DNA from: Paenibacillaceae bacterium
GTDB lineage: Bacteria > Bacillota > Bacilli > Paenibacillales > NBRC-103111
Assembly: GCA_029256185.1 (NCBI GenBank)
Contig: JAQSYI010000042.1
Location: 1-64,000, forward strand
Length of the DNA: 64,000 nt
Direction of reading: 5' to 3'
Part shown: in pieces, positions 1 to 64,000 of the stretch
Numbering within the stretch: the first letter of the stretch is position 1
Layout of the letters: every line of letters begins with the position of its first letter
Notes under the pieces: model-generated
Databases searched by the model: none
What the model saw: only the letters and a program-made list of their open reading frames with translations
What the model was told of the DNA's origin: nothing
Position numbers and translations under genes: made by a program

Positions 1-2
1 CT

Positions 3-250
3 CGCCTGCGGCGGCGCGGCGGGTGCGGAATGGACGTTGCCAAGCATAAAGAGACCTCTTAGCATCTGGCTAAGGGGTCTCTTTATGTCTGGACGTCCGC
101 TGAGAAGTGTCCGAACCTTCCCATCGAAGCAAGAAGCAGGGAAGCAGGCCCGGCCCAAGGGGAAGGCTCAGACGCCGACCCCGCGCTTGCAGCACGCCTG
201 CGGCGGCGCGGCGGGTGCGGAATGGCCGTTGCCAAGCATAGAAAGACCTC
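3..250. repeat. direct repeat pair of about 55 bases with one hairpin copy
   Basis: A GC-rich block (core GCGGCGCGGCGGGTGCGGAA) occurs at about 3-57 and again at about 195-250, nearly identical except near the end. In the first copy the tail continues into a perfect 12-base inverted repeat (CATAAAGAGACC at 45-56, GGTCTCTTTATG at 76-87) with an inner TTAGC/GCTAA pair, giving a 19-pair stem. The second copy has lost the partner arm. No coding sequence is credible in 1-279. Confidence 0.75.
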
Positions 251-279
251 TTCACTTTTGCTGACCGGTTCAATAAAAA

Positions 280-468
280 TTATGGCAATTTCATGCTTGA
301 ATCTATGTTTGCCACCGGTTTTGCGGATCGATAGGCATTCAATAGACAATCCAATTCCCTTGACTTTTCAAGAGCCGCATGGCTCTGAAGACCATAACGC
401 AACGCTTGCTCATTCAGTTCTCTGCGAACGCATTCAATATGCTCGAGAAGCTCATTGGCTCCTTTCAC
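280..468 (-). CDS. Spo0E-family aspartyl-phosphate phosphatase
   Basis: A 62-residue protein with the hallmarks of the Spo0E/YisI/YnzD family. It is a short two-helix hairpin with an S-x-x-L-D motif (S36, L39, D40) in the second helix and the EL-N--A-RYGL pattern in the first. Family members remove phosphate from Spo0A~P and so delay sporulation in the cytoplasm. The GTG start at 468 is chosen because an AAGGGGG ribosome binding site lies about 9 bases upstream on the minus strand. Length is typical of the small family members. It stands alone, convergent to nothing, next to a repeat region and divergent from an XRE regulator. Which response regulator it acts on cannot be told from sequence. 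Confidence 0.75.
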   Translation of the reverse strand: MKGANELLEHIECVRRELNEQALRYGLQSHAALEKSRELDCLLNAYRSAKPVANIDSSMKLP

Positions 469-535
469 GATTCGGTGTCCCCCTTCTCAAACTGCTACTT
501 CCGCCTCACTCGTAAAGGCATACACAAGAAATTAT

Positions 536-575
536 AGTGGATAATACACTGAAAGTGAAGAGCGGATTATCCACT
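536..575. promoter_or_regulatory. 10-base inverted repeat, likely operator of the XRE gene
   Basis: AGTGGATAAT (536-545) and ATTATCCACT (566-575) are perfect inverted copies whose centres are 30 bases apart, that is about three helical turns, ending 29 bases before the GTG of the XRE gene. A further near copy of the right arm, ATAATCCACTGA, lies at 891-902 just past that gene. Autoregulatory binding is an inference. Confidence 0.5.
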
Positions 576-604
576 GAATTATACTCATCTTGAGGTGAGT
601 GCTT

Positions 605-841
605 GTGGCCTATGAACGAATACGGAATATGCGCGAAGATAAGGATTTATCGCAGGAGCAACTATGCCAATATCTAAATTGTAAACAGCGAACCTATAGC
701 GATTACGAACGTGGCAAGTTGGATATTCCGACAGCACTTTTGATAACATTAGCTGATTTCCATGAAACGAGTGTCGATTATTTGCTTGGTCGCACGGATC
801 AAAAAGCGCCGTATCCACCTCGTGCGAAAAAGCGTCCTTGA
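605..841 (+). CDS. XRE/Cro-type helix-turn-helix regulator
   Basis: A 78-residue protein made almost entirely of one HTH_XRE domain (about residues 3-60). It has the usual pattern of recognition helix, Y-S-D-Y-E-R-G around residue 30, and the closing VDYLLGRTD typical of small Firmicute repressors. A GTG at 605 with AGGTGA six bases upstream is preferred over the GTG at 599, which overlaps that site. A terminator follows at 910-952. A dyad upstream (536-575) suggests self-repression. There is no linked phage or toxin gene in the window, so the target is unknown. Confidence 0.8.
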   Translation: MAYERIRNMREDKDLSQEQLCQYLNCKQRTYSDYERGKLDIPTALLITLADFHETSVDYLLGRTDQKAPYPPRAKKRP

Positions 842-909
842 ACTCCGCCAGCGAATCTTTTTGCATGGCTCAACGCTTGAAGTTCAGCAAATAATCCACT
901 GACAGGATG

Positions 910-952
910 CAGAAAGGGCAAGACAAGGATGGCTAGCCCCTTCTGTTTTTTT
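910..952 (+). terminator. terminator of the XRE gene
   Basis: CAGAAAGGGC (910-919) pairs with GCCCCTTCTG (936-945) apart from one mismatch, followed by a run of seven T. The rest of 842-1055 holds only the half-site at 891-902. Confidence 0.65.
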
Positions 953-1055
953 GATAGATACATGCCCGTGGATCGGATTAGTGGCCAGCCCTCGCCGCGC
1001 ATCATGATTTTACTGAGAGAAGATTTGTTGCATCTATTGGCTCAATCGAATTCAT

Positions 1056-2072
1056 CTACATATTTCTCATCTCATAGATTTTTTGCAAGGTATTAAGATG
1101 CAGTGATTTATCTTCGGGCGACTCAGCGAACTTATATCGCTCCACAAGCCTGTATCCGAACATAGCAAGGATTAGCTCATGGATACAATGATTACGGATA
1201 TGGGACACATCTGCATATTCAGAAAAGCCCTTGTAATACGCTGGAATGCATTTTTGGTAATATTCAACCATATGACAGACGTCTGTTTCGTCCGCTATTA
1301 AACTCGCAATGTCCTCTCCCATGTACCCCCATCCGGCCGTGTCCCAGTCGATGAGTACGATCTTACTGTCCGAATAGAATAGGTTTGCCACCCAAAAATC
1401 TCTGTGGCAAAGCACTATCGGCAGTTCTTCAACGCGTTTGAATATTTCGTCCGCATTATTATCCAGATCTATAATCATTTCACATAGGTGCTTTGGAATT
1501 TTGCAGTCGCCGGAGCGAATGAAGTCATACAAAACATTCCATGACCGATACCGCATATAGCAGCTTTTCGTAAACTCAACTTTGCTTAAATTGGGCAACT
1601 TCTGCAATACGCTTGGTAGTTCAGTGTACAACCTGCCTTGAAATCGCCCCAGTTTCTCAGCTGCACATTCATACATTTCGCAGGTCAGATTCAAGCCAGA
1701 CACGCCATCAATATATTCCATCCAAAGCTGTATCTCATCTTCATTCAATTCGGCGTGATAACACTCCGGACAACGGAACGAATCGAAGAAAACCTCTTTG
1801 AAATCCGATGTATAAAGGTCATATTCCCTTCGCCATGAATCAGGATCGGCATAACGCGTCCATTTTTTCTGTGTTTTCCAAATGACCTTATACGGCAGAT
1901 TCTCACCGCATGAAGTTTCAGCCGAGCCCGTCACAAGCCAAACTTCTCCTAATGTCCCGCCTTGCATCTTTTTAAGTTGATAATCGGCGCGGGTTATATT
2001 CTTACCGAACATTTTACTTAAAACAAGCGCCAGTATTGCTGGCTTTACATATATTTCATTGCGGTTGTTCAT
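1056..2072 (-). CDS. aminoglycoside phosphotransferase (APH)-like small-molecule kinase
   Basis: A 338-residue protein of the APH/choline kinase fold. The catalytic loop C-H-R-D-F-W-x-x-N is at about residues 222-230 and the metal-binding D-W-D at about 242-244, both standard for the family. An N-terminal lobe carries a glycine-containing strand (about 35-50). The ATG at 2072 is chosen because AAGGAGG sits 8-14 bases upstream; an ORF extension to 2099 would run through that site. The substrate cannot be assigned, since such proteins phosphorylate antibiotics, choline, sugars or other hydroxyl compounds. The gene stands alone between an XRE regulator and the YceI gene. Its AT-richer codon use compared with the core genes hints at acquisition. 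Confidence 0.75.
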   Translation of the reverse strand: MNNRNEIYVKPAILALVLSKMFGKNITRADYQLKKMQGGTLGEVWLVTGSAETSCGENLPYKVIWKTQKKWTRYADPDSWRREYDLYTSDFKEVFFDSFRCPECYHAELNEDEIQLWMEYIDGVSGLNLTCEMYECAAEKLGRFQGRLYTELPSVLQKLPNLSKVEFTKSCYMRYRSWNVLYDFIRSGDCKIPKHLCEMIIDLDNNADEIFKRVEELPIVLCHRDFWVANLFYSDSKIVLIDWDTAGWGYMGEDIASLIADETDVCHMVEYYQKCIPAYYKGFSEYADVSHIRNHCIHELILAMFGYRLVERYKFAESPEDKSLHLNTLQKIYEMRNM

Positions 2073-2323
2073 TTCTTCTATCCTCCTTTTTTTGGGCATA
2101 AAAATACCGCGAACAAGCAGCCTCCTGAGAAGCTGCTGTTTAGCGGCGAAAAGCCATTAAGTAGGCCTGTATCAAAAGGGGATGAGCTTCATCGTCTTTC
2201 CATAGTGAAACATAACCCTTTGTGAGGAATCAATAGAAAAATTGATTAAAGCCAAGTTTTATCGGCCAGCTGCTATGAACCTTCCCAGCGGAACAGGACC
2301 AGAGAAGCGCCCGGACCTCTCAT

Positions 2324-3028
2324 TCATTTAGCCAAAATCAAACGGAGCTGAACGGTTACATCATTTTGAGTATTCAACAGCACCGTGTGCGGGTTCTTCA
2401 TGCCGAAATCATCAAAGGTCACCACGGTGCTGCCTTCCAGATTTAGCTTGCCCTCGATAAATTGCGCCTTGCTGTCAAATGCAACATCCTTGGATAGTCC
2501 CCTCAGACTCAGAGTGCCGTTAATACGGATGGGGACGGCCTCTCCTTCCTTCCACTCCTCAGGGAGCTGCTCGAAGGAGGTTGTTGTGAAGGTGGCATTA
2601 GGATATTGTGCTACTTGCAAATAGTCGTTGCCCTTAATATGATTGTCCCGCTGGGAGTTTCCTGAGCTTAGGTTGGCCAGTTCAACACTTCCCTCCCCTT
2701 TGTTCTGCGCAGGATCGGAGCTGTTCAATTGCCAGGAGCCTGTTACGGGCTTAACAGAGAAGTTTACCGTCTCCCTGGAGGTTGTGACAGAGAAATACAC
2801 CTCGGAAGCCGCTTGAATCGTCCACAGCCCATCTACACTTGCAGCCTCCACTGCAGCCGCTGGGGTTGCCGAGGCCCCTGGACTTGCGGCGCCCGGACTG
2901 GAGGTAGCAATTACGCTCTTGACCTCCACGCTATTGCCGGCGTAATAATCATAAGCGGCATAAGCAACACCTGCGCCCACCAACACTACGACAGTTGAAA
3001 CAATAATGGCAACTCTCCACTTTTTCAT
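2324..3028 (-). CDS. membrane-anchored YceI-domain protein
   Basis: A 234-residue protein with a short cytoplasmic N-terminus, one membrane segment (about 7-28), an Ala/Ser/Pro/Gly-rich linker (about 42-63) and a YceI beta-barrel domain (about 66-233). The domain is recognisable from the WTI/VYFSV start, the NHIKGNDYL-V--YP-ATF centre and the repeated G-L-L-RG-SK segment. YceI proteins form a lipocalin-like pocket for isoprenoid-type amphiphiles; the ligand here is unknown. The domain should face outside the membrane. A 19-base operator-like dyad at 3068-3086 is identical in its arms to the one before the BlaI-type gene, so repression by that regulator is inferred. The ATG at 3028 follows a GGAGG-like site. 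Confidence 0.85.
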   Translation of the reverse strand: MKKWRVAIIVSTVVVLVGAGVAYAAYDYYAGNSVEVKSVIATSSPGAASPGASATPAAAVEAASVDGLWTIQAASEVYFSVTTSRETVNFSVKPVTGSWQLNSSDPAQNKGEGSVELANLSSGNSQRDNHIKGNDYLQVAQYPNATFTTTSFEQLPEEWKEGEAVPIRINGTLSLRGLSKDVAFDSKAQFIEGKLNLEGSTVVTFDDFGMKNPHTVLLNTQNDVTVQLRLILAK

Positions 3029-3067
3029 CTAAAAACCTCCTCTGAAAATAATGTGCAATTCTCCCCA

Positions 3068-3086
3068 ACACTACACACCGTAGTGT
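3068..3086. promoter_or_regulatory. predicted BlaI-type operator before the YceI gene
   Basis: ACACTA-N7-TAGTGT, a perfect 6-base inverted repeat 40 bases upstream of the YceI start. The same arms and the same spacer length recur at 4417-4435 before the BlaI-like gene. BlaI/MecI/CopY repressors bind dyads containing ACA/TGT. Confidence 0.7.
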
Positions 3087-3137
3087 AAATCGATAAAAAG
3101 ATGAAACTGTTCAACCGGCCTATCTTCTGTCAAGCCA

Positions 3138-3986
3138 TTACAGATAAGCCGGCAAAAACAGTGCTGTTAACAACACAAGGACTTGAAAAGAGACGATAGC
3201 CGAGAACCAGGGAAGCTTGATCCTGGGCTTCTCCTGCGGATCGAGCAGCTGCCTGATCCGGATGTTGATTGGCGTATCGGCAAAGGAAGCATGAGCAAAG
3301 CTCATGGATAGCGGTGTGCTGCTCTTGGTCAGCTTTACAAGCGCACTCCCCAGTCCCACCGCTGAGCCGGTTGCCGAAATGGCATAGCGGTCAGCCAATA
3401 CCTCCCTGGTTGTCTTGAAGCAGTGGTGGCACCACCGCAGGATAGGCACATACCACATGATGCTGGACAGCGCGTATATGCACAGTGTGCGCAGAGGATC
3501 TCTGTTTATCAGATGAAACTGTTCGTGCCGGACCACCGCCTCCAGCTCTTCCTCCTCCAGCAAGTCCGTTAAACCGGTGGACATGATGATGACGGGACGG
3601 AAAAATCCCATAGTGAAGGCCATCGGCTTCTGGCAGCGGATCACCATCAGATTTCCCTCAGCCAAGGCATACCTTCGGACCATCTGCCGCGATTGCTCCG
3701 GGTCGAGGACGGCGCTGAACCGGGCTTTTACACGAAAGGAGGCAAGGATTTGGCTGATGGTGAACAAGAAGCCGGTAATAACCGTGCTAAGCACCAGGAC
3801 ATCAAGCCCCTTGGCCACCAGCGGCAGTCTTAATTTCATCAGCCAATTGTTGCACATGTCGAATAGATTAGCCAACATAGGCCAGTGAAACATCAGGAAC
3901 AAAGCGTAGAGCACCATCTGGCTGAAGATGATGGCTGCTGTCAGGATTGAGAAGACAATCAGGGATTGGGCTTGTCGATTCCGCAT
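3138..3986 (-). CDS. M56 (BlaR1/MecR1-like) membrane metallopeptidase
   Basis: A 282-residue integral membrane protein with four predicted membrane segments (about 8-33, 61-83, 166-183, 259-281). A zinc-protease signature H-E-Q-F-H is at 154-158, with a likely third ligand E195 in T-R-E-V-L-A-D. This matches the peptidase core of BlaR1/MecR1, which cleaves the partner BlaI/MecI repressor after a signal. The extracellular penicillin-binding sensor domain found in full-length BlaR1 (about 600 residues) is absent; only 22 residues follow the last helix region. The gene lies 3 bases after the BlaI-type gene in one operon. What activates it is therefore open; the linked YceI protein or another partner could serve as sensor. 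Confidence 0.8.
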   Translation of the reverse strand: MRNRQAQSLIVFSILTAAIIFSQMVLYALFLMFHWPMLANLFDMCNNWLMKLRLPLVAKGLDVLVLSTVITGFLFTISQILASFRVKARFSAVLDPEQSRQMVRRYALAEGNLMVIRCQKPMAFTMGFFRPVIIMSTGLTDLLEEEELEAVVRHEQFHLINRDPLRTLCIYALSSIMWYVPILRWCHHCFKTTREVLADRYAISATGSAVGLGSALVKLTKSSTPLSMSFAHASFADTPINIRIRQLLDPQEKPRIKLPWFSAIVSFQVLVLLTALFLPAYL

Positions 3987-3989
3987 GCG

Positions 3990-4403
3990 CTATCGTTCCT
4001 TTTTCAATGCTTGGATTTTTTGCTCCAGCAGGGTAATCAGCTCTGAATCTGCCTGGTCCAATGCATCAATCATATGATTGACTACCAGGGGGCCAAAATC
4101 CTCCATCAGCTCCTGGGTAATTTCCTTGGACTGAATGTCCAGGAAATCGTCCCGGGTATGGGTCGGACGGTACAAGGAGGTGCGTCCCTCCAGCCTTTTG
4201 ACGAGAATGCCCTTGTCCAACAGGCGGTTCATAACCGTCATGACCGTGTTGAAATTAATATCCCTCTCTTGCTCCAGCTTTCTCTGGACATCCTTGATGG
4301 ACAATTCGGCATGTGCCCAAAGAATACTCATGATCCGGGCTTCCAACGGACCGAAGAAACGGTTGAGCCCCTTCTCGAAATACTTGAAGTTCTGTATCTT
4401 CAC
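3990..4403 (-). CDS. BlaI/MecI/CopY-family transcriptional repressor
   Basis: A 137-residue protein with an N-terminal winged helix (about 5-80) containing the family pattern F-G-x-L-E-A-R-I-M and V-M-T-V-M-N-R-L, then a C-terminal dimerisation helix. Members are homodimeric repressors that are inactivated by proteolysis by the neighbouring M56 peptidase. The GTG at 4403 is used: GAGGTG lies 7 bases upstream, whereas the ORF extension to 4466 would run through the operator dyad at 4417-4435. It heads a two-gene operon with the M56 gene. Autoregulation and co-regulation of the YceI gene are inferred from the two matching dyads. Confidence 0.85.
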   Translation of the reverse strand: MKIQNFKYFEKGLNRFFGPLEARIMSILWAHAELSIKDVQRKLEQERDINFNTVMTVMNRLLDKGILVKRLEGRTSLYRPTHTRDDFLDIQSKEITQELMEDFGPLVVNHMIDALDQADSELITLLEQKIQALKKER

Positions 4404-4416
4404 TGTGATACACCTC

Positions 4417-4435
4417 ACACTACGGATTATAGTGT
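4417..4435. promoter_or_regulatory. predicted BlaI-type operator before the blaI-like gene
   Basis: ACACTA-N7-TAGTGT, identical arms and spacing to the dyad at 3068-3086, located 14 bases upstream of the GTG start on the minus strand, where it would block the promoter or early transcription. Confidence 0.7.
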
Positions 4436-4476
4436 TAAGCGGCAGCCATGTCAAATTAACTGACAATTAAAATATT

Positions 4477-5004
4477 TCAATTCTTGTACAGAGAGATGTC
4501 GCGGGGAGTGGCCTTAAGCAGCCCGCTGCGGTTTCGCCGCATGGAGGAGCCTACATAAATAAGCTGGGGCAGCAGCAGGAAGTAGTGCGCTGCTGCCGAA
4601 TTGGCAAGCCAGGCAATCGGCATCCATACATAGAAGAGGGCAAGCAAGGCAAAACCGATCAGCAGCCGATGCCGGTTGATTCTATTCCACTGACTGACCG
4701 GAACATAGCCTAATGGAAGATAACCGTAGAAGGGATAAGCAAACATCCATCCCCATATATGCGGGACCTTGCCTTGGGACAAATGGCGCAGCAGGAGTAC
4801 GATAACCGTATGAACAACGGAGATAGCAGCTGCCGAGCAGACCAGAACAAAGGCCCCCTCCCAACCCAGATAAACCAGATCCGCAAAAAGCCAGAGGAGC
4901 AGGCATGCAGAGTAGAGCCAATAAAACAGATGTTTTCGAGTAAACCGGCGCAATAGGGTATAATGGTATATAGTAGAATCATCGGATATCTTATGCTGGG
5001 CCAT
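4477..5004 (-). CDS. hypothetical membrane protein, four helices
   Basis: A 175-residue protein not assigned to a named family. Hydropathy by eye suggests four membrane segments (about 27-45, 50-73, 113-133, 137-152). Both ends are charged, and a Trp/Tyr/Pro-rich segment W-G-W-M-F-A-Y-P-F-Y lies between helices 2 and 3. The ATG at 5004 has GGAGG at a good distance on the minus strand. It is upstream of, and in the same direction as, the BlaI/M56 pair, separated by 73 bases that contain the BlaI operator, so it is probably a separate unit. Function unknown. Confidence 0.6.
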   Translation of the reverse strand: MAQHKISDDSTIYHYTLLRRFTRKHLFYWLYSACLLLWLFADLVYLGWEGAFVLVCSAAAISVVHTVIVLLLRHLSQGKVPHIWGWMFAYPFYGYLPLGYVPVSQWNRINRHRLLIGFALLALFYVWMPIAWLANSAAAHYFLLLPQLIYVGSSMRRNRSGLLKATPRDISLYKN

Positions 5005-5197
5005 GTGTATTCCTCCAGAAATGCGGGTGCTGTCTATTCCTTAATATCGGCATGAATGCAGCAGATCTACAGTCCATTTGGCGCAATGCCCTAACAATGC
5101 GGCGAGGGTACAGACACCAAGACGCCCAATGTCACATATGAATATACAAACGGCAGGGAAACTTTGAAAAGAAGGACTGTTTTAAAGCATAGATTTC

Positions 5198-5207
5198 GGG
5201 CATACTG
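5198..5207 (+). promoter_or_regulatory. sigma-F/G-like -10 element of csfB
   Basis: GGGCATACTG fits the sigma-F -10 pattern GGnnAnAnTn exactly; the -35 region is weak (GTTTT 14 bases upstream). It is 30 bases before the csfB start, and csfB is a sigma-F target in B. subtilis. The same ten bases recur before fin. Confidence 0.5.
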
Positions 5208-5236
5208 ATAGATAAAAAACTAGAGGTGAGAACGCC

Positions 5237-5422
5237 ATGGAAGAACGCTTGGATCACATTTGCATTATTTGTGGCAACTCAGGCCGGGATGGAATTACGA
5301 TTGTATCCGAATTTATCTGCGAGGAATGCGAGATGGAGATGGTTCGGACAGACGTTCAGGATGCCAAATACCCCTTCTTTATTCATCAGTTGAAGCAAAT
5401 CTGGTATCCCAAAAACGCGTAG
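5237..5422 (+). CDS. csfB: anti-sigma-G factor Gin (CsfB)
   Basis: A 61-residue zinc-binding protein with two C-x-x-C pairs (C9/C12 and C28/C31) and the family sequence F-I-C-E-E-C-E-M-E-M-V. Gin binds sigma-G (and sigma-E) and keeps the late forespore factor silent until engulfment is complete. Its place directly upstream of the yaaO-like decarboxylase and tmk is the same as in B. subtilis. The ATG at 5237 follows AGAGGTGAG. A sigma-F-type -10 element lies at 5198-5207, consistent with forespore expression. The length matches the family. Confidence 0.85.
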   Translation: MEERLDHICIICGNSGRDGITIVSEFICEECEMEMVRTDVQDAKYPFFIHQLKQIWYPKNA

Positions 5423-5589
5423 TTCCTTTTTTCTTTCATTCCCGCGGAATATTGCATATAGTAGAAGGAGGACAAGGAGTCTTGTTCTCTTTTTTTGAGT
5501 TGTTGCCGTTTGTGCAAAAACAGGTTTCCATGAGTACAGGGTTCTTCTATGAACCTTGCTCGATAAGGTTACGCGGGAGGCAAGTGAGA

Positions 5590-7068
5590 ATGGATCAAAT
5601 GAAGGCTCCTGTCTATGAGGCTCTGCAGGCACGCCGCTTGAAGGGTGAGAGCAGCTTCCATGTTCCCGGACATAAATTCGGCCATGGATTAGGCGAAGCC
5701 GGGTGTGAGCATTACAGGCGTATTATGGAGCTTGATTATACGGAAATAGACGGATTGGATGACCTTCATCATCCGGTTGGGATTATTGAAGAAGCACAGA
5801 ACTTGGCTTCGGCGTGCTTCGGCTCAGAAGAAAGTATGTTCTTGGTTGGCGGCAGCACGGTAGGCAATCTGGCTATGCTGATGACGGTCTGTTCCCGCGG
5901 GGATCTGATCCTGGTGCAGAGAAATGCCCATAAATCTGTCATTCACGGCCTGATGCTGGCAGGGGCAAGGGTGGTTTTTCTTTCTCCGGTTATCCATGAA
6001 CAAAGTGGTATTGCCGGCTGTGTGGCATGGAGGACTCTCGCAGCTGCTCTTGCGCAATATCCTGAGGCCAAGGGTGTATTTCTTACCAATCCCAACTACT
6101 ATGGTATGGGACGGGATTTAGGGCCGCATGCTGAGCTGGTGCACCGTTATGGCATACCGCTGCTGGTCGATGAGGCGCATGGGGCCCATTTGGGATTTCA
6201 TCCGGACCTGCCCCCGTCTGCATTGTCCCGGGGAGCGGATGCCGTTGTCCAGTCTACGCATAAGATGCTGACGGCGATGACCATGGGGGCCATGTTGCAT
6301 GTGCAGGGTACCAGAATTGACCGCAGAAGACTCAAGGAACGTCTTGCCATGCTGCAGAGCTCCAGCCCGTCTTACCCCCTGATGGCTTCCTTGGATCTGG
6401 CTCGGCGCAGGATCGCAACAGAGGGTGAGCGGCTTCTTGCTGAGGTGCTGGAACATCTTCGTACGTTTCAGGCGGACTACTCTGAGCGGGCTTCCGGCAA
6501 TCCGTTGCAGTTTGTTCCACCATCCCCGCCCTCCCCTGCATTCGATTATATGGACCCGTTCAAGCTGATCGTCTATGACGCCACCGGGCGGCTCTCCGGC
6601 TTCCGTCTATTGGAGGAGCTGGCAGATGAGGGAGTGGTGGCCGAGATGGCAGATGACCGGCATACCGTGCTTGCCTGCAGTCTGGCTACATCGAGACAGG
6701 ATCTGGCGCGTCTCAACCAGGCGATGCTTCGTATGGAGGCGGGTCCTAGGGGAGACTATTGTCCCACAGGACCTGCCATGCTGCAGGGTTATGCTCCGCC
6801 AGAAGAGATCGGAGTTCCTATTCTTATGGGATTGGATGAGTCTGAAGAGAGGGAGAGAATAGCCGTTCCGCTGTATGAATCTGTCGGCCGTATCTGCGCC
6901 CAATCGGTTATTCCTTACCCGCCTGGTATTCCTTTGCTGTTTCCCGGAGAACAGATCCGTCTATCGGTCATCGAATATATTGACAAGCTGATGAAAACAG
7001 GTGCAAGATTTCAGGGAGCACTGCAAGAAGGCGCTGATTGTAGTATAATTGTCATGAAAGTCAAATAA
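5590..7068 (+). CDS. yaaO: PLP-dependent Orn/Lys/Arg decarboxylase-family enzyme (YaaO-like)
   Basis: A 492-residue fold-type I PLP enzyme. The large domain has D-E-A-H-G (194-198) and the Schiff-base lysine in S-T-H-K (K225), followed by a C-terminal Orn/Lys/Arg decarboxylase domain ending around P-Y-P-P-G-I-P. The family makes polyamines or cadaverine from basic amino acids in the cytosol. YaaO itself has no firmly proven substrate, so only the class is claimed. The ATG at 5590 is chosen because GGGAGG lies about 9 bases upstream. The open frame extends back to 5260 without a good start and overlaps csfB. tmk follows after 18 bases. Confidence 0.85.
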   Translation: MDQMKAPVYEALQARRLKGESSFHVPGHKFGHGLGEAGCEHYRRIMELDYTEIDGLDDLHHPVGIIEEAQNLASACFGSEESMFLVGGSTVGNLAMLMTVCSRGDLILVQRNAHKSVIHGLMLAGARVVFLSPVIHEQSGIAGCVAWRTLAAALAQYPEAKGVFLTNPNYYGMGRDLGPHAELVHRYGIPLLVDEAHGAHLGFHPDLPPSALSRGADAVVQSTHKMLTAMTMGAMLHVQGTRIDRRRLKERLAMLQSSSPSYPLMASLDLARRRIATEGERLLAEVLEHLRTFQADYSERASGNPLQFVPPSPPSPAFDYMDPFKLIVYDATGRLSGFRLLEELADEGVVAEMADDRHTVLACSLATSRQDLARLNQAMLRMEAGPRGDYCPTGPAMLQGYAPPEEIGVPILMGLDESEERERIAVPLYESVGRICAQSVIPYPPGIPLLFPGEQIRLSVIEYIDKLMKTGARFQGALQEGADCSIIVMKVK

Positions 7069-7086
7069 GTCAAATGGGGAATAGAT

Positions 7087-7743
7087 GTGGCCGTTGGTTG
7101 GTTCATTACGCTTGAAGGCGGAGAAGGAGCAGGGAAAACGTCTATTATCCGTCAAATCGAGATTTACCTGCAGAACAAGGGAATGAAGGTATTGGTAACC
7201 CGTGAGCCAGGCGGGATTGATATCGCCGAACAGATCCGCTCGATTGTCCTGAATACGGCCAATGTGAGCATGGACAGCCGTACGGAGGCTCTGTTATATG
7301 CAGCAGCCAGGCGCCAGCATCTGGTAGAGAAGGTTATTCCGGCACTGAACCAGGGAGTTGCCGTTTTGTCCGACCGTTATGTTGACAGCAGCCTGGTTTA
7401 TCAGGGCTTTGTCCGTGGTCTGGGGATAGATGAGGTATATACAATTAACCGGTTTGCCACAGAGGATATGATGCCGGATGTGACATTCTGGCTGGACGTG
7501 GACCCTCAGACCGGAATTGACCGTATTCACGCGGACAAGCAGAGAGAACTGAACCGGCTGGATTTGGAGGGACAATCCTTTCATTATAATGTGAGAGAGG
7601 GATACCGGATCATTCATGCCCGGTTTCCTGACCGGATTGTCCGGATTGATGCCGATTTGCCTCTTGCAGCAGTGGTGACCCAGGTGCAGCAAGAGCTTGA
7701 TATCCGTCTCCAAGCAGGAAAAGACTACCCCCATGTCAAATAA
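7087..7743 (+). CDS. tmk: thymidylate kinase
   Basis: Phosphorylates dTMP to dTDP with ATP, an essential step in DNA precursor supply. The 218-residue protein shows the P-loop G-G-E-G-A-G-K-T (11-18), the dTMP-binding T-R-E-P-G-G (38-43) and the D-R-Y motif (96-98), in the standard order and at family length (about 210). The start is GTG at 7087, 18 bases after the decarboxylase. A short hairpin (7742-7767) overlaps the stop codon. The neighbours darA, yaaR and holB follow as in B. subtilis. Confidence 0.95.
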   Translation: MAVGWFITLEGGEGAGKTSIIRQIEIYLQNKGMKVLVTREPGGIDIAEQIRSIVLNTANVSMDSRTEALLYAAARRQHLVEKVIPALNQGVAVLSDRYVDSSLVYQGFVRGLGIDEVYTINRFATEDMMPDVTFWLDVDPQTGIDRIHADKQRELNRLDLEGQSFHYNVREGYRIIHARFPDRIVRIDADLPLAAVVTQVQQELDIRLQAGKDYPHVK

Positions 7744-7767
7744 GGATATTGTGCATTCCATATCCTT
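7742..7767 (+). terminator. hairpin overlapping the tmk stop
   Basis: AAGGATAT (742-749 of this kilobase) pairs perfectly with ATATCCTT (760-767). Only a short pyrimidine stretch follows, so it may be a weak terminator or a processing site. Confidence 0.4.
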
Positions 7768-7809
7768 CCTTTAGGGAGAGTCTTTGCAAGCGTTTGGTTC
7801 ATATGATGA

Positions 7810-8190
<381 letters not shown>

Positions 8191-8238
8191 TTAGGTTGGC
8201 ATACCAGTTCCCTGTTAGGAAAGGCAGGTTGCTCTCTT

Positions 8239-8685
8239 ATGAAAATCAATCCAGGCTGGCGTCCCTCCGGCAATGAAGTGCGCCGTCCCGATAATGCGCC
8301 GTCGCACGCCGTTGAACAGAAGAGTTTCTCTGACAGCTTGCGCCAGCAGGATGAGAAGACGGGGCAAGAGCAGCTTAACCGTTTGCTGGATCAGATTCAG
8401 CGCCAAGGGGACCGCTTGTCCAAGTCCATGACTGTTCGGGAGCTCCGGCACTATAAGCTGCTCATCAAGCAGTTTCTGGAGGAAACCGCCCGCCGCGGGG
8501 TGGGTTTGAAGGATACGAAGGGCTGGGACCGCCGCGGCAGGACCAAGCGGTACAAGCTGCTGGAAGAGATCGACGGGCATCTGCTGGCGATGGCGGATGA
8601 ACTGATCGATTCCGAGCAGGGGAAAATTGATATTTTATACCGGATAGGCGAAATCAAGGGAATTCTGATTAATTTAAGCTTTTGA
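8239..8685 (+). CDS. yaaR: YaaR family protein (DUF327)
   Basis: A 148-residue, mostly alpha-helical basic/acidic protein with the DUF327 pattern: L-x-x-L-L-D-x-I-Q-x-Q-G-x-R-L, T-V-R-E-L-x-x-Y-K, F-L-x-E, and a C-terminal I-D-x-L-x-x-I-G-E-I-K-G-x-L. The biochemical role is not established. It sits between darA and holB exactly as in B. subtilis, which is a large part of the evidence. It has no membrane segment or signal. Start ATG 8239 after an AGGAAAGGCAGG region. Confidence 0.88.
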   Translation: MKINPGWRPSGNEVRRPDNAPSHAVEQKSFSDSLRQQDEKTGQEQLNRLLDQIQRQGDRLSKSMTVRELRHYKLLIKQFLEETARRGVGLKDTKGWDRRGRTKRYKLLEEIDGHLLAMADELIDSEQGKIDILYRIGEIKGILINLSF

Positions 8686-8703
8686 CTGCGGGGGAAGACA
8701 ACC

Positions 8704-9687
8704 ATGTCGTTTCAATCTATACCGGGACAGGCGCGGGCCAAGCGGATGCTGCAAAACGGTCTGAAAAGCGGAAAGCTGTCTCATGCCTATATCTTCAGCG
8801 GCCCCGCAGGCTCCGGGAGAAGCCAGATGGCTGTCAAGCTGGCTCAGGCAGTATTTTGCACCGAGATGGTGGATGATGCTTGTGGAACATGCAGAGAATG
8901 CCGCAAGGTGGAGCATGGCAATCATCCCAATCTAATCCGCATCGATCCCGATGGGGCCAGCGTCAAGATCGAACAGATCCGCGAGCTTCAGCGGGAGCTG
9001 GGTTATCGGGCCAGCGGTGACCAGAAGAAGATTTATGTGATCAGCCAGGCCGACCGGATGACTATACAGGCCGCCAACAGCCTGCTGAAATTTCTGGAGG
9101 AGCCTGGTCCCGATATTATGGCCATACTGATTACAGAGAATGGACAGGCGCTTCTGCCGACCATCCAATCCAGAGCGCAGTGGGTGCCCTTCACTCCCCT
9201 CGGAGTTGCCGAGATGGTCGAGGCTCTCCATGAACAGGAGGGACATCCGCTGGCATTAGTATTGCCTGCCGCCCATGTGGCGGGGGGACTGGATGGAGCC
9301 AGGAATTATATCCAGTCAAAGGAGTTTGCAGAAGCTCGAAATGTAATGTTACAATTGGCTAAGGAAACGTTGACACGGTTTCCTCATGTGCTGGTTACGG
9401 TGCAGCAGCTTATTTTCAAGTCGGAGCTGGCGGCTCAGCTGTCTCTTATACTCGACCTATGGCTGTTGTGTCTGAAGGATATGATTCACCTTCGCAGCGG
9501 TCGCAGGGAGAGCGTCGTTTATATAGATCAGACCGACTGGATGTACAAGCATGCCATGAACCTTGATATGCATTATTGGGTCCGGTCGATGGAGCTTGTG
9601 ATTGAATTGCAGAAGCGCTTGCGGACTTCTGCCAATGCCCAGCTTGCCTTGGAGCAGGCGGTCATTGAGATGCAGCATAAGGGTTGA
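8704..9687 (+). CDS. holB: DNA polymerase III delta' subunit
   Basis: A clamp-loader subunit that opens and loads the beta sliding clamp during replication. The 327-residue AAA+ protein has the delta' zinc module (C52, C60, C63, C66) and a degenerate P-loop G-P-A-G-S-G-R-S (33-40) in which arginine replaces the catalytic lysine, as usual for the non-ATPase delta' subunit. N-S-L-L-K-F-L-E-E-P, the sensor region, follows. The start ATG 8704 is 18 bases after yaaR. The stop overlaps an unused upstream extension of ricT. Confidence 0.92.
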   Translation: MSFQSIPGQARAKRMLQNGLKSGKLSHAYIFSGPAGSGRSQMAVKLAQAVFCTEMVDDACGTCRECRKVEHGNHPNLIRIDPDGASVKIEQIRELQRELGYRASGDQKKIYVISQADRMTIQAANSLLKFLEEPGPDIMAILITENGQALLPTIQSRAQWVPFTPLGVAEMVEALHEQEGHPLALVLPAAHVAGGLDGARNYIQSKEFAEARNVMLQLAKETLTRFPHVLVTVQQLIFKSELAAQLSLILDLWLLCLKDMIHLRSGRRESVVYIDQTDWMYKHAMNLDMHYWVRSMELVIELQKRLRTSANAQLALEQAVIEMQHKG

Positions 9688-9755
9688 AATCAAGCTGGGA
9701 TCCTTGCAGAGTGGTGCTTAGGGACAGCTTTTACTATATAAGGGGGGAGAAACAC

Positions 9756-10562
9756 GTGTATTCCGTTGTGGGCGTCCGCTTCAAGAAAGCGGGCAAAGTA
9801 TTTTATTTCGACCCCATTGACCTGCCTGTCGAGAAGGACAGCAGCGTCATTGTCGATACGGCCCGCGGGCTGGAATACGGCAAGGTGGTTATTGGCAAAC
9901 GGGACGTGCCTGAGAATGATGTTGTGCTCCCGCTCAAAAAAGTAATCCGTATCGCAGACGATAGCGATGCCCGCGTGGTGGACAATAACAAGGCTGCAGC
10001 GAAGGATGCTTTCGGCATTTGTCAGGAGAAAATCAAGGACCACGGGCTTAAGATGAAGCTGGTGGACGTTGAATATACATTTGACCGCAATAAAATTATT
10101 TTTTATTTTACCGCGGAGGGACGGGTTGACTTCCGGGAGCTGGTGAAGGATTTGGCCAGTATTTTCCGGACCCGCATTGAGTTGCGTCAGATTGGAGTCC
10201 GGGATGAGGCCAAGCTTCTGGGAGGGATCGGTCCTTGCGGGCGAATTCTCTGCTGCTCCTCCTTCCTGGGAGATTTCGACCCTGTATCCATCAAGATGGC
10301 CAAGGATCAGAATCTATCCTTGAACCCTACCAAGATCTCCGGGCTGTGCGGCAGACTGATGTGCTGTCTCAAGTATGAGCATGACAATTACGAGAGCGGC
10401 AAAACGGAGCTGCCCAAAGTGGGACGCGTTGTGATCACCTCCTTGGGGCTGGCCAAAGTAGTCGGATTGAATGTGGAAGGGCGGACCGTCAAGGTTCAGC
10501 TGTTTGAGCAGAACAACCGGGTCGTGGAGCTCCCGGCGGACGATGTGGCGGAGCAAGAGTAA
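9756..10562 (+). CDS. ricT: PSP1-domain protein RicT (YaaT)
   Basis: A 268-residue PSP1 C-terminal-domain protein. In B. subtilis RicT forms the RicAFT complex that carries Fe-S clusters, guides RNase Y processing and supports Spo0A phosphorylation. Conserved cysteine sets are visible in G-P-C-G-R-I-L-C-C and G-L-C-G-R-L-M-C-C. The GTG at 9756 is preferred because AGGGGGGAG ends 5-6 bases upstream; the longer frame from 9684 overlaps holB and lacks a site. yabA follows after 26 bases. Confidence 0.92.
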   Translation: MYSVVGVRFKKAGKVFYFDPIDLPVEKDSSVIVDTARGLEYGKVVIGKRDVPENDVVLPLKKVIRIADDSDARVVDNNKAAAKDAFGICQEKIKDHGLKMKLVDVEYTFDRNKIIFYFTAEGRVDFRELVKDLASIFRTRIELRQIGVRDEAKLLGGIGPCGRILCCSSFLGDFDPVSIKMAKDQNLSLNPTKISGLCGRLMCCLKYEHDNYESGKTELPKVGRVVITSLGLAKVVGLNVEGRTVKVQLFEQNNRVVELPADDVAEQE

Positions 10563-10588
10563 TTAAGGCTCGCTTGAGGTGACAACCG

Positions 10589-10942
10589 TTGGATAAAAAG
10601 GAAATTTTCACGCAGATTGAAGCCATGGAAGAGCAAATGGGCGCTATGTATGCCGACCTGACCAAGCTGAAGGCCACTGTTGTGGAATTGCTGGAGGATA
10701 ATCAGCGCCTTCAGATTGAGAATGAGCGCTTGCTTCGGTTGATCCGGCAGGAGACGCATCAGGAGCTGGCTGAGGAGCCTGCTGTTCTCCCGTCCAAGGC
10801 CGATGCTTCCCCTCTGACCAGGGAAGGGTATGAGAATCTGGCGCGGCTGTATCATGAGGGTTTTCATATATGCAATGTCTATTACGGTCATTTGCGTACG
10901 GAAGGCGATTGTCTGTTTTGTATGTCGTTTCTTAATAAATAG
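10589..10942 (+). CDS. yabA: replication initiation control protein YabA
   Basis: A 117-residue protein with an N-terminal coiled coil (about 4-55), a variable linker and a C-terminal zinc-binding region (H-x-C near 95-97 and C-L-F-C near 111-114). YabA tetramers bridge DnaA and DnaN and limit re-initiation. TTG at 10589 is the start, with TGAGGTGA 7 bases before; no ATG gives the conserved N-terminus. This is the last gene of the csfB-yabA group. A 730-base repeat-rich gap follows. Confidence 0.92.
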
Positions 10943-10956
10943 CGAATCCCCCCCTT

Positions 10957-10980
10957 CCCCCCTTTCGCCAAAGGGGGGGG
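10957..10980 (+). terminator. GC-rich hairpin after yabA
   Basis: CCCCCCTTT (10957-10965) pairs with AAAGGGGGG (10970-10978) around CGCC. A second stem CTTGGGCG/CGCCCCAAG follows at about 10982-11002. No T run follows, so rho-independent action is uncertain. Confidence 0.45.
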
Positions 10981-11070
10981 ACTTGGGCGCTGACGCCCCA
11001 AGACCCCGTCAATGGGCGTGGGAGTTGCCTGGGCCGTCTTCGATGAGGGTGTGGTGGAGGCGAGCGCTAT

Positions 11071-11116
11071 ATTATCCATTAGGCCAGCCGCGTTAGCGGC
11101 TGGCCTAATGGATAAT
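11071..11116. repeat. perfect 21-base-pair hairpin
   Basis: Arms 11071-11091 and 11096-11116 are perfect reverse complements (ATTATCCATTAGG... and ...CCTAATGGATAAT) around a GTTA loop. It lies 130 bases past yabA and is not followed by a T run. This could be a remnant of a small transposable element or a strong RNA stem. Confidence 0.8.
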
Positions 11117-11242
11117 ACGCTTATGGTGGGAGTCCTTACGCGGCGTTGTGCCCGTTCGGCCTGCCAAGGTGAGCGGTTGAGAGTCACAGGCGGCGGGGGA
11201 GTCGCGTCATGCTGGCGCATGAAGCTTCTGTTCGCGGATAAA

Positions 11243-11633
11243 GGCGGAGAGCGTGACGGGAGACGCCGAGTCTGCCGCCTGCTCTCCCTATCGGAAAGCC
11301 CCAGTGCCAAGTGCAAGATCAAGAGCCAAGTGCAAGATCAAGGGCTAAAAGCATAACGGGAGTCGCAGAGTCTGCCGCCTGCTCTCCCTATCGGAAAGCC
11401 CCAGAGCCAAGTGCAAGAATCAAGAGCTAAGTGCAAGCCCAAGGGCGGAGAGCGTGACGGGAGACGCAGAGTCTGCCGCCTGCTCTCCCTATCGGAAAGT
11501 CCCAGAGCCAAGTGCAAAATCAAGGGCCAAGTGCAAGATCAAGGGCCAAGTGCAAGATCAAGGGCCAAGTGCAAGACCAAGAGCCGAGAGCATGACGGGA
11601 GCGCCGAGTCTGCCGCCTGCTCTCCCTTTTGGA
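11243..11633. repeat. array of four imperfect 100-base repeats with 19-base tandem units
   Basis: Four related blocks begin near 11243, 11341, 11444 and 11581. Each contains GAGTCTGCCGCCTGCTCTCC, and in copies 1 and 3 an upstream GGAGAGC that pairs with GCTCTCC plus an inner AGAC/GTCT stem. Blocks are separated by short units. At 11510-11585 there are four head-to-tail copies of a 19-base unit (AAGTGCAAGATCAAGGGCC). The small open frames across this stretch follow the repeat and are not believed to be genes. The rest of 10943-11674 holds only the hairpins listed. Confidence 0.85.
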
Positions 11634-11674
11634 GAGAAAAGAACCGATTATATCAGGGAGTATGAGGATCTATT

Positions 11675-12442
11675 ATGCTTTTGCCTAATGAGCGTGCGGA
11701 CGACTTGCTCCGCAATGATTTGAAGATTATTCAGAGCGATGAGGTGTTTTCCTTCTCCATGGATGCGGTGCTGTTGGCCCGCTTCTGCTCTGTGCTGCCC
11801 CGCGGCAAGGTGCTGGATCTGTGCACCGGCAATGGGGTGGTGGCCATGCTGCTCAGCACCCGCACGAATGCGGATATCTGGGCGGTGGAGATCCAGCAGA
11901 GATTGGCGGACATGGCTGTCCGCAGTGTGAAGCTGAATGCTCTGGAGCACCGCATTCACATTATACAGGGGGATCTGAAGGAGGCGCATCTGACACTTGG
12001 GTCGGGCGGATTCGATCTGGTGACGGTTAATCCCCCCTATCTGCCGGTGAAAGCCGGGGAACAGAATGCCAATTCTCATTTTGCCGCCGCCCGCCATGAG
12101 ATTCATTGTACATTGGAGGAGGTGGTTGCCGCCGCAAGCCGCCTTGTCCGTTATGGCGGCAAGGTTGCGATGGTGCACCGTCCAGGCCGGCTCGCGGATA
12201 TTCTGCTGCTGATGAGGCAATACAAGATAGAGCCCAAGCGTCTGCGCTTTGTTCATCCCCGGGCAGGGGATGAAGCCAATATGGTGCTGGTAGAAGGAAT
12301 TCTCGGGGGCAAGCCTGATCTCAGGCTGCTGCCTCCCTTGCTTGTATATGGAGAGGATGGCGGCTATACACCGGAGCTTATGGATGTTTATTATGGCCAA
12401 GCCGACAGTCTGCGCCCGGATAAGGAGAAGGATCAAGCATGA
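11675..12442 (+). CDS. trmN6: tRNA1(Val) (adenine(37)-N6)-methyltransferase family protein
   Basis: A 255-residue class I SAM methyltransferase. Motif I L-D-L-C-T-G-N-G is at 47-54 and the base-flipping N-P-P-Y at 119-122, typical of adenine-N6 methylases. YabB/TrmN6 methylates A37 of tRNA(Val) in enterobacteria; the Firmicute substrate is inferred by homology. It overlaps rsmI by four bases (ATGA), so the two are translationally coupled. The yazA GIY-YIG gene found between them in B. subtilis is absent. Start ATG 11675. Confidence 0.88.
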   Translation: MLLPNERADDLLRNDLKIIQSDEVFSFSMDAVLLARFCSVLPRGKVLDLCTGNGVVAMLLSTRTNADIWAVEIQQRLADMAVRSVKLNALEHRIHIIQGDLKEAHLTLGSGGFDLVTVNPPYLPVKAGEQNANSHFAAARHEIHCTLEEVVAAASRLVRYGGKVAMVHRPGRLADILLLMRQYKIEPKRLRFVHPRAGDEANMVLVEGILGGKPDLRLLPPLLVYGEDGGYTPELMDVYYGQADSLRPDKEKDQA

Positions 12443-13338
12443 ATGTACAACGAAGCTACGCGGATCGTCCTAATGGAACGGGGGTGCTGTATCTGGTGGG
12501 GACTCCCATAGGCAATTTGGAGGATATGACGTACCGGGCCGTCCGCATTCTTCAGGAGGCGGATATCATTGCCGCGGAAGACACCCGGCAAACCCGCAAG
12601 CTGCTGACCCATTACGGGATCACGGGAAGACTTGTGAGCTATCATGAGCATAATAAGCTGCACAGCGGCCCGGAGCTGGTCCGGCTGATAGGGGAGGGGC
12701 AGACGATTGCCCTGGTCAGCGATGCCGGACTTCCGGCGGTGTCCGATCCTGGCGAAGATCTGGTCCGGCTTGCTATAGCTGCTGAGATTCCGGTTATTCC
12801 GGTTCCCGGCGCCAATGCGGCCCTATCCGCGCTTATCTGCTCGGGTCTCGGGACGGCAGGCTTCCGCTTTGCCGGCTTCCTCCCGCGGGACAAGAAGGGC
12901 TTGAAGGAGGCGTTGTCTCTCTTAAGCCGCGAGCCGGCTACCCTGTTATTCTATGAATCTCCCCACAGGATCAAGAAAACTCTTGAAGCCATGCTCAGCT
13001 GCTGGGGGAACCGCCGGGTTGTGCTGTCCCGTGAACTGACCAAGCGCTACGAAGAGTTTGGGAGAGGCACGCTGGAGGAAGCTTTGGCTCACCTGGAAGA
13101 GCACCCTCCGCTGGGGGAGTATTGTCTTGTGGTAGAAGGTGCTCCCGATATTTCCTCTGATCTGATATATGAAGAAGGCCATGCTGTTTCGGGACACTGG
13201 TGGCAGGGTAAATCTTTACAGGAGCATGTGGCTCATTACGAAGCCCAGGGCTGCGACCGCAAGGAGGCAATGAAGAAAACCGCGCAGGACCGGTCTGTAT
13301 CCAAGAGGGACGTATACAACGGGCTTCTGGTGGAATAA
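12439..13338 (+). CDS. rsmI: 16S rRNA (cytidine(1402)-2'-O)-methyltransferase
   Basis: A 299-residue tetrapyrrole-methylase-fold enzyme that methylates the ribose of C1402 in the 16S decoding centre. Visible motifs are V-G-T-P-I-G-N-L-E-D (about 16-25), A-E-D-T-R near 50, and the SAM-binding P-V-P-G-A-N-A near 117, with V-L-S-R-E-L-T-K-R-Y-E-E further on. The length is normal. It overlaps trmN6 by ATGA. Hairpins at 13350-13373 and 13403-13425 follow. Confidence 0.93.
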   Translation: MNVQRSYADRPNGTGVLYLVGTPIGNLEDMTYRAVRILQEADIIAAEDTRQTRKLLTHYGITGRLVSYHEHNKLHSGPELVRLIGEGQTIALVSDAGLPAVSDPGEDLVRLAIAAEIPVIPVPGANAALSALICSGLGTAGFRFAGFLPRDKKGLKEALSLLSREPATLLFYESPHRIKKTLEAMLSCWGNRRVVLSRELTKRYEEFGRGTLEEALAHLEEHPPLGEYCLVVEGAPDISSDLIYEEGHAVSGHWWQGKSLQEHVAHYEAQGCDRKEAMKKTAQDRSVSKRDVYNGLLVE

Positions 13339-13349
13339 ATAATCTTCAA

Positions 13350-13425
13350 GCCCCTCCTCCGGGAGCGGGCTTATGGGAGTAACGAAAAAATATCCCTAAG
13401 CGACTACGCCGGCTTTGCGTAGAAT
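13350..13425 (+). terminator. two hairpins between rsmI and abrB
   Basis: AAGCCC...GGGCTT (about 13350-13372) has a CTCC/GGAG inner stem. CTACGC-N7-GCGTAG (about 13404-13423) lies inside a looser TCCCT/AGGGA pair. The genes converge here, so the region probably ends transcripts from both sides; T runs are weak. Confidence 0.45.
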
Positions 13426-13498
13426 GCCCAGGGACTAGAGGAGATATAAAAAAGGTTAGAATTAACATTGGTTATAATTTTATTATACACTATAATTC

Positions 13499-13753
13499 TT
13501 ATTTTGTCACAGGTGTTGGCATCTCAGAAAGGCAAACATTGCAAACAATTTTTCCTTTGAAGTATGCAACGTTCTCAGCATTGCCACAGAAAATACAAGC
13601 AGGCTCGTATTTCTTCAGCATGATGCGCTCGCCGTCTACATAAATTTCAAGTGCATCCTTTTCCCCGATTCCCAGAGTACGGCGCAACTCGATCGGAATA
13701 ACAACGCGCCCCAGCTCATCAACTTTTCTTACAATACCGGTGGACTTCATCAT
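13499..13753 (-). CDS. abrB: AbrB-family transition-state regulator
   Basis: An 84-residue protein with an N-terminal SpoVT-AbrB swapped-hairpin DNA-binding domain (M-K-S-T-G-I-V-R-K-V-D-E-L-G-R-V-V-I-P, residues 2-20). Unlike B. subtilis AbrB, the C-terminal half carries two C-x-x-C pairs (C53/C56 and C71/C74), suggesting a zinc knuckle. AbrB represses post-exponential genes. ATG 13753 follows GAGGGGA on the minus strand; the frame open to 13816 is an unlikely extension. A TTGACT-N17-TATCAT promoter and a downstream Spo0A box fit the known repression of abrB by Spo0A~P. Confidence 0.88.
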   Translation of the reverse strand: MMKSTGIVRKVDELGRVVIPIELRRTLGIGEKDALEIYVDGERIMLKKYEPACIFCGNAENVAYFKGKIVCNVCLSEMPTPVTK

Positions 13754-13807
13754 AATAGGTATTCCCCTCTCAAATTCTAGTATATCTTGTTTAGCAGAAT
13801 CGTCATC

Positions 13808-13858
13808 TTTCGACATCGTTCATGTCTCCATGATACCAACCATTCCCAAAATAGTCAA
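13808..13858 (-). promoter_or_regulatory. abrB promoter with Spo0A box
   Basis: On the minus strand TTGACT (13853-13858), a 17-base spacer and TATCAT (13830-13835) form a sigma-A promoter. TGTCGAAA (13808-13815) lies just downstream of the expected start site, the arrangement by which Spo0A~P represses abrB in B. subtilis. Confidence 0.65.
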
Positions 13859-14025
13859 CCGTTTTTTTATTAAAAAGATAACCATATGATGGAAATATGA
13901 GGGCTATTTCTTCTGTTTTTCGGGGGGTTCTTGTGAAATGCTGGAATTTGCATATGATATAAAGTAATATGAAGTAATAATATTGGGCCGTATTTCCGAG
14001 AGAATATCAGAGTAAAAACGACTGA

Positions 14026-14079
14026 TTTCGACAAAATACCCCGTTTGTTTTGTCGAATAGTCTGCGGCTAATGTCGAAT
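14026..14079. promoter_or_regulatory. three Spo0A-box matches before the HD gene
   Basis: TTTCGACAAAA (14026-14036, reverse orientation), TTTTGTCGAAT (14048-14058) and AATGTCGAAT (14070-14079) each contain the TGTCGAA core and lie about two helical turns apart, the last one directly before the ribosome binding site. Binding is predicted, not shown. Confidence 0.6.
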
Positions 14080-14093
14080 AGGAGGCGAATGAA

Positions 14094-15377
14094 ATGACAG
14101 GCAGACTGATGGAAGAGAAGGTTTTCAAAGACCCTGTGCACAATTATATTTATGTACAGGACGAGACCGTCTGGGATTTAATCAATGCTGTGGAATTTCA
14201 GCGCCTGCGCCGGATCCGGCAACTGGGCACCTCCTTTCTGACCTTTCATGGTGCTGAACACAGCCGGTTCTCCCATTCTCTCGGGGTCTATGAGATCACC
14301 CGCCGGATCATCTCCCAATTCGAACGAAGCGGCTTTAGCGATTGGCCCAAGGAGGAGCGGCTTTTGTGCCTGTGCGCGGCGCTTCTTCACGATGTAGGGC
14401 ATGGTCCGTTCTCTCATTCCATAGAAAAGGCCTTCGGAACCGACCATGAAATCTGGACCTGCCGGATCGTTTTGGGGGATACAGAGATTAACCGGATCTT
14501 GCGCAAAGCTGATCCTGCCCTTCCGGAGAAGGTGGCCGCTGTTATCTCCAAAACCTATGAGCAAAAAATCGTGGTCAGCCTGATCTCCAGTCAGATGGAT
14601 GCAGACCGGATGGATTATTTGCTCCGCGATGCCTATTTTACCGGAGTTGATTACGGGACCTTCGATATTGAGCGGATTCTGCGGATGGTCCGTCCTCATA
14701 AAGGACACATTGTGTTCAAAGAAAGCGGCATGCATGCGGTGGAGGACTATCTGATGTCCCGCTATCAGATGTATTGGCAGGTTTACTTCCACCCTGTAAC
14801 CCGCAGTGCCGAAATTCTGCTGTACAAGATATTCGCCAGAGCCAAGGCTCTGTATGAGAATGGTCACGCCTTTTCATTCGTTAGCGAACCGGTCACCCGC
14901 TTGTTTCAAGATAAGCTGACAGTGGCGGACTATCTGAAGCTGGATGAGCCGCTGATGCAGGTGGCCTTTACGGAGTGGTCCGGCGACCGGGACCCGGTGC
15001 TCTCCGACCTGTGCTTCCGCTTCATCAACCGGAGGCTGTTCAAATATGTTCCTCTGGAGCGTATGGATGTGCCCTTCTTGGAGCAGATCCGGCAAAGCAT
15101 CAATCAACAAGGCTATGATTCGGCCTATTATATGGAGATTGATTTTCCTGCGGATCTGCCCTATGATGTCTACCGCCCCGGAGAATTAGACGGGAAGCTT
15201 CCGATTCTGCTGCTGGATAACAAGGACCAGTTGTTCGAGATTTCCCGCCGGTCCGAGATCATCCGCTCCATCAGCGGCATCCGGCTGGGGCAGCATCACT
15301 TGTATTTTCCCGGAGAATTGGCGGAGGCCGCCGGTCTGCCCGAAGACCTGCGGCAATTCTTGCGCAACCGCACATGA
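14094..15377 (+). CDS. ywfO: HD-domain phosphohydrolase (YwfO-like)
   Basis: A 427-residue HD-superfamily protein. Metal ligands are visible in A-E-H-S-R-F-S-H (about 54-61), L-L-H-D-V-G-H-G (97-104) and S-Q-M-D-A-D-R-M-D-Y (about 166-175). The SAMHD1-like pattern F-Q-R-L-R-R-I-R-Q-L-G near 35-45 is also present. B. subtilis YwfO-type enzymes act on nucleotides and related Enterococcus proteins are dNTP triphosphohydrolases, so dNTP hydrolysis is the best guess. AGGAGG lies 8 bases before ATG 14094. The gene is divergent from abrB and carries three Spo0A-box matches in its leader. It occupies the place where B. subtilis has metS. Confidence 0.85.
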   Translation: MTGRLMEEKVFKDPVHNYIYVQDETVWDLINAVEFQRLRRIRQLGTSFLTFHGAEHSRFSHSLGVYEITRRIISQFERSGFSDWPKEERLLCLCAALLHDVGHGPFSHSIEKAFGTDHEIWTCRIVLGDTEINRILRKADPALPEKVAAVISKTYEQKIVVSLISSQMDADRMDYLLRDAYFTGVDYGTFDIERILRMVRPHKGHIVFKESGMHAVEDYLMSRYQMYWQVYFHPVTRSAEILLYKIFARAKALYENGHAFSFVSEPVTRLFQDKLTVADYLKLDEPLMQVAFTEWSGDRDPVLSDLCFRFINRRLFKYVPLERMDVPFLEQIRQSINQQGYDSAYYMEIDFPADLPYDVYRPGELDGKLPILLLDNKDQLFEISRRSEIIRSISGIRLGQHHLYFPGELAEAAGLPEDLRQFLRNRT

Positions 15378-15411
15378 ATATGACATACCGAAGGAGAGAG
15401 GCTTACACGTC

Positions 15412-16176
15412 ATGTTTACCGACACCCATACTCACATGGATAGCAAGTCCTTTAATGAAGACTGTCACGAAGCTCTGATGCGCGCTTATGATAACGGGGT
15501 GACCCGAATTATTAATGTGGGCTTCAACCGGGAGACCATACCCTCCACGCTTAAGCTGTGTGCCGATTATGATTTTGTGTATGCGGCTGTGGGCTGGCAC
15601 CCTCAGGACGCCAAGGATATGACTGCAGCGGACCTGGAGGAGTTGGAGCAGCTGTGCAAGCTGCCCAAGGTGGTGGCGATCGGCGAGATCGGCCTTGATT
15701 ACTATTGGGATACTTCACCCAAGGATGTGCAGCAGCGGGTGTTCCGTGAGCAGATCCGCCTGGCCAAGCGGCTTTCCATGCCGATTGTGATCCATAACAG
15801 GGAGGCCCATCAGGATATCCTGACCATCTTAAGAGAAGAGAACGCCGCAGAAGTCGGCGGGGTCATGCACTGCTTCTCCGGCAGTTGGGAGACGGCCAAG
15901 GCATGTCTCGATATGAACTTCCACATCTCCTTCGGCGGTCCGATAACCTTCAAGAACGCTGTACAGCCCAAGGAGGTGCTGGCCCGGGTGCCGCTTCACC
16001 GCCTGCTGATCGAGACGGATGCCCCTTACCTGACCCCCCATCCCTACCGGGGCAAGCGCAACGAGACAGGCTACGTGAAGCTGGTGGCGGAAGCGGCAGC
16101 GGAGATCAAGGGGATTTCCGTGGAGGAGCTGGCCCGGGCAACCACACAAAACGCCATTTTTTTGTTTGGCTTATAG
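15412..16176 (+). CDS. yabD: TatD-family metal-dependent hydrolase (YabD)
   Basis: A 254-residue TIM-barrel amidohydrolase. It shows T-H-T-H-M-D (5-10), the glutamate in I-G-E-I-G-L-D-Y (about 90-97), I-H-N-R, M-H-C-F-S-G and the final I-E-T-D-A-P metal motif. TatD proteins are DNases/exonucleases, and some act in D-aminoacyl-tRNA deacylation, so the natural substrate is not certain. ATG 15412 follows GGAGAG. A strong bidirectional terminator follows, and ecsBA converge on it. Confidence 0.92.
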   Translation: MFTDTHTHMDSKSFNEDCHEALMRAYDNGVTRIINVGFNRETIPSTLKLCADYDFVYAAVGWHPQDAKDMTAADLEELEQLCKLPKVVAIGEIGLDYYWDTSPKDVQQRVFREQIRLAKRLSMPIVIHNREAHQDILTILREENAAEVGGVMHCFSGSWETAKACLDMNFHISFGGPITFKNAVQPKEVLARVPLHRLLIETDAPYLTPHPYRGKRNETGYVKLVAEAAAEIKGISVEELARATTQNAIFLFGL

Positions 16177-16188
16177 ACAGCATGAAGG

Positions 16189-16228
16189 CAGCCCGCCGCC
16201 GGTTTTATCCGGTAGCGGGCTGTCTTTT
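16189..16228. terminator. bidirectional terminator between yabD and ecsB
   Basis: CAGCCCGC (16189-16196) pairs with GCGGGCTG (16215-16222) with an inner CCGG/CCGG pair, followed by TCTTTTT on the plus strand. It separates convergent genes. Confidence 0.8.
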
Positions 16229-16241
16229 TGCCGCGACAGCT

Positions 16242-17456
16242 TCACTCGTCAAACGAAGCCGCTCTTTTGCGGAGAGAAATGCGGGTGTAATACCAGATAT
16301 ACAGAAAACCGGCCGCACCCGCGATCAACCCGAGAATATGGTTCGAGTGGAACACGGCAAATGCCGCGGCCAAAATCACATTGACCGGTACGAGGGTCTG
16401 GAAGCAGGTCTGCACAATCGCCTTGACCCGCTGCTGCTTGGACACGGGGTACAGCTCCAGCCAGAAGCTGTAGCGGTGGCTTTGCTCCAGGGAGGAGAGG
16501 GTGGCTGAGATCATCACCACAGCGGCCGCATAAATCAACGTTTCTGCGACAGCATTCTCCACGGCCATGAATGCGACGACGGCAATGGCTGTGATTCGCA
16601 CCACAATGCCTACCCATTCCGACCGGATCAGCGTTTTGGCGTACAAATAACGATACGTTTCGCTCCTGTCAAAAGCCAGTCTGTCTACCTGCCGGGACAG
16701 GGCCATCCGCGCCTTGGGCTTCACCGGGAGCTTGGGCACATCGGCGAACCAGCTGAAGAAGGCGTAATGGTTCTTCAGGTGCCGGGACTCCTTGTGAATC
16801 CAGTATTCCCAAGGAATCCGGTGGGTGGGCAGCAGCCGGATGGAGACGGTCAGGATGACCGTACCAAGGGCAACCGCTCCCCATGCGGGTGCCGCTCCCT
16901 GGACCAACAGCGAGAAAGCGACGATTGCGCTTAGAAGCCAGCGGATTATACCGGTAAAAGCCCGGTGCACCGAGAAGAGCAACCTGCTTTCGTGAAAGCG
17001 GGAGAGCACGGCAAGCAGCTTGGCCGCGAGCAGGGTGAACACAACTCCCGGAGCACTTGCATCCGGCTCGCAGTGGACGTACAGGGGCCAGATGAGCAGA
17101 AGCACCGCCAGGATGGCTGCCGCCTGGAACAGAAAGCTGTACGAGATGCTGCGGAGCCAATATCCCCTAAGCTTGTGCTCTGCCGGTGCAAGGAATACCG
17201 TATCCGCCGGCTTCAGGAAGGTGCGGATAGGGCTTAGGGCCAGAACCGCCGCCATAAGCGGTGTAGTAATCCGCCAATAGGGATAATCAACGGGTGTAGC
17301 CTGCAAAATCTTGATGTAGGCGTAGCTGCCCACAATAATGAACAAGAGCATAAATGCCGAGAGGCCGCTGCGTGCGGCATAGCTCCAGTAAATGCCGGCC
17401 TCCTTCCAGAAGGCCCGGACCCGCTTGCCCCACAGCTTATTCAGGTCGGCTGCCAT
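16242..17456 (-). CDS. ecsB: ABC transporter permease EcsB
   Basis: A 404-residue polytopic membrane protein with about eight hydrophobic segments and the EcsB-type N-terminus (L-W-x-x-R-x-x-x-F-W-K-E). It forms the membrane part of the EcsAB exporter, which in B. subtilis affects secretion, competence and the site-2 protease RasP. The transported substrate is thought to be peptide. ATG 17456 overlaps the ecsA stop by one base (TGATG). A GTG one codon upstream (17459) with GGAGGA in front is an equal alternative. Confidence 0.88.
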   Translation of the reverse strand: MAADLNKLWGKRVRAFWKEAGIYWSYAARSGLSAFMLLFIIVGSYAYIKILQATPVDYPYWRITTPLMAAVLALSPIRTFLKPADTVFLAPAEHKLRGYWLRSISYSFLFQAAAILAVLLLIWPLYVHCEPDASAPGVVFTLLAAKLLAVLSRFHESRLLFSVHRAFTGIIRWLLSAIVAFSLLVQGAAPAWGAVALGTVILTVSIRLLPTHRIPWEYWIHKESRHLKNHYAFFSWFADVPKLPVKPKARMALSRQVDRLAFDRSETYRYLYAKTLIRSEWVGIVVRITAIAVVAFMAVENAVAETLIYAAAVVMISATLSSLEQSHRYSFWLELYPVSKQQRVKAIVQTCFQTLVPVNVILAAAFAVFHSNHILGLIAGAAGFLYIWYYTRISLRKRAASFDE

Positions 17457-18202
17457 CACGGGGTTCCTCCATGACTGACCAGGCGGCAGAAGGCATCCTC
17501 CAGGCTGCCTCCGGCCAGTCCGGCCGCTGAGATGATCTGTTGAAGCTCCCCGTGAGCAATAATCTGTCCCTGATGCAGCACAACGAAGCGGTCACAGTAG
17601 CGCTCGATGGTCGAGAGGATATGGGAGCTGATCAGGAAGCTTGCGCCCTGGCGCTTAAGCTCCACCATCAATTCAAGCAGCGACCGGATTCCCAGCGGGT
17701 CCAATCCCAGAAAGGGCTCGTCAATAATGTAAAGCGGCGGCTCCGTCAAAAAAGCGTTCATGATCATCACTTTCTGTTTCATGCCCTTGGACAGATGCCC
17801 GGAGAAGCTGTTTACCTTCTCCTTCATGTTGAAGGTGGACAGCAGCATCTCCGAGCGCTTGGACCAGCTGTCCCGGCTGAGGCCGTATGCCCGGGCGGTC
17901 AGCTCCAGATGCTCCCTGATGGTGAGCTCCTCATAAAGCTCCGGGGTCTCCGGCACATAGGCGAAGGAGGAACGGTACTGCTCCGGCTCCTCCATAAGCG
18001 ACTTGCCGCGGATGCGGATCTGCCCCTTTTGCGGCTGCAGGAGGCCCAGAATATGCTTGATGGTGGTACTTTTTCCAGCGCCGTTCAGCCCGATCATTCC
18101 GACCATTTCACCGGGGGCCACCGAGAAGCTCACATCTTTCAATACCGGCTTGTGGGGGAAGTATCCGCCGAACAAGCCATCCACTTTCAGAATCGGTTCC
18201 AA
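17456..18202 (-). CDS. ecsA: ABC transporter ATP-binding protein EcsA
   Basis: A 248-residue ATPase subunit of EcsAB. Walker A is G-L-N-G-A-G-K-S-T, the signature motif L-S-K-G-M-K-Q-K-V (variant of LSGGQ), and Walker B L-Y-I-I-D-E-P-F-L-G-L-D-P, followed by the switch histidine in S-S-H-I-L-S. TTG at 18202 is the start, with AGGTGA upstream on the minus strand. It is the first gene of the ecsAB operon and couples to ecsB by a one-base overlap. Confidence 0.92.
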   Translation of the reverse strand: MEPILKVDGLFGGYFPHKPVLKDVSFSVAPGEMVGMIGLNGAGKSTTIKHILGLLQPQKGQIRIRGKSLMEEPEQYRSSFAYVPETPELYEELTIREHLELTARAYGLSRDSWSKRSEMLLSTFNMKEKVNSFSGHLSKGMKQKVMIMNAFLTEPPLYIIDEPFLGLDPLGIRSLLELMVELKRQGASFLISSHILSTIERYCDRFVVLHQGQIIAHGELQQIISAAGLAGGSLEDAFCRLVSHGGTP

Positions 18203-18606
18203 TCGTTCACCTGCTTTTGTGTGGGATGTTCAATATTTGGGAAAATAGTACTCTGGCTTTATTATAAAAAAAGGTCTTACCCGAAGCAATCAGCTGGCAG
18301 AATCGTATGGAAAAGAGGTGATCTCAGCGGGGGGGAGAGGAGGAAAACATCAGCACCATTGTCAAAATATTATATAAAATCACTTCAAAAACCCATAAAA
18401 AGTTCACATATAGTTCTTAAAAAGATCTTGAAATAAAGAGAAAACGTGATAAATGGGCAAACGAGTGGGATAATGAGCTAAAAAACCGGGTTTTAATCGC
18501 ATACATGACGAATTTTCAACCTTTTATAGACATTCCGGTATTTACAACTGCGTCCTGAGGCTTTAATATACACACATAATAACTTAATATTGCTAGCCAA
18601 TTTTCC

Positions 18607-18795
18607 AACTCGCTGAGTTTCCTTAATGGGAAACGGGGGAACCGAATGTGAACAACTTGAAGCTGATGGGAGCATCAAGTGACGGCACGGTTTTGGGGTG
18701 AATCCTTCGGCCGCATCATGCGGCTGCAGGTAGGGCGACTCTTCTTGTCCGAATCCGTCAGCTAACCTCGTAAGCGTTGAAGGGAGGATACTTGT
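18607..18795 (+). ncRNA. ydaO/yuaA-type c-di-AMP riboswitch
   Basis: The conserved blocks of the ydaO class appear in order: CGGGGGAACCGAA near 18634-18646, TTGGGGTGAATCC near 18692-18704, GGTAGGGCGA near 18729-18738, and CCGTCAGCTAACCTCGTAAGC near 18755-18775 (block split for brevity), ending in AAGGGAGGA. This class binds c-di-AMP and usually switches genes off. It precedes yabE, a wall-remodelling protein, a known target type. 18203-18606 holds the ecsA upstream region and AT-rich sequence with no gene. Confidence 0.92.
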
Positions 18796-18818
18796 CGTGC
18801 ATAGATTTTGTTATGCGT

Positions 18819-18871
18819 CAGCCACGAGAAGAATACCTCTTCACGGGGCTGTTTATGTTTTTACCCCGTGA
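18819..18871 (+). terminator. riboswitch expression platform: terminator with overlapping hairpin
   Basis: CAGCC (18819-18823) pairs with GGCTG (18847-18851) around a GAAGA/TCTTC inner stem, and TTTATGTTTTT follows: an intrinsic terminator. TCACGGGG (18841-18848) can instead pair with CCCCGTGA (18864-18871), destroying the terminator, so it may be the antiterminator. The remaining leader to 19055 shows no gene. Confidence 0.6.
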
Positions 18872-19055
18872 GCAGTCACTCAACCACTCACAGCATCACA
18901 ACAAGGGTGCCTCAGAAGATCCGCTTATCTGCTGCGGGCGTCTTGTTGGCACAGGAGATTGGCTGTAGCCGTTAAGTTACAACCAACACACAATAGTCAC
19001 GTCATATCAACTATGCATCATACCAGACGGCGGACTATGAAGGAGGACCGAATAA

Positions 19056-20198
19056 GTGGGCGTTATCCCTGTTCAGGAAACCCATGAAAAACGATCATCC
19101 AGCATGGCCTTCGCATTGCGATGGGAGCATGAAAATAGGCGCAGGAATATCATCATTCTTTTTTTCTCCGTTGCCCTTGCTTTCATGTTTTTCATGTTGT
19201 TGTACGGTACGGCTACCAAGAGCGTATCCGTAGTGGTGGATGGACAAGAAACCGTTGTTGTCACCCAACAAGGAGTCCTTAAACACCTACTGGATGAAAA
19301 AGCAATTACCTTCGGCGAGTTTGACCGGATTTCGCTGCCGCTTGACACCAAGCTGAGAAACGGCGACGTCATTGTCATTAACCATACTGCGCCGGTGCAA
19401 TTGACTGCCGATGGAGAGACCTTAACGTTGTATACAACCGGAAAGACGGTTGCAGGAGCACTAGAGGATTTGAATATAACGGTAGGCGATCTCGACAAAG
19501 TAACACCTGCACCTGAGGTTGAACTTTCTTCAGGAGAGGCGATTAAGATTGTGCGGGTCACCAAAGAATTCGCGGAGGAAACAGTAGCCATCGCCTTCGA
19601 TACTGTGACCCAGAATGACGGCAACCTGTTAAAGGGCAAGCAGCAGACGGTTCAGGAAGGCAAGGAAGGCTCGAAGGTGATCAGAACCGAGCGTACCTAC
19701 GAGGATGGTGCTCTGGTAGCAGAGCAAACGGTGGAAGAAACCGTAGCCGCCGAAAGCGTCAGCAAGGTTGTGGCTGTAGGGACCAAGGTCCCGGTTCCGA
19801 CGGTGCTGTCCAGTTCTTCTCCCAACGTGGATGAAATCACCAAGGGCGGAGTGAACTTCGGTTATAAGAAAATATTGAATAATGTGACGCTGACGGCTTA
19901 TTCGGCTGACGCAGCCTCCACTGGCAAGGACAGCAGCCATCCGCAATACGGTGTGACTTCAACAGGCACTACTGTTACTGAGGGAAGGACCATTGCGGTG
20001 GATAAGAACGTCATTCCGTTGGGCTGGTGGGTATACATTGAGGGACTTGGGTTCCGCCGTGCCGAGGATACCGGCGGATCGGTCAAGGGCAACAAAGTCG
20101 ACGTTTATTTCGACAGCGGAAACTACGCAAGCAAATTTGGCACCAAACGCGGGTATACTGTATATGTAATCGGTCCGAAGAAACCGACGGCCGACTAA
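19056..20198 (+). CDS. yabE: YabE-like G5 and 3D domain cell-wall protein
   Basis: A 380-residue exported wall protein. It has a membrane segment/signal anchor at about 30-52, two DUF348 repeats (about 58-165), a G5 domain (about 170-245, with E-G-x-E-G-x-K), and a C-terminal 3D domain (about 275-375) with the catalytic aspartates in T-A-Y-S-A-D, the region I-A-V-D and the E-D-T-G...V-D-V-Y-F pattern. The 3D domain is related to lytic transglycosylases (MltA/resuscitation factor fold). GTG 19056 follows AGGAGG. Its long leader carries a c-di-AMP riboswitch. Terminator at 20216-20242. Confidence 0.9.
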   Translation: MGVIPVQETHEKRSSSMAFALRWEHENRRRNIIILFFSVALAFMFFMLLYGTATKSVSVVVDGQETVVVTQQGVLKHLLDEKAITFGEFDRISLPLDTKLRNGDVIVINHTAPVQLTADGETLTLYTTGKTVAGALEDLNITVGDLDKVTPAPEVELSSGEAIKIVRVTKEFAEETVAIAFDTVTQNDGNLLKGKQQTVQEGKEGSKVIRTERTYEDGALVAEQTVEETVAAESVSKVVAVGTKVPVPTVLSSSSPNVDEITKGGVNFGYKKILNNVTLTAYSADAASTGKDSSHPQYGVTSTGTTVTEGRTIAVDKNVIPLGWWVYIEGLGFRRAEDTGGSVKGNKVDVYFDSGNYASKFGTKRGYTVYVIGPKKPTAD

Positions 20199-20215
20199 TG
20201 GGGCTTACGCTCCGG

Positions 20216-20256
20216 GAGAAGAGGCATTATGGGCCTCTTCTCTTCCTGTTTTCTTA
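20216..20256 (+). terminator. terminator of yabE
   Basis: GAGAAGAGGC (20216-20225) and GCCTCTTCTC (20233-20242) form a perfect 10-pair stem, followed by a pyrimidine-rich TTCCTGTTTTCTT tail. Confidence 0.7.
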
Positions 20257-20278
20257 GACGTTACGGCGAGGGGAAAAG

Positions 20279-20836
20279 TTGCAGGTTATGATAAAGGAAA
20301 TTATTGTGGTAGAGGGCAAATCCGATACCGCTGCCATTAAGCGGGCGGTAGAGGCGGAGACCATCGAGACGGGGGGCTCTGCCATCAACAACGCCGTGTA
20401 CGAGAAGATCCGGCTGGCCCAGGAACGCCGCGGCGTCATCATCTTCACTGACCCGGACCATGCGGGCGAGCGTCTGCGCCGTCTGATTGCCGAGCGGGTT
20501 CCAGGCTGCAAGCAAGCCTTTCTAAGCCGTGAGGAAGCGACGCTGAAGGGAGATATCGGGATTGAGAATGCCACTCCGGAGATGATCCGCAAGGCGCTCT
20601 CCAACCTGAAGACCGATTATGAGCTAAGCGAGTCCCAGATTGCCTGGGAGGATTTGATGGAGGCGGGACTTATTGTCCATCCCCAGGCTGCCTTGCGGCG
20701 GGAAGTGATGGGCAAGCTTCTGGGAATCGGCTATGCCAACGGCAAGCAGTTTTTCAAGCGGTGCCGGATGTTCCAGATCAGCCGGGCTGAATTCGAAAAA
20801 GCGCTGGAGCTTTTTCATAAAGAGGGTTACGAATGA
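20279..20836 (+). CDS. rnmV: ribonuclease M5
   Basis: A 185-residue Toprim-domain nuclease that makes the final cuts of precursor 5S r[12 protein letters not shown] (Toprim glutamate) is near residues 7-15 and D-P-D-H-A-G near 58-63. The G-C-K-Q-A-F-L and G-I-E-N-A segments are typical. TTG 20279 has GAGGGGA 5 bases upstream; an ATG at 20288 is an alternative closer to the B. subtilis N-terminus but with a long spacing. It overlaps ksgA by four bases. Confidence 0.93.
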
Positions 20837-21729
20837 ATAAATCAAACGGATGGCAGGATGTGGCCACGCCGGGCAGAACCAAAGAGGTATTGGCCCGGTT
20901 TGATTTAAAGGCCAAGAAGAGTTTGGGGCAGAATTTTCTGATTGATCTGAATGTGCTTGACAAGATTGTGGCTGCCGCCCAGTTGGACCGCACCAAGGGG
21001 GCGCTGGAGATTGGCCCCGGGATCGGGGCGCTTACCCAGCAGTTGGCCAAGCGGGCGGGCAAGGTAACCGCGGTGGAGATTGACCAACGGATGCTGCCGG
21101 TGCTGGCGGAGACGCTTCAAGGTTATGACAATGCGGCTGTTGTACATGCCGATGTGCTGAAGCTGGATCTGGCGGAGCTGTTCGGCCGGCACTTTCAAGG
21201 GTTGTCCGGAGTCAGCGTAGTGGCCAATCTTCCCTATTACGTAACCACTCCCATTGTGATGAAGCTGTTGGAGGAGCGCCTGCCTCTGGAGAACATTGTG
21301 GTGATGGTGCAAAAAGAGGTGGCGGACCGGATGGCGGCAAAGCCCGGCTCCAAGGATTACGGCAGCTTGAGCGTGGCGGTGCAGTATTATTGCGAGCCCA
21401 AGGTGGTTGCCGTTGTGCCGCATACGGTGTTTATCCCTAAGCCCAATGTGGATTCCGCCGTCATCTGCCTCAAAGTCCGCGGACAGTCTCCCGTTAAGGT
21501 GGATGATGAACAATTATACTTCGAAGTGGTGCGGGCTTCCTTCGCCCAGCGGCGCAAAACCATCTCGAACAATCTGCTCACCCGCTTCTTCAGCAAGGAA
21601 ACCAGACCTCTGCTGGATAAAGCGCTCCTGGAGGCCGGAATTGACCCTGTGAGGCGCGGGGAGACCTTAAACCTGGAAGAGTTCGCATCGCTTACGCAAT
21701 CGCTTATAAGGGCAGGTATAAGGTCCTAG
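20833..21729 (+). CDS. ksgA: 16S rRNA (A1518/A1519-N6,N6)-dimethyltransferase
   Basis: A 298-residue RsmA/KsgA enzyme that dimethylates two adjacent adenines in helix 45 of 16S rRNA. Motifs in order: L-G-Q-N-F-L-I-D (about 36-43), [10 protein letters not shown] (motif I), [11 protein letters not shown] (motif IV), F-x-P-x-P-x-V-D-S-A-V. ATG 20833 overlaps rnmV. A strong terminator follows. Confidence 0.96.
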
Positions 21730-21743
21730 GACGAAGGTGCTTC

Positions 21744-21773
21744 GCTCCCCTCTTTTGGAGGGGAGCTTTTTTT
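21744..21773 (+). terminator. terminator of ksgA
   Basis: GCTCCCCTC and GAGGGGAGC around TTTTG, then seven T: a textbook rho-independent terminator. Confidence 0.9.
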
Positions 21774-21890
21774 CGCGTGGAACCGCTATAGACCAACCCA
21801 CTTCTTCGAAATGCTTCGGTAGAAGCATATTTTATTCCACCGCACCAAACGCCCATCTCCGCCATACGATACACGAGGAGGGATGCGGGA

Positions 21891-22751
21891 ATGAAGCAAG
21901 GCGATTTGGTTGTCCGAAAATCCTATGGCGGGGACGTCATATTCAAGATTCAAGAGTTTGCATACCAGACGGCCTTGCTGCGCGGGGTGGATTACCGGCT
22001 GCTGGCGGATGCTTCCATTGCCGATCTGAGTGCGGTGCCGCAGACCAGGATTGCGGAGCATGAGAAGCAGATGGAGCAGCGGTATACCGAGGTGCGCAGC
22101 GCCGTTGTCCGGGAGCAGACGCCCCAGGCTAATGACCGGCAAAGCCGCAGCAGCAAGCAGATCCGCAATGGGCAAGCGTATTTTGAGATGCCGGGCAAGG
22201 TGCTTCATCTGGATGGCGATCCCAGTTACTTGCGCAAGAGCATGGGGCTCTATGGCGAACTGCGGGTGCCGGCAGAGGGCATCTATATCCCGGAGGCCAA
22301 TATGGCCAATGCCTTGGTCAGGCTGCTGCCCCAGGTCAGGCCGGACGTTCTGGTGATAACCGGACATGACGGGATACTGAAAGAGCATAAGGATGGGGAT
22401 ATGCAGAATCTGATCAGCTACAAGAATTCCCAGAATTTCGTCAACGCGGTCCGGACCGCCCGCCAGTATGAGCGCAACAAGGATACGCTGGTGATTATAG
22501 CGGGGGCGTGCCAGTCCCACTTCGAGGCTCTGCTGCAGGCGGGAGCCAATTATGCCAGCTCGCCGGGGAGAGTCCTGATCCATGCGCTTGATCCTCTCTA
22601 TATCGCTGCAAAAGTTTCGTTTACCTCCATCAGAGAAACGGTTCAGATGATGGACATTGTAGAGCATACCATGAGCGGGCTGGAAGGGCTGGGCGGGATC
22701 GAAACCCGGGGGAGCTACCGGCTGGGAGTTCCGAAGCTTAAGCATCTGTAG
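21891..22751 (+). CDS. yabG: sporulation-specific protease YabG
   Basis: A 286-residue cysteine-type protease that trims spore coat proteins (for example SpoIVA, SafA) in the mother cell. The sequence matches YabG throughout: M-K-x-G-D-x-V-x-R-K-S-Y at the start, V-L-H-L-D-G-D-x-x-Y in the middle, the T-G-H-D region, A-C-Q-S-H-F-E-A-L and A-S-S-P-x-R-V-x-I-H. GAGGAGG precedes ATG 21891. A GCATA-N3-TA sigma-K-like -10 lies at 21825-21834, but no clear -35 is seen. A CCAG/CTGG stem with a T run follows at about 22766-22806. Confidence 0.93.
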   Translation: MKQGDLVVRKSYGGDVIFKIQEFAYQTALLRGVDYRLLADASIADLSAVPQTRIAEHEKQMEQRYTEVRSAVVREQTPQANDRQSRSSKQIRNGQAYFEMPGKVLHLDGDPSYLRKSMGLYGELRVPAEGIYIPEANMANALVRLLPQVRPDVLVITGHDGILKEHKDGDMQNLISYKNSQNFVNAVRTARQYERNKDTLVIIAGACQSHFEALLQAGANYASSPGRVLIHALDPLYIAAKVSFTSIRETVQMMDIVEHTMSGLEGLGGIETRGSYRLGVPKLKHL

Positions 22752-22922
22752 TATAAATATCTGAAAGCCAGTCTGAGGGCGACGTCCCACGGCTGGTTTT
22801 TTTGTTCTAAAAAGGTTTCCCAAGGACGGTTCCGGAGAGGCGGATTTCCCTGTGCATAATTGGGGGAAAATCAGGTTATAATATGAGGCGGATAAAAAAA
22901 CAGTCAGATTAGAAATATTCCA

Positions 22923-22993
22923 TTGACAACTGCTTTTATACACTGATATAATATTTGGCCGCATTTGACATATGATCCTAAATGCAGTATAAT
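22923..22993 (+). promoter_or_regulatory. two tandem sigma-A promoters of veg
   Basis: P1: TTGACA (22923-22928), 18 bases, TATAAT (22947-22952). P2: TTGACA (22965-22970), 17 bases, TATAAT (22988-22993), a full consensus match. Both are upstream of veg, whose B. subtilis promoter is among the strongest known. Confidence 0.9.
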
Positions 22994-23021
22994 TTTATGG
23001 AGAAAGAGGGTGTAGTAGCCA

Positions 23022-23297
23022 ATGGCTAGGAACGCGCTTTTGGAAATTAAAAGGACAATGGAAACTCACGTGGGCCAAAAGATTATGCTTCGGGCAAATG
23101 GAGGACGGAGAAAAACCATTGAACGCTCCGGGGTGCTTGAAGAGACCTACCCTTCTGTTTTTATAGTCAAGCTTGATCAGGAACAGCAAAGTTTCAAACG
23201 GGTTTCCTACAGCTACGCAGATATCCTTACCGAGTCCGTTGAAGTAACGGTCTGCAGCGAGGATGGACAGGTACGCATCACATATATACAGTCTTAA
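23022..23297 (+). CDS. veg: Veg family protein
   Basis: A 91-residue protein matching Veg along its length (L-x-x-I-K-x-x-x-E-x-H-V-G-Q-K-I, G-R-R-K, Y-P-S-V-F, V-S-Y-S-Y-x-D-x-L-T). In B. subtilis Veg promotes biofilm matrix expression, apparently by opposing SinR. It has an SH3-like beta fold. Two strong tandem promoters precede it and a terminator follows, so it is monocistronic. ATG 23022 after GAAAGAGGG. Confidence 0.93.
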
Positions 23298-23316
23298 ACA
23301 AAATACGGACAAGCCG

Positions 23317-23354
23317 CAGCGGAATCCTTCAGGGTTTTGCTGTTTTATTTTTTT
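23317..23354 (+). terminator. terminator of veg
   Basis: CAGCGGAATCC (23317-23327) pairs with GGGTTTTGCTG (23332-23342) with two G-T pairs, followed by TTTATTTTTTT. Confidence 0.75.
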
Positions 23355-23431
23355 AGGCTAAAACCGGCTTCGGCTGCACATCCTAACAAACGGGAACAGC
23401 CAGATTTTTTGAAGCCGGGAGGTGGGCAAAA

Positions 23432-23617
23432 ATGGGCAGAAGACGCCGTGGTGTTATGTCGGAAACATTGAAATATGAACTGGCCAAAGATCTGGGATTT
23501 TATAACAAGGTGCAGCAGGAAGGCTGGGGAGGCATTACGACCAAGGACGCTGGCAATATGGTTAAGCGGGCGATCCAGATTGCGGAGCAGGCTTCCCGGG
23601 GTCAAGGCAGATCTTAG
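23432..23617 (+). CDS. sspF: SspF-type alpha/beta small acid-soluble spore protein
   Basis: A 61-residue DNA-binding spore protein with the SASP signatures (V-M-S-E-x-L-K-Y-E-L-A-K-x-L-G-F-Y and the second helix [14 protein letters not shown]). These coat spore DNA and protect it from damage. A GGGAGGTGGG site lies before ATG 23432. The location veg-sspF-ispE is conserved. CATCCTA at about 23378-23384 resembles a sigma-G -10 but lacks a convincing -35. Confidence 0.93.
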
Positions 23618-23817
23618 AGACTGCGACGAAATAAGTACCGCTAATTTGCCGCCAAAACTCCCAAGAACGTGGAGATTTTGTCAACAAAAGCGGGTGCTGA
23701 TTTCCTCGCAGATCCTTGATGGCGAAGAATAAGGCAGCCGAGGCATTTTTGCTTCGGTTTTGCCGTGTTTGGGCCGGTTTGTTGGCGAACGCCAAGATGC
23801 TTTTCTGCCTGTGGTTT

Positions 23818-23825
23818 GCTATAAT
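23818..23825 (+). promoter_or_regulatory. extended -10 promoter of ispE
   Basis: TGCTATAAT, an extended -10 element (TGnTATAAT), about 42 bases before the ispE start. The -35 region is weak. 23618-23817 otherwise holds no gene. Confidence 0.5.
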
Positions 23826-23866
23826 ATGTAAAGCTGGTGAGGCTGAAGCCGAAAGTAGGTGTAGCA

Positions 23867-24733
23867 ATGAGGATTATGGAGAAAGCGGCAGCCAAGATCA
23901 ATTTAACATTGGATGTGCTCTATAAACGTCCGGACGGCTATCACGAGGTGGAGATGGTGATGGCGATGGTGGACCTGGCGGACCGGATCGAGATGAAGGA
24001 GCTTCCCAGAGACACCATCATCATTTCCAGCCAGGCGGGATACATTCCGTTGGATGAGAAGAATCTGGCTTTCCAGGCTGCGCGGCTGATCAAGGACCGT
24101 TATGATGTAAAGCAAGGGGTATACATACATTTGGATAAAAAAATTCCGGTAGCCGCCGGGCTGGCTGGAGGAAGCAGCGATGCCGCCGCAACCTTGCGGG
24201 GATTAAACCGGTTGTGGAAGCTGGGAATCGGGGACGGGGAACTGAGGGAGCTGGGCTCGGAACTGGGCTCAGACGTTCCTTTTTGCGTCTCGGGCGGTAC
24301 GGCTGTGGCCCGGGGACGGGGGGAGCGGCTGGAGTTTATCGATTCTGTGCCCCAATGCTGGGTGGTGCTGGCCAAGCCTCCGATCAACGTGTCCACCGCG
24401 GATGTGTACGGCAGGCTTCAGGCCAACAGGATTGCCCGCCATCCCGATACGGCCGGCGTTGTGGAGGCGATCCGCAGCAAGGACTTCTTCGCCATGTGCA
24501 ATGGACTGGGCAATGTGCTGGAGGAGGTCACCCTCTCTGTTTACCCGGAGGTGCGGCAGCTGAAAAACTGCATGGAGCGGCTGGGCGCTGACGGTGTGCT
24601 GATGTCCGGCAGCGGCCCTACTGTATTCGCTCTCTGCTCCAAGGAGAAGAAGGCGGCCCGCATCTATAACGGTCTTAGGGGGTTCTGCAAGGAGGTTTAT
24701 GCCGTCCGAATGTTGACGCATGAACCGGTATAA
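23867..24733 (+). CDS. ispE: 4-diphosphocytidyl-2-C-methyl-D-erythritol kinase
   Basis: A GHMP kinase of the MEP isoprenoid pathway that phosphorylates CDP-ME to CDP-ME-2-phosphate. The 288-residue sequence shows A-K-I-N-L-T-L-D near the start, the glycine-rich ATP loop [15 protein letters not shown] (about 95-109), and the C-terminal [12 protein letters not shown] 23867 gives the conserved M-R-I-M-E-K-A N-terminus; a start at 23837 would lack a site. purR follows. Confidence 0.95.
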
Positions 24734-24859
24734 AGGAATGTGAGCTTAATGTTAGAAACATTTTCATGAGAAACTTGATCAATTACGGACAAAAATGGTA
24801 TATTTTCTTTATAATATTCGGATTTTGGACTTGCATGATCCGCAATCGGGGGTGCGTCA

Positions 24860-25687
24860 ATGAAAAAATTAAAGCGAAGCGCAAGATTGGTGGAAATGAC
24901 GCAATATTTGCTGTTTCGCCCCCATACCCTTATTCCTTTGACTACGTTTGCCGAACGCTATAATTCGGCCAAATCGTCTATCAGTGAGGATCTGGCCATT
25001 ATCAAAGAAGTGTGTGAGTCCGAGGGGCTCGGGGATCTGCAGACGCTGGCCGGAGCGGCGGGAGGAGTCAAGTTCATCCCCCGGCTGCCCAAGGAGCAGT
25101 CCGCCGCATTCATAGCAGACATCTGCCGGCAGCTGGAGCAGCCGGAGCGGGTGCTGCCCGGAGGCTATATGTATATGTCCGATTTGCTGGGACGGCCTAT
25201 GGTGCTCAATGAAATCGGCAAGATGTTTGCAACCGCCTTCGCAGGCCGGGATATCGACGTGGTGATGACGGTGGAGACCAAGGGCATCCCCCTGGCTTAC
25301 GCCACGGCTACCTTCCTGAATCTGCCCGTGGTCATTGTCCGCAGGGACAACCGGGTTACGGAAGGGTCGGCGGTTAGCATTAACTATGTGTCGGGCTCCA
25401 ATAAGCGGATTCAAACCATGTCCCTGTCGAGGAGAGCGCTTAAGGAAGAATCAAGGGTGCTGATCATTGATGATTTCATGCGGGCGGGCGGCACGGTGCA
25501 CGGTATGATGGATCTTCTTTCGGAGTTCCGGGCCACAGTCAAGGGTGTAGGAGTGTTCGTGGAATCCGATGAAGTGGAGGAGCACCTGGTGGAGGAGTAT
25601 ATCTCATTGGCCAAGCTGTCCAATGTGGACTCCAAGAACAAGCAGGTGCGCGTGGTGCCGGGCAATTATTTTGAGGGCGAGGACTGA
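24860..25687 (+). CDS. purR: purine operon repressor
   Basis: A 275-residue repressor with an N-terminal winged helix (about 1-75) and a C-terminal phosphoribosyltransferase-like domain that senses PRPP. The PRPP loop [13 protein letters not shown] is near residues 195-207. PRPP binding releases it from PurBox DNA. A possible promoter TTGATC-N18-TATATT lies at about 24777-24806. A GCCGGTAC/GTGCCGGC hairpin (about 25708-25729) follows, before ridA. Confidence 0.94.
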
Positions 25688-25753
25688 TTGGCAGATGCAA
25701 CAAGCCGGTACTTATGGTGCCGGCATTTTCACATACTATATGCTTACGATGCA

Positions 25754-25772
25754 AGCTTTGCTCCGCAAAGCT
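25754..25772 (+). promoter_or_regulatory. hairpin just before the ridA ribosome binding site
   Basis: AGCTTTGC-TCC-GCAAAGCT, a perfect 8-pair stem ending four bases before the AGGAGG at 25776-25781. It may set translation or 5' stability of the ridA message. Confidence 0.5.
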
Positions 25773-25790
25773 CTTAGGAGGTATACAAGC

Positions 25791-26174
25791 ATGCTTAAAA
25801 CAATAGCCACATCCCAAGCGCCGGCGGCAATCGGGCCTTATTCCCAGGCAATCGTCTTCGGCAATCTGCTGTTCACATCCGGACAGATTCCCCTGAAGGC
25901 GGACGGACAGCTTGTAGAAGGGGGCATCCGGGAGCAGGCGGAGCAAGTGTTCCGCAACCTGGAGGCAGTGCTTAAGGAAGCGGGAACCGGCTTTGGACAG
26001 GTGGTCAAGGCGACGGTGTTCCTGAAGGATATGGCCCAGTTCCCCGAGCTTAACGAGGTCTATGGCGCTTGGTTCCAAAACCATAAGCCGGCCCGCTCCA
26101 CTGTAGAGGTGGCGCGGCTTCCCAAGGATGTCCTTGTCGAAATTGAATTGATTGCCGCGATAAATGTCGAATAA
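25791..26174 (+). CDS. ridA: RidA-family enamine/imine deaminase (YabJ)
   Basis: A 127-residue chorismate-mutase-like trimeric protein that hydrolyses reactive 2-aminoacrylate. Signature segments are [18 protein letters not shown], the arginine in A-R-S-T-V-E-V (about R104) and the final [10 protein letters not shown] 25791 is chosen for the perfect AGGAGG nine bases upstream; the frame open from 25569 overlaps purR. spoVG follows in the same direction. Confidence 0.95.
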
Positions 26175-26225
26175 GTTTGACTTGCACTAATATTTAAAAA
26201 AATGCTAACTTTTACTCAACAAAAA

Positions 26226-26253
26226 GAAGGAATTTACCAATTGTTGTGGAAAT
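26226..26253 (+). promoter_or_regulatory. sigma-H promoter of spoVG
   Basis: AGGAATT (26228-26234), 14 bases, then GAAAT (26249-26253): the same geometry as the sigma-H promoter of B. subtilis spoVG, including a GTGGAA context at the -10. Confidence 0.75.
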
Positions 26254-26286
26254 ATACAGCAAGTCTTGTTGAGAAGAAGGTGGTGA

Positions 26287-26577
<291 letters not shown>

Positions 26578-26671
26578 CATTACGTTCACATGGGGGCCCA
26601 AGGGCTCTCTTTTCTTTTGCCCGAAAGTAGGATATATTCATAGTGGAATTTACATGACGGAGATGATCCAA

Positions 26672-28063
26672 TTGAACATATTCAGTATTGTGCTGGCAGC
26701 CGGACAGGGCAAGCGGATGAAATCCAAGCTGTACAAGGTGCTTCATCCTGTCTGCGGCAAGCCCATGGTGGGACATGTGATGGATGCTGTGGAGGGACTG
26801 GATTCCAAGCGCAATGTGGTGGTTGTGGGCCACGGCGCCGACACGGTCAGGCAATTCCTGGGCGACCGGGCGGAATATGCCCTGCAGGCGGAGCAGTTGG
26901 GTACCGGGCATGCGGTGCTGCAGGCCGGGCCGCTTCTGCAAGAACAGACCGGGACCACCCTTGTTGTCTGCGGTGACACCCCCCTCGTCCGCGGGGAGAC
27001 CCTGCGGGAGATGCTGAAGCTTCACCAAGAGGCCGGTGCCGCTGTGTTGGTTCTGACTGCGGAGCTGGCTAATCCCCATGGTTACGGGCGTGTTCTGCGT
27101 GACGGTTCAGGCCGGGTCACGGGCATTGTGGAGCAGAAGGACTGTACGGAGGAGCAGGATGCCGTCCGCGAGATCAACACGGGCACGTATTGCTTTGACA
27201 ACAAGAAGCTGTTCGCCGCGCTTGCCAAGGTCACCAACCACAACGCCCAGAATGAATATTATCTGACGGATGTGGTGCGGATACTGGAGCAGGAAGGGGA
27301 GAGAGTGCTGGCCTATTGCACGGACGATGCGTCAGAAGCCATCGGAGTGAATGACCGGGTGGCTCTGGCGGAGGCCGAGAGGCTGATGCGGGAGCGGATT
27401 GTCCGGGAGCATATGCTAAACGGCGTAACCGTAACAGATCCGGCCCAGACCTATATTGACCGGGATGTGCGGATCGGTGCGGATACAGTTTTGCTGCCGG
27501 GTTGCTCCCTCAGAGGCCAGACCGTAATCGGCGGAGATTGTCTGATCGGGCCTGGAACGGAGATCACGGATTCCACCGTAGGCGACGGCGTTGCGATCAA
27601 GCAGTCCGTGCTGCTGGAGGCGGTGGTGGGCAACAAGGTCAGTATCGGCCCCTTCGCTTATTTGCGTCCCGGCGCCCGGTTGGCCGACTCCGTCAAGGTA
27701 GGGGATTTTGTGGAGATCAAGAATTCGGTGATCGGCGAAGGCAGCAAGGTGCCCCATCTGAGCTACGTGGGGGATTCGGTTGTCGGAGCGCATACCAACA
27801 TTGGCTGCGGTGTGATTACCGCCAATTATGACGGCTTCAACAAGTCCACAACCGAGATCGGGGACCATGCCTTCATCGGCAGCAACGTCAACCTGATCGC
27901 TCCGGTGAAGATCGGCGACGGAGCGTTTGTCGTAGCGGGCTCCACGATCACCAAGGAAGTCGGCGCCAATGATATGGCCATTGCCAGAACGCGCCAAGTG
28001 AACAAGGCGGGCTATGCCGATAAGCTCCGCGCCCAGTTCAAAGCGAAGAAGGAAAAGGAATAG
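26672..28063 (+). CDS. glmU: bifunctional GlmU (UDP-GlcNAc pyrophosphorylase / GlcN-1-P acetyltransferase)
   Basis: Makes UDP-GlcNAc for peptidoglycan in two steps. The N-terminal uridylyltransferase has [11 protein letters not shown] near residues 8-18 and C-G-D-T-P-L, and the C-terminal left-handed beta-helix acetyltransferase carries repeated hexapeptides (about 255-440). The TTG at 26672 has GGAG 9 bases upstream and gives 463 residues, close to the family norm; ATG at 26654 or 26663 are alternatives. prs follows after 55 bases, as in B. subtilis. Confidence 0.95.
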
Positions 28064-28118
28064 GTTTTTTTGCGGCGAATCATCATGCCGATGCATACAT
28101 TTTGAGGGGGAACCGTAC

Positions 28119-29069
28119 GTGTCGTATTTAGATCCAAAGTTGAAAATATTTGCTTGCAACTCCAATCCTAAGCTGGCGGAGGAAATCTCCTCCTACATCG
28201 GTCTGTCGCTCGGTGATGCCGAGGTGCTTCAGTTCAGCGACGGCGAGGTGCGCATCAAGCTGAACGAAACCGTTCGGGGCTGCGATGTCTATGTCATTCA
28301 ATCCACCTGTCTTCCGGTTAATGACAACCTTATGGAGCTGCTGGTTATGGTGGACGCCTTAAGACGCGCTTCCGCCAACAGCATCAATGTGGTGATGCCG
28401 TATTATGGCTATGCGCGGCAGGACCGCAAGGCTCGCTCCCGCGATCCCATCACTGCGAAGCTGGTTGCCAAGATGATTGAGACAGCCGGAGCAGACCGGG
28501 TGATCAGCATGGATCTGCATGCCATGCAAATCCAGGGTTTCTTCGATATTCCCGTGGATCATCTGCTGGGCGTGCCGATTCTGGGCAAATATTTCCGCAA
28601 CAAGGATTTGCCGAATGTTACTGTCGTATCCCCCGACCATGGCGGCGTTGTGCGCGCCCGCCGGCTGGCCGATTATTTGTCGGCTCCTCTGGCTATTATC
28701 GACAAGCGGCGCCCGGAGCCCAATGTATCCGAAGTGATGAATATCATCGGCGATATCAAAGGCAGGACGGCTATTCTGATTGACGATATCATCGATACGG
28801 CCGGAACCATGACTCTGGCTGCCAACGCATTGAAGGAATACGGCGCAGCCGCCGTATATGCCTGCTCCACCCATCCGGTGCTCTCTGGACCGGCTATGGA
28901 GCGGATCGACCAGTCGCCGCTTGAGGAATTGGTTGTGACCAATACCATTCCCCTTCAGCACCCCAATGCGTCCAGCAAGATCAAGGTGCTCTCCGTGGCT
29001 CCGGTGATTGGCGAGGCCATTATCCGCATCCATGAGCAGCTTCCCATCAGCAAGCTGTTCGAGGAGTAG
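28119..29069 (+). CDS. prs: ribose-phosphate pyrophosphokinase
   Basis: Makes PRPP from ribose-5-phosphate and ATP for nucleotide, NAD and amino acid synthesis; PRPP is also the PurR effector. The 316-residue protein shows F-S-D-G-E-V near 37-42, the flexible loop Y-A-R-Q-D-R-K, and the PRPP site [12 protein letters not shown] 28119 is used, with GAGGGGG 8 bases upstream. Confidence 0.97.
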
Positions 29070-29108
29070 ACGGAGTACAAGGGTTGAAACCTCCCGCTTT
29101 GGGGCAAG

Positions 29109-29149
29109 CTAGTGAAAGATTGCATGGCCACACATGCGGCTTTCACTAG
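29109..29149 (+). promoter_or_regulatory. inverted repeat in the ctc leader
   Basis: CTAGTGAAAG (29109-29118) pairs perfectly with CTTTCACTAG (29140-29149) and encloses GCATG/CATGC (29122-29126, 29133-29137). It ends five bases before the GGGAGG of ctc. There is no T run, so a translational or protein-binding role is more likely than termination. Confidence 0.65.
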
Positions 29150-29168
29150 TATAGGGAGGTTCAAATTG

Positions 29169-29783
29169 ATGACATCATTAAAGGCGGACAACCGCGACGG
29201 ATTAACCAAGTCAGAGATCAACCGGCTGCGTTCCTCCGGCAAGGTGCCGGGAGTGGTATACGGCAAGAAGGTGGGCGCAGTCAATATAACGGTGGATGCC
29301 AAGGAACTGCTTATGCTGCTGCGGTCCAACGCTCACGCCGTTGTCGAGATGGATATTCCGGAGAGCGGCAAGCAGCCCGTAATGGTTCATGACGTACAGC
29401 GGGATCCAATTTCGAGAACGCTTCTTCATATCGACTTCCACCAGATCAACATGGATGAGCCGGTGCGCACCTCCGTTTCTCTTGAATTTACAGGCGATTC
29501 CAAGGGAGAAAAAGAAGGGGGCATGCTGCAGATCCAATTGCATGAGGTGGACATCCGCTGCTTGCCCGCGCATATCCCGTCTTCTATTGCCGTAGACGTC
29601 ACGGAACTTGAGCTTGGGGACACCATAACAGTCAGCCAGCTTGTTGCGCCTGCGGGGGTTGAGATCAAATCCCATGCCGACGATGTGATTGTCACTGTTC
29701 TCGCGCCGCAGAAGGAAGAGCTGCAGCCTGAGGCGGAAGAGACGGAGACCAAGAGTGTGAAGACGGCGGATGCTTCCGTCTGA
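29169..29783 (+). CDS. ctc: ribosomal protein L25/general stress protein Ctc
   Basis: A 204-residue L25-TL5 protein: an N-terminal 5S rRNA-binding beta domain (about 1-93, with G-x-V-P-G-V-V-Y-G) and a C-terminal TL5 domain (about 97-180) followed by an acidic tail. It binds 5S rRNA in the large subunit and is stress-induced in B. subtilis. ATG 29169 lies nine bases after GGGAGG. The strong leader hairpin (29109-29149) suggests post-transcriptional control. Terminator at 29821-29848. Confidence 0.94.
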   Translation: MTSLKADNRDGLTKSEINRLRSSGKVPGVVYGKKVGAVNITVDAKELLMLLRSNAHAVVEMDIPESGKQPVMVHDVQRDPISRTLLHIDFHQINMDEPVRTSVSLEFTGDSKGEKEGGMLQIQLHEVDIRCLPAHIPSSIAVDVTELELGDTITVSQLVAPAGVEIKSHADDVIVTVLAPQKEELQPEAEETETKSVKTADASV

Positions 29784-29820
29784 AGCCTTGCAGCCGGAGA
29801 AGGAACGTCCGGCATAGTGA

Positions 29821-29848
29821 ACGGGTGGCATTAGGCTACCCGTTTTTT
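29821..29848 (+). terminator. terminator of ctc
   Basis: ACGGGTGGC and GCTACCCGT around ATTAG, followed by six T. Confidence 0.85.
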
Positions 29849-29875
29849 GTTGAAGCCAACTCCCGCCAAGGCGCG

Positions 29876-30076
29876 CTAATAGCCCGGGCGGGAAATGAAA
29901 ACATACAGCTTGCGGCTGTAGTACAACCCGCCGATCTTGATGAAATGACGGGAGATTCCTTGGATGAAGCCGATATCCATATGATGCTTGCGGTAATAAA
30001 CCTGAACAGGAATGCCGTGCTCCATATGATCGAGGAACTGCTCTGTTCTATCGAGGACCTGGCCGAACCGGTACAC
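29876..30076 (-). CDS. small conserved-looking hypothetical protein
   Basis: A 66-residue basic, aromatic-rich protein on the minus strand between ctc and pth. GTG 30076 has GGGAGGG six bases upstream. Third codon positions are strongly G/C, as in neighbouring genes, whereas the overlapping plus-strand frame begins inside the ctc terminator. The sequence has Q-V-L-D-R-T-E-Q-F-L-D-H near the start, a central G-I-S-R-H-F-I-K-I and an ending S-R-P-G-Y. No family is named. It has no membrane segment or cysteines, and the pattern of beta-strand-like segments would suit an RNA-binding or SH3-like fold. The orientation, opposite to all neighbours, marks it as separate. Confidence 0.65.
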   Translation of the reverse strand: MYRFGQVLDRTEQFLDHMEHGIPVQVYYRKHHMDIGFIQGISRHFIKIGGLYYSRKLYVFISRPGY

Positions 30077-30210
30077 AAGCAACCCTCCCGTGGGGATTAC
30101 CTTAGATTTTTCGGGCTTTGGGCAGACGAGCCCGCATTGAACTAGACAAGACTTAAGCCATTATTTCCTGTCGAATTGTTATAGGACAGGCTGAAGGAGA
30201 GGATACCGGA

Positions 30211-30774
30211 ATGAAGTGGTTTGTTGGGCTGGGCAATCCCGGAGCGCAATACGGGAAAACCCGGCATAACGTAGGTTTCATGGCTGTTGACCGGATAGCG
30301 GCTCAATGGGGACTGTCATGGAAGGAAAACGGCAAATGCAAGGCGCTGATTGCCGAAGGAGCCGTAGCCGGTAACAAGGTAGCGCTGGTCAAGCCGCAGA
30401 CTTATATGAATTTATCAGGCGAGTCGGTAAGGGCTTTCATGAATTATTATAAAGCCGGACTGGACGATATGATCGTTCTGTATGATGATCTGGATACGGT
30501 CTTTGGCCAAATCCGTCTTCGTTACCAGGGCAGCGCCGGCGGTCACAACGGGATAAAGTCCATCATCGCCCATACAGGCACCCAGACGTTCAACCGGATC
30601 AGGATCGGCATCTCCCGTCCGGCGCCGGGATATGATATTGCCAACTATGTATTATCGGATTTCCGCAAGGAAGAGGCCAAGGAGCTGCCGCTGATTCTGG
30701 AGAGAACGGCAGATGCGGTGGCTGCGACCTTTACGGGTACCTTCGAGCAGGCCATGGGCAAGTATAATGGCTGA
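30211..30774 (+). CDS. pth: peptidyl-tRNA hydrolase
   Basis: Releases tRNA from prematurely dropped peptidyl-tRNA (SpoVC in B. subtilis). The 187-residue protein shows L-G-N-P-G-x-x-Y-x-x-T-R-H-N-V-G-F (catalytic H19 region), K-P-Q-T-Y-M-N-L-S-G, D-D-L-D and G-S-A-G-G-H-N-G-I-K-S. A CCTGTC/GACAGG hairpin (about 30167-30189) lies before the ribosome binding site GAAGGAGAGG. Confidence 0.96.
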   Translation: MKWFVGLGNPGAQYGKTRHNVGFMAVDRIAAQWGLSWKENGKCKALIAEGAVAGNKVALVKPQTYMNLSGESVRAFMNYYKAGLDDMIVLYDDLDTVFGQIRLRYQGSAGGHNGIKSIIAHTGTQTFNRIRIGISRPAPGYDIANYVLSDFRKEEAKELPLILERTADAVAATFTGTFEQAMGKYNG

Positions 30775-30780
30775 CCACCC

Positions 30781-30810
30781 TTATGAGGAAGAACTTCTCG
30801 GGGCATACTG
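30781..30810 (+). promoter_or_regulatory. sigma-F-like promoter of fin
   Basis: TTATG (30781-30785), 15 bases, GGGCATACTG (30801-30810). The -10 fits GGnnAnAnTn exactly and the -35 partly (GYATA). fin is a sigma-F gene in B. subtilis. Confidence 0.55.
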
Positions 30811-30845
30811 AAAAAGTATACCGCTTTTTAACGAGGAGGTGCAGC

Positions 30846-31076
30846 ATGCAAGTAAAATATATTTGCCGTCATTGCCAATCCACGATCGGACAATTGGACG
30901 GCAGTTCCATCAGTGAGCATCAATTAGGCTTCCATTTCTTGACCCCTGAAGAACGGAGCGATATAATAGCATATAGCCAAAACGGTGATGTAACCGTCAA
31001 AGTGACATGCGACTACTGCAAACAGGCGCTTCTGGCTCATCCCGAGCTGATGCTTGTGGCCAACCCGCTGCAGTAA
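30846..31076 (+). CDS. fin: anti-sigma-F factor Fin (YabK)
   Basis: A 76-residue zinc protein with C-R-H-C (8-11) and C-D-Y-C near 57-60. Fin inhibits sigma-F in the forespore to allow the switch to sigma-G. ATG 30846 lies after GAGGAGGTG; the ORF start at 30783 is not used. With Gin (5237-5422) the window holds both known forespore anti-sigma factors of this type, each behind the same -10 sequence. Terminator-like hairpin GCCTT/AAGGC with seven T at 31105-31136. Confidence 0.9.
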   Translation: MQVKYICRHCQSTIGQLDGSSISEHQLGFHFLTPEERSDIIAYSQNGDVTVKVTCDYCKQALLAHPELMLVANPLQ

Positions 31077-31104
31077 ACAAGGGTTGCTTTGTGTTTAGGA
31101 TGAG

Positions 31105-31136
31105 GCCTTGGCGTTTGCCCGCTTAAGGCTTTTTTT
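31105..31136 (+). terminator. terminator of fin
   Basis: GCCTT...AAGGC stem with a following run of seven T, 29 bases past the fin stop. Confidence 0.6.
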
Positions 31137-31190
31137 CCGCTTGTGCTTCCGGCAAGTTTGCCCGCATGGTGAATAAGGAGTGGTTCTAAG

Positions 31191-34100
31191 TTGCAGGCCT
31201 TGATAAAAGCTTTTTCGCAGGATCCTGATTTCCGGTCCATTGCGGCCGGATTGGAGAATGGCCTTCGTGAGCAGATCATCTCCGGCCTGTCGGGCTCTTC
31301 CCGGCAGGTGATGATCGCCGCTCTTGCAGAAGAGATGAAGCGCCCCGTTGTTGTGCTGACTCATAATATGTTTGCGGCCCAGAAAATAACCGAGGATCTG
31401 ACGGAATGTCTGTCCTCTGATCAAGTGGTGCTGTTCCCCGTCCAGGAATTGATGGTGGCGGAGATGGCCGCGCAAAGTCCGGAGATGCTCGCCAGGCGTA
31501 TCGAAGCGTTGATGCGTCTTGCCGCAGGGTTTCGGGGCGTTCTTGTCGTACCTTATGCGGGGCTTAGGAAGTTATTGCCGCCCCAGGCCGTCTTTGCCGG
31601 GGCGAAGATTGAGCTGAAGTCGGGGGACAGCATCCAGTTGGATGCGCTGCTCCGCCGGATGTCCGCATTGGGCTACGAACGCAGCGACAAGGTGGAAAAC
31701 AAAGGGGAGATGAGTGTCCGCGGCGGCATCCTGGATTTCTTCCCGATGACGGCTCCCAATCCGTACCGGGTAGAGTTCTTTGACGATGAGGTGGACTCCA
31801 TCCGCACCTTCGATACGGCGGAGCAGCGGTCCCTGGAGAAGCTCGACGCCGTTACGATTATGCCCTGCAAGGAGATTCCTGCCGATAGTAAGCGATTGCA
31901 AAGCGCCGCGCAGCATGCCTATGAGCTGCTGCAGGAGCAGCTGGGGAAGATGAATGACCGCAGCGCCAAGCAGAAGCTCCAAGAAGAGATTATGCATGAG
32001 ATCGAGCTCCTGAGGCAGGAGCAGACCTTCTCGGGCATGGGCAAATATATCGCTATGCTGTATCCGGAGCGTGAAACGCTCTTGGACCAGCTGCCGAAGG
32101 ACACGCTGCTGGTTATTGACGAGCCTGCCCGGATCGTCGAGACCGCCAAGCAATTGGAGCGGGATGAAGCGGAATGGATGACCAGCATGCTGCAGGAGGG
32201 CAAATGCCTTCCTTCCTTCATGATGTCCAAGAGCTACGACTCCCTGCTGTTCCGCAAACCCTTCCCGACCGTCTACCTGTCCCTGTTTCTCCGCCAAGTG
32301 CATGGCTCCCAGCCGCAGAACATTGTCAACATGGTCTGCCGCTCCATGCAGAGCTTCCACGGCCAGATGAATGTGCTCAAGTCGGAGATGGAGCGCTGGA
32401 AGAAAACCGGCAGCCATGTCCTTCTGCTTGCCCAGGGCGGCGACCGGCTGAATAAGGTCCGCCGGGTGCTGCAGGATTATCATATCGACGAACCTGAATT
32501 GATCGACGGCAGTCTCCAAGCCGGATTCGAGATCCCCTCCGTCAAGCTGGTGGTCATTACGGAAGGAGAGATCTTCACCCAGAAGCAGCGCAAGGTCCGC
32601 AAGCTGGAGAAGAAGCTGGAGAATGCGGAGCGGATCAAAAGCTATCAGGAGCTGAAGGTCGGCGACTACGTGGTTCATGTCAACCACGGCATCGGCAAAT
32701 ACGTGGGCATCGGCACCCTGGAAATCAACGGAATTCACAAGGACTATATTCATATTGTGTATGCCGGCGGCGACAAGCTCTCTGTCCCGATTGAACAGAT
32801 CGATCTGGTGCAGAAGTACATTGGTGCAGATGAGGGCAAGGAGCCGAAGATTTATAAGCTGGGAGGCACGGATTGGCACAAGGTAAAAACCAAGGCCAGA
32901 TCCGCAGTCCAGGATATTGCAGACGATCTGATCAAGCTGTATGCCGACCGCCAGGCCCGCCCCGGCTATGGCTTCAGCAAGGATACGCCTTACCAGAAGG
33001 ACTTTGAGGGAATGTTCCCTTACGATGAGACCCGGGATCAAGTGCGGGCCATTGAAGAAATCAAGCTGGACATGGAGCGTTCCCGCCCCATGGACCGGCT
33101 GTTATGCGGTGACGTGGGCTACGGCAAGACCGAGGTTGCAATCCGCGCCGCATTCAAGGCGGCCATTGACGGCAAGCAAGTGGCCGTGCTGGTTCCCACC
33201 ACCATTTTGGCCCAGCAGCATTATGAGACGTTCCGGGAGCGCTTCTCCGGCTTCCCGTTCCAGATTCACGTTCTCTCCCGCTTCCGCTCCAAGAAAGAGC
33301 AGAACGAGACCATGAAGGGCATTAAAAGCGGTGCCGTGGACATTGTAATCGGCACGCACAGGCTGCTGTCCTCCGATATGAATTTCAAGGACCTGGGACT
33401 GTTGATCGTGGATGAAGAGCAGCGGTTCGGTGTGGCCCACAAGGAGAAGCTCAAGCGGCTCAAGGTGAACGTCGACGTTCTCACGCTCACCGCTACACCT
33501 ATCCCCCGCACCCTGCATATGTCCATGCTGGGCGTCAGGGACTTGTCGGTGATCGAAACACCGCCTGAGAACCGGTTTCCGGTGCAGACCTATGTGGTGG
33601 AGCACAGCAACTCCCTGACACGGGAGGCCATCGAGCGGGAGCTGGCGCGGGAAGGACAGGTTTATTACCTGTACAACAGGGTGCAGGGCATTCAGCAGAT
33701 GGCCGACCAAATTTCCATGCTGGTGCCGGACGCCCGGGTGGCTGTCGCCCATGGCCAGATGGGGGAGCAGGAGCTGGAGAAGACCATTCTCGATTTCCTG
33801 GACGGCGAATATGATGTGCTGGTCAGCACCAGCATTATCGAGACGGGAGTGGACATCCCCAATGTCAACACGCTGATCGTTCACGACGCCGACAAGATGG
33901 GGCTGTCCCAGCTGTATCAATTGCGGGGTCGGGTGGGCCGTTCCAACCGGATCGCCTATGCGTATTTCACCTATCAGCGGGATAAGGTGCTTACCGAGGT
34001 GGCGGAGAAGCGGCTGCAGGCCATCAAGGAGTTCACCGAGCTGGGCTCCGGCTTCAAGATCGCCATGCGCGACCTGTCCATCCGGGGAGCGGGCAATCTG

Positions 34101-34715
34101 CTCGGAGCGGAGCAGCACGGATTTATTGCTTCGGTCGGCTTTGACCTCTACTCCCAGATGCTGGCTGAAGAAATTCAGAAGCGCAAGGTGGAGATGGGCG
34201 AGCAAGAAGGGGAGAAGCGTGTCTTCACCACCCAGATCGATATCCAGCTTGACGCTTATTTACCGTCGGATTATATTTATGACAGTATGCAAAAAATAGA
34301 AATCTACAAGAAAGTGGCAACCTCCGTCTCGTTGGAGGAGCTGACCGATCTGGAAGAAGAGCTGACAGACCGGTTCGGCGACCTGCCGGTGGCGGTCCGC
34401 AATCTGCTGTCCGTAGGCCGGCTCAGAGTATACGGGTCGGAATACCGGATAGAGGCCATCAAGCAGCGGGGCGAGGATTATGACGTGCTGTTCCATGCCT
34501 CCGAATCCGCGCGGGTGGACCACAAGAAGCTGGCCATGCAGCAGCAGGCCTTCGAGAACCGGATTCGGACAGCTCCGGGGACAACGTTTTTGATGCATAT
34601 GAAGGGAAAGGGTATGACCCCGGAGCAATCCATCGAATTGCTGGAGCGGTTCCTGGTACAATATAAGGATGTTCTTAAACCGAAAGGGGAACTGGAGAAT
34701 GTTGCAAATTCTTAA
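31191..34715 (+). CDS. mfd: transcription-repair coupling factor
   Basis: A 1174-residue ATP-dependent translocase that removes RNA polymerase stalled at lesions and recruits UvrA. Domain order: UvrB-like N-terminal modules (about 1-450), RNA polymerase-interacting CarD-like domain (about 485-560, around V-G-D-Y-V-V-H-V-N-H-G-I-G), RecG-like motor with G-D-V-G-Y-G-K-T-E near 640 and V-D-E-E-Q-R-F-G near 740, and a C-terminal TRCF domain (about 1010-1110). The length is normal. TTG 31191 has AAGGAG 10 bases before. Confidence 0.97.
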   Translation: MQALIKAFSQDPDFRSIAAGLENGLREQIISGLSGSSRQVMIAALAEEMKRPVVVLTHNMFAAQKITEDLTECLSSDQVVLFPVQELMVAEMAAQSPEMLARRIEALMRLAAGFRGVLVVPYAGLRKLLPPQAVFAGAKIELKSGDSIQLDALLRRMSALGYERSDKVENKGEMSVRGGILDFFPMTAPNPYRVEFFDDEVDSIRTFDTAEQRSLEKLDAVTIMPCKEIPADSKRLQSAAQHAYELLQEQLGKMNDRSAKQKLQEEIMHEIELLRQEQTFSGMGKYIAMLYPERETLLDQLPKDTLLVIDEPARIVETAKQLERDEAEWMTSMLQEGKCLPSFMMSKSYDSLLFRKPFPTVYLSLFLRQVHGSQPQNIVNMVCRSMQSFHGQMNVLKSEMERWKKTGSHVLLLAQGGDRLNKVRRVLQDYHIDEPELIDGSLQAGFEIPSVKLVVITEGEIFTQKQRKVRKLEKKLENAERIKSYQELKVGDYVVHVNHGIGKYVGIGTLEINGIHKDYIHIVYAGGDKLSVPIEQIDLVQKYIGADEGKEPKIYKLGGTDWHKVKTKARSAVQDIADDLIKLYADRQARPGYGFSKDTPYQKDFEGMFPYDETRDQVRAIEEIKLDMERSRPMDRLLCGDVGYGKTEVAIRAAFKAAIDGKQVAVLVPTTILAQQHYETFRERFSGFPFQIHVLSRFRSKKEQNETMKGIKSGAVDIVIGTHRLLSSDMNFKDLGLLIVDEEQRFGVAHKEKLKRLKVNVDVLTLTATPIPRTLHMSMLGVRDLSVIETPPENRFPVQTYVVEHSNSLTREAIERELAREGQVYYLYNRVQGIQQMADQISMLVPDARVAVAHGQMGEQELEKTILDFLDGEYDVLVSTSIIETGVDIPNVNTLIVHDADKMGLSQLYQLRGRVGRSNRIAYAYFTYQRDKVLTEVAEKRLQAIKEFTELGSGFKIAMRDLSIRGAGNLLGAEQHGFIASVGFDLYSQMLAEEIQKRKVEMGEQEGEKRVFTTQIDIQLDAYLPSDYIYDSMQKIEIYKKVATSVSLEELTDLEEELTDRFGDLPVAVRNLLSVGRLRVYGSEYRIEAIKQRGEDYDVLFHASESARVDHKKLAMQQQAFENRIRTAPGTTFLMHMKGKGMTPEQSIELLERFLVQYKDVLKPKGELENVANS

Positions 34716-35769
34716 GAAGAACCGCATGCCGCGGCTCTTCCTGGCTGTTGCATTAGCTGCTGCGGTGGCGCTTTCCGGCTGCGGCAAGAATGATGCCGGG
34801 AAAAAGGACGACACGGTGGTGGCCACGTATACGGGGGGCACCATTACGAAGACGGAGCTGGATCAGTTTGCCAGCATCTTCTTTTCCCAATACGGTCCCG
34901 TTGGGGACAATGTGGAGATCCAGGAGTATCTGCTCAAGCAATTGGCTACATTGAAGCTGCTCGCAGATAAAGCGTCCGAAGAGGTCAAGAAGGAAGCGAA
35001 GACAGAGGCCGAGGGCCAGGTCAAGCAGATGGAAGACTATTATAACACCCAGGAAAAAGGCGCCTTCGACAAGCAATTGAAGGAACTGAATGTGACCAAG
35101 AAGGACCTGCAGTCCTTTGTGACCCTGAGCACAACCGTGCTGAAGGACACCAACAACAAGATCAGCGACGACCAGCTGAAGCAAAGCTATGACGCCAAGC
35201 TGAAGGAGGACGCCCATGTGTTTGATGTGGCTTCCGTCGCTCATATTCTGGTCGCTCTGAAGGATCCGGCCGACCCGACCGGGGCCAAGGATCTCCGCAC
35301 CAAGGAGGAAGCCTTCGTCCGCGTCCAGGAAGTGAAGGAAAGACTCAATGCCGGCGGCGATTTCGCGGCGGTAGCCAAGGAGTATTCCGACGATCCGGGT
35401 TCCAAGGAAACCGGAGGCGTCTACGCAAACGAGAATCTGGCCACCACCATGTGGGACCCTGACTTCCGGCAAGCAGCGATTGACCAGGCAGTGGGGCAGA
35501 TCGGACAACCCTTCGAGAGCTCCTTCGGTTACCATATCATGCGGGTGGACAAGCGTGAGACCCAGGCGTTCGATGCGGTGAAAGAAACCCTGCGCAGCGA
35601 GCTTGCCGATAAAGCCATCGGCGACTTTATCGATCAGGAGCTGCCCAAGCTGGAATTCAAGACCAGCCTGCCCGCACCGTCTGCCTCTCCCGATGCAGCA
35701 GCTTCCGCACCGGCGGCAGCTTCCCCGTCCGCATCCGCTGCAGCAAGCGCAAGTCCTGCGGCCAAATAA
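34699..35769 (+). CDS. PrsA/SurA-like foldase lipoprotein
   Basis: A 356-residue lipoprotein. A signal peptide ends in the lipobox A-L-S-G-C (C about 27), followed by a SurA_N-like helical region (about 45-180) and a parvulin rotamase domain (about 185-290, with V-A-H-I-L-V, F-A-A-V-A-K-E-Y-S-D-D-P-G-S and F-G-Y-H-I-M). A low-complexity Ala/Ser/Pro tail (about 315-356) looks like a spacer. It probably assists folding of exported proteins at the outer membrane face. ATG 34699 is within the last codons of mfd (17-base overlap). A second rotamase of this type is at 57705-58649. Confidence 0.88.
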   Translation: MLQILKKNRMPRLFLAVALAAAVALSGCGKNDAGKKDDTVVATYTGGTITKTELDQFASIFFSQYGPVGDNVEIQEYLLKQLATLKLLADKASEEVKKEAKTEAEGQVKQMEDYYNTQEKGAFDKQLKELNVTKKDLQSFVTLSTTVLKDTNNKISDDQLKQSYDAKLKEDAHVFDVASVAHILVALKDPADPTGAKDLRTKEEAFVRVQEVKERLNAGGDFAAVAKEYSDDPGSKETGGVYANENLATTMWDPDFRQAAIDQAVGQIGQPFESSFGYHIMRVDKRETQAFDAVKETLRSELADKAIGDFIDQELPKLEFKTSLPAPSASPDAAASAPAAASPSASAAASASPAAK

Positions 35770-35794
35770 AGCCGCAATTAGGAAAAATGACAGG

Positions 35795-35831
35795 ATAGAG
35801 CCAGCGCGAAGCCGCCGGCTCTATTTTTTTG
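35795..35831 (+). terminator. terminator of the foldase gene
   Basis: ATAGAGCC and GGCTCTAT with an inner GCG/CGC, followed by seven T. Confidence 0.85.
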
Positions 35832-35935
35832 GTTTGCTTAAGCTTTTTTGGACATAATGTAAACACCGGGGAAGAAAGGCGTTAAAGCGGCTTTCATCGG
35901 TGTGAAACAGATCGTATTCGCATGATGCGGTCATT

Positions 35936-35966
35936 TGCATAAGGCAATGGGAAAAGAAGAATACTA
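35936..35966 (+). promoter_or_regulatory. sigma-G promoter of spoVT
   Basis: TGCATA (35936-35941), 18 bases, AATACTA (35960-35966), close to the sigma-G consensus TGAATA-N17/18-CATACTA, 88 bases before the start of spoVT, a known sigma-G gene. Confidence 0.65.
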
Positions 35967-36053
35967 TGGATAGTACTCGATCTCCCATCCACAAAGTGAT
36001 ACAGGCATGCCAGCACATTAAACTAATCTTCCTGGAAAGTGAGGCATCAGGGC

Positions 36054-36596
36054 ATGAAAGCAACCGGGATTGTTCGTCGTATAGACGATCTGGGCAGAGT
36101 TGTGATTCCGAAGGAAATCCGCCGCACACTGAGAATTCGCGAGGGAGACCCCCTTGAGATCTTCGTGGACAGAGACGGTGAGGTTATTTTGAAAAAGTAT
36201 TCGCCTATTGGGGAACTGGGCGATTTCGCCAAGGAGTATGCCGAATCCCTCTATGAAAGCACAGGGCATATCACCCTCATATCCGACCGCGACAACATCA
36301 TTACCATCTCCGGCGGTTCCAAGAAGGACTATCTGGAGAAGCAGGTCGGTTCTTTGGTGGAAACCTGTATGGAACAGCGTAAAGCCATCTTGGAAACAAC
36401 GAGCGGGCAATATGATATCTGCAAGGATATCCAGGATACTTACAGCTCCTTAACCATCGCTCCGATTATTGCCGGCGGGGACCCCATCGGCGCTGTGATT
36501 CTGTTCAGCAAGGAAGAGGGCGCCAAGATGGGTCAGATGGAAGTGAAGATGGCGGAAACCGCAGCAGGGTTTTTGGCCAAGCAGATGGAGCAATAG
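36054..36596 (+). CDS. spoVT: stage V sporulation protein T
   Basis: A 180-residue forespore regulator with an AbrB-type swapped hairpin (M-K-A-T-G-I-V-R-R-I-D-D-L-G-R-V-V-I-P, 1-19) and a C-terminal GAF-like domain (about 55-178). It modulates sigma-G genes. ATG 36054 follows GTGAGG; the five-residue extension from 36039 is not needed. A sigma-G promoter lies at 35936-35966. Tandem terminators follow. Confidence 0.96.
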   Translation: MKATGIVRRIDDLGRVVIPKEIRRTLRIREGDPLEIFVDRDGEVILKKYSPIGELGDFAKEYAESLYESTGHITLISDRDNIITISGGSKKDYLEKQVGSLVETCMEQRKAILETTSGQYDICKDIQDTYSSLTIAPIIAGGDPIGAVILFSKEEGAKMGQMEVKMAETAAGFLAKQMEQ

Positions 36597-36620
36597 CCCA
36601 TACGGCAGCCAAACCGATAT

Positions 36621-36700
36621 GCTTCCTTTCGCAGGCAGAGGCCTTCTTGCGAAGGGAAGCTTTTTTGCCGAAGACAAGCCCCGCTTTGCGGGGTTGTTTT
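36621..36700 (+). terminator. two tandem terminators after spoVT
   Basis: GCTTCCTTTCGC (36621-36632) pairs with GCGAAGGGAAGC (36649-36660) then six T. CCCCGC-TTT-GCGGGG (about 36680-36694) then TTGTTTT. Confidence 0.85.
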
Positions 36701-36727
36701 GCGTGCGGCGGCACGATTCTGTATAGT
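36699..36727 (+). promoter_or_regulatory. possible sigma-A promoter of yabM
   Basis: TTGCGT (36699-36704), 17 bases, TATAGT (36722-36727), about 46 bases before the yabM start. Confidence 0.4.
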
Positions 36728-36772
36728 AGGGATATTACAGAACTTAAGGTTATGGGAAGGATCGCAACCGGC

Positions 36773-38461
36773 ATGGAACAATCAGGTGAGACGGGGCAAT
36801 CGGCCAGAGGGGGGCTCTTGCGGGGGGCAGCCATTCTCGGGCTGGCGGCTGTGGTCTCCAAGTTGCTTGGCACGCTTCAGAAGATCCCGCTGCAGAATAT
36901 TGCCGGAGATCAGGTATTCGGGATTTATAATGCGGTATATCCGCTGTACATTTTCATTCTGACTTTGGCCACGGCAGGCTTTCCCATCGCAGTCTCCAAA
37001 TTTGTCGCGGATTGCTCCTCGCAGGGCGACCTGGAGGAAGCCGGAAGAGTATTCCGAATCGCGGCCGGGTTGTTGGCGCTGACGGGCCTGCTCGGATTTG
37101 CCGCGCTGTACACGGGAGCGGATGGGATTGCCGCCGCAATCGGGATGCGGGATGCCGCTCCCGGCATCCGCAGTGTCTCCTTCGCCTTGCTGGCTGCCCC
37201 TGTTATGGCTGCGGTCAGAGGTTACTTCCAGGGACTGGGCGATATGGTGCCCACAGCAGTCACCCAGGTAATCGAGCAACTGGTCCGGGTAGCGGTCATG
37301 ATTGGTCTGATGCTGTGGCTGATTGCCCGTCACGCCGGACCGGCGGCGATTGCGGCAGGAGCCACTTTCGGCTCCACGGCCGGCGCGGCGGGGGGCTTGG
37401 CGGCTGTGTTGTTTTTTTGGCGCCGCCGCGGCCGGCTTGCCCGCCGCAGGAGCCCGGAAGCAGCCGGACGCAACGGAGAGGATAGCAGGGGATCAAGAGA
37501 AAGCGCGGTGCAGTTTATCAGACGCTTCGCTGCCTTCGCCATTCCGGTGTGCCTGGGCTCTGTTGCTCTGCCGGTGCTGACGCTGGTGGATGCCTTCACC
37601 GTCCCCCGGCGGCTGGCGGCAGGAGGGCTGACGGAAGCGGCGGCGGCCCACTGGTTCGGTATCTACAACCACGGCCTGCCCCTGGTTCAACTGGTCACCA
37701 TGATTGCCACATCCATGGCAGCGGCGCTGGTTCCCGCAGTGGCGCAAGCGGCGGCGGCTAACGACCCGAGGCTTCTGCAGACCCGGACGGAGCCGGTGCT
37801 GCGGTTTACCTGGCTGGTGGGCCTGGCCGCGGCCTTCGGTCTTGCCGTCACCGCCCTGCCGGTGAACGTGATGCTGTTCGCCGCTCCCGACGGCTGGCGG
37901 GCCATGTCGATTGTGGCCTTCACCGCACTGTTTGCCACGCTGCATGTGGTCAGCGGCTGCATGCTGCAGGGACTTGGGGCGGTGGTGGTTCCCGCCCGCA
38001 GCCTGTTCGCGGCGGCAATTCTGAAAGCGGCGGGCAACCTGCTGCTGGTGCCCGTCTGGGGAATCGAAGGCGCCGCCGTTTCGGCGGTGATCGCTTATGC
38101 CGCTGCCGCCGCCTTGAACCTGCGTGCGCTGCGCGCACTTGCCCCGCAGGCCCTGCCGCCGCGCCGCTTCCTGCTGCGCCCTGTGGCGGCAGCCCTGTGC
38201 ATGAGCTTGGCTGTGCTGGCGGTGGAGGGAAGCCTCCTCCACCTCCTGAACAGCACAGAGCTCATGCCGCTGCGTCTGCGCCACACGGCCGCAGCCCTGG
38301 CCGCTGTAGCGGCAGGCGCCGCCGTCTACGCCGCGGCGCTGCTGCGGACGGGCGCGGTGCAGCCCGCCGAGCTAAGTGCCATTCCGGGCTTCGCCACACG
38401 GTGGCAGCCCGTGCTGCTGAAGCTGCGGCTCTTGCCGAAGCCGCAGCGGTTAAACCAATAA
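36773..38461 (+). CDS. yabM: SpoVB/YabM-type MOP-superfamily flippase
   Basis: A 562-residue polytopic protein with about 14 membrane helices of the polysaccharide/lipid II flippase group (MATE/MOP fold). It starts G-L-L-R-G-A-A-I-L-G-L-A-A-V-V-S-K-L-L-G and contains P-L-Q-N-I-A-G-D-Q-V-F-G-I-Y-N, typical of the SpoVB/YabM family. It probably moves lipid-linked wall precursors across the membrane. Starts at 36752 or 36773 are possible; the second has GGAAGG at a longish spacing and gives the closer length. The coding strand is unusually GC- and alanine-rich toward the end. yabN follows after 27 bases. Confidence 0.85.
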   Translation: MEQSGETGQSARGGLLRGAAILGLAAVVSKLLGTLQKIPLQNIAGDQVFGIYNAVYPLYIFILTLATAGFPIAVSKFVADCSSQGDLEEAGRVFRIAAGLLALTGLLGFAALYTGADGIAAAIGMRDAAPGIRSVSFALLAAPVMAAVRGYFQGLGDMVPTAVTQVIEQLVRVAVMIGLMLWLIARHAGPAAIAAGATFGSTAGAAGGLAAVLFFWRRRGRLARRRSPEAAGRNGEDSRGSRESAVQFIRRFAAFAIPVCLGSVALPVLTLVDAFTVPRRLAAGGLTEAAAAHWFGIYNHGLPLVQLVTMIATSMAAALVPAVAQAAAANDPRLLQTRTEPVLRFTWLVGLAAAFGLAVTALPVNVMLFAAPDGWRAMSIVAFTALFATLHVVSGCMLQGLGAVVVPARSLFAAAILKAAGNLLLVPVWGIEGAAVSAVIAYAAAAALNLRALRALAPQALPPRRFLLRPVAAALCMSLAVLAVEGSLLHLLNSTELMPLRLRHTAAALAAVAAGAAVYAAALLRTGAVQPAELSAIPGFATRWQPVLLKLRLLPKPQRLNQ

Positions 38462-38488
38462 ACCCACATGAAAGGCGGTTCATCTCTC

Positions 38489-39991
38489 ATGGCTGCAACC
38501 ATAACGATCGTCGGGCTGGGCTCAGGCGACGAAAACCAGCTTACGCTGGGCGTGCTCCGCAAGCTGGAGCAAGCCCAATGCCTGTATCTGCGCACGAAGG
38601 AGCATCCCGTGGTGGCGTATCTTGACGCCAAAGAGGTGCGCTACCGCACCTTTGACGCCATATATGAAGCCCACGACAGCTTCGGGGACGTGTACGAGGC
38701 CATTGCCTCCGAGCTCCTCCGGATTGCCGGAGAAGCGGAGCTTGGGGAGCAGCGGGAAGTGGTATACGCGGTCCCCGGGCATCCCTTTGTCGCCGAGCGC
38801 ACCACTGCCTTGCTGAAGGAGCGCTGCCCCGGAGCGGGCGTTGCTTTTGCCGCCATCGGCGGGGAGAGCTTCCTGGACCAGGCCTTCGCCCGGTTCGGAT
38901 TCGATCCCATCGAGGGCTTTCAGCTGCTGGATGCGGGAGGATTGTCCTTGCAGACATTAAACCCGTACCTCCATACAGTAGTCGGACAGGTCTATGACGA
39001 ATTCACCGCCTCGGAGGCCAAGCTGGCCCTGATGGAGCTCTACCCGGACGAGCATAGCGTTTATGTGGGCCATGCCTTGGGGGTAACGGGTGAAGAGCGG
39101 ATCCTGGAGGTGCCCCTCTATGAGCTGGACCGCGTAGGCGGCTACGGCAACTTGTCCCTGCTGTACATCCCCCGCACTGAAGCGGCTGCCGTCACCAACC
39201 GCACCTTCGGACGGCTTCACGAGATTGTACGGATTCTCCGCAGTCCGGAGGGCTGCCCCTGGGACCGGGAGCAGACTCACCTGAGCATCCGCAAGAATCT
39301 GATCGAAGAAACCTACGAGGTGCTGGAAACGCTGGACGATGATGATCCGGAGGCCATGTGCGAGGAGATGGGGGATCTGCTCCTGCAGATTATGCTTCAT
39401 GCCCAGATGGAGGAGGAGACGGGGAGCTTTACCGTAACCGACATCATCCAGGGGTTGAATGAGAAGCTGCTCCGCCGCCATCCCCATGTGTTCGGAACCA
39501 CTGCGGCGGAGGATTCCGCAGAGGCGCTGGCCCGCTGGGACGAGGTGAAGGCGGAGGAGAAGCGCGGGAAGGGCATCGACACGGAGCAGTTGTCGGCTCT
39601 CCATGGCATTCCCCGGGATCTTCCCGGGCTGATGAAGGCGTACAAGCTCCAGAAGAAGGCGGCCAAGGTGGGCTTCGACTGGGAGAATATCGCCGACGTA
39701 TTCGCCAAGGTGGAGGAGGAGCTGGCCGAGCTGCGTGCGGAGATGGGAGCGGACGGCAACCGGGAACGGCAGGAGGCCGAGCTTGGCGATCTGCTGTTCG
39801 CGGTGGTGAATCTGTCGCGGTTTATCAAAGCCGATCCGGAAGAGGCGCTGGCCCGAACAAACCGTAAATTTGTGCAAAGATTTTCCTATATCGAGGAGCA
39901 GATACGTTTAAGAGGCGGCCATTTGGACCAAACTAGTTTACTAGAAATGGAGAAATACTGGCAGGAAGCGAAAAAACTTTTGAAAGACTAA
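38489..39991 (+). CDS. yabN: YabN: SAM-dependent tetrapyrrole methylase-like / MazG pyrophosphohydrolase fusion
   Basis: A 500-residue two-part protein. The N-terminal part (about 1-225, I-T-I-V-G-L-G-S-G-D-E-N-Q-L-T-L-G) is a tetrapyrrole-methylase fold. The C-terminal MazG domains (about 235-350 and 370-490) contain E-E-T-Y-E-V-L-E-T-L-D and E-E-M-G-D-L-L-L-Q-I, the Mg-binding E-E-x-x-E and E-x-x-D sets. MazG cleaves non-canonical NTPs; the methylase role is unknown. ATG 38489 with AAAGGCGG upstream is preferred over ATG 38468, which lacks a site. Confidence 0.93.
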   Translation: MAATITIVGLGSGDENQLTLGVLRKLEQAQCLYLRTKEHPVVAYLDAKEVRYRTFDAIYEAHDSFGDVYEAIASELLRIAGEAELGEQREVVYAVPGHPFVAERTTALLKERCPGAGVAFAAIGGESFLDQAFARFGFDPIEGFQLLDAGGLSLQTLNPYLHTVVGQVYDEFTASEAKLALMELYPDEHSVYVGHALGVTGEERILEVPLYELDRVGGYGNLSLLYIPRTEAAAVTNRTFGRLHEIVRILRSPEGCPWDREQTHLSIRKNLIEETYEVLETLDDDDPEAMCEEMGDLLLQIMLHAQMEEETGSFTVTDIIQGLNEKLLRRHPHVFGTTAAEDSAEALARWDEVKAEEKRGKGIDTEQLSALHGIPRDLPGLMKAYKLQKKAAKVGFDWENIADVFAKVEEELAELRAEMGADGNRERQEAELGDLLFAVVNLSRFIKADPEEALARTNRKFVQRFSYIEEQIRLRGGHLDQTSLLEMEKYWQEAKKLLKD

Positions 39992-40110
39992 GCTTTCCGG
40001 CAGGATTTCTTCCGGCTGGTAAAGAATACTATCTCGTAAAATAGAAGATGATCTTCCTACTATTCTGCCAGCCGCATCTGCCGACTATCCAAAACAGCAG
40101 CTTGCGCTTT

Positions 40111-40125
40111 TCAAAGCCAGTCTTT
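40111..40125 (+). promoter_or_regulatory. short hairpin in the hup leader
   Basis: GCCAG-TCTTT-CTGGC, 16 bases before the GAGGAGG of the HU gene. No clear promoter is visible in 39992-40155. Confidence 0.35.
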
Positions 40126-40155
40126 CTGGCATCCAAATTATGAGGAGGAATTCCC

Positions 40156-40428
40156 ATGAACAAAACAGATCTGGTCAACAAAATCGCTGAAAAAAGCGGC
40201 CTTACCAAACGTGATGTAGAAACCGTGCTCAACAGCTTCGTCGGAGAAGTGACAGAAGCCCTCTCCACCGGAGACAAAGTGCAGCTGATCGGCTTCGGCA
40301 CCTTCGAAACCCGCAAGCGCGCAAGCCGCACCGGCCGCAATCCGCAAAGCGGGGATTCCATTGCCATTCCCGAGTCGGTCATCCCGGCGTTCAAGGCCGG
40401 CAATAAGCTTAAAGAAGCGGTAAAATAA
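40156..40428 (+). CDS. hup: DNA-binding protein HU
   Basis: A 90-residue nucleoid protein matching HBsu: M-N-K-T-D-L-V-N-K-I-A-E at the start, the beta-arm region G-F-G-T-F-E-T-R-K-R-A-S-R-T-G-R-N-P and the ending P-A-F-K-A-G-N-K-L-K. It bends and coats DNA. GAGGAGG precedes ATG 40156. The stop overlaps the rqcP start (TAATG). In B. subtilis hbs lies elsewhere, so its place here beside yabN/rqcP is a difference in synteny. Confidence 0.97.
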   Translation: MNKTDLVNKIAEKSGLTKRDVETVLNSFVGEVTEALSTGDKVQLIGFGTFETRKRASRTGRNPQSGDSIAIPESVIPAFKAGNKLKEAVK

Positions 40429-40688
40429 TGAGGCTCGACAAATATCTCAAGGTATCCCGCCTCATCAAGCGCCGGACGGTAGCCCAGGATGTGTCCGATC
40501 AGGGACGGGTTTGGCTGAACGGCCGTGAAGCGAAGAAAAGCAGCTCCGTCAAGGCGGGGGACGAGCTGACCATCCGATTCGGACAGAAAAGCGTGACGGT
40601 TCGCGTCGAAAGCATTGCCGAAACCTCACGCAAGGACGAGGCGGCCGGCATGTATACGGTGCTCCGCGAGGAAACGCACAAGGATTAA
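40428..40688 (+). CDS. rqcP: ribosome quality control protein RqcP (YabO)
   Basis: An 86-residue S4-domain RNA-binding protein (M-R-L-D-K-Y-L-K-V-S-R-L-I-K-R-R-T-V-A at 1-19, then V-W-L-N-G). RqcP works with RqcH on stalled 50S subunits to add alanine tails. The length is typical. The start overlaps the HU stop by one base, so the two are translationally coupled. Confidence 0.95.
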   Translation: MRLDKYLKVSRLIKRRTVAQDVSDQGRVWLNGREAKKSSSVKAGDELTIRFGQKSVTVRVESIAETSRKDEAAGMYTVLREETHKD

Positions 40689-40823
40689 CGGAGCAGACAG
40701 GCCGGCCCGGATGGTGAAAACTGTCCGGAGCCAGCCTTTTTACACATCAGGGCAGCTCTTAGGTTCTAGAACGGGACAATCTCCCATACCTTATGTATAT
40801 AAGCGTATGAGGGGGACATGCCC

Positions 40824-41111
40824 ATGATCATGGAGCCGAACAAGGTGAAGCGCCAGGAAGTGAAGATGTTAAACCGCAAGCTGCTGGAGATATCAGGTGT
40901 GATCAATGTGGAGAGCTTTGACAGTGAGGAATTTCTGCTGGAGACAGAGATGGGATTTCTCATGATCAAGGGCTCCAATCTGCATATCAAGAATCTGAAT
41001 CTGGAGCAGGGACTTGTAGCAATTGAAGGAACGGTTAATGAACTGGCCTACGTGGATGGTTCAAGCGGCGGCGGCAAGTCCAAAGGATTGTTAGGGAAGT
41101 TATTCAAGTGA
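40824..41111 (+). CDS. yabP: sporulation protein YabP
   Basis: A 95-residue YabP/YqfC-family protein (N-R-K-L-L-E-I-S-G-V-I-N-V-E-S-F-D-S-E-E-F, then L-M-I-K-G-x-N-L-H-I). A glycine/lysine-rich tail follows. It is made in the mother cell and needed for normal spore formation, with YabQ as partner. ATG 40824 has GAGGGGG eight bases before; ATG 40818 and 40830 are alternatives. yabQ overlaps its end. Confidence 0.92.
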   Translation: MIMEPNKVKRQEVKMLNRKLLEISGVINVESFDSEEFLLETEMGFLMIKGSNLHIKNLNLEQGLVAIEGTVNELAYVDGSSGGGKSKGLLGKLFK

Positions 41112-41671
41112 GCCTCCAGGTCCAGTTTCTGACCATGGGGCTGATGCTGGCCAGCGGTGTGCTGATCGGGCTGCTCTTCGACCTGTACCGCGTACTGGCC
41201 CGCGAGCTGCACTTTCCCCGCTGGCTGATTCCGCTTTTGGATCTGCTGTATTGGCTGATTGCCACCGTGCTGGTTTTCCGCATGCTGCTGTATGGCAATT
41301 TCGGCCAGGTCCGGCTGTTCATTTTTCTTGGTTTGTTCGCCGGCTATACGCTCTACTTTCTGGTTTTGAGCGAAGGGGCCGTACGGTTGATCTTGTTTAT
41401 AATCCGGATTGTCGAGGCTATTATTCATTTCTTGGTAAGAACTGTGGAAATTTGCATTATCCGTCCCGTGATGCTCCTGTACAAGCTTGTGGTGACGTTG
41501 CTGGGATTCGTGACTGCAGTCGCTATTTTCTTATATAAAGTTGTGCTACAATTGCTCTATCCTTTGCGCTTTCTGATTCGCGTGGCAGGACGGGCTATCC
41601 GGCCATATTGGAGAGTTCCGGATTGGCTGCGCAGGCCCTGGCGGAAATTCCGTCAATGGTTAAAGCGGTAG
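41108..41671 (+). CDS. yabQ: spore cortex biosynthesis protein YabQ
   Basis: A 187-residue membrane protein with four or five hydrophobic segments in residues 1-160 and a basic Arg/Trp-rich tail. It matches YabQ (Q-F-x-T-M-x-x-M-x-x-x-G-x-x-x-G-x-x-F-D-x-Y-R). It sits in the outer forespore membrane and is required for cortex formation. GTG 41108 overlaps the yabP stop. divIC follows after 28 bases. Confidence 0.9.
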   Translation: MSLQVQFLTMGLMLASGVLIGLLFDLYRVLARELHFPRWLIPLLDLLYWLIATVLVFRMLLYGNFGQVRLFIFLGLFAGYTLYFLVLSEGAVRLILFIIRIVEAIIHFLVRTVEICIIRPVMLLYKLVVTLLGFVTAVAIFLYKVVLQLLYPLRFLIRVAGRAIRPYWRVPDWLRRPWRKFRQWLKR

Positions 41672-41699
41672 GTGTTATTTCGACGGGAGGACCATACAC

Positions 41700-42044
41700 A
41701 TGCCAAGGCAACAAAGCGGAGCCCCACATGCAGGTTCCGCCGTGAAATCCAATAAAATCGCTGCGAGCCGCAAGCGTATTCGTCTGGTGACGGTAGGCGT
41801 ATTAGCCTTGTCCCTATGGGCGGGAGCAACAGCATGGACCCAGATGAAGAAAACTGCAGAAACAGCCGAGCGCATCGATGTCTTAAACGCCAAACTGATG
41901 CAGACCACCGAGCTCAACACCAAATTAAAGCGGGAAGTGGAGCGGTTGTCTGATCCCGAATATTTGCAGGAACGAATCCGTAAAGACAATCATATGTTTA
42001 TGCAAGGGGAGACGGTATTTGACGTTCCCCGGGCCAATCCGTAA
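41700..42044 (+). CDS. divIC: cell-division protein DivIC (FtsB family)
   Basis: A 114-residue bitopic protein with a cytoplasmic basic N-terminus (1-27), one membrane helix (about 29-46) and an extracytoplasmic coiled coil (about 50-85), ending in the DivIC segment P-E-Y-L-Q-E-R-I-R-K-D. It forms the FtsL-DivIB-DivIC septal complex. GGGAGG precedes ATG 41700. Confidence 0.93.
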   Translation: MPRQQSGAPHAGSAVKSNKIAASRKRIRLVTVGVLALSLWAGATAWTQMKKTAETAERIDVLNAKLMQTTELNTKLKREVERLSDPEYLQERIRKDNHMFMQGETVFDVPRANP

Positions 42045-42056
42045 TGTCGGCATCTG

Positions 42057-42085
42057 TTGACCGTATTTCAACCTTCGGGTATAAT
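42057..42085 (+). promoter_or_regulatory. sigma-A promoter of yabR
   Basis: TTGACC (42057-42062), 17 bases, TATAAT (42080-42085), 76 bases before the start. Confidence 0.8.
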
Positions 42086-42160
42086 TGCTCGTAGCCAAAT
42101 CTTTTTTTGTTAACCGGATGGGCTTTTCTTTATCATTCTAAGGGAGGAACAATTACCTTT

Positions 42161-42667
42161 ATGGCAATTGAAGTAGGCAGCAAGCTTGAGGGAAAGGTGA
42201 CAGGCATTACTCATTTCGGAGCTTTTGTAGAGCTTCCGGAAGGACAGACGGGGCTTGTTCACATCTCGGAAATTGCGGACAATTACGTGAAAGATGTTAA
42301 TGATCACCTGAAGCTGGCGGATAAGGTTACCGTCAAGGTGATCAATGTGGACAAGGACGGCAAGATCGGCCTTTCAATCAAGCAAGCCGTTGATAAACCT
42401 CCCGGTGAAGCACCGGCCCGGCCTGAGCGGCGCAGCTTTCCCCCACGTGACAGAGGAGAAGGCGGCGGTGGCGGCTTTGGCGGCGGCGGTGGTTTTGGCG
42501 GTGGCCGCGGTGATCGTGGAGGACGCCCGTTCCACAAGGCGCCGGCCGGCAAACCTTCTTTTGAAGATAGAATGTCCAAGTTTCTGAAGGATAGTGAAGA
42601 GCGGATGACTTCCCTGAAGAAGAACACGGAAGGCAAACGCGGCGGCCGCGGCGCGCGCCGTGACTGA
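42161..42667 (+). CDS. yabR: S1-domain RNA-binding protein YabR with Gly/Arg-rich linker
   Basis: A 168-residue protein. An S1 fold fills residues 1-75 (G-x-V-T-G-I-T-H-F-G-A-F-V-E-L, G-L-V-H-I-S-E-I-A, V-K-V-I-N-V-D-x-D-G-K-I-G-L-S-I). It is followed by a proline/arginine stretch and a glycine-rich RGG-like segment (about 100-125), then a charged tail. The glycine-rich insertion is longer than in B. subtilis YabR (about 128 residues in total) and could add RNA affinity or disorder. ATG 42161 follows GGGAGG at a somewhat long spacing. Own promoter at 42057-42085. Confidence 0.9.
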   Translation: MAIEVGSKLEGKVTGITHFGAFVELPEGQTGLVHISEIADNYVKDVNDHLKLADKVTVKVINVDKDGKIGLSIKQAVDKPPGEAPARPERRSFPPRDRGEGGGGGFGGGGGFGGGRGDRGGRPFHKAPAGKPSFEDRMSKFLKDSEERMTSLKKNTEGKRGGRGARRD

Positions 42668-42684
42668 CAATACCTGACTGTTAC

Positions 42685-42722
42685 AGCCGCTTGTGCTCTC
42701 TCTTGGAGCCGGCGGCTTTTTT
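42685..42722 (+). terminator. terminator of yabR
   Basis: AGCCGC (42685-42690) pairs with GCGGCT (42712-42717), followed by six T. Confidence 0.75.
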
Positions 42723-42761
42723 ACGTAAATGCAGGCTGTGCCGCATTTTCATTCGGGGGCT

Positions 42762-42812
42762 CCCCCAAAAGTACCCGGATTTTGCTTTGAAGCATCTCGT
42801 CACTTTTGGGGG
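42762..42812. repeat. dispersed palindromic element, copy 1
   Basis: CCCCCAAAAGT (42762-42772) and ACTTTTGGGGG (42802-42812) form a perfect 11-pair stem; ATTGTTTTTTG follows. Its right part (42776-42812) aligns without gaps to 47881-47917 at 29 of 37 positions, and the whole element aligns to 63487-63539. The rest of 42723-43100 holds two more hairpins (GGCTCCGC/GCGGGGCC plus six T at 42886-42911; CCCCAGAA/TTCTGGGG at 42986-43024) and no credible gene. Confidence 0.7.
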
Positions 42813-43098
42813 ATTGTTTTTTGTATACAAGAATGACGGGTGGTTTGGTCTCTCCACAAAACGGGGGGATACGCTCCCAGACTGTGGCTCCGCTTGGCGG
42901 GGCCATTTTTTAATTCTCAAAAAAGGATATCCTGGTAGATCATGCTTGAAAAATTTTTTGTAACCGTGCTCTTCTCGACACCATCCCCCAGAACGGTGCC
43001 GTTGAGATTTGCGGATTTCTGGGGAAAAGGAACAGGGCGCGCCGACAGCAAAAACTTCCGAGTACTTGTCCTGCAACGAATTGGGGTCCGCGCGGGGA

Positions 43099-43164
43099 TG
43101 TCGGAAAGTTTTTGGAAACTACCAACTCATTGTGACAAACTTTCTGATAGATTCACTTTATAAT
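43099..43164 (+). promoter_or_regulatory. Spo0A-activated promoter of spoIIE
   Basis: GTGACA (43132-43137), 21 bases, TATAAT (43159-43164). The unusual 21-base spacing is that of the Spo0A-activated sigma-A promoters spoIIE and spoIIG. A Spo0A box, TTTGTCACAA on the minus strand (43131-43140), overlaps the -35, and TGTCGGAAA (43099-43107) is a second partial match upstream. Confidence 0.7.
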
Positions 43165-43218
43165 AAGGGACACGTTGGAGTCAGGAAGTGAAAATCAATA
43201 GGGTGGTGTCTAGCGCTT

Positions 43219-45711
43219 ATGCAAAAATCGAATAAAGTCCAAGGACTCGAGCAATCGGTTCCTGTTGAGGCCAAACGCATGCTGCAAGGCCTGCAGGTTT
43301 TTCTTCTGGAGAACCGGTTGACACAGGCATGGATCATCCGCAAATGGGCTCTGCTTCTGATTGCGACTGCCTTTTTGCTGGGACGCGCCTCGATCCTGGA
43401 GAATCTGTCCCCGTTTGCCATTGCTTATTTCGCCGTCATCTATTACATCCGGCGGGAATCCGTTCCGTTCGTCGGAGTTGCGCTTGTGGCCGGAAGTGTG
43501 CTGTCCATGCCTGCCAATACCGGCTACATCATTACGGAATTGATTGTATTCCTGTTGATTCAAAAAGCCATTGAGAAGTTCGAACGCTCTGATCTGTCCT
43601 TCGCCCCCGTCATTACTTTTGCGTCGATCTTTCTCGTACAGCTGCTCTCCTATGTCATGAATGCTAACCTGACATGGTATTCTCTCATGATGACGGGAGT
43701 GGAGGCGGTACTGGCCTTTATCCTGACCATGATCTTTATCCAGGCCATTCCGGTACTGACCCAGACGCGCAAGAAGACCAGCCTGAAGCATGAGGAAATC
43801 ATCTGTCTGATCATTCTGCTGGCCTCGGTTATGACAGGTACAGTCGGTTGGCATATATACGGTGTTTCTGTGGAACATGTTTTCTCCCGCTATCTGATTC
43901 TGCTGTTTGCGCTGGTAGGCGGGGCCCCGCTGGGCGCTTCTGTTGGGGTCATCACCGGACTGATTCTCAGTCTTGCCGATGTGAATGCCGTGTATCAGAT
44001 GAGCCTGCTGGCTTTCTCCGGTCTGCTTGCCGGCCTGCTGAAGGACGGAGGCAAATGGGCAGTGGCTCTGGGATTGCTTCTTGGCTGCTCCATCCTCACG
44101 GTCTATGTGGGAGACCAGGCGTCCATTCTCACTTCTACCTGGGAGACCCTGCTTGCACTGGCCTTGTTTCTGCTCACCACCAAGTCAGTGGTGCAGACGC
44201 TGGCCAAGTATGTGCCGGGCACTCAGGAAAATATGAAGACTCATTATGACTACGCCAAGCGGGTCCGGGATATTACCGCAAGCCGGGTGGAGCAGTTCTC
44301 CCAGGTATTCATCCAGTTGTCCAAGAGCTTCCGCCAGCTCTCGGAGGAAGGCCAGGAGCGCAAGCGGGAGGAAGAGGTCAGCCAATTCATGAATAATGTG
44401 GCCGGAATCGCCTGCTCGACCTGCTGGAAGAAGAAGCAATGCTGGGACAAGCAGTTCTATGAAACCTACAAATACATGAGTGAAATGATGGTCAAGGTGG
44501 AAACCGGCAACGGCATGGGCAAGAAGGATATTACCCAGGAATGGAAGCGTATCTGCCAGAAGCCGGAGCAGGTGCTGGATGTGATGCAGCAGCAATACCG
44601 GCTGTTCCGGCATGATCTCCGCTGGAAGAAGCAGATTCTTGAGAGCCGCCAACTGGTCTCCGAGCAGCTGGTGGGAGTGTCCCAGGTCATGGAGGATCTG
44701 GCCAAGGAGATCAAGCGGGAGGGGCAGGAGCTCTATCTGCAGGAGGAACAGATCCGCAGCGCGCTGGAGGGATTGGGACTGTCCATCCTGACTATTGACG
44801 TAATCAATCTGGAGGAAGGCAAGGTTGAGATTGAAATCATGCACCAATACACCAAGGGCTTCGATGAATGCCGCAAAATTATCGGGCCGCTGCTATCTGA
44901 CATTCTGGGTGAGAATATTGCCGTGAAAAAGGAGACGCTCTCCGAGAAAGGGGAGGGATACAGCACCGTCACTTTCGGCTCTGCGAAGGAGTATGAGGTG
45001 GAGACGGGGATTGCCGGTGCGGCCAAGGGCGGAGATTTGCTGTCGGGCGACAGCTTCAGCACCGCGGAGCTGGGCAACGGCAAGTTCGTGGTCGCGCTGT
45101 CCGACGGCATGGGCAACGGAGAGCGGGCCCGGGCGGAGAGCAGCACGGCACTGGCCATTCTCCAGCAGCTGCTTCAATCCGGCATCGATGAGAAGCTGGC
45201 GATCAAGTCGGTGAATTCGGTGCTGCTGCTCCGATCTCCTGACGAGATGTACGCCACAGTGGATATGGCCCTGATTGATCTGTACAGCGCCGATACCACC
45301 TTCATGAAGATCGGTTCCACTCCCAGCTTCATCAAGCGGGGGCATGAGGTGATTCAGATTACGGCCAATAATCTGCCGGTGGGCATTATTCAGGAAATCG
45401 ATGTGGATCTGGTCAGCGTGCAGCTTCATCCCGGTGATGTATTGATTATGATGACAGACGGCATCTATGATGCGCCCGGCTACGCGGTCAATAAGGAGAT
45501 GTGGATGAAACGGGTAATCGGCGAGATTGAGACAGACAATCCCCAGGAATTTGCCGATCTGCTGCTGGAGCGGATTGTCCGTCAGCAGCATGGGGAAATA
45601 TGCGATGATATGACGGTAATTGTAGCCAGCATCGACCGCTACCGTCCCGAATGGTCCACTCTCCGCTGGCCGGGAGTCACCAGAATGGAGCGGCCCAAGA
45701 CGGTAAGCTGA
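43219..45711 (+). CDS. spoIIE: stage II sporulation protein E (PP2C phosphatase)
   Basis: An 830-residue protein. About ten membrane helices lie in residues 40-335, a central FtsZ-binding/oligomerisation region at about 336-590, and a C-terminal PP2C-type phosphatase (about 600-815) with S-G-D-S-F, the metal site A-L-S-D-G-M-G-N-G, and M-M-T-D-G-I-Y-D. It dephosphorylates SpoIIAA to activate sigma-F at the polar septum. The length matches B. subtilis (827). ATG 43219 follows AGGGTGGTG. The promoter geometry is that of Spo0A activation. Confidence 0.97.
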   Translation: MQKSNKVQGLEQSVPVEAKRMLQGLQVFLLENRLTQAWIIRKWALLLIATAFLLGRASILENLSPFAIAYFAVIYYIRRESVPFVGVALVAGSVLSMPANTGYIITELIVFLLIQKAIEKFERSDLSFAPVITFASIFLVQLLSYVMNANLTWYSLMMTGVEAVLAFILTMIFIQAIPVLTQTRKKTSLKHEEIICLIILLASVMTGTVGWHIYGVSVEHVFSRYLILLFALVGGAPLGASVGVITGLILSLADVNAVYQMSLLAFSGLLAGLLKDGGKWAVALGLLLGCSILTVYVGDQASILTSTWETLLALALFLLTTKSVVQTLAKYVPGTQENMKTHYDYAKRVRDITASRVEQFSQVFIQLSKSFRQLSEEGQERKREEEVSQFMNNVAGIACSTCWKKKQCWDKQFYETYKYMSEMMVKVETGNGMGKKDITQEWKRICQKPEQVLDVMQQQYRLFRHDLRWKKQILESRQLVSEQLVGVSQVMEDLAKEIKREGQELYLQEEQIRSALEGLGLSILTIDVINLEEGKVEIEIMHQYTKGFDECRKIIGPLLSDILGENIAVKKETLSEKGEGYSTVTFGSAKEYEVETGIAGAAKGGDLLSGDSFSTAELGNGKFVVALSDGMGNGERARAESSTALAILQQLLQSGIDEKLAIKSVNSVLLLRSPDEMYATVDMALIDLYSADTTFMKIGSTPSFIKRGHEVIQITANNLPVGIIQEIDVDLVSVQLHPGDVLIMMTDGIYDAPGYAVNKEMWMKRVIGEIETDNPQEFADLLLERIVRQQHGEICDDMTVIVASIDRYRPEWSTLRWPGVTRMERPKTVS

Positions 45712-45745
45712 GCGGACAACGACGGAGAGCGTGTGGGGATGGCCC

Positions 45746-45832
45746 GTCAATACAAGGTCAATACCGGTCAATGCTGGGAAGTGCCCGTCAATACCGTTCA
45801 ATGCGTACAAGGTCAGACAATACCGGTCATGC
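45746..45832. repeat. degenerate GTCAATAC repeats after spoIIE
   Basis: About six short units (GTCAATAC, GTCAATACC, GTCAATGC, GTCAATACC, TTCAATGC, GACAATACC) follow one another in 85 bases, with GGTCAATACCGGTCAATGC as the densest part. It is not a gene and lies between the spoIIE stop and its terminator. Confidence 0.6.
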
Positions 45833-45842
45833 GGCGAAGAAG

Positions 45843-45880
45843 GCTCTGCAGCGGGGAATATCTCCGTTGCAGAGCTTTTT
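45843..45880 (+). terminator. terminator of spoIIE
   Basis: GCTCTGCA (45843-45850) pairs with TGCAGAGC with inner CGG/CCG, followed by five T. 45881-46140 shows no gene. Confidence 0.85.
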
Positions 45881-46142
45881 GTTTCGGCGCTTGCTCGGGG
45901 AAAAGAAGAATTAGGCGTGCTTTGTTCCGGCCCAGGGCCATAACACTCCACTAATGACGATGCGCCGAAATAGAGGAAGGGATTTTCCCTTATTTCACTG
46001 CCGGGGCAGGGGAACCGAAGAATAAGGGAAGATACATTCCCTTATTTCTTAGAATCTCAAAAAGCCAAGACCGGGTTGAGGCTGGAATGCCTGAATGCGG
46101 GAATAAACCGGGACTGCGGAGGCATTTTCTCGGTTCCCGCAT

Positions 46143-46172
46143 GTCTAGACCGTCTATCAACCGGGCATACTA
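46143..46172 (+). promoter_or_regulatory. sigma-F-like promoter of yabS-yabT
   Basis: GTCTA (46143-46147), 15 bases, GGGCATACTA (46163-46172). The -10 fits sigma-F (GGnnAnAnTn) and sigma-G (CATACTA), and the -35 differs by one base from GTATA. YabT is forespore-expressed in B. subtilis. Confidence 0.6.
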
Positions 46173-46216
46173 GAGTTAGTAGAGTGACAGTTGATCTAAA
46201 AACGGGGGATATGGCG

Positions 46217-46945
46217 ATGAAGCAGATTATTCTAGTAACAGACGGGTGCTCCAACGTAGGGATCGATCCGGTGATTGCTGCGGCCCAGGCCAGGCAGGAG
46301 GGAATTGTTGTTCATGTGGTCGGTGTAATAGACCATGGAGAGATCGGCGAGATGGGTGCCGCGGAAATCGCCGAGATTGCCAAGGCCGGCGGCGGCCTGA
46401 GCCGGATTGTCAGCTCGGTGCAGCTGTCGCAGACGGTTCAGATGATGACCCGCAAAACCGTGACCAACACCATCCAACAAGTCGTGGAGCAGGAGCTGCG
46501 CCATATTCTGGGCGGTGACGGCAGCTTGACCGAACTGCCGCCGCAGAAGCGGGGACCCGTGGTGCAGGCGGTGGAGGAGCTGTCGGAGAGTGTGGATCTG
46601 AGGATTGCGCTCCTGGTGGATGCCAGCGCCAGCATGAAGCCGAAGCTTGCCGCCGTCCAGGAGGCTGTGCATGACCTGCTGGCCAGCCTGCGTGCCCGCA
46701 ACGGAAAGAGCGAATTGTCCGTATTCCGCTTCCCGGGGTTACACGGGGAGGAGGCCCATCTGGAGCTGGGCTGGACCCGCGAGCTTGCAAAAGTGCCTAA
46801 CTTGTTCTATAAAATAAACATGAGAGGTACAACTCCAACAGGGCCGGCGCTGCTGCAAACCATTCGCTACGTTGCGGATAAGCCTGCGTTTGCAGCCGAC
46901 AAAGCGGAAGGCAAGGAAGGGATGTTAAGTGAATATATCGTCTAA
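46217..46945 (+). CDS. yabS: VWA-domain protein YabS
   Basis: A 242-residue protein matching YabS: M-K-Q-I-I-L-V-T-D-G-C-S-N near the start and a von Willebrand A MIDAS sequence D-A-S-A-S-M (about 135-140) with a later T-P-T-G-P-A-L. It is always found beside yabT and probably partners the kinase in the forespore; the mechanism is unknown. ATG 46217 has GGGGGAT at a better distance than ATG 46211. The yabT start overlaps its end by 17 bases. Confidence 0.9.
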   Translation: MKQIILVTDGCSNVGIDPVIAAAQARQEGIVVHVVGVIDHGEIGEMGAAEIAEIAKAGGGLSRIVSSVQLSQTVQMMTRKTVTNTIQQVVEQELRHILGGDGSLTELPPQKRGPVVQAVEELSESVDLRIALLVDASASMKPKLAAVQEAVHDLLASLRARNGKSELSVFRFPGLHGEEAHLELGWTRELAKVPNLFYKINMRGTTPTGPALLQTIRYVADKPAFAADKAEGKEGMLSEYIV

Positions 46946-47837
46946 GCCAACCCTGCCTCCCGGCAAGCATATCGCGGGCAAGTGGAATGGCAAAAGCTAT
47001 AAAATTGAGCATGCGCTGGGCGAAGGAGCCAACGGCAAGGTGTATCTGGTGTCGCGGAATAATGCCGTCTACGCCATGAAGATTGGTTCTGATCCCCTTG
47101 ATCTTCAGTCGGAGGTCAATATACTGACGGTGCTCTCCGGAATGGAAGGCTCTTTCCGCCATTTTCTCATGGATGTGGATGATTTCTGCGATGAGGCAGG
47201 GGATAAGCCTTTTTATATCATGAAGTATGTGGAAGGGGTCCAACTCCAGGCCTACTTGGCTGCCAAGGGCAAGGGATGGTTCCCGCTGGTGGGGCTGAGG
47301 ATTCTGGACAGATTGCGGGAGCTTCATTCCAAGGGATATGTATTCGGAGACTTGAAGAAGGAAAATGTGCTGGTATCCGGGTACGGCCAGGTGGAGCTGG
47401 TGGACTTTGGCGGCGTTACCTCCATAGGCAAGGCGGTCAAGCAATTTACCGAGCTCTATGACAGAGGGTATTGGAATGCGGGTGACCGCACGGCAGACGG
47501 AGGTTATGACCTGTTTTCCTTCGCCATTCTCTGCATCCATTTATGCGCCGCGCCCAAACCATCATTCTCCAAGGCTATCCTGCCCCAGAACCGGAACCTG
47601 GAGGTGTTGCTCGCAGAGGTCCGGCAAGACCCGCTATGTGCGGACTATGTGCCATTCCTGAGCAAAGCGCTCCACGGTAAATTCGCCTCTACGGATGAAG
47701 CTTATGACAGTTGGAGGGAAATAGCGGTGAAGCGGCCTGTTGCGCAGCCTGCGGTCAAGCATGGCGCTCCCTGGCTGCCGGTGGGCTTTGCGGCCTCCTT
47801 GTTGCTTTTTGGCGCAACTCTTTGGTATTATTGGTAA
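46929..47837 (+). CDS. yabT: Hanks-type Ser/Thr kinase YabT
   Basis: A 302-residue membrane kinase. It has a glycine loop G-E-G-A-N-G-K-V (about 31-38), ATP lysine in A-M-K-I (about K51), catalytic G-D-L-K-K-E-N (about 140-146), V-D-F-G, and one C-terminal membrane helix (about 281-301). There is no extracellular sensor, as in YabT, which binds DNA and phosphorylates RecA and other targets during sporulation. GTG 46929 has AAGGGA upstream and overlaps yabS. Confidence 0.92.
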   Translation: MNISSKPTLPPGKHIAGKWNGKSYKIEHALGEGANGKVYLVSRNNAVYAMKIGSDPLDLQSEVNILTVLSGMEGSFRHFLMDVDDFCDEAGDKPFYIMKYVEGVQLQAYLAAKGKGWFPLVGLRILDRLRELHSKGYVFGDLKKENVLVSGYGQVELVDFGGVTSIGKAVKQFTELYDRGYWNAGDRTADGGYDLFSFAILCIHLCAAPKPSFSKAILPQNRNLEVLLAEVRQDPLCADYVPFLSKALHGKFASTDEAYDSWREIAVKRPVAQPAVKHGAPWLPVGFAASLLLFGATLWYYW

Positions 47838-47869
47838 ATCATAATAACGCAGATGGAACAGTTGTCAAT

Positions 47870-47917
47870 GTGAGGCGGACCGGAATCCTCTTCGAAGCCT
47901 CACGTCACTTTTGGAGG
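47870..47917 (+). repeat. dispersed element, partial copy in the tilS leader
   Basis: GTGAGGC (47870-47876) pairs with GCCTCAC (47897-47903). 47881-47917 aligns to 42776-42812 at 29 of 37 positions without gaps, ending in the GGAGG that serves as the tilS ribosome binding site. Confidence 0.55.
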
Positions 47918-47927
47918 ACGGGTTTTT

Positions 47928-49373
47928 ATGGACTTGGTAGAACAGCTGCATGAGACGATTGCACGCCATAAACTGTTCGCGCCGGGAGACCGGATCGTGG
48001 TTGCTGTGTCGGGAGGGCCCGACTCCACTGCGCTCCTGCATCTCCTTTTTCTGCTTTCCGCTCGCTGGGGCTGGAATCTGGTTGCTGCCCATGCCAATCA
48101 TGGCTTCCGTCCGGAGGAGTCGGAGCGTGAGGCCGGGCTGATCCGGGAGCAAGTGCTGGGGCTAGGCATCCCCTTCGCATACGAGCAATTGGACGTTCCT
48201 GCGCATCTGGAGCAGCACGGAGGCAATCCCCAGGAGGCTGCCCGGGAACTGCGCTATCGGTTCCTCCGTGCGGCGGCCGGCAAGTGGCAGGCTCAGAAGA
48301 TTGCGCTTGCCCATCATGCCGGCGATCAGGCGGAGACGGTGCTGATGCGTATTCTGAGGGGGACAGGAATTACCGGACTGGCGGGAATATCCATGATTCG
48401 CCAAGAGGGGAATGTGCAACTGGTGCGGCCCCTGCTTCGTATGGATAAAAATACGCTGGAGGATTTTCTTGCCGCCCGCGGTATTCCTTACAGCGTTGAT
48501 TCAAGCAATGGGAAGCTGAAATACACACGCAACCGGATTCGGCTGGAGACGATCCCGTTCCTGGCCCAATACAATCCTTCCATTGTAGAATCGCTGAACC
48601 GGCTGGCCGAGCTTGCCTCTGCCGATGATGATTATATGGAACAGGAAGCAGCCATTATTTTCCGGAAAATAGCAAATGCCGAGCCCGGATCGGTCCGCTT
48701 CAGCCGGGGGGATTGCCTGGGGCTCCATGTTGCTTTACAAAGGCGTTTCATTAAACTAATATTAAATTATCTTTCTGAAAGCATGGAGCATCACGACTTT
48801 CCGGCAGTGGAGCAGGTGCGTAACAGTTTGGCTTCTGATGCGAAACCAAATGCCGAAATCGGGCTGCCGGGCGGCATCTGCCTGATCCGAGAGTACGACC
48901 GGGTGCAATTGGTGCATAACCGGTTGCCTAAAGCGGATATGGCGTATACCTATCCCCTGGAGGGTATCTCCGGTAGCATCTTCATTCCGGAAGCCGCGGG
49001 ATGGATCAGCTACCAGTTCAAGGAAGCCGATGAAGCTCCGGGCGCCGCCTTCGTCCATGAAGCCTGCTTCGACGCAGCCGGCCTGAGTTACCCGCTGCAA
49101 GTGCGCAACCGCCGCCAAGGCGACCGGATGCAAGTATTTGGTTTAAACGGCTCCAAAAAAGTAAAAGATATCTTCATTGACGCCAAGGTGCCGGCCTCCT
49201 TAAGGGACCGGGTGCCGATTCTGACAGATGGACGGGGGCATCTGCTGTGGATTGCCGGCCATCGCCGCTCCACCCATGCGCCGGTTACAGAAGCTGCGCG
49301 GCAAGTGTTTTGCATTACCTTCCGCCCGTTGTCCGATTGCCAAATGCGGGATGAGAAGAATGTACCATTTTAA
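47928..49373 (+). CDS. tilS: tRNA(Ile) lysidine synthetase
   Basis: Converts C34 of the AUA-reading tRNA(Ile) to lysidine, an essential modification. The 481-residue protein has the PP-loop S-G-G-P-D-S (28-33), H-A-N-H-G-F near 62, H-H-A-G-D-Q-A-E-T (about 125), and C-terminal TilS substrate-binding domains ending near Q-V-F-C-I-T. GGAGG at 47913-47917 precedes ATG 47928. hprT follows after 31 bases, as in B. subtilis. Confidence 0.95.
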   Translation: MDLVEQLHETIARHKLFAPGDRIVVAVSGGPDSTALLHLLFLLSARWGWNLVAAHANHGFRPEESEREAGLIREQVLGLGIPFAYEQLDVPAHLEQHGGNPQEAARELRYRFLRAAAGKWQAQKIALAHHAGDQAETVLMRILRGTGITGLAGISMIRQEGNVQLVRPLLRMDKNTLEDFLAARGIPYSVDSSNGKLKYTRNRIRLETIPFLAQYNPSIVESLNRLAELASADDDYMEQEAAIIFRKIANAEPGSVRFSRGDCLGLHVALQRRFIKLILNYLSESMEHHDFPAVEQVRNSLASDAKPNAEIGLPGGICLIREYDRVQLVHNRLPKADMAYTYPLEGISGSIFIPEAAGWISYQFKEADEAPGAAFVHEACFDAAGLSYPLQVRNRRQGDRMQVFGLNGSKKVKDIFIDAKVPASLRDRVPILTDGRGHLLWIAGHRRSTHAPVTEAARQVFCITFRPLSDCQMRDEKNVPF

Positions 49374-49404
49374 GCTTTCATAGTATAACCTAGGAGGGTC
49401 ATCT

Positions 49405-49944
49405 TTGCGTAACGACATTGAAGAGGTTCTGTACACAGAAGAAGAAATTCAGGCGAAGGTCAAGGAATTGGGCGAGATGCTGAGCAAGGAGTACCAGGGA
49501 AGGAATCCGCTGATCATCTGTGTGCTGAAAGGCGCGTTCATTTTTATGGCGGATCTGTTCAAGAACATCACGGTGCATTGCGAAGTGGATTTCATGGCGG
49601 TATCCAGCTATGGGGCTTCCACCCGCTCGTCGGGGGTAGTGAAGATTATCAAGGACTTGGATGTGCCGGTGGAAGGCCGTGATGTGATCATCGTAGAGGA
49701 TATTATTGACAGCGGGCTGACCTTGTCCTACCTCATTGATGTGCTGGAGCGGCGCAATGCCCATTCGATCTCTGTGGTAGCCCTGTTCGACAAACCGGGC
49801 CGCCGTACGGTGGATCTGGAACCGGACTGGAAGGGATTTACCATCCCTGACGCATTCGTAGTAGGGTACGGCTTGGATTATGCCGAGAAATACCGCAATC
49901 TTCCATTTGTAGGAATATTGAAGAAGGCCATCTACACAACTTGA
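49405..49944 (+). CDS. hprT: hypoxanthine phosphoribosyltransferase
   Basis: Salvages hypoxanthine and guanine with PRPP to IMP/GMP. The 179-residue protein shows V-L-K-G-A-F-I-F-M, the flexible loop S-Y-G-A-S-T-R-S-S-G, and the PRPP motif V-E-D-I-I-D-S-G-L-T. TTG 49405 has AGGAGGG six bases before. The gene couples tilS to ftsH in the conserved order. Confidence 0.96.
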   Translation: MRNDIEEVLYTEEEIQAKVKELGEMLSKEYQGRNPLIICVLKGAFIFMADLFKNITVHCEVDFMAVSSYGASTRSSGVVKIIKDLDVPVEGRDVIIVEDIIDSGLTLSYLIDVLERRNAHSISVVALFDKPGRRTVDLEPDWKGFTIPDAFVVGYGLDYAEKYRNLPFVGILKKAIYTT

Positions 49945-50025
49945 TCCTTCCGAACTTGAATAAAGCCAGTCATTCCAGGGCGAACGCAAGGAAGCCGACA
50001 ACGTTTTTCCCGGGAAGCGGTTCGG

Positions 50026-50055
50026 TTGAGATTCCAAGACATGCTGTGGTAAAAT
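50026..50055 (+). promoter_or_regulatory. sigma-A promoter of ftsH
   Basis: TTGAGA (50026-50031), 18 bases, TAAAAT (50050-50055), 34 bases before the start. Confidence 0.65.
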
Positions 50056-50088
50056 AAAACAAGTGTGCCGCATGAGAGGAGGTAGGGG

Positions 50089-52071
50089 ATGAATCGGATC
50101 CTCCGTAATACTGGATTTTATTTACTAATCTTTTTGGTTGTGATCGGAATCGTCCGTTTTATCAGCTCACAGAATGATATGGAATCCACGATACTTTACA
50201 GTCAATTCCGTGAAGAGCTGCTGAATACGGCCAAACCCAATGCAACAGGCAATAAAATTAAATCGGTGTCCTTAAAGCCCGATGGCGCCACGTACCTGAT
50301 CAGGGGTCAATACGAAGATGGCAGCACCTTCAAGAGCCACGCTCCCCTAAGTGAACGGGTCATTGAGCTGGTGGAGCAAAGCGGGATTGATGAAGAGCAT
50401 CTGAAGATGGAAGGGCAGAGTATTTGGATCTCCTTCCTTACATCCATCATTCCGTTCGTAATTATCTTCATCCTATTCTTCTTCCTGATGAATCAGGCGC
50501 AAGGCGGCGGCGGCAAGGTCATGAATTTCGGCAAGAGCCGGGCCCGTCTTTATAATGAAGAGAAGAAGAAGGTTACATTCGAGGATGTAGCGGGTGCCGA
50601 TGAAGAGAAGCAAGAGCTTGTGGAGGTTGTTGAATTCCTGAAGGACCCGCGGAAATTCGCCGCGGTGGGGGCCCGCATACCGAAGGGCGTGCTGCTTGTC
50701 GGTCCTCCGGGTACCGGTAAAACCCTGCTGGCACGCGCGGTTGCCGGTGAAGCGGGAGTGCCGTTCTTCAGCATCAGCGGCTCGGACTTTGTGGAGATGT
50801 TCGTCGGTGTCGGCGCATCCCGTGTCCGTGACCTGTTCGAGAATGCGAAGAAGAACGCGCCATGTATTATCTTCATTGACGAAATTGACGCCGTTGGCCG
50901 GCAGCGGGGCGCAGGCCTCGGAGGCGGGCATGATGAACGGGAGCAAACCCTGAACCAACTGCTGGTGGAGATGGATGGATTCGGCGCCAACGAAGGCATC
51001 ATTATTGTGGCTGCCACCAACCGTCCTGATATTCTGGACCCTGCCTTGCTCCGTCCCGGACGGTTTGACCGCCAGATTACGGTGGACCGCCCTGACGTCA
51101 AGGGCCGCGAAGCGGTGCTGAAGGTCCACGCCCGCAACAAGCCCCTCTCCAAGGATGTCAGGCTGGATTCTCTGGCCCGCTATACCACCGGGTTCACCGG
51201 GGCTGATCTGGAGAATCTGCTGAACGAGGCCGCGCTTATTGCCGCACGGCGCAACCGCAAGGATATCTCCATGTCGGAGATTGAAGAGGCGTTCGACCGT
51301 GTGATTGTAGGCACACAGAAGAAGAGCCGGGTGATCAGCGAGCGGGATAAGAAAACTGTAGCTTATCATGAATCGGGCCACGCGATTATCGGATATTTCG
51401 AGCGCAACGCCCATATGGTTCACAAGGTGACGATCGTTCCCCGGGGCCGTGCCGGCGGATATGTCATGATGCTTCCCAAGGATGCAGAGGACCCGTTGGT
51501 GGTAACCAAATCGGAGCTTGTGGATCAGATTACCGGATTGCTCGCCGGCCGTGTTTCCGAAGAGCTGTTCATCGGAGAGATCGGTACAGGCGCTTATGAT
51601 GACTTCCGCAAGTCCACCGAAATTGCCAGACGCATGATCGTGGATTACGGGATGAGCGAGAAGCTTGGGCCCATGCAGTTCGGGCATACCCAAGGCGGTC
51701 AGGTATTCCTGGGCCGGGATTTGGGACACGAGCAGAACTACAGCGATGCTATTGCTTATGAGATCGACCTGGAGGTCCGCAGCATTGTAATGGGTTGTTA
51801 CGCCCGGGCCAAGGAGATTCTTACCGAGCATTCCGAGAAGGTGCATCTGGTTGCCCAGACCCTGCTCCGCAAAGAAACCCTGGATAAAGACGAGATCGTT
51901 CATTTGATCGAGAAGGGTTTTCTGGCCAATGATGACGGTTCTGCGGCACCTGCGGCTGCAGAGAATGCCGACCTTAAGGTGAACATCCTCGGACAGCAGG
52001 AGCAGACGTATAACAAGACCGATAATGACGGGGAACCGAACGACGGTAACGGAGATCCCATCAAGTCTTAA
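50089..52071 (+). CDS. ftsH: ATP-dependent zinc metalloprotease FtsH
   Basis: A 660-residue membrane AAA protease that degrades membrane and regulatory proteins (including Spo0E in B. subtilis). Two membrane segments (about 9-26 and 117-139) enclose an extracytoplasmic domain. The AAA module has G-P-P-G-T-G-K-T at 205-212, [11 protein letters not shown] and the SRH, and the protease site is H-E-S-G-H at about 427-431. GAGGAGG precedes ATG 50089. A terminator follows. Confidence 0.97.
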
Positions 52072-52077
52072 GAGATG

Positions 52078-52108
52078 CCGGCAGCCTGAATTAGGTTGCC
52101 GGTTTTTT
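52078..52108 (+). terminator. terminator of ftsH
   Basis: CCGGCAGCCT and AGGTTGCCGG around GAATT, followed by six T. Confidence 0.85.
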
Positions 52109-52182
52109 GCTTCTAGGCAACGTACGGCATCAAAGGACGCGAAAGACGCTTACTCTCGTCTCTGAATAGTGCAAGTTTCACA

Positions 52183-52219
52183 TTGACACGCGCGGTGAGG
52201 TTGTGTACAGTAGGTGTAA
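52183..52219 (+). promoter_or_regulatory. promoter of nadABC with overlapping dyad
   Basis: TTGACA (52183-52188), 17 bases, TACAGT (52206-52211). TACA-N5-TGTA (52206-52218) overlaps the -10 and could be an operator. The remaining leader to 52391 shows no gene or known riboswitch. Confidence 0.65.
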
Positions 52220-52391
52220 ACTTAATGCATGGGATGAATTTTCGGCTTAAGCCCATATTATAGAGTGAGCTTTTTATGGGGCAATTCCGGGGTAACAGGC
52301 GGGTTGTTCTTGAAGAAACCAGGTGTCCTGCGGCAGTAGGGGGATTTCCAGTCCGGACAGGCAGCATCGTGAGAGAGGGAGGTACAAGTCT

Positions 52392-53330
52392 ATGGAAGCT
52401 CTTGCCCTTGAACATAAGGCAGAGCAGAACCGCCTGATGAAGGAGAGGATTCTGCAGCTGAAGAAGGAGCGCAATGCCATTATTCTTGCCCATTATTACC
52501 AGAGGGATGAAATACAGGAGATTGCCGATTTCCGCGGCGATTCATTCTTGCTTGCACAGAAGGCCGCATCGACTGATGCCGATGTTATTGTATTCTGTGG
52601 CGTACATTTCATGGGGGAGTCCGCCAAGATTCTGGCACCCGACAAGACGGTACTCATACCTGATGAGCGGGCCGGCTGTCCCATGGCTGATATGGTCAAT
52701 GTGGACGGGCTCCGCAGACTGAAGGCCCAGCATCCCAATGCCAAAGTAGTCGCCTATATTAATACCTCCGCGGATGTGAAGGCGGAGACAGATATTTGCT
52801 GCACCTCGGCTAATGCCCTTAAGGTGATTGAAGCAGTAGATGCTGACGAAGTCATCTGGGTTCCTGACAAGAATCTGGGCGACTATGTGTCCAAGCATAC
52901 GAACAAGAAGCTGATTATCTGGGAGGGCTATTGCAATACCCATGATATGCTTACTGTGCGTGATGTGGAGGAGATGAAGGCCCAGTATCCCCATGCCCAG
53001 TTCGTCGTCCATCCGGAATGCCGCCCCGAAGTGGTCAAGCTGGGAGATTTCGTAGGAAGCACGACTGCCATTATTAAATACTGCAAGGAATCAGACTGCC
53101 AGGAGTTTATTGTCGGTACGGAGGATGGAACCGGCTATCAACTCCGGCTGGACAGCCCGCATAAGCAGTTTCATTTTGCCACCAAATATTTGGTATGTCC
53201 CAACATGAAGGTCAATAATTTGAAGAAGGTTGTGAAATGTCTGGAGACGCTTGCTCCCCAGATCTATGTGCCCCAACATATTGCCGATCGCGCCAGATTA
53301 TCGCTAGAGCGCATGCTGCAGGTCAAGTAG
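52392..53330 (+). CDS. nadA: quinolinate synthase
   Basis: A 4Fe-4S enzyme that condenses iminoaspartate with dihydroxyacetone phosphate to quinolinate in NAD synthesis. The 312-residue protein has Y-Y-Q-R-D-E-I-Q and three conserved cysteines typical of cluster ligands (in R-A-G-C-P, C-C-T-S-A-N and C-P-N-M-K). ATG 52392 with GGGAGG upstream is used; the frame open from 52323 is longer than the family. First gene of nadABC. Confidence 0.95.
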   Translation: MEALALEHKAEQNRLMKERILQLKKERNAIILAHYYQRDEIQEIADFRGDSFLLAQKAASTDADVIVFCGVHFMGESAKILAPDKTVLIPDERAGCPMADMVNVDGLRRLKAQHPNAKVVAYINTSADVKAETDICCTSANALKVIEAVDADEVIWVPDKNLGDYVSKHTNKKLIIWEGYCNTHDMLTVRDVEEMKAQYPHAQFVVHPECRPEVVKLGDFVGSTTAIIKYCKESDCQEFIVGTEDGTGYQLRLDSPHKQFHFATKYLVCPNMKVNNLKKVVKCLETLAPQIYVPQHIADRARLSLERMLQVK

Positions 53331-53368
53331 CATGCGCTACTTCCTTGTTAAAGACAGGTGAATGAAGA

Positions 53369-54982
53369 ATGATACCCCGTTATTTAGTGGATGCAGATTT
53401 TAAGGAATTGCCCCGTGTCGAGACAGATGTTATTGTGGTTGGGGCCGGTATTGCCGGGTTGTTTGCAGCGATTAAGGCTGCGGAAGAACGCAAGGTGCTG
53501 ATGATTACGAAGAAGGCCTTGACGGAGAGCAATACCCGTTACGCCCAGGGAGGAATTGCTGCGGTTATTTCCGATGAGGACTCGTTCGCGTATCACCGTC
53601 AGGATACGTTGATTGCCGGAGCGGGGCTATGCGACCATGGCTCTGTCGAGGTGCTGGTCCACGAGGGGCCGGAAGGAGTCCGGGATCTGATCCGGCTGGG
53701 AACCCAGTTTGATCTGGAGAACGGTGAACTGGCCCTGACCCAGGAGGGAGCCCACAGCATGCGGCGGATCCTTCATGCCCATGGCGACGCGACAGGTGCG
53801 GAGATTGTCCGCGCATTGTCCGAGAAGGCGCTGCAGCATCCCAATATTGAAGTGTGGCATGATCACTTTGTAGTGGACCTGATCACAAACGGCGGCGAAT
53901 GCTGCGGGGCGTTGGTCATCAAACCCAACGGCGAACGGGTTGTGGTTCACGGCAGCGCCACAATCCTGTGCTCGGGCGGGGCGGGGCAGTTGTACCGCTA
54001 TACGACCAATCCGGATATTGCCACAGGTGACGGAATTTCCATCGCTTACCGGGCAGGGGCTTCCATCCGGGATGTGGAATTCATTCAATTTCATCCGACG
54101 GCTCTCTGTTACCCGGGAGCTCCGCGCTTTCTTGTGTCGGAGGCGGTCAGAGGGGAAGGGGCCGTTCTGCGCAACATCAAGGGGGAGCGCTTCATGGAAC
54201 GTTATCACCCCCAACTGGAGCTGGCTCCCCGGGACATCGTTGCCCGTGCCATTATCAATGAGATGGAGAGCACCAAGTCCACTTTTGTCTATATCGATAT
54301 GACCCACGAATCCACCGAGACGGTAAAAGGCCGCTTCCCCACCATCTATGAAACCTGTCTTCAGTTTGGTCTTGATCTGTCTACGGACTGGATTCCGGTT
54401 GCTCCTGCCGCCCATTATATGATGGGAGGAGTGGAAACGGATCTCCATGGAGAAACTACTCTTAAGCGGTTGTTCGCCTGCGGCGAAGTATCATCAACAG
54501 GCGTTCACGGCGCCAACCGTTTGGCCAGCAACAGTCTGTCGGAGGCGATTGTATTTGGAAGGCGGATTGTGGATAAGGTTCTGATGCTGAAGGACCGGGT
54601 GCCGCTGCCGGATTCCACAGAGACAGAGCCCCGCACGGAGCCTGTGAAGCAGGCGATTGTGGAGAAACGGTTAAAGCTGCAGAAGATTATGCTTCGTTAT
54701 GCCGGATTGAAGCGCAGCGGCAAGGGACTCCAAAAGGGTTATGAGGAGCTGAAGCGTCAGATCCATATTTTCGATTCCATGCTGACCAAACGTGAGGAAT
54801 TGGAATTTGCCAATATGCTGAATTTGGCGTTGCTTGTTACCCGTGCTGCGGAGATGCGGGAGGAGAGCAGAGGCGGCCATTACCGGGATGATTTTCCCGA
54901 ACGGGATGACCTCATGTGGCGCAAACATATTGCCTTCAATCGGGAGAAGGGTGTTATGGAGGAGCGGATATCCGATGTATAA
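53369..54982 (+). CDS. nadB: L-aspartate oxidase
   Basis: A 537-residue FAD enzyme that oxidises L-aspartate to iminoaspartate for NadA. The dinucleotide motif V-V-G-A-G-I-A-G-L-F-A-A is near 22-33, with the succinate-dehydrogenase-like catalytic region (R-Y-A-Q-G-G-I-A; H-P-T-A; E-A-V-R-G-E-G) and the arginine/histidine site H-Y-M-M-G-G. The C-terminal helical domain is complete. nadC overlaps its last eight bases. Confidence 0.95.
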   Translation: MIPRYLVDADFKELPRVETDVIVVGAGIAGLFAAIKAAEERKVLMITKKALTESNTRYAQGGIAAVISDEDSFAYHRQDTLIAGAGLCDHGSVEVLVHEGPEGVRDLIRLGTQFDLENGELALTQEGAHSMRRILHAHGDATGAEIVRALSEKALQHPNIEVWHDHFVVDLITNGGECCGALVIKPNGERVVVHGSATILCSGGAGQLYRYTTNPDIATGDGISIAYRAGASIRDVEFIQFHPTALCYPGAPRFLVSEAVRGEGAVLRNIKGERFMERYHPQLELAPRDIVARAIINEMESTKSTFVYIDMTHESTETVKGRFPTIYETCLQFGLDLSTDWIPVAPAAHYMMGGVETDLHGETTLKRLFACGEVSSTGVHGANRLASNSLSEAIVFGRRIVDKVLMLKDRVPLPDSTETEPRTEPVKQAIVEKRLKLQKIMLRYAGLKRSGKGLQKGYEELKRQIHIFDSMLTKREELEFANMLNLALLVTRAAEMREESRGGHYRDDFPERDDLMWRKHIAFNREKGVMEERISDV

Positions 54983-55841
54983 CTATAACTTGAATATGCG
55001 CTTGCTGGAAAATCAGATCCGGCTTTGGCTGGATGAGGATATCGGCTCAGGGGACATCACCACGATGACTACCATACCTTTAGACCAACAGTCTAAAGGT
55101 ATTCTTCATGTCAAGGAGGATGGCATGCTTGCAGGAATTCCCGTGGCTCAGGCGGTGTTCCGGGTCGTCGATCCCGCGCTTGTGTTCATACCCAAGAAGG
55201 AAGACGGCGACTTTATTACTCATGGGACTATTCTGGCGGAAGTAGAGGGCTCGGCCAGGAGCATTCTGCTGGGAGAGCGTCTCGCGTTGAATCTGCTGCA
55301 GCGTCTGTCCGGCATTGCCACCCGTACCAGAGAGTATGTGAACGCGCTTGATGGTCTTCCCACCCGGCTTGTAGATACCCGCAAAACAACACCGGGTCAT
55401 CGAATGCTGGAGAAATATGCGGTTCGGGTAGGGGGAGGACATAATCACCGTTTCGGCTTGTATGATGCGGTTATGATCAAGGATAATCATATTAAGGGGG
55501 CAGGAGGCATCCGGCAAGCGGTGCAAGCTGCACGAAGCCAGATTCCCCATACCATGAAGATTGAAGTGGAAGTGGAAAACTTCGTTCAGCTTGAGGAAGC
55601 GATGGAGGCTGCTGCGGACATCATTATGCTGGACAACATGAAGCCGGCCGATATGAAGCAAGCTGTACGTATCATGAAAGAAAAAACGCCGCATATTCTG
55701 ATAGAGGCGTCCGGGAGTGTGACTCTGGACACAATCAAAACAATCGCCGAAACCGGTGTGGATGTGATCTCCGTAGGGCGGCTGACCTACTCTGTCCAGG
55801 CGCTTGATATCAGTCTGGACCTGAATGAAAGGAAGGCTTAA
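54975..55841 (+). CDS. nadC: nicotinate-nucleotide pyrophosphorylase (carboxylating)
   Basis: Turns quinolinate and PRPP into nicotinate mononucleotide. The 288-residue protein has [23 protein letters not shown] and I-E-V-E-V-E, the quinolinate- and phosphate-binding segments, at normal length. ATG 54975 overlaps nadB; ATG 54996 is possible. coaX follows after four bases, which puts NAD and CoA synthesis genes in one operon. Confidence 0.95.
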
Positions 55842-55845
55842 GCCC

Positions 55846-56613
55846 ATGATTCTGGTTGTAGATGTAGGCAACACCAATATTGTTCTTGGTCTGTACGAAG
55901 GCAAGAAGCTGCTGCAGGACTGGAGGATCAGCACCAACCGTTCCGCGACGGCGGATGAATACGGGCTTATGCTGTTTAATTTGTTTGCACATAGAAATAT
56001 GAGGTTAGAGGATGTAGAGGGCGTGATTATCTCATCAGTGGTCCCTCCTCTGATGTTTGCGCTGGAGTCCATGTGCCGGAAGTACATCAAGAAGGAGCCT
56101 CTTGTAGTGGGGCCGGGGATAAAGACGGGCCTTAGCGTCCGCTATGAGAATCCCCGTGAGGTTGGAGCCGACCGGATCGTGAATGCTGTCGCTGCGCTGG
56201 AACTGTACGGTCCGCCGCTTATTATTGTGGATTTCGGAACGGCAACCACCTTCTGTTATATTGATGAACGGTCCCAGTATATCGGCGGCGCTATAGCACC
56301 GGGTATCGGCATCTCAACGGAAGCCTTGTACCAGCGCGCTGCCAAGCTGCCGAGGATTGAACTGATCAAACCCAAGAGCACGGTGGGGCGCAATACGGTG
56401 ACTTCCATGCAGGCGGGCATTATCTTCGGTTATGCGGGCCAAGTGGACGGGATCGTGACGCGCATCCGCGAGGAATTCGGCACGAATCCCACGGTCGTGG
56501 CTACAGGCGGTCTGGCGGAACTGATTTCGTCGGAATCCCGCACCATTCAGATTATTAATCCGTTGCTGACTCTTCAGGGTTTGCAACTTATCTATGAGCG
56601 CAACCGTACTTAG
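55846..56613 (+). CDS. coaX: type III pantothenate kinase
   Basis: Phosphorylates pantothenate, the first step of CoA synthesis. The 255-residue ASKHA-fold protein shows [10 protein letters not shown] at 6-15, G-A-D-R-I-V-N-A near 106 and [11 protein letters not shown] 55846 follows AAGGAAGG. Downstream come three hairpin repeats before hslO. Confidence 0.96.
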
Positions 56614-56649
56614 TAAGAGAAAACATGCTTGGCCCTAACTTGCGAAGTC

Positions 56650-56749
56650 AGATTTCCTGACGGAAAGTTTAAGCGGATGCTTACGAAGCCGGCTTTCCTT
56701 CGGAAAGCTCGGTGAATGCTTACGAAGTCAACTTTCCTGACGGAAAGTT
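56650..56749 (+). repeat. three tandem hairpin repeats before hslO
   Basis: Three related units, spaced about 39 bases apart, each contain CGAAG then a hairpin: TTTCC-TGAC-GGAAA (56653-56666), GCTTTCC-TTC-GGAAAGC (56692-56708) and AACTTTCC-TGAC-GGAAAGTT (56730-56749). The stems are kept although the sequence varies, and the last ends three bases before the AAGGAG of hslO. Confidence 0.75.
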
Positions 56750-56765
56750 CTTAAGGAGTGAACTT

Positions 56766-57659
56766 ATGAAGGATCAAATAATCCGGGCCACCGCTCTCGA
56801 TGGCCGGGTCCGGGCTTTTGCAGCCAGAACAACCCGCATTGTCGAGGAACTGAAGGAACGGCATCAAGCATCCCCCACTGCCCTCGCGGCGTTGGGAAGA
56901 ACGATTACCGCCGGAGCGATGATGGGTGCTATGCTGAAGGGAGAAGAGAAGCTGACCATCCAGGTCAAGGGAGGCGGACCCATCGGCCAGATCGTGGTAG
57001 ATGCCAATAGCAAGGGTGAGGTACGCGGTTATGTGGATGAGCCCCAGGTCGATCTGGGTCCTAATGCCGCGGGCAAGCTCGATGTTGCCGGCGCAGTGGG
57101 TACTGACGGTTTTCTGTATGTAACAAAGGATCTGGGATTGAAGGAGCCTTACCGCGGCAGCACTCCTATTGTTTCCGGGGAGCTTGCGGAGGACTTTACC
57201 TATTACTTCGCCAAATCGGAACAGACTCCGTCGGCGGTGGCTTTGGGCGTATTGTTCAGTAAAGGCGAATATGTGGTCAAGGCGGCAGGCGGGTTTATCA
57301 TTCAATTGCTGCCGGGCTTAAGCGACGAGGAAATTGATGAGATCGAAGAGCGCTTGTCTGTGCTTCCGCCGATGACAACCATGTTGGAAGACGGGCTGGA
57401 ATTGGATGAGATTCTGGCTAACGTATTGGGCATGGTGCGGGTTCTTGATACCATGGAGCTGCAATTCCGCTGCAAGTGCTCCCGGGAGCGGGTGGAAGAA
57501 ACGCTGATTAGTCTGGGAATTGAGGAAATTGATGGTATAATTGAAGAAGATGGCCGCGCGGAAGTGAAATGTCATTTTTGCAATGAAGCCTATGTCTTTG
57601 AAGGACCGGAGCTGCAGGAAATAGCAAGGACTTTGGAGAACAGGCTGAAGGATAGATAG
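56766..57659 (+). CDS. hslO: redox-regulated chaperone Hsp33
   Basis: A 297-residue chaperone that becomes active on oxidation. An N-terminal substrate-binding domain (about 1-230) precedes the zinc switch with C-K-C (about 239-241) and C-H-F-C (about 272-275), all four cysteines present. ATG 56766 follows AAGGAG; the frame from 56712 is an extension through the hairpins. The three hairpins upstream could control translation. Confidence 0.95.
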   Translation: MKDQIIRATALDGRVRAFAARTTRIVEELKERHQASPTALAALGRTITAGAMMGAMLKGEEKLTIQVKGGGPIGQIVVDANSKGEVRGYVDEPQVDLGPNAAGKLDVAGAVGTDGFLYVTKDLGLKEPYRGSTPIVSGELAEDFTYYFAKSEQTPSAVALGVLFSKGEYVVKAAGGFIIQLLPGLSDEEIDEIEERLSVLPPMTTMLEDGLELDEILANVLGMVRVLDTMELQFRCKCSRERVEETLISLGIEEIDGIIEEDGRAEVKCHFCNEAYVFEGPELQEIARTLENRLKDR

Positions 57660-57704
57660 CAGAGCGGAAGATAAATAGACAGCAGGTAACAAGAGGAGAA
57701 TAGG

Positions 57705-58649
57705 ATGAGAAACATCAAGCTGTTACGGGGACTCGTCGTATGCCTGATGGCAGCGGTGCTGGCGCTGAGCCTGTTGCTCGCCCGGAACATGGCGGGCAGC
57801 GAGGCAACAGATGGTGAGAAGACACCGGATGTGCTTGTGGAAGACCGGGTCGTAGCCAAGATCGGCAGCAGAGAATTTAAGCTGAGCGTTCTTCGGGACC
57901 AGCTTCTGGAGAAATACGGTAGAGAACTGGTCAACCAGCTCCTCGACCGGGAAGCGCTGCGCCTGGAGGCAGAAGAGCAAAATCTGAAGATAACCCGGGA
58001 AGAAGTAGATGCGGAGCTTAAGCGCATGCAACAGGGATATGACAGCGAAGAGATTTTTTATGAGTCCATGCTAAGCCAGATTGGCTTATCCAAAGAAGAC
58101 ATCAGGGAAGATGTATACTACAAGCTTATTCTGGAAAAAGTAGCGACAAGAACCATTGTAGTGACGGATCAGGAAATCAGTTCGTACATAAAGGAGCATC
58201 CGGAGGAGTTCGGATTGGTTTCATTGCTCAGAATCGAGAAGATCATTAACCAGAACGAGGAGCAGGCCAAGCGCACACTGGAGTTGTATAAGTCAGGCAC
58301 TGACTTTGGGGTGTTGGCCAGGGAGCGTTCGCTTGACACGGCAACAGCGGCTGATGGAGGAGATCTGGGCTGGGTGGAGGACAACGACCCGTTTGTTTCC
58401 GAGGAAATTCTGAAGGCTGCCCGAATGATGAAGGTTAACGAGGTGAGAGGCCCTATCCCCACGGAAGAGGGTTTCGCTGTAATCCGGTTAAGGGATAAGA
58501 AGGAGCAGAGCAAGGGAACCACGGAAGAGATCCGCGAGTCCGTACGCAAGATGCTGGCACTCCAGAAAGCCCCGCCTATTCAAGATATTGTCCAGACTCT
58601 CCGCAACAAATTCAAGGCGGTTATTATGGACCCGGAACTGCACGGTTGA
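57705..58649 (+). CDS. yacD: PpiC/PrsA-type peptidyl-prolyl isomerase (YacD-like)
   Basis: A 314-residue exported or membrane-anchored foldase. It has a signal anchor (about 8-27), a helical SurA_N-like region (about 45-160) and a parvulin domain (about 165-260; L-L-R-I-E-K-I, F-G-V-L-A-R-E-R-S-L-D, G-D-L-G-W-V, E-G-F-A-V-I-R). No lipobox is seen, unlike the paralogue at 34699-35769. It lies between hslO and cysK as in B. subtilis. AGAGGAG lies before ATG 57705. Confidence 0.88.
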   Translation: MRNIKLLRGLVVCLMAAVLALSLLLARNMAGSEATDGEKTPDVLVEDRVVAKIGSREFKLSVLRDQLLEKYGRELVNQLLDREALRLEAEEQNLKITREEVDAELKRMQQGYDSEEIFYESMLSQIGLSKEDIREDVYYKLILEKVATRTIVVTDQEISSYIKEHPEEFGLVSLLRIEKIINQNEEQAKRTLELYKSGTDFGVLARERSLDTATAADGGDLGWVEDNDPFVSEEILKAARMMKVNEVRGPIPTEEGFAVIRLRDKKEQSKGTTEEIRESVRKMLALQKAPPIQDIVQTLRNKFKAVIMDPELHG

Positions 58650-58672
58650 TGCATACGAATATAGTATTATTC

Positions 58673-58710
58673 AGAGTCTGTCTACGGATTTGTTTCGTTG
58701 CACAGACTCT
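58673..58710 (+). terminator. hairpin after yacD
   Basis: AGAGTCTGT (58673-58681) and ACAGACTCT (58702-58710), a perfect nine-pair stem with a 20-base loop and no strong T run. Confidence 0.5.
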
Positions 58711-58726
58711 TAGTTGTGAATTCCTG

Positions 58727-58793
58727 TTGACATTTCTCCCCGGGCTTGATAAGATTAAGACATTAAATACCTAGTAGATTACTCGGAAATAAT
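58727..58793 (+). promoter_or_regulatory. cysK promoter with possible CymR-type operator
   Basis: TTGACA (58727-58732), 17 bases, TAAGAT (58750-58755). Just downstream, ATTAAATACC (58762-58771) and GGAAATAAT (58785-58793) form an imperfect dyad in the position expected for a repressor. CymR controls cysK in B. subtilis; assignment is inference. Confidence 0.6.
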
Positions 58794-58818
58794 ACATGTT
58801 AACAGGAGGGCATTTTTT

Positions 58819-59757
58819 ATGGCAAAATTGGTTCAAAATATTACCCAACTGATTGGAGATACTCCGTTGGTTCGCCTGAACAAAATTGTTCCGGAGGACA
58901 GCGCTGAAATCTATGTGAAGCTGGAATACCAGAATCCCGGCTCCAGCGTAAAGGACCGGATTGCCATCAGCATGATCGAAGCGGCTGAGAAGGACGGCAC
59001 CTTGAAGCCCGGAGATACGATTGTAGAGCCGACTTCCGGCAATACCGGCATCGGCCTTGCTATGGTGGCCGCAGCCAAGGGCTATAAAGCTATCCTGGTT
59101 ATGCCGGAGACCATGTCTATTGAACGCCGCAACCTGCTGCGGGCTTATGGTGCGCAACTGGTGCTTACTCCCGGTGCGGAAGGAATGAAGGGTGCTATCC
59201 GCCGTGCAGAGGAACTGGCTGCAGAGAACCCCGGTTACTTCATTCCCCAGCAATTTAAGAATCCGGCTAACGTTAAGGTTCACCGTGAAACTACCGGGCC
59301 GGAAATCGTAGAAGCAATCAACGGCTTCGACGGTAAGCTGGATGCTTTTGTTTCCGGTATTGGTACCGGCGGTACCATCTCCGGTACCGGTGAAGTGTTG
59401 AAGCAAAATTTCCCGGGAATTAAAATTGTGGCAGTGGAGCCCAGCGCTTCCCCTGTATTGTCCGGCGGCAAACCGGGCCCCCACAAGATTCAAGGGATCG
59501 GCGCGGGTTTTGTTCCGGATATCCTGAATACGGAAATTTACGATCAGATTATCCCGGTCGACAACGATGATGCATTCGAGACGTCCCGCCGTGTAGCCCG
59601 TGAAGAGGGAATCCTGGGCGGCATCTCCTCCGGCGCGGCAATCTTTGCTGCTTTGCAAGTTGCCAAGCAACTGGGCAAGGGCAAACGGGTTATCGCCGTA
59701 CTTCCTTCCAACGGAGAACGTTACCTGAGCACGCCGTTGTACAGCTTCGAAGATTAA
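58819..59757 (+). CDS. cysK: cysteine synthase (O-acetylserine sulfhydrylase)
   Basis: Makes cysteine from O-acetylserine and sulfide. The 312-residue PLP enzyme shows [10 protein letters not shown] with PLP lysine K45, [18 protein letters not shown] and the C-terminal [10 protein letters not shown] 58819 has AGGAGGG upstream. A consensus promoter and dyad suggest sulfur control. Terminator at 59774-59820. Confidence 0.96.
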
Positions 59758-59773
59758 ATTATAGCCATTAATA

Positions 59774-59820
59774 AAGGCTTGCCTTGGGAAGATAATTCTT
59801 CTTGAGGCAAGCCTTTTTTC
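59774..59820 (+). terminator. terminator of cysK
   Basis: AAGGCTTGCCT (59774-59784) pairs perfectly with AGGCAAGCCTT (59805-59815) around an inner GAAG/CTTC stem, followed by six T. 59821-60154 has only small CTGCA-type hairpins and no gene. Confidence 0.9.
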
Positions 59821-60154
59821 GAAAGTATAAAAATCCGAGCGGGGGAGGGAGAGGCAGGAAGGGGGAAAAGGGAGACACCCCAAAGACAATCCGTCAAAAC
59901 TGCAAGAATACAGTTTTCTTCGCCCTAAAAGGAAAAAAAGCAGCCGTGCCTGCAAAAGTGCAGGCTTTGAGGGCTTCCAGGGCCTGAAAGCGGAAAAGTG
60001 GGCTTGCTGCCTGCATTCTGCAGGTTTGTTCTGTCCATGGCGGGAAATCGGGCGGAAGAACTGTATTTTTGCAGGCTTCCTACACACCCATCCGTTTGTG
60101 GGCAAACGCACAGCGCAAAGGATGCCGTCAGGCGTCTATCCTCGCTGCAAGGAG

Positions 60155-60440
60155 CTAAGCCAGTACCAGGCTGCCGAAGTCCCCTCTTCTGTGGAAGTTG
60201 GGAACGGCAGTGGTTACAGGGCTCCAGCAGCCGCAATGGGGGACAGGCGTGCGGTCCCCGCATTTGTAGAAGTTGTCCCGCAGCATCCTTAAGGTACCGT
60301 TGGTCACCGCCGGGAAGGGGCTGGAGGAACAGCTCCACACAGCTGTCCTCATAGACCGGATCGTCGCGCTGCCGCCCCCGCTGTCAACGATTCGCCCGTT
60401 TTGCCGGATCCTTCAACATAGGATATACCCAATGGAGCGA
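60155..60440 (-). pseudogene. remnant of a CBM9-like carbohydrate-binding-domain gene
   Basis: Read on the minus strand, fragments of one known domain appear in order but in different frames: a start-like D-E-Q-S-L-H-W-V-Y-P-M-L-K-D, then D-P-V-Y-E-D-S-C-V-E-L-F-L-Q-P, then N-F-Y-K-C-G-D-R-T-P-V-P-H and a C-terminal P-N-F-H-R-R-G-D-F-G-S-L-V-L followed by TAG at 60155. These match the CBM9-like (DOMON-related) family, whose members end in a similar N-F-H-x-x-x-x-F-G pattern. Stops and at least one frameshift, plus missing middle sequence, mark it as decayed. It directly follows nagA in the same orientation, so it may once have been part of that operon. Confidence 0.5.
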
Positions 60441-60444
60441 CTGC

Positions 60445-61641
60445 TCATCCACCAGCCACTTCCCGTCCGTCCACCCATATTCTAGAAATTGTCCAATCCG
60501 GCGTGACCAGCAGCAGATCGGCCAGCTTGCCGCAGGCAATGCTTCCGGTCTCTCCGTCAATGCCTAATACTCTTGCGGGATTGCTGCTGGCAGCCTTGCT
60601 TGCATCCACAACACTAAGCCCCGCGGTGCTCACCGCATAGCGGAAGGCATCGATCATGGTGAGTGTGCTGCCAGCCAAGGCTCCGCCTTCTCTAAGCCGC
60701 GCCACACCCTCGGCCATGATCACATCCAGTCCGCCCAGCTTGTAATCCCCATTGCCTAAGCCGGATGCGGAGATGGCGTCAGTGATCAGAACCAGATGTT
60801 CCGGGCCCTTGGCCTTGGCAAGAAGCTGAATACAGGTGGGATGGACATGATGCCCGTCCGCGATCACCTCAGCGACGATCCGGTTGTTGGACAATACGGC
60901 CCCCAACGCTCCCGGCTCCCGGTGATGAAGTCCCTTCATGGCGTTGAAGGTATGGACGGCATGCCGGAGCCCGGAGTCCACTGCGGCCTCCATCTGCTCA
61001 TAGGTGGCGTCCGTATGTCCTGCTGCGGCCACAATGCCCTGGGATGACAGCCAGGCGATAACATCCAAGGCTCCCTCTTGCTCAGGAGCCAGTGTGACCA
61101 GGCGAATCAGGCCGGGACAGGAGGCTGTCCAGGCCTCCAGCCAATCCCTGCGGGGATGGACGATGTGGGAGGGGTTCTGGGCTCCGGACCACTTGGGACT
61201 GATGAACGGCCCCTCCAGATGCACACCCGCCAGCTTGGCTCCGGGCATAGGGTTAAGCCGGTAGGCTGCTGCTGCTTCTAGCACATTCCCAATACTAGAT
61301 CGGGATGCGGTAACAGTGGTGGCCAGCATGGAAGTGGTGCCGCCCCGGGCATGGAAGGCCGTAATCTTATCGTAGGCAGCGGGATCTGCCTCCATAAAGT
61401 CACTGCCATTCCCCCCATGGACATGAATATCTATGAAGCCGGGCAGGAGAAAGAAGCCTTCGCCTGCAACCTTATGGTAGGGTTCCCTGCCCGCGGGAGA
61501 ACGTTCAAACTGCTCCTTCGTTCCAATAAAGTCGATACCCTGTTGTGTAAAGCTGACCACTGTTTCCGGCAATATGCCGTCAGGCGTTACTACTTCTGCA
61601 CCGGAAACGAGTGTGCGGCGGCAATAACCGGTGTTCTTCAT
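60445..61641 (-). CDS. nagA: N-acetylglucosamine-6-phosphate deacetylase
   Basis: A 398-residue amidohydrolase that removes acetate from GlcNAc-6-P, feeding NagB. The metal motif D-I-H-V-H-G-G (about 62-68), the H-L-E-G-P-F segment (about 134-139), A-G-H-T-D-A and the H-x-F-N-A-M are all present. The ATG at 61641 overlaps the nagB stop (ATGA) and has AGGTG upstream; the ORF extension to 61725 runs inside nagB and is rejected. It is third in rpiR-nagB-nagA. Confidence 0.94.
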   Translation of the reverse strand: MKNTGYCRRTLVSGAEVVTPDGILPETVVSFTQQGIDFIGTKEQFERSPAGREPYHKVAGEGFFLLPGFIDIHVHGGNGSDFMEADPAAYDKITAFHARGGTTSMLATTVTASRSSIGNVLEAAAAYRLNPMPGAKLAGVHLEGPFISPKWSGAQNPSHIVHPRRDWLEAWTASCPGLIRLVTLAPEQEGALDVIAWLSSQGIVAAAGHTDATYEQMEAAVDSGLRHAVHTFNAMKGLHHREPGALGAVLSNNRIVAEVIADGHHVHPTCIQLLAKAKGPEHLVLITDAISASGLGNGDYKLGGLDVIMAEGVARLREGGALAGSTLTMIDAFRYAVSTAGLSVVDASKAASSNPARVLGIDGETGSIACGKLADLLLVTPDWTISRIWVDGREVAGG

Positions 61642-62366
61642 TGGAAACACCTGCCCGCTTCCCCATCCAGGAGCACAACCAGGTTGGGGTGAGTTTGCAG
61701 CAAAGAGGCGGGGATTTCTGTACAAATCGGTCCGGTCAGCGCCTGGTGGACAATCTCCGCCTTTTCTCCGCCCCGCACGATAAGCAGGATAGTCTTGGCC
61801 TTCAGGATCATACCCATTCCCATAGTGATGGCATGAGTCGGCACCTCATCAATGAACCGGAAGAAGCGGGCGTTGGCCTGTCGGGTGGATTCCTTCAGCT
61901 TCACCAGATGGGTTGCGCTGTTCAGGGACTGATCGGGTTCGTTGAAGCCAATATGCCCGTTATGGCCGAGGCCCAGAATCTGGAGGTCGATCTGCTTGGC
62001 ATGCTCCAGCAGACGGTCATACCGCCGGCATTCCTCCTCCAGGTCCGCTGCGCAGCCGTCCGGGATGTGGCGTTGTGCCGCCGGCAGATCGATATGTTCG
62101 AACAAATGTTTCTCCATATAGGTATGATAGCTCTCCGGGTGATTGGCGGGGAGGCCGGCGTATTCATCCAGGTTGAAACTGGTCGCCCGGCGGAAGCTGA
62201 CCAGCCCCTGCTTATGGGAGCGGACCAATTCCTCGTACACGCCTATAGGGGTGCTTCCGGTTGCCAGCCCCAATACGGCGCGCGGGGTAGTCTGTATCAG
62301 ACCGGAGATGATTCCAGCGCCCACCTTGTTTAATTCTTCATGAGAGGGAAAGGTTAATACGTTCAT
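61638..62366 (-). CDS. nagB: glucosamine-6-phosphate deaminase
   Basis: Converts GlcN-6-P to fructose-6-P and ammonia. The 242-residue protein shows L-G-L-A-T-G-S-T-P near 34, F-N-L-D-E-Y-A-G-L, G-L-G-H-N-G-H-I-G-F-N-E-P and H-A-I-T-M-G. It overlaps the rpiR stop (TGATG) and the nagA start, so the three genes are translationally coupled. Confidence 0.95.
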   Translation of the reverse strand: MNVLTFPSHEELNKVGAGIISGLIQTTPRAVLGLATGSTPIGVYEELVRSHKQGLVSFRRATSFNLDEYAGLPANHPESYHTYMEKHLFEHIDLPAAQRHIPDGCAADLEEECRRYDRLLEHAKQIDLQILGLGHNGHIGFNEPDQSLNSATHLVKLKESTRQANARFFRFIDEVPTHAITMGMGMILKAKTILLIVRGGEKAEIVHQALTGPICTEIPASLLQTHPNLVVLLDGEAGRCFQ

Positions 62367-63226
62367 CAGGCTCTTCCTTTCTTGCGTCGGTATTTGGTTA
62401 CCATCTGGAACGACCGCTCCAGTTGGGGCACATGCTCATCGAACTGTCCGCTCAACAGGCCCATGAACAGGATATCGATAACATGAAGCTGGGCAATTCG
62501 CGAAGCCATGTCCCCCCGGTGCATTCCTGACTCCAGCGAGGAGGTGAACAAAGCGATATCCGCCATCTCAGCCAGGGGGTTGGCGCCGTAGCGGGTCAGA
62601 GAAACAATGAAGGCTCCTCCCTCCCGGGCGCACAGGGCCGAATCAATAATTTCCGGGGTTTCCCCCGAGTAGGAGATGGCGAACACCATATCCTTAGAAC
62701 ACAGATTGGAGGCGGAGGTAATCTGCATATGGGGATCAGAGAACGCCTGGGACCGCTTGCCGATCCGGATCAGCTTCTGGGCGAAATCGGCAGCCACGAT
62801 CCCCGAAGTAGCCATGCCATAAAGATCGATCCGGTCTGCGCGGGCCAACCGTTCCAACACGGTCTCCAGATGTTTGTAATCCAGCAGCCGCGTAGTATCG
62901 GAGATGGAGTGAATATGATTGCCTTCGATGGCTGACACGATGGCGCCCAGTGAGTTGCCGGCAACGATATCCTGATAGGTTTGCCGGACAGGCTTCAGCG
63001 CCAGTTCGCCGGCAATCTTCATCTTCAGATCAGCAAAGCCGCCTATATGGAACAGCTTGCAGAAGCGGGAGATGGAGGCGGTGCTGGCGCTTGTGGCTTC
63101 GGCCAGTTCCTTAATGCCCATCTGAATCATCCGTTCTGGATGTTCCAGAATAAATCCGGCAATTCCCTGGTCCTTCCGGGAAAGATCGGGCAGCCGTTCA
63201 CGAATCATTTCCAGAATGCCGTTCAT
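62366..63226 (-). CDS. RpiR/MurR-family transcriptional regulator
   Basis: A 286-residue regulator with an N-terminal helix-turn-helix (about 1-77) and a SIS sugar-phosphate domain (about 120-255; G-M-A-T-S-G-I-V-A and S-Y-S-G-E-T-P-E-I). It heads the nag operon and should sense GlcNAc-6-P or a related amino-sugar phosphate. ATG 63226 has AAGGAG seven bases upstream on the minus strand. A promoter and an 8-base inverted repeat lie in 63245-63297. Confidence 0.88.
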   Translation of the reverse strand: MNGILEMIRERLPDLSRKDQGIAGFILEHPERMIQMGIKELAEATSASTASISRFCKLFHIGGFADLKMKIAGELALKPVRQTYQDIVAGNSLGAIVSAIEGNHIHSISDTTRLLDYKHLETVLERLARADRIDLYGMATSGIVAADFAQKLIRIGKRSQAFSDPHMQITSASNLCSKDMVFAISYSGETPEIIDSALCAREGGAFIVSLTRYGANPLAEMADIALFTSSLESGMHRGDMASRIAQLHVIDILFMGLLSGQFDEHVPQLERSFQMVTKYRRKKGRA

Positions 63227-63244
63227 GAGCAAACTCCTTTTTTT

Positions 63245-63297
63245 GTAAATTAATTTATTATTTATGTTTGTATACATGAAAATAATTTACATTTCAA
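63245..63297 (-). promoter_or_regulatory. promoter and operator-like dyad of the nag operon
   Basis: On the minus strand TTGAAA (63292-63297), 17 bases, TATACA (63269-63274). GTAAATTA (63245-63252) and TAATTTAC (63283-63290) are perfect inverted copies flanking the -10, a likely binding site for the RpiR-type regulator. Confidence 0.6.
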
Positions 63298-63443
63298 TTT
63301 TAACAGACCTTGTTTGGGCAAACAAGACTTGATGCTGAACAATTCCGGGGGTTCCGGCCCATCCCTTGTTTTGCTCCGGTTTGTTCATGGTTAGCATTTG
63401 TGCGCTCCGGGCGCTTCTGATAAAATAATGGGTAACTTATCAG

Positions 63444-63539
63444 CGGCAGCATCAGCCTCACTTTGTGGGGATATAAATGCCGGGGTCCCCGCAAAGTACT
63501 CGGAATAAGCTACGGCAGCATCAGCCTCACTTTGTGGGG
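63444..63539 (+). promoter_or_regulatory. pabB leader: 27-base direct repeats and alternative stems
   Basis: An identical 27-base sequence (beginning CGGCAGCATCAGCC, ending CTTTGTGGGG) lies at 63444-63470 and 63513-63539. CCCCGCAAAGT at 63487-63497 can pair with ACTTTGTGGGG of either copy (63460-63470 or 63529-63539), so two stems exclude each other; the second ends just before the pabB AGGAGG. 63487-63539 is also the longest copy of the dispersed element. 63300-63443 shows nothing else. Confidence 0.65.
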
Positions 63540-63560
63540 TCTACTTAGGAGGACAGCACC

Positions 63561-64000
63561 TTGATATTGACCCCAGCGAGCGACTGGAAGAATTGGGCAG
63601 ACGATTACACCATGCTGCCGTATATACAAGCCTTCCCGATAGAAGTAACCCGGATTCCGGACTGGGGACAGTTATGGAAATCATCAGACCGGCATGCCTT
63701 CGTGCTGGAAAGCGGCAAGGGAGGCACATACACTATTGCAGGGAGATCCCCCGTCTCTGTTGTGCAAGGCAAAGGCCGCCAGGCGGAGGCCGTGGATTGG
63801 CTGCCGGACGGAACATGCCGCCGTACTCGGCTGGATGGAGAGCCGTTGCAGGCCATCAGCCGCTGGATGGCCCCGTACCGTTCCCCGCAGGTGCCTGGTG
63901 CGCCCAAGCTGACGGGCGGCTGCGTGGGTTATCTGGGCTACGACGTAGTCCGTTCCCTGGAGCGCCTCCCCGAGTCGGCCCAGGATGATCTGGGCATCCC
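63561..64000 (+). CDS. pabB: para-aminobenzoate synthase component I, N-terminal part
   Basis: The first 146 residues of an anthranilate/PABA synthase component I, cut by the window end. TTG 63561 has AGGAGG eight bases before. The sequence begins M-I-L-T-P-A-S-D-W and shows F-V-L-E-S-G-x-x-G-x-Y-T-I-A-G and G-G-C-V-G-Y-L-G-Y-D, both typical of the TrpE/PabB N-terminal domain. The location after cysK supports pabB over trpE. It makes aminodeoxychorismate for folate. Confidence 0.85.
   Translation, partial: MILTPASDWKNWADDYTMLPYIQAFPIEVTRIPDWGQLWKSSDRHAFVLESGKGGTYTIAGRSPVSVVQGKGRQAEAVDWLPDGTCRRTRLDGEPLQAISRWMAPYRSPQVPGAPKLTGGCVGYLGYDVVRSLERLPESAQDDLGI

Follow-up and report, generated by a model that had tools for sequence, protein, structure and literature searches.

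In this Paenibacillaceae bacterium, a BlaI/MecI-family repressor and an M56 membrane metalloprotease probably control an adjacent YceI-family gene through a common DNA site. The locus, contained in a stretch of 64,000 nucleotides referred to here as the window (Table 1), is explained best, and with somewhat more confidence than doubt, by an autoregulated BlaI/M56 antirepressor switch that would receive an envelope redox or electrophile signal via a single cysteine of the protease, C45, and whose output in this species would be YceI. The components of this explanation differ in strength: the predicted operator and regulon are well supported by sequence comparison, dimer binding and proteolysis of BlaI would hold by homology with characterized relatives, and a sensing function for C45 is a conjecture that can be put to the test, while the nature of the signal, the role of C45 and the ligand of YceI are what we infer from these elements together.

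Table 1. Predicted features of the blaI-M56-YceI locus (positions in the window)
Feature	Position	Strand	Description	Evidence
YceI-family gene	2327..3028	-	234 aa, N-terminal membrane anchor, without cysteine	Pfam YceI, E 2.2e-26
Operator 1 ACACTACACACCGTAGTGT	3068..3086	.	39 bp before YceI	exact dyad match
M56 membrane metalloprotease gene	3141..3986	-	282 aa, BlaR1-type without sensor domain	Pfam Peptidase_M56, E 2.9e-14
BlaI/MecI-family repressor gene	3993..4403	-	137 aa, probable GTG start, without cysteine	Pfam Penicillinase_R, E 3.5e-27
Operator 2 ACACTACGGATTATAGTGT	4417..4435	.	13 bp before blaI, over -10 box	exact dyad match
blaI promoter TTGACA-17-TATAAT	4426..4454	-	-35 at 4449-4454; -10 at 4426-4431, inside operator 2	

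A shared dyad and the blaI promoter

The initial annotation described identical ACACTA-N7-TAGTGT dyads before blaI and YceI, and a scan of the window located both without mismatch (Table 1). When the search was extended to the genome (8,572,288 bases in 91 contigs, 94% complete), the same two exact copies, one before blaI and one before YceI, were the only ones found, and the reversed-pattern control returned none. The identity holds for the arms, which are exact and unique in the genome, but not for the 7-base spacers, CACACCG and CGGATTA, which are unlike. Similarly, the core CACTAC-N5-GTAGTG with up to one mismatch recovered only these two sites genome-wide, compared with 43 for the control. 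Chance occurrence of the dyads was ruled out by this uniqueness together with the tracking of the regulator across genomes.

Since the operator covers the -10 box, its expected action is to block RNA polymerase at blaI. Such a predicted dyad operator at the repressor's own promoter, together with a Penicillinase_R domain scoring 95.5 bits against a cut-off of 22.6, places the protein in the BlaI/MecI/CopY family; its score to the CopY/TcrY copper repressor model, 46.8 bits, falls below the NCBIfam equivalog cut-off of 121.95. The closest solved chain is 2g9w, which we take to be M. tuberculosis BlaI, Rv1846c. The genome contains eight BlaI-family matches including this one, five of which score at least 84 bits, and one of the others (contig 57, L345), located near an M56 gene, is accompanied by two ATTACA-N2-TGTAAT sites over a promoter-like stretch. 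The classical BlaI operator has the form TACA-N2-TGTA, and the two repressors of this genome therefore seem to differ in operator code.

The gene order YceI, M56, BlaI, 175-aa gene, gin, decarboxylase-like gene is kept in two genus mates, with tmk present in one of the two contigs. The 175-aa gene (4480-5004, minus strand), which lies before blaI, is 62-63% identical in both genus mates, has no Pfam or NCBIfam match and was not seen close to the pair in any of the remaining 78 family loci. Two near-identical GC-rich direct repeats occupy positions 3-60 and 195-252 of the window.

Conservation was assessed in a family set of 104 genomes. The M56 gene is present in 81 of these (threshold E 1e-30), and a single locus per genome was compared for the 80 M56-positive genomes besides this one, giving 81 loci with the window. 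BlaI directly precedes M56 on the same strand in 80/80 family loci. The best dyad match within 120 bp of blaI has 0, 1, 2 or 3 mismatches in 15, 32, 25 and 4 loci, respectively, with none in five (n = 81), such that a blaI operator within three mismatches occurs in 76/81 loci; poor conservation of the dyads, named at the outset as grounds for abandoning the shared-operator proposal, was not encountered. A core operator with no more than two mismatches lies within the 60 bp preceding blaI in 71 loci; the hexamer it contains reads TACAAT in 65 of them and TATAAT in 3, and a -35 element (at most one mismatch to TTGACA) lies 16-18 bp upstream of this hexamer in 68/71, versus 1/71 at a control spacing of 28-30.

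Co-inheritance of the operator, the pair and its cargo genes

Within the family, the exact operator is found in 63 of the 81 M56-positive genomes (129 sites) versus 6 of the 23 without M56 (6 sites; Fisher p 8.7e-6), where absence denotes no match at 1e-30 to the window protein and the negative group includes a genome, G005, with a divergent cysteine-less BlaI-M56 pair. Three of the six sites in M56-negative genomes precede a BlaI-like (L137), a DsbA-like (L213) and a BlaI-type gene (L214). In G005, the divergent pair, which bears its own two-mismatch dyads, and an operator-less YceI gene lie approximately 7 kb apart on one contig (L342).

Assignment of 128 exact sites in M56-positive genomes to a gene start within 260 bp, with families called by Pfam on examples, placed 38 before YceI, 32 before blaI, 21 before DoxX, 16 before DUF2231, and four each before DUF3105 and cytochrome c genes. 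Thus 115/128 precede blaI or one of five exported or membrane protein families, and 13 precede none of these. The rate in M56-negative genomes (3 or 6 sites in 23) suggests 11 to 21 chance sites per 81 genomes, and the 13 unassigned sites therefore need no further explanation. One of them, before a CcdA-like gene in G086 (L195, contig 17), belongs to a second copy of the pair ordered, by eye, BlaI, M56, operator, CcdA-like, TlpA-like, one gene, Lgt-like, and is a probable cousin system. In the same genome, a D-Ala-D-Ala carboxypeptidase-like gene (L196, by eye) is preceded at 20 bp by an exact operator, a single case that may be due to chance.

The genes following M56 in 80 loci, assigned to the family with the highest tblastn score in the 2 kb from the start of M56, encode DUF2231 (25), DoxX (22), YceI (11), DsbA-like (9), DUF3105 (3), cytochrome c (2) and thioredoxin-like TlpA (1) proteins, with none or another gene in 7, one of which is cut by a contig end (L063) and another of which has DUF2231 slightly further on (L117). 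Cargo may also form runs, as in L045 (DoxX, DsbA-like, DsbB-like, by eye) and L056 (DoxX, DUF3105). Co-occurrence of the three genes, a check proposed in the initial annotation, holds for BlaI and M56, paired in every family locus, but not for YceI: with YceI after M56 in only 11/80 loci, a universal YceI output was rejected, as was a fixed three-gene unit, given that in 16 family loci YceI stands apart from blaI-M56 with an operator of its own. For the species studied here, sequence predicts a regulon of blaI-M56 and YceI only; a search allowing two mismatches gave no operator at either of its DoxX loci.

The YceI protein scores 93.4 bits against a family cut-off of 23.7, is 62% identical in the two genus mates, and has YceI or polyisoprenoid-binding proteins as its closest, distantly similar, solved chains. 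Among the 36 strong YceI genes of the family (E below 1e-50, four weaker matches dropped), the exact operator precedes 28/32 in M56-positive genomes versus 0/4 in M56-negative ones (G005, G012, G023, G079), and an operator of at most one mismatch 31/32 versus 1/4 (p 0.002); two computations of the association with M56 presence gave p 0.0012 and 0.0022. In the M56-negative exception, G079 (L227), the YceI gene with its one-mismatch operator is immediately preceded by a remnant of blaI interrupted by stops, and here the switch seems to have decayed. G010 is the sole M56-positive genome whose YceI has no operator within four mismatches. Unlinked YceI genes with two exact operators 66-108 bp apart were also observed (L183-L192). 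A YDY[YF]xGN stretch after the anchor, present in 33/36 YceI proteins by eye (32 by a stricter script pattern, which missed L223), was considered as a mark of operator-bearing YceI and rejected: L223 and L224 have the stretch without an operator, and of the three proteins lacking it two have no operator and L227 has the one-mismatch operator.

These data bear upon the suggestion, made in the initial annotation, that the system perhaps senses membrane or lipid stress and that YceI is its output. In this view, membrane-lipid damage or crowding, through build-up of isoprenoid carriers or lipid peroxides, would be sensed directly by the transmembrane helices, with YceI as the lipid-binding output. 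The polyisoprenoid-binding names of the closest solved chains, the operator before YceI in 28 loci and the guarding of Burkholderia from lipid peroxidation by a YceI-family protein with cytochrome b561 (PMC9113575) all fit such a model; most relatives, however, carry DsbA/DsbB, DoxX, DUF2231 or cytochrome c after the pair, and C45 is left unexplained, making it unlikely overall. We know of no evidence that DsbA/DsbB, DoxX, DUF2231 or cytochrome c proteins are lipid binders. What endures of the suggestion is the shared, conserved operator, YceI being too narrow as a defining output. Across relatives the site stands before DoxX, DUF2231, DUF3105, cytochrome c and DsbA-like genes at roughly the frequency seen for YceI. 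This points to extracytoplasmic redox handling, and the protection of lipids by YceI may be one part of it.

Relatives beyond the family were sought in one genome per species across 84,980 species, yielding 98, of which the best 80 were analysed; 36 of these 80 are not titled Paenibacillus or Paenibacillaceae, and comprise Bacillaceae, Brevibacillus and allies as well as one titled Arthrobacter. In these 36 outside loci among the best 80 of 98, BlaI precedes M56 in 36/36, the blaI operator has 0, 1 or 2 mismatches in 9, 22 and 5, respectively, and the pair is followed by a DsbA-like gene in 33/36, the rest having DUF3105, DoxX or no cargo family. Of 14 outside loci viewed in detail, 13 carry, approximately 20-300 bp after M56, a second operator with no more than one mismatch, and 11 have a DsbA-like gene, adjoined in 9/11 by a DsbB-like gene (by eye); Pfam identified DsbA-like and DsbB proteins in L241 and a thioredoxin-like fold in L247. 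The blaI-M56-dsbA-dsbB locus on the Arthrobacter-titled contig (L254) is of Bacillaceae type, indicating a mislabelled genome or transfer.

A class-wide sample had an M56 gene at 1e-40 in 42/398 genomes, and 28 loci were examined, a set that overlaps the search alignment (L315 repeats L249, and others may repeat too). In the 20 closest (E up to 2.6e-84), the loop cysteine is present in 20/20, an operator with no more than one mismatch before blaI in 18/20, and DoxX or DsbA-DsbB after M56 in 17 (by eye), the exceptions being neighbored by an ABC-ATPase-like gene (L326), an NlpC/P60 gene (L327) and none of the families (L341). Only three of the eight distant loci have the cysteine: L331 and L334, with DsbD/CcdA-type and TlpA-like neighbors, and L333, with a BNR-type protein and non-thiol neighbors. 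The five cysteine-less ones adjoin NlpC/P60 (L335, by eye), NlpC/P60 and M23 (L336), metal-ATPase (L337), Lgt-like (L342, by eye) and lipoprotein (L332) genes, and may represent forms of the switch that serve the cell wall or metals. Cysteine-less paralogues L006 and L007 adjoin Lgt-like genes (by eye).

The sensorless protease, its loop cysteine and the proposed switch

The protease belongs to family M56 (Peptidase_M56, 53.4 bits versus a cut-off of 31) and bears the catalytic motifs HEXXH, at 154-158, and ExxxD, with H154, E155, H158, E195 and D199 invariant in the alignments. As the initial annotation had proposed, it has no penicillin-binding sensor: at E 0.001 its Pfam matches are Peptidase_M56 and Peptidase_M48 only, Pfam and NCBIfam contain no match to a sensor, transpeptidase or PBP domain in its 282 residues, which end in a terminal helix, and its score to blaR1_generic is 30.4 bits against a cut-off of 400, outside the sensor-bearing BlaR1/MecR1 proteins. 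The three other M56 proteins scanned in this genome likewise contain no PBP domain, and a beta-lactam circuit was rejected on these grounds. The accompanying statement that no beta-lactamase is present is correct for the genes scanned beside the pair but not for the genome, which has five Beta-lactamase2-family matches elsewhere (best E 1.2e-36), not all of which need be beta-lactamases; the sequence examined upstream of the best of these contains no dyad whose 6-base arms match perfectly, a further ground for rejecting a beta-lactam circuit. The more general claim that the pair is not tied to beta-lactams agrees with the recurrent operator-linked families, among which there is neither a beta-lactamase nor a PBP.

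The latter absence also weighs against a cell-wall antibiotic response relayed by a distinct penicillin-binding protein, an arrangement that has been suggested for M. tuberculosis BlaR, and so does the classical TACA-N2-TGTA operator of another BlaI in the same genome. We regard such a response as very unlikely, notwithstanding the descent of the BlaI/M56 family, the one G086 operator before a carboxypeptidase-like gene (by eye) and the likewise sensorless M. tuberculosis BlaR1 homologue described in PMC9834060. Equally to be weighed is a model in which BlaI is a stable autoregulated repressor, M56 acts upon other substrates and induction bypasses BlaI cleavage. Cleavage is assigned here by homology, leaving room for this model, yet the strict pairing in 80/80 loci, the intact catalytic residues and the BlaR1-like fold make it most improbable.

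A candidate for the input is C45 (codon 3852-3854), located between the first two membrane helices. This residue is cysteine in 78/78 residues (3 gaps) across the 81 family loci, and in 80/80 rows of a second set (the window and 79 loci, 35 outside Paenibacillus, taken from the best 80 of 98 relatives). It is the sole invariant position besides Met1 in the first 122 residues (30 rows), and the corresponding loop of the three longer M56 proteins of the same genome is, by eye, free of cysteine. Sequence comparison of the protease with solved structures gave no match at 0.001; an AlphaFold model (mean pLDDT 85.6, 60 rows), in which C45 occupies a short helix at 41-51, had S. aureus BlaR1 as top match in a fold search (Foldseek E 6.1e-6), residues 1-239 superposing on BlaR1 21-288 with Z 13.8 and rmsd 4.4 over 209 residues. 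The aligned range and the presence of two helices before the protease thus place the C45 loop at BlaR1 EL1, to which, judging from these ranges, it would be equivalent. In BlaR1, displacement of EL1 (residues 56-96) moves helix 3 and the protease, such that EL1 transmits the signal (PMC9834060).

The relatives of the pair sit on exported proteins handling electrons and disulfides, and the switch may therefore sense envelope redox stress rather than penicillin. Against such a role for C45, a lone conserved cysteine can serve in structure, metal binding or lipidation. One alternative would make it part of a copper or soft-metal sensor, in which the C45 residues of two M56 subunits in a dimer bind metal outside the membrane, with a regulon serving to protect exported thiols, cytochromes and lipids. 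The weak CopY/TcrY score of BlaI (46.8 bits, below 121.95) and metal ATPases near the divergent relatives L119 (by eye) and L337 lean this way. Conversely, BlaI is without any cysteine and therefore has no CopY-type metal site, M56 offers one invariant cysteine and no invariant loop histidine, and no metal pump occurs among the main-clade operator-linked families; a metal sensor is accordingly quite unlikely.

Under the preferred explanation, a redox- or electrophile-responsive switch, a BlaI dimer would occupy CACTAC-N5-GTAGTG at its own promoter, over the -10 box, and before YceI, keeping both units off. A signal outside the membrane, most likely redox or electrophile stress of the envelope read by C45 in the EL1-like extracytoplasmic loop, would alter M56, whose cytoplasmic zinc site would cleave or inactivate BlaI, and both blaI-M56 and YceI would then be transcribed. 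YceI itself would act as an anchored, exported, lipocalin-like protein that binds an isoprenoid or quinone-type lipid and shields the membrane, and related switches would carry DsbA/DsbB, DoxX, cytochrome c, thioredoxin-like, DUF2231 or DUF3105 genes as cargo instead. Several points weigh against this explanation: we know of no firm redox role for YceI or DUF2231 in Gram-positive bacteria, the cysteine-bearing relatives L326, L327, L333 and L341 have the other neighborhoods described above, seven of the 80 family loci show no cargo family after M56 within the 2 kb considered, and the regulon predicted for this species is confined to blaI-M56 and YceI. YceI is viewed as a lipid or quinone protector because of the Burkholderia protein BcnA (PMC9113575) and the polyisoprenoid-binding chains, and DoxX as an envelope oxidant gene because of PMC7907618. 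More tentatively, and with less than even confidence, a penicillin-sensor system could have been rebuilt across Bacillales as an envelope redox sensor in which, the sensor domain being gone, the oxidation, disulfide or adduct state of C45 would set BlaI cleavage, and one operator code would serve interchangeable outputs: Dsb pairs, DoxX, cytochrome c and, here, YceI as a lipid antioxidant.

Relation to known systems

We know of no explanation for the stimulus of BlaI/M56 pairs without a sensor domain, and no description of this regulon was found in the titles and abstract openings of the open-access papers retrieved. No account of the operator, the outputs or the invariant loop cysteine emerged there either; a sensorless BlaR is already known in M. 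tuberculosis. If the proposal is true, the operator and regulon of one clade of sensorless BlaR proteins are defined and its candidate input is narrowed to a single residue, making what these proteins sense directly testable; Gram-positives would have a one-step protease route for envelope thiol or redox stress, and YceI, a widespread protein, would gain physiological context.

Similarities with the BlaI/BlaR1 and MecI/MecR1 systems of Staphylococcus and Bacillus licheniformis include a winged-helix repressor adjoining a membrane gluzincin protease, an operator over the repressor's own promoter and the BlaR1 fold. Unlike BlaR1 and MecR1, the M56 protein lacks the penicillin sensor domain and, judging from the aligned ranges, apparently has one N-terminal helix fewer; the operator is CACTAC-N5-GTAGTG and not TACA-N2-TGTA, and the outputs are exported redox or lipid proteins in place of beta-lactamase or PBP2a.

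A sensorless M56 partner is shared with M. tuberculosis BlaI (Rv1846c)/BlaR (PMC9834060), although the regulon there, which includes sigC and atpH, has no YceI, DoxX or Dsb genes in the accessible portion of PMC8265638. Clostridium thermocellum BlaI_0696 shares a very small, stringent regulon and inverted repeats five bases apart, and differs in its half-site, GTCTAT, and in an operon with two BlaR1 genes (PMC8457756). With respect to outputs, the accessible part of PMC9113575 describes in the Burkholderia BcnA/LcoA lipocalin-cytochrome b561 system a YceI-family exported protein in membrane redox protection; this system is Gram-negative, relies upon a cytochrome b561 partner of a kind not seen beside YceI here, and is presented in that part with no mention of BlaI or M56. 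Finally, the Haemophilus influenzae RpoE2 regulon resembles the present one in a DoxX-like operon regulated in the hypochlorite response, and is distinguished from it by sigma factor/anti-sigma control, with no repressor-M56 pair mentioned in the portion of the report available (PMC7907618).

Follow-up and report, generated by a model that had tools for sequence, protein, structure and literature searches.

Are the TGTCGAA sequences between abrB and the adjacent gene for an HD-domain phosphohydrolase binding sites of Spo0A and, if they are, which of the two genes do they serve? The comparison of the window, i.e., the whole stretch of 64,000 nucleotides of Paenibacillaceae DNA that was analysed, with related loci suggests, with a probability of roughly 0.82, that abrB and the HD gene form a divergon under Spo0A control, with Spo0A sites on the side of each gene. 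In such an arrangement, phosphorylated Spo0A would repress abrB, as in B. subtilis, from a tandem site which lies in the leader shortly after the abrB promoter. It would also bind a second cluster, in which tandem and opposed 0A boxes immediately precede the HD gene, and would thereby set the level at which a dNTP triphosphohydrolase is expressed when sporulation begins. Judging from these sites, the HD gene is very probably a new direct target of Spo0A in Paenibacillales, and the open-access literature searched contained no account of its control by Spo0A.

Boxes and promoters of the abrB/HD intergenic region

Exact TGTCGAA cores occur at 13809-13815 (minus strand, the abrB-leader box), 14027-14033 (minus strand, HD-side box 1), 14051-14057 (plus strand, box 2) and 14072-14078 (plus strand, box 3), which confirms in the sequence the positions given by the initial annotation, with three boxes ahead of the HD gene and one in the abrB leader. 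The three HD-side cores start 24 and 21 bases apart, have a total span of 52 bp and sit 16-67 bases 5' of the ATG of the HD gene at 14094. Box 1, which reads TTCGACA on the plus strand and is an element conserved in most of the order, is reversed and makes a 10-bp perfect inverted repeat with the opposed box 2 (starts 24 bp apart), while box 3, at 21 bp from box 2, abuts the Shine-Dalgarno sequence AGGAGG (14080-14085, plus strand). A second plus-strand box at a spacing similar to that of box 3 is present in some relatives (e.g., L026, L029 and L034). At 10 bp from box 1 there is a degenerate half-box (14017-14023, minus strand; AACGACT on the plus strand), which keeps the CGAC core and matches at 4/7 positions.

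The abrB gene (13499-13753, minus strand) encodes an AbrB-family transition-state regulator of 84 aa with MazE/AbrB domain hits above the cut-off, and the looped-hinge helix N-terminal domain is present (TIGR01439, 37 bits against a cut-off of 28.3). Since abrB starts at ATG 13753, which has an RBS upstream and is residue 1 of the AbrB alignment, the box at 13809 belongs to the leader and is outside the coding sequence, at about +9 to +15 of the predicted abrB transcription start. It has a degenerate tandem partner 10 bp off, TGACGAT (13799-13805, minus strand; 5/7 match), in the arrangement TGTCGAA-AGA-TGACGAT. The predicted abrB promoter, TTGACT-N17-TATCAT (13830-13858, minus strand), matches the consensus at 10/12 positions and forms a block which is strongly conserved in the 96 distinct intergenic regions of the family sample. 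The 0A site in the B. subtilis abrB leader is similar in that TGTCGAA and a tandem partner at 10 bp follow the sigma-A abrB promoter, and Spo0A represses B. subtilis abrB through this site (Strauch 1990, as cited in PMC12090719); here, in contrast, the gene divergent from abrB encodes a predicted dNTPase and has its own 0A cluster. Within the spacer of the abrB promoter (13834-13848), the motifs TGGGA and TGGTA, both of the TGGNA type, are strongly conserved and form a probable site of AbrB self-binding.

Chance, selection and conservation across Paenibacillales

As the window contains 12 exact TGTCGAA cores and 6.2 are expected from shuffling, single cores mean little. A tight triple is a different matter, as the initial annotation had rightly argued: three of 12 random cores within 54 bp are expected only about 5e-4 times by our own arithmetic. 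Genome-wide box counts were obtained by pattern searches, and the exact opposed pair TTCGACA-N4-34-TGTCGAA was found in only two places of the 8.57-Mb assembly, which belongs to the Paenibacillus group: here and upstream of spo0A. In the family sample, the 96 distinct regions between abrB and the HD gene contain 314 exact boxes against 6.4 expected, with at least one in every region, and opposed boxes no more than 60 bp apart occur in 78/96, where 0.01 would be expected, counts which are not phylogenetically independent due to the shared ancestry of the loci. In the same loci, box density is 9.64/kb within the intergenic region and 0.23/kb in the flanks. Since the rest of the intergenic sequence aligns poorly (the mean column identity of five close relatives is no higher than 58%), selection is the simplest explanation of the boxes. 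Chance or local base composition, to which the recurrence of 7-mers (12 in the window versus 6.2 expected) and the loss of the three-box cluster in the closest relatives might point, is left with a nearly negligible probability by the excess of boxes and opposed pairs and by flanks that stay at background density. Secondary box peaks, 200-400 bp and 3.2-4.2 kb away from the start of the HD gene, were set aside after their contexts were read, as they are largely coding sequence.

The abrB and HD genes are adjacent and divergent in 110/110 family loci, and the divergent pair is also found in representatives of the order's other families that have the HD gene. Among the 166 distinct intergenic regions on which the order-wide counts are based, the exact abrB-leader box is kept in 162, at least one exact HD-side box is present in 157, and 124 have at least three boxes. 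The HD-side box is missing in 9/166, mainly in small or odd lineages (family f3, one member of f7, a 1.4-Mb genome, Saccharibacillus and its kin), with further losses in L016 and in L003, a close relative of the window. Conservation of the boxes upstream of orthologues, which had been named as a check on the proposal, stands at the level of the order on both the HD and the abrB side, with the architecture kept, and fails for the exact three-box cluster in the two nearest relatives, of which L002 has one exact HD-side box (TTCGACA) and L003 has none (TTCGACG alone). No exact HD-side box was found in 20 upstream regions of orthologues from other families of the class (one of these regions was truncated), and in two loci of family f18, outside the order, abrB neighbours the HD gene and keeps its leader box, with nothing on the HD side. 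Because orthologues outside the order are without exact HD-side boxes, these sites look like an innovation of this order. Family f8 is mostly without the HD gene; in G110, G118, G122 and G125, Spo0A is present and a close orthologue of the HD dNTPase is absent.

Spo0A as the probable binding protein and the rival readings

Spo0A is encoded in the genome of the window and in 121/121 order genomes sampled, and the recognition helix of this genome's protein, TTPSRVERAIRHAIEVAW, has one change (A to P) relative to the B. subtilis-type helix of 1lq1. In Spo0A dimers, as seen in the 1lq1 complex, a head-to-tail arrangement is expected, and same-strand partners at 10 bp fit it. Around the 197 exact HD-side TTCGACA boxes, same-strand partners matching at least 5/7 positions peak at exactly -10 (80 boxes) and +10 (65 boxes), and the abrB-leader box has a partner of at least 5/7 at exactly -10 in 105/162 regions; in the window itself, the 10-bp partner matches at 4/7 on the HD side and at 5/7 on the abrB side. 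The nearest opposed boxes are spaced 12, 22-23, 33-34 or 43 bp (R = 0.87 at a period of 10.75 bp), and the box spacing is altered between lineages by whole helical turns. It is already known that P. polymyxa Spo0A bound a TTCGACA-carrying promoter by EMSA (PMC10782996), and that in Clostridioides the exact core is predictive of Spo0A binding, for which G2, C4 and G5 are needed (PMC3485338). The marks of a Spo0A-regulon member were found at this locus, namely a 0A core (as defined in PMC3485338) in the promoter region, 10-bp tandem half-sites, the Spo0A helix and conservation of the sites. With high confidence we infer from the sequence that Spo0A binds on both sides of the region, and Spo0A boxes before a gene for an HD nucleotide phosphohydrolase, as originally proposed, are the best-supported reading, given the order-wide conservation, the 10-bp partners, the phasing and a Spo0A with a DNA-binding domain that matches 1lq1.

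A related arrangement is conserved across the family upstream of spo0A, where TTCGACAGAAGGAATTT...TGTCGAA is found (L001 922-954, L155-L183); this block resembles a sigma-H-like promoter with opposed 0A boxes on either side of it. It shares the opposed TTCGACA...TGTCGAA with the HD-gene boxes of the same genomes, but its boxes flank a sigma-H-like AGGAATTT element, and visual inspection revealed no element of this kind at the HD gene.

As both genes share the region, the HD-side boxes might instead serve abrB, by looping to the leader site and tightening abrB repression with the HD gene uninvolved. For B. subtilis, both tetramers of Spo0A and looping have been suggested (PMC12090719), and the distance from the HD-side boxes to the abrB box is moderately phased (R = 0.42 at 10.5 bp). 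We nevertheless regard this as improbable, since the phasing of the box pairs is far tighter (R = 0.87), the HD-side boxes hug the HD start (median 72 bp, MAD 12) and are placed more loosely relative to the abrB box (MAD 20), and the two f18 loci keep the abrB leader box without HD-side boxes. The tie of the sites to Spo0A is drawn at the level of sequence only, so a different regulator could be imagined to recognise the TGTCGAA-like sites here, and there is an extra conserved element, TTTGGAA, about 22 bp upstream of TTCGACA in the HD-side intergenic regions L002-L111, which could be an AbrB contact. Such a regulator is very improbable, as these genomes have the same core at the classical targets of Spo0A, abrB and spo0A, and as the boxes show the 10-bp tandem arrangement.

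Slightly less probable still is that the opposed boxes form an RNA stem-loop in the HD leader which controls translation. The RNA of the window folds into a strong hairpin just before the Shine-Dalgarno sequence (-21.2 kcal/mol, z = -1.9), but the loop length shifts in whole helical turns, which an RNA would not need, the bases flanking the cores pair no more than shuffled ones overall, and the same-strand 10-bp partners would be left unexplained. The hairpin was rejected due to these loop lengths, the pairing of the flanks at shuffle level and an Rfam search for an HD-leader RNA, which gave no meaningful match.

The HD enzyme, its direction of control and sporulation

The HD gene (14094-15377, plus strand) encodes a predicted HD-domain dNTP triphosphohydrolase of 427 aa, similar to EF1143 and SAMHD1 (PDB 2o6i match; PF01966 and PF19276). 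The protein aligns with EF1143 of Enterococcus faecalis (PDB 2o6i) over residues 4-412 with E = 2.5e-128, and its H61, H99, D100 and D171 match the EF1143 metal ligands H66, H110, D111 and D183. EF1143 is a demonstrated dGTP-activated dNTP triphosphohydrolase (PMC8177086). By its sequence, the HD protein belongs over its full length to the type of EF1143 (PDB 2o6i, 3irh and 4lrl), the comparison being with EF1143 itself, and the earlier assignment of the gene to the nucleotide phosphohydrolases is borne out by the full-length alignment and the four shared metal ligands. Unlike 20 orthologues from other orders, the HD gene here has upstream 0A boxes.

For the window, the placement of the boxes gives Spo0A about an even chance of being a repressor of the HD gene, while activation is the weaker possibility, though a real one. 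Repression is favoured because the boxes lie between the start codon and the best sigma-A promoter candidate, a weak and uncertain match from the promoter scan (TTGTGA-N16-TATGAT, 13931-13958, plus strand), and also because 94/127 loci leave less than 60 bp between the last box and the start codon, which is too short for a promoter. In a combined -35/-10 scan, 79/127 best candidates were upstream of all boxes, with scores no better than those of shuffles; a search for a sigma-A -10 common to all loci and anchored on TTCGACA found none, and no conserved HD promoter or -10 position was found across the order. Since no promoter position is conserved and the best scores do not exceed those of shuffles, the direction of control is not readable from these scans.

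In genus g32, a Paenibacillus clade, the two tandem boxes read TTCGACA-N3-(T)RCGACA and have a -10-like TATA after them, at +28, and the matches to the spoIIGA promoter have a -10 offset of 28 bp in 27/27 cases. Because the TATA-type -10 of g32 has the offset of the spoIIGA matches, its geometry, with 28 bp from box 1 to the -10, is approximately that of a spoIIG-type, Spo0A-activated promoter and favours activation in this clade. In contrast, the 28-bp geometry was not found in most of the family of the window or in the window itself, where no -10 lies at +28 from 14017 or 14027.

In B. subtilis, SirA is a Spo0A-induced inhibitor of replication (PMC5295017). In the order, SirA was detected in 1/61 genomes by a weak match, where a homologue could be too diverged to detect, and Sda in 56/61; four f8 genomes are without both SirA and a close HD orthologue. 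Because the order is almost entirely without detectable SirA, the dNTPase may, speculatively, serve a role similar to that of SirA. Both would be Spo0A-controlled products able to limit replication at sporulation entry, but SirA binds DnaA, whereas the HD enzyme would act on dNTP pools. We consider it rather unlikely that Paenibacillales tie the start of sporulation to their dNTP pools through a Spo0A-controlled dNTPase, which would thereby restrict or time the replication of the chromosome, a solution unlike that of SirA.

The link between Spo0A and the dNTPase appears to be order-wide, and no earlier description of it was found in the open-access literature. If it is true, the genes directly regulated by Spo0A would include one for a nucleotide-pool enzyme throughout an order of spore-forming bacteria, with a concrete, mutable site for the link, and the coordination of replication with sporulation would become testable in bacteria without detectable SirA. 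Additionally, the phased, lineage-variable 0A arrangement would represent a natural series on how box geometry sets activation or repression.

Elsewhere in the window, at 26135-26171 and about 26220-26255, a ridA/yabJ-like gene with two TGTCGAA cores at its 3' end precedes a spoVG-like gene with a sigma-H-like AGAAGGAATTT element, and tandem arrays (a 100-bp unit in three copies and a 19-bp unit in four) occur at 11243-11592, between a yabA-like gene and a methyltransferase gene.
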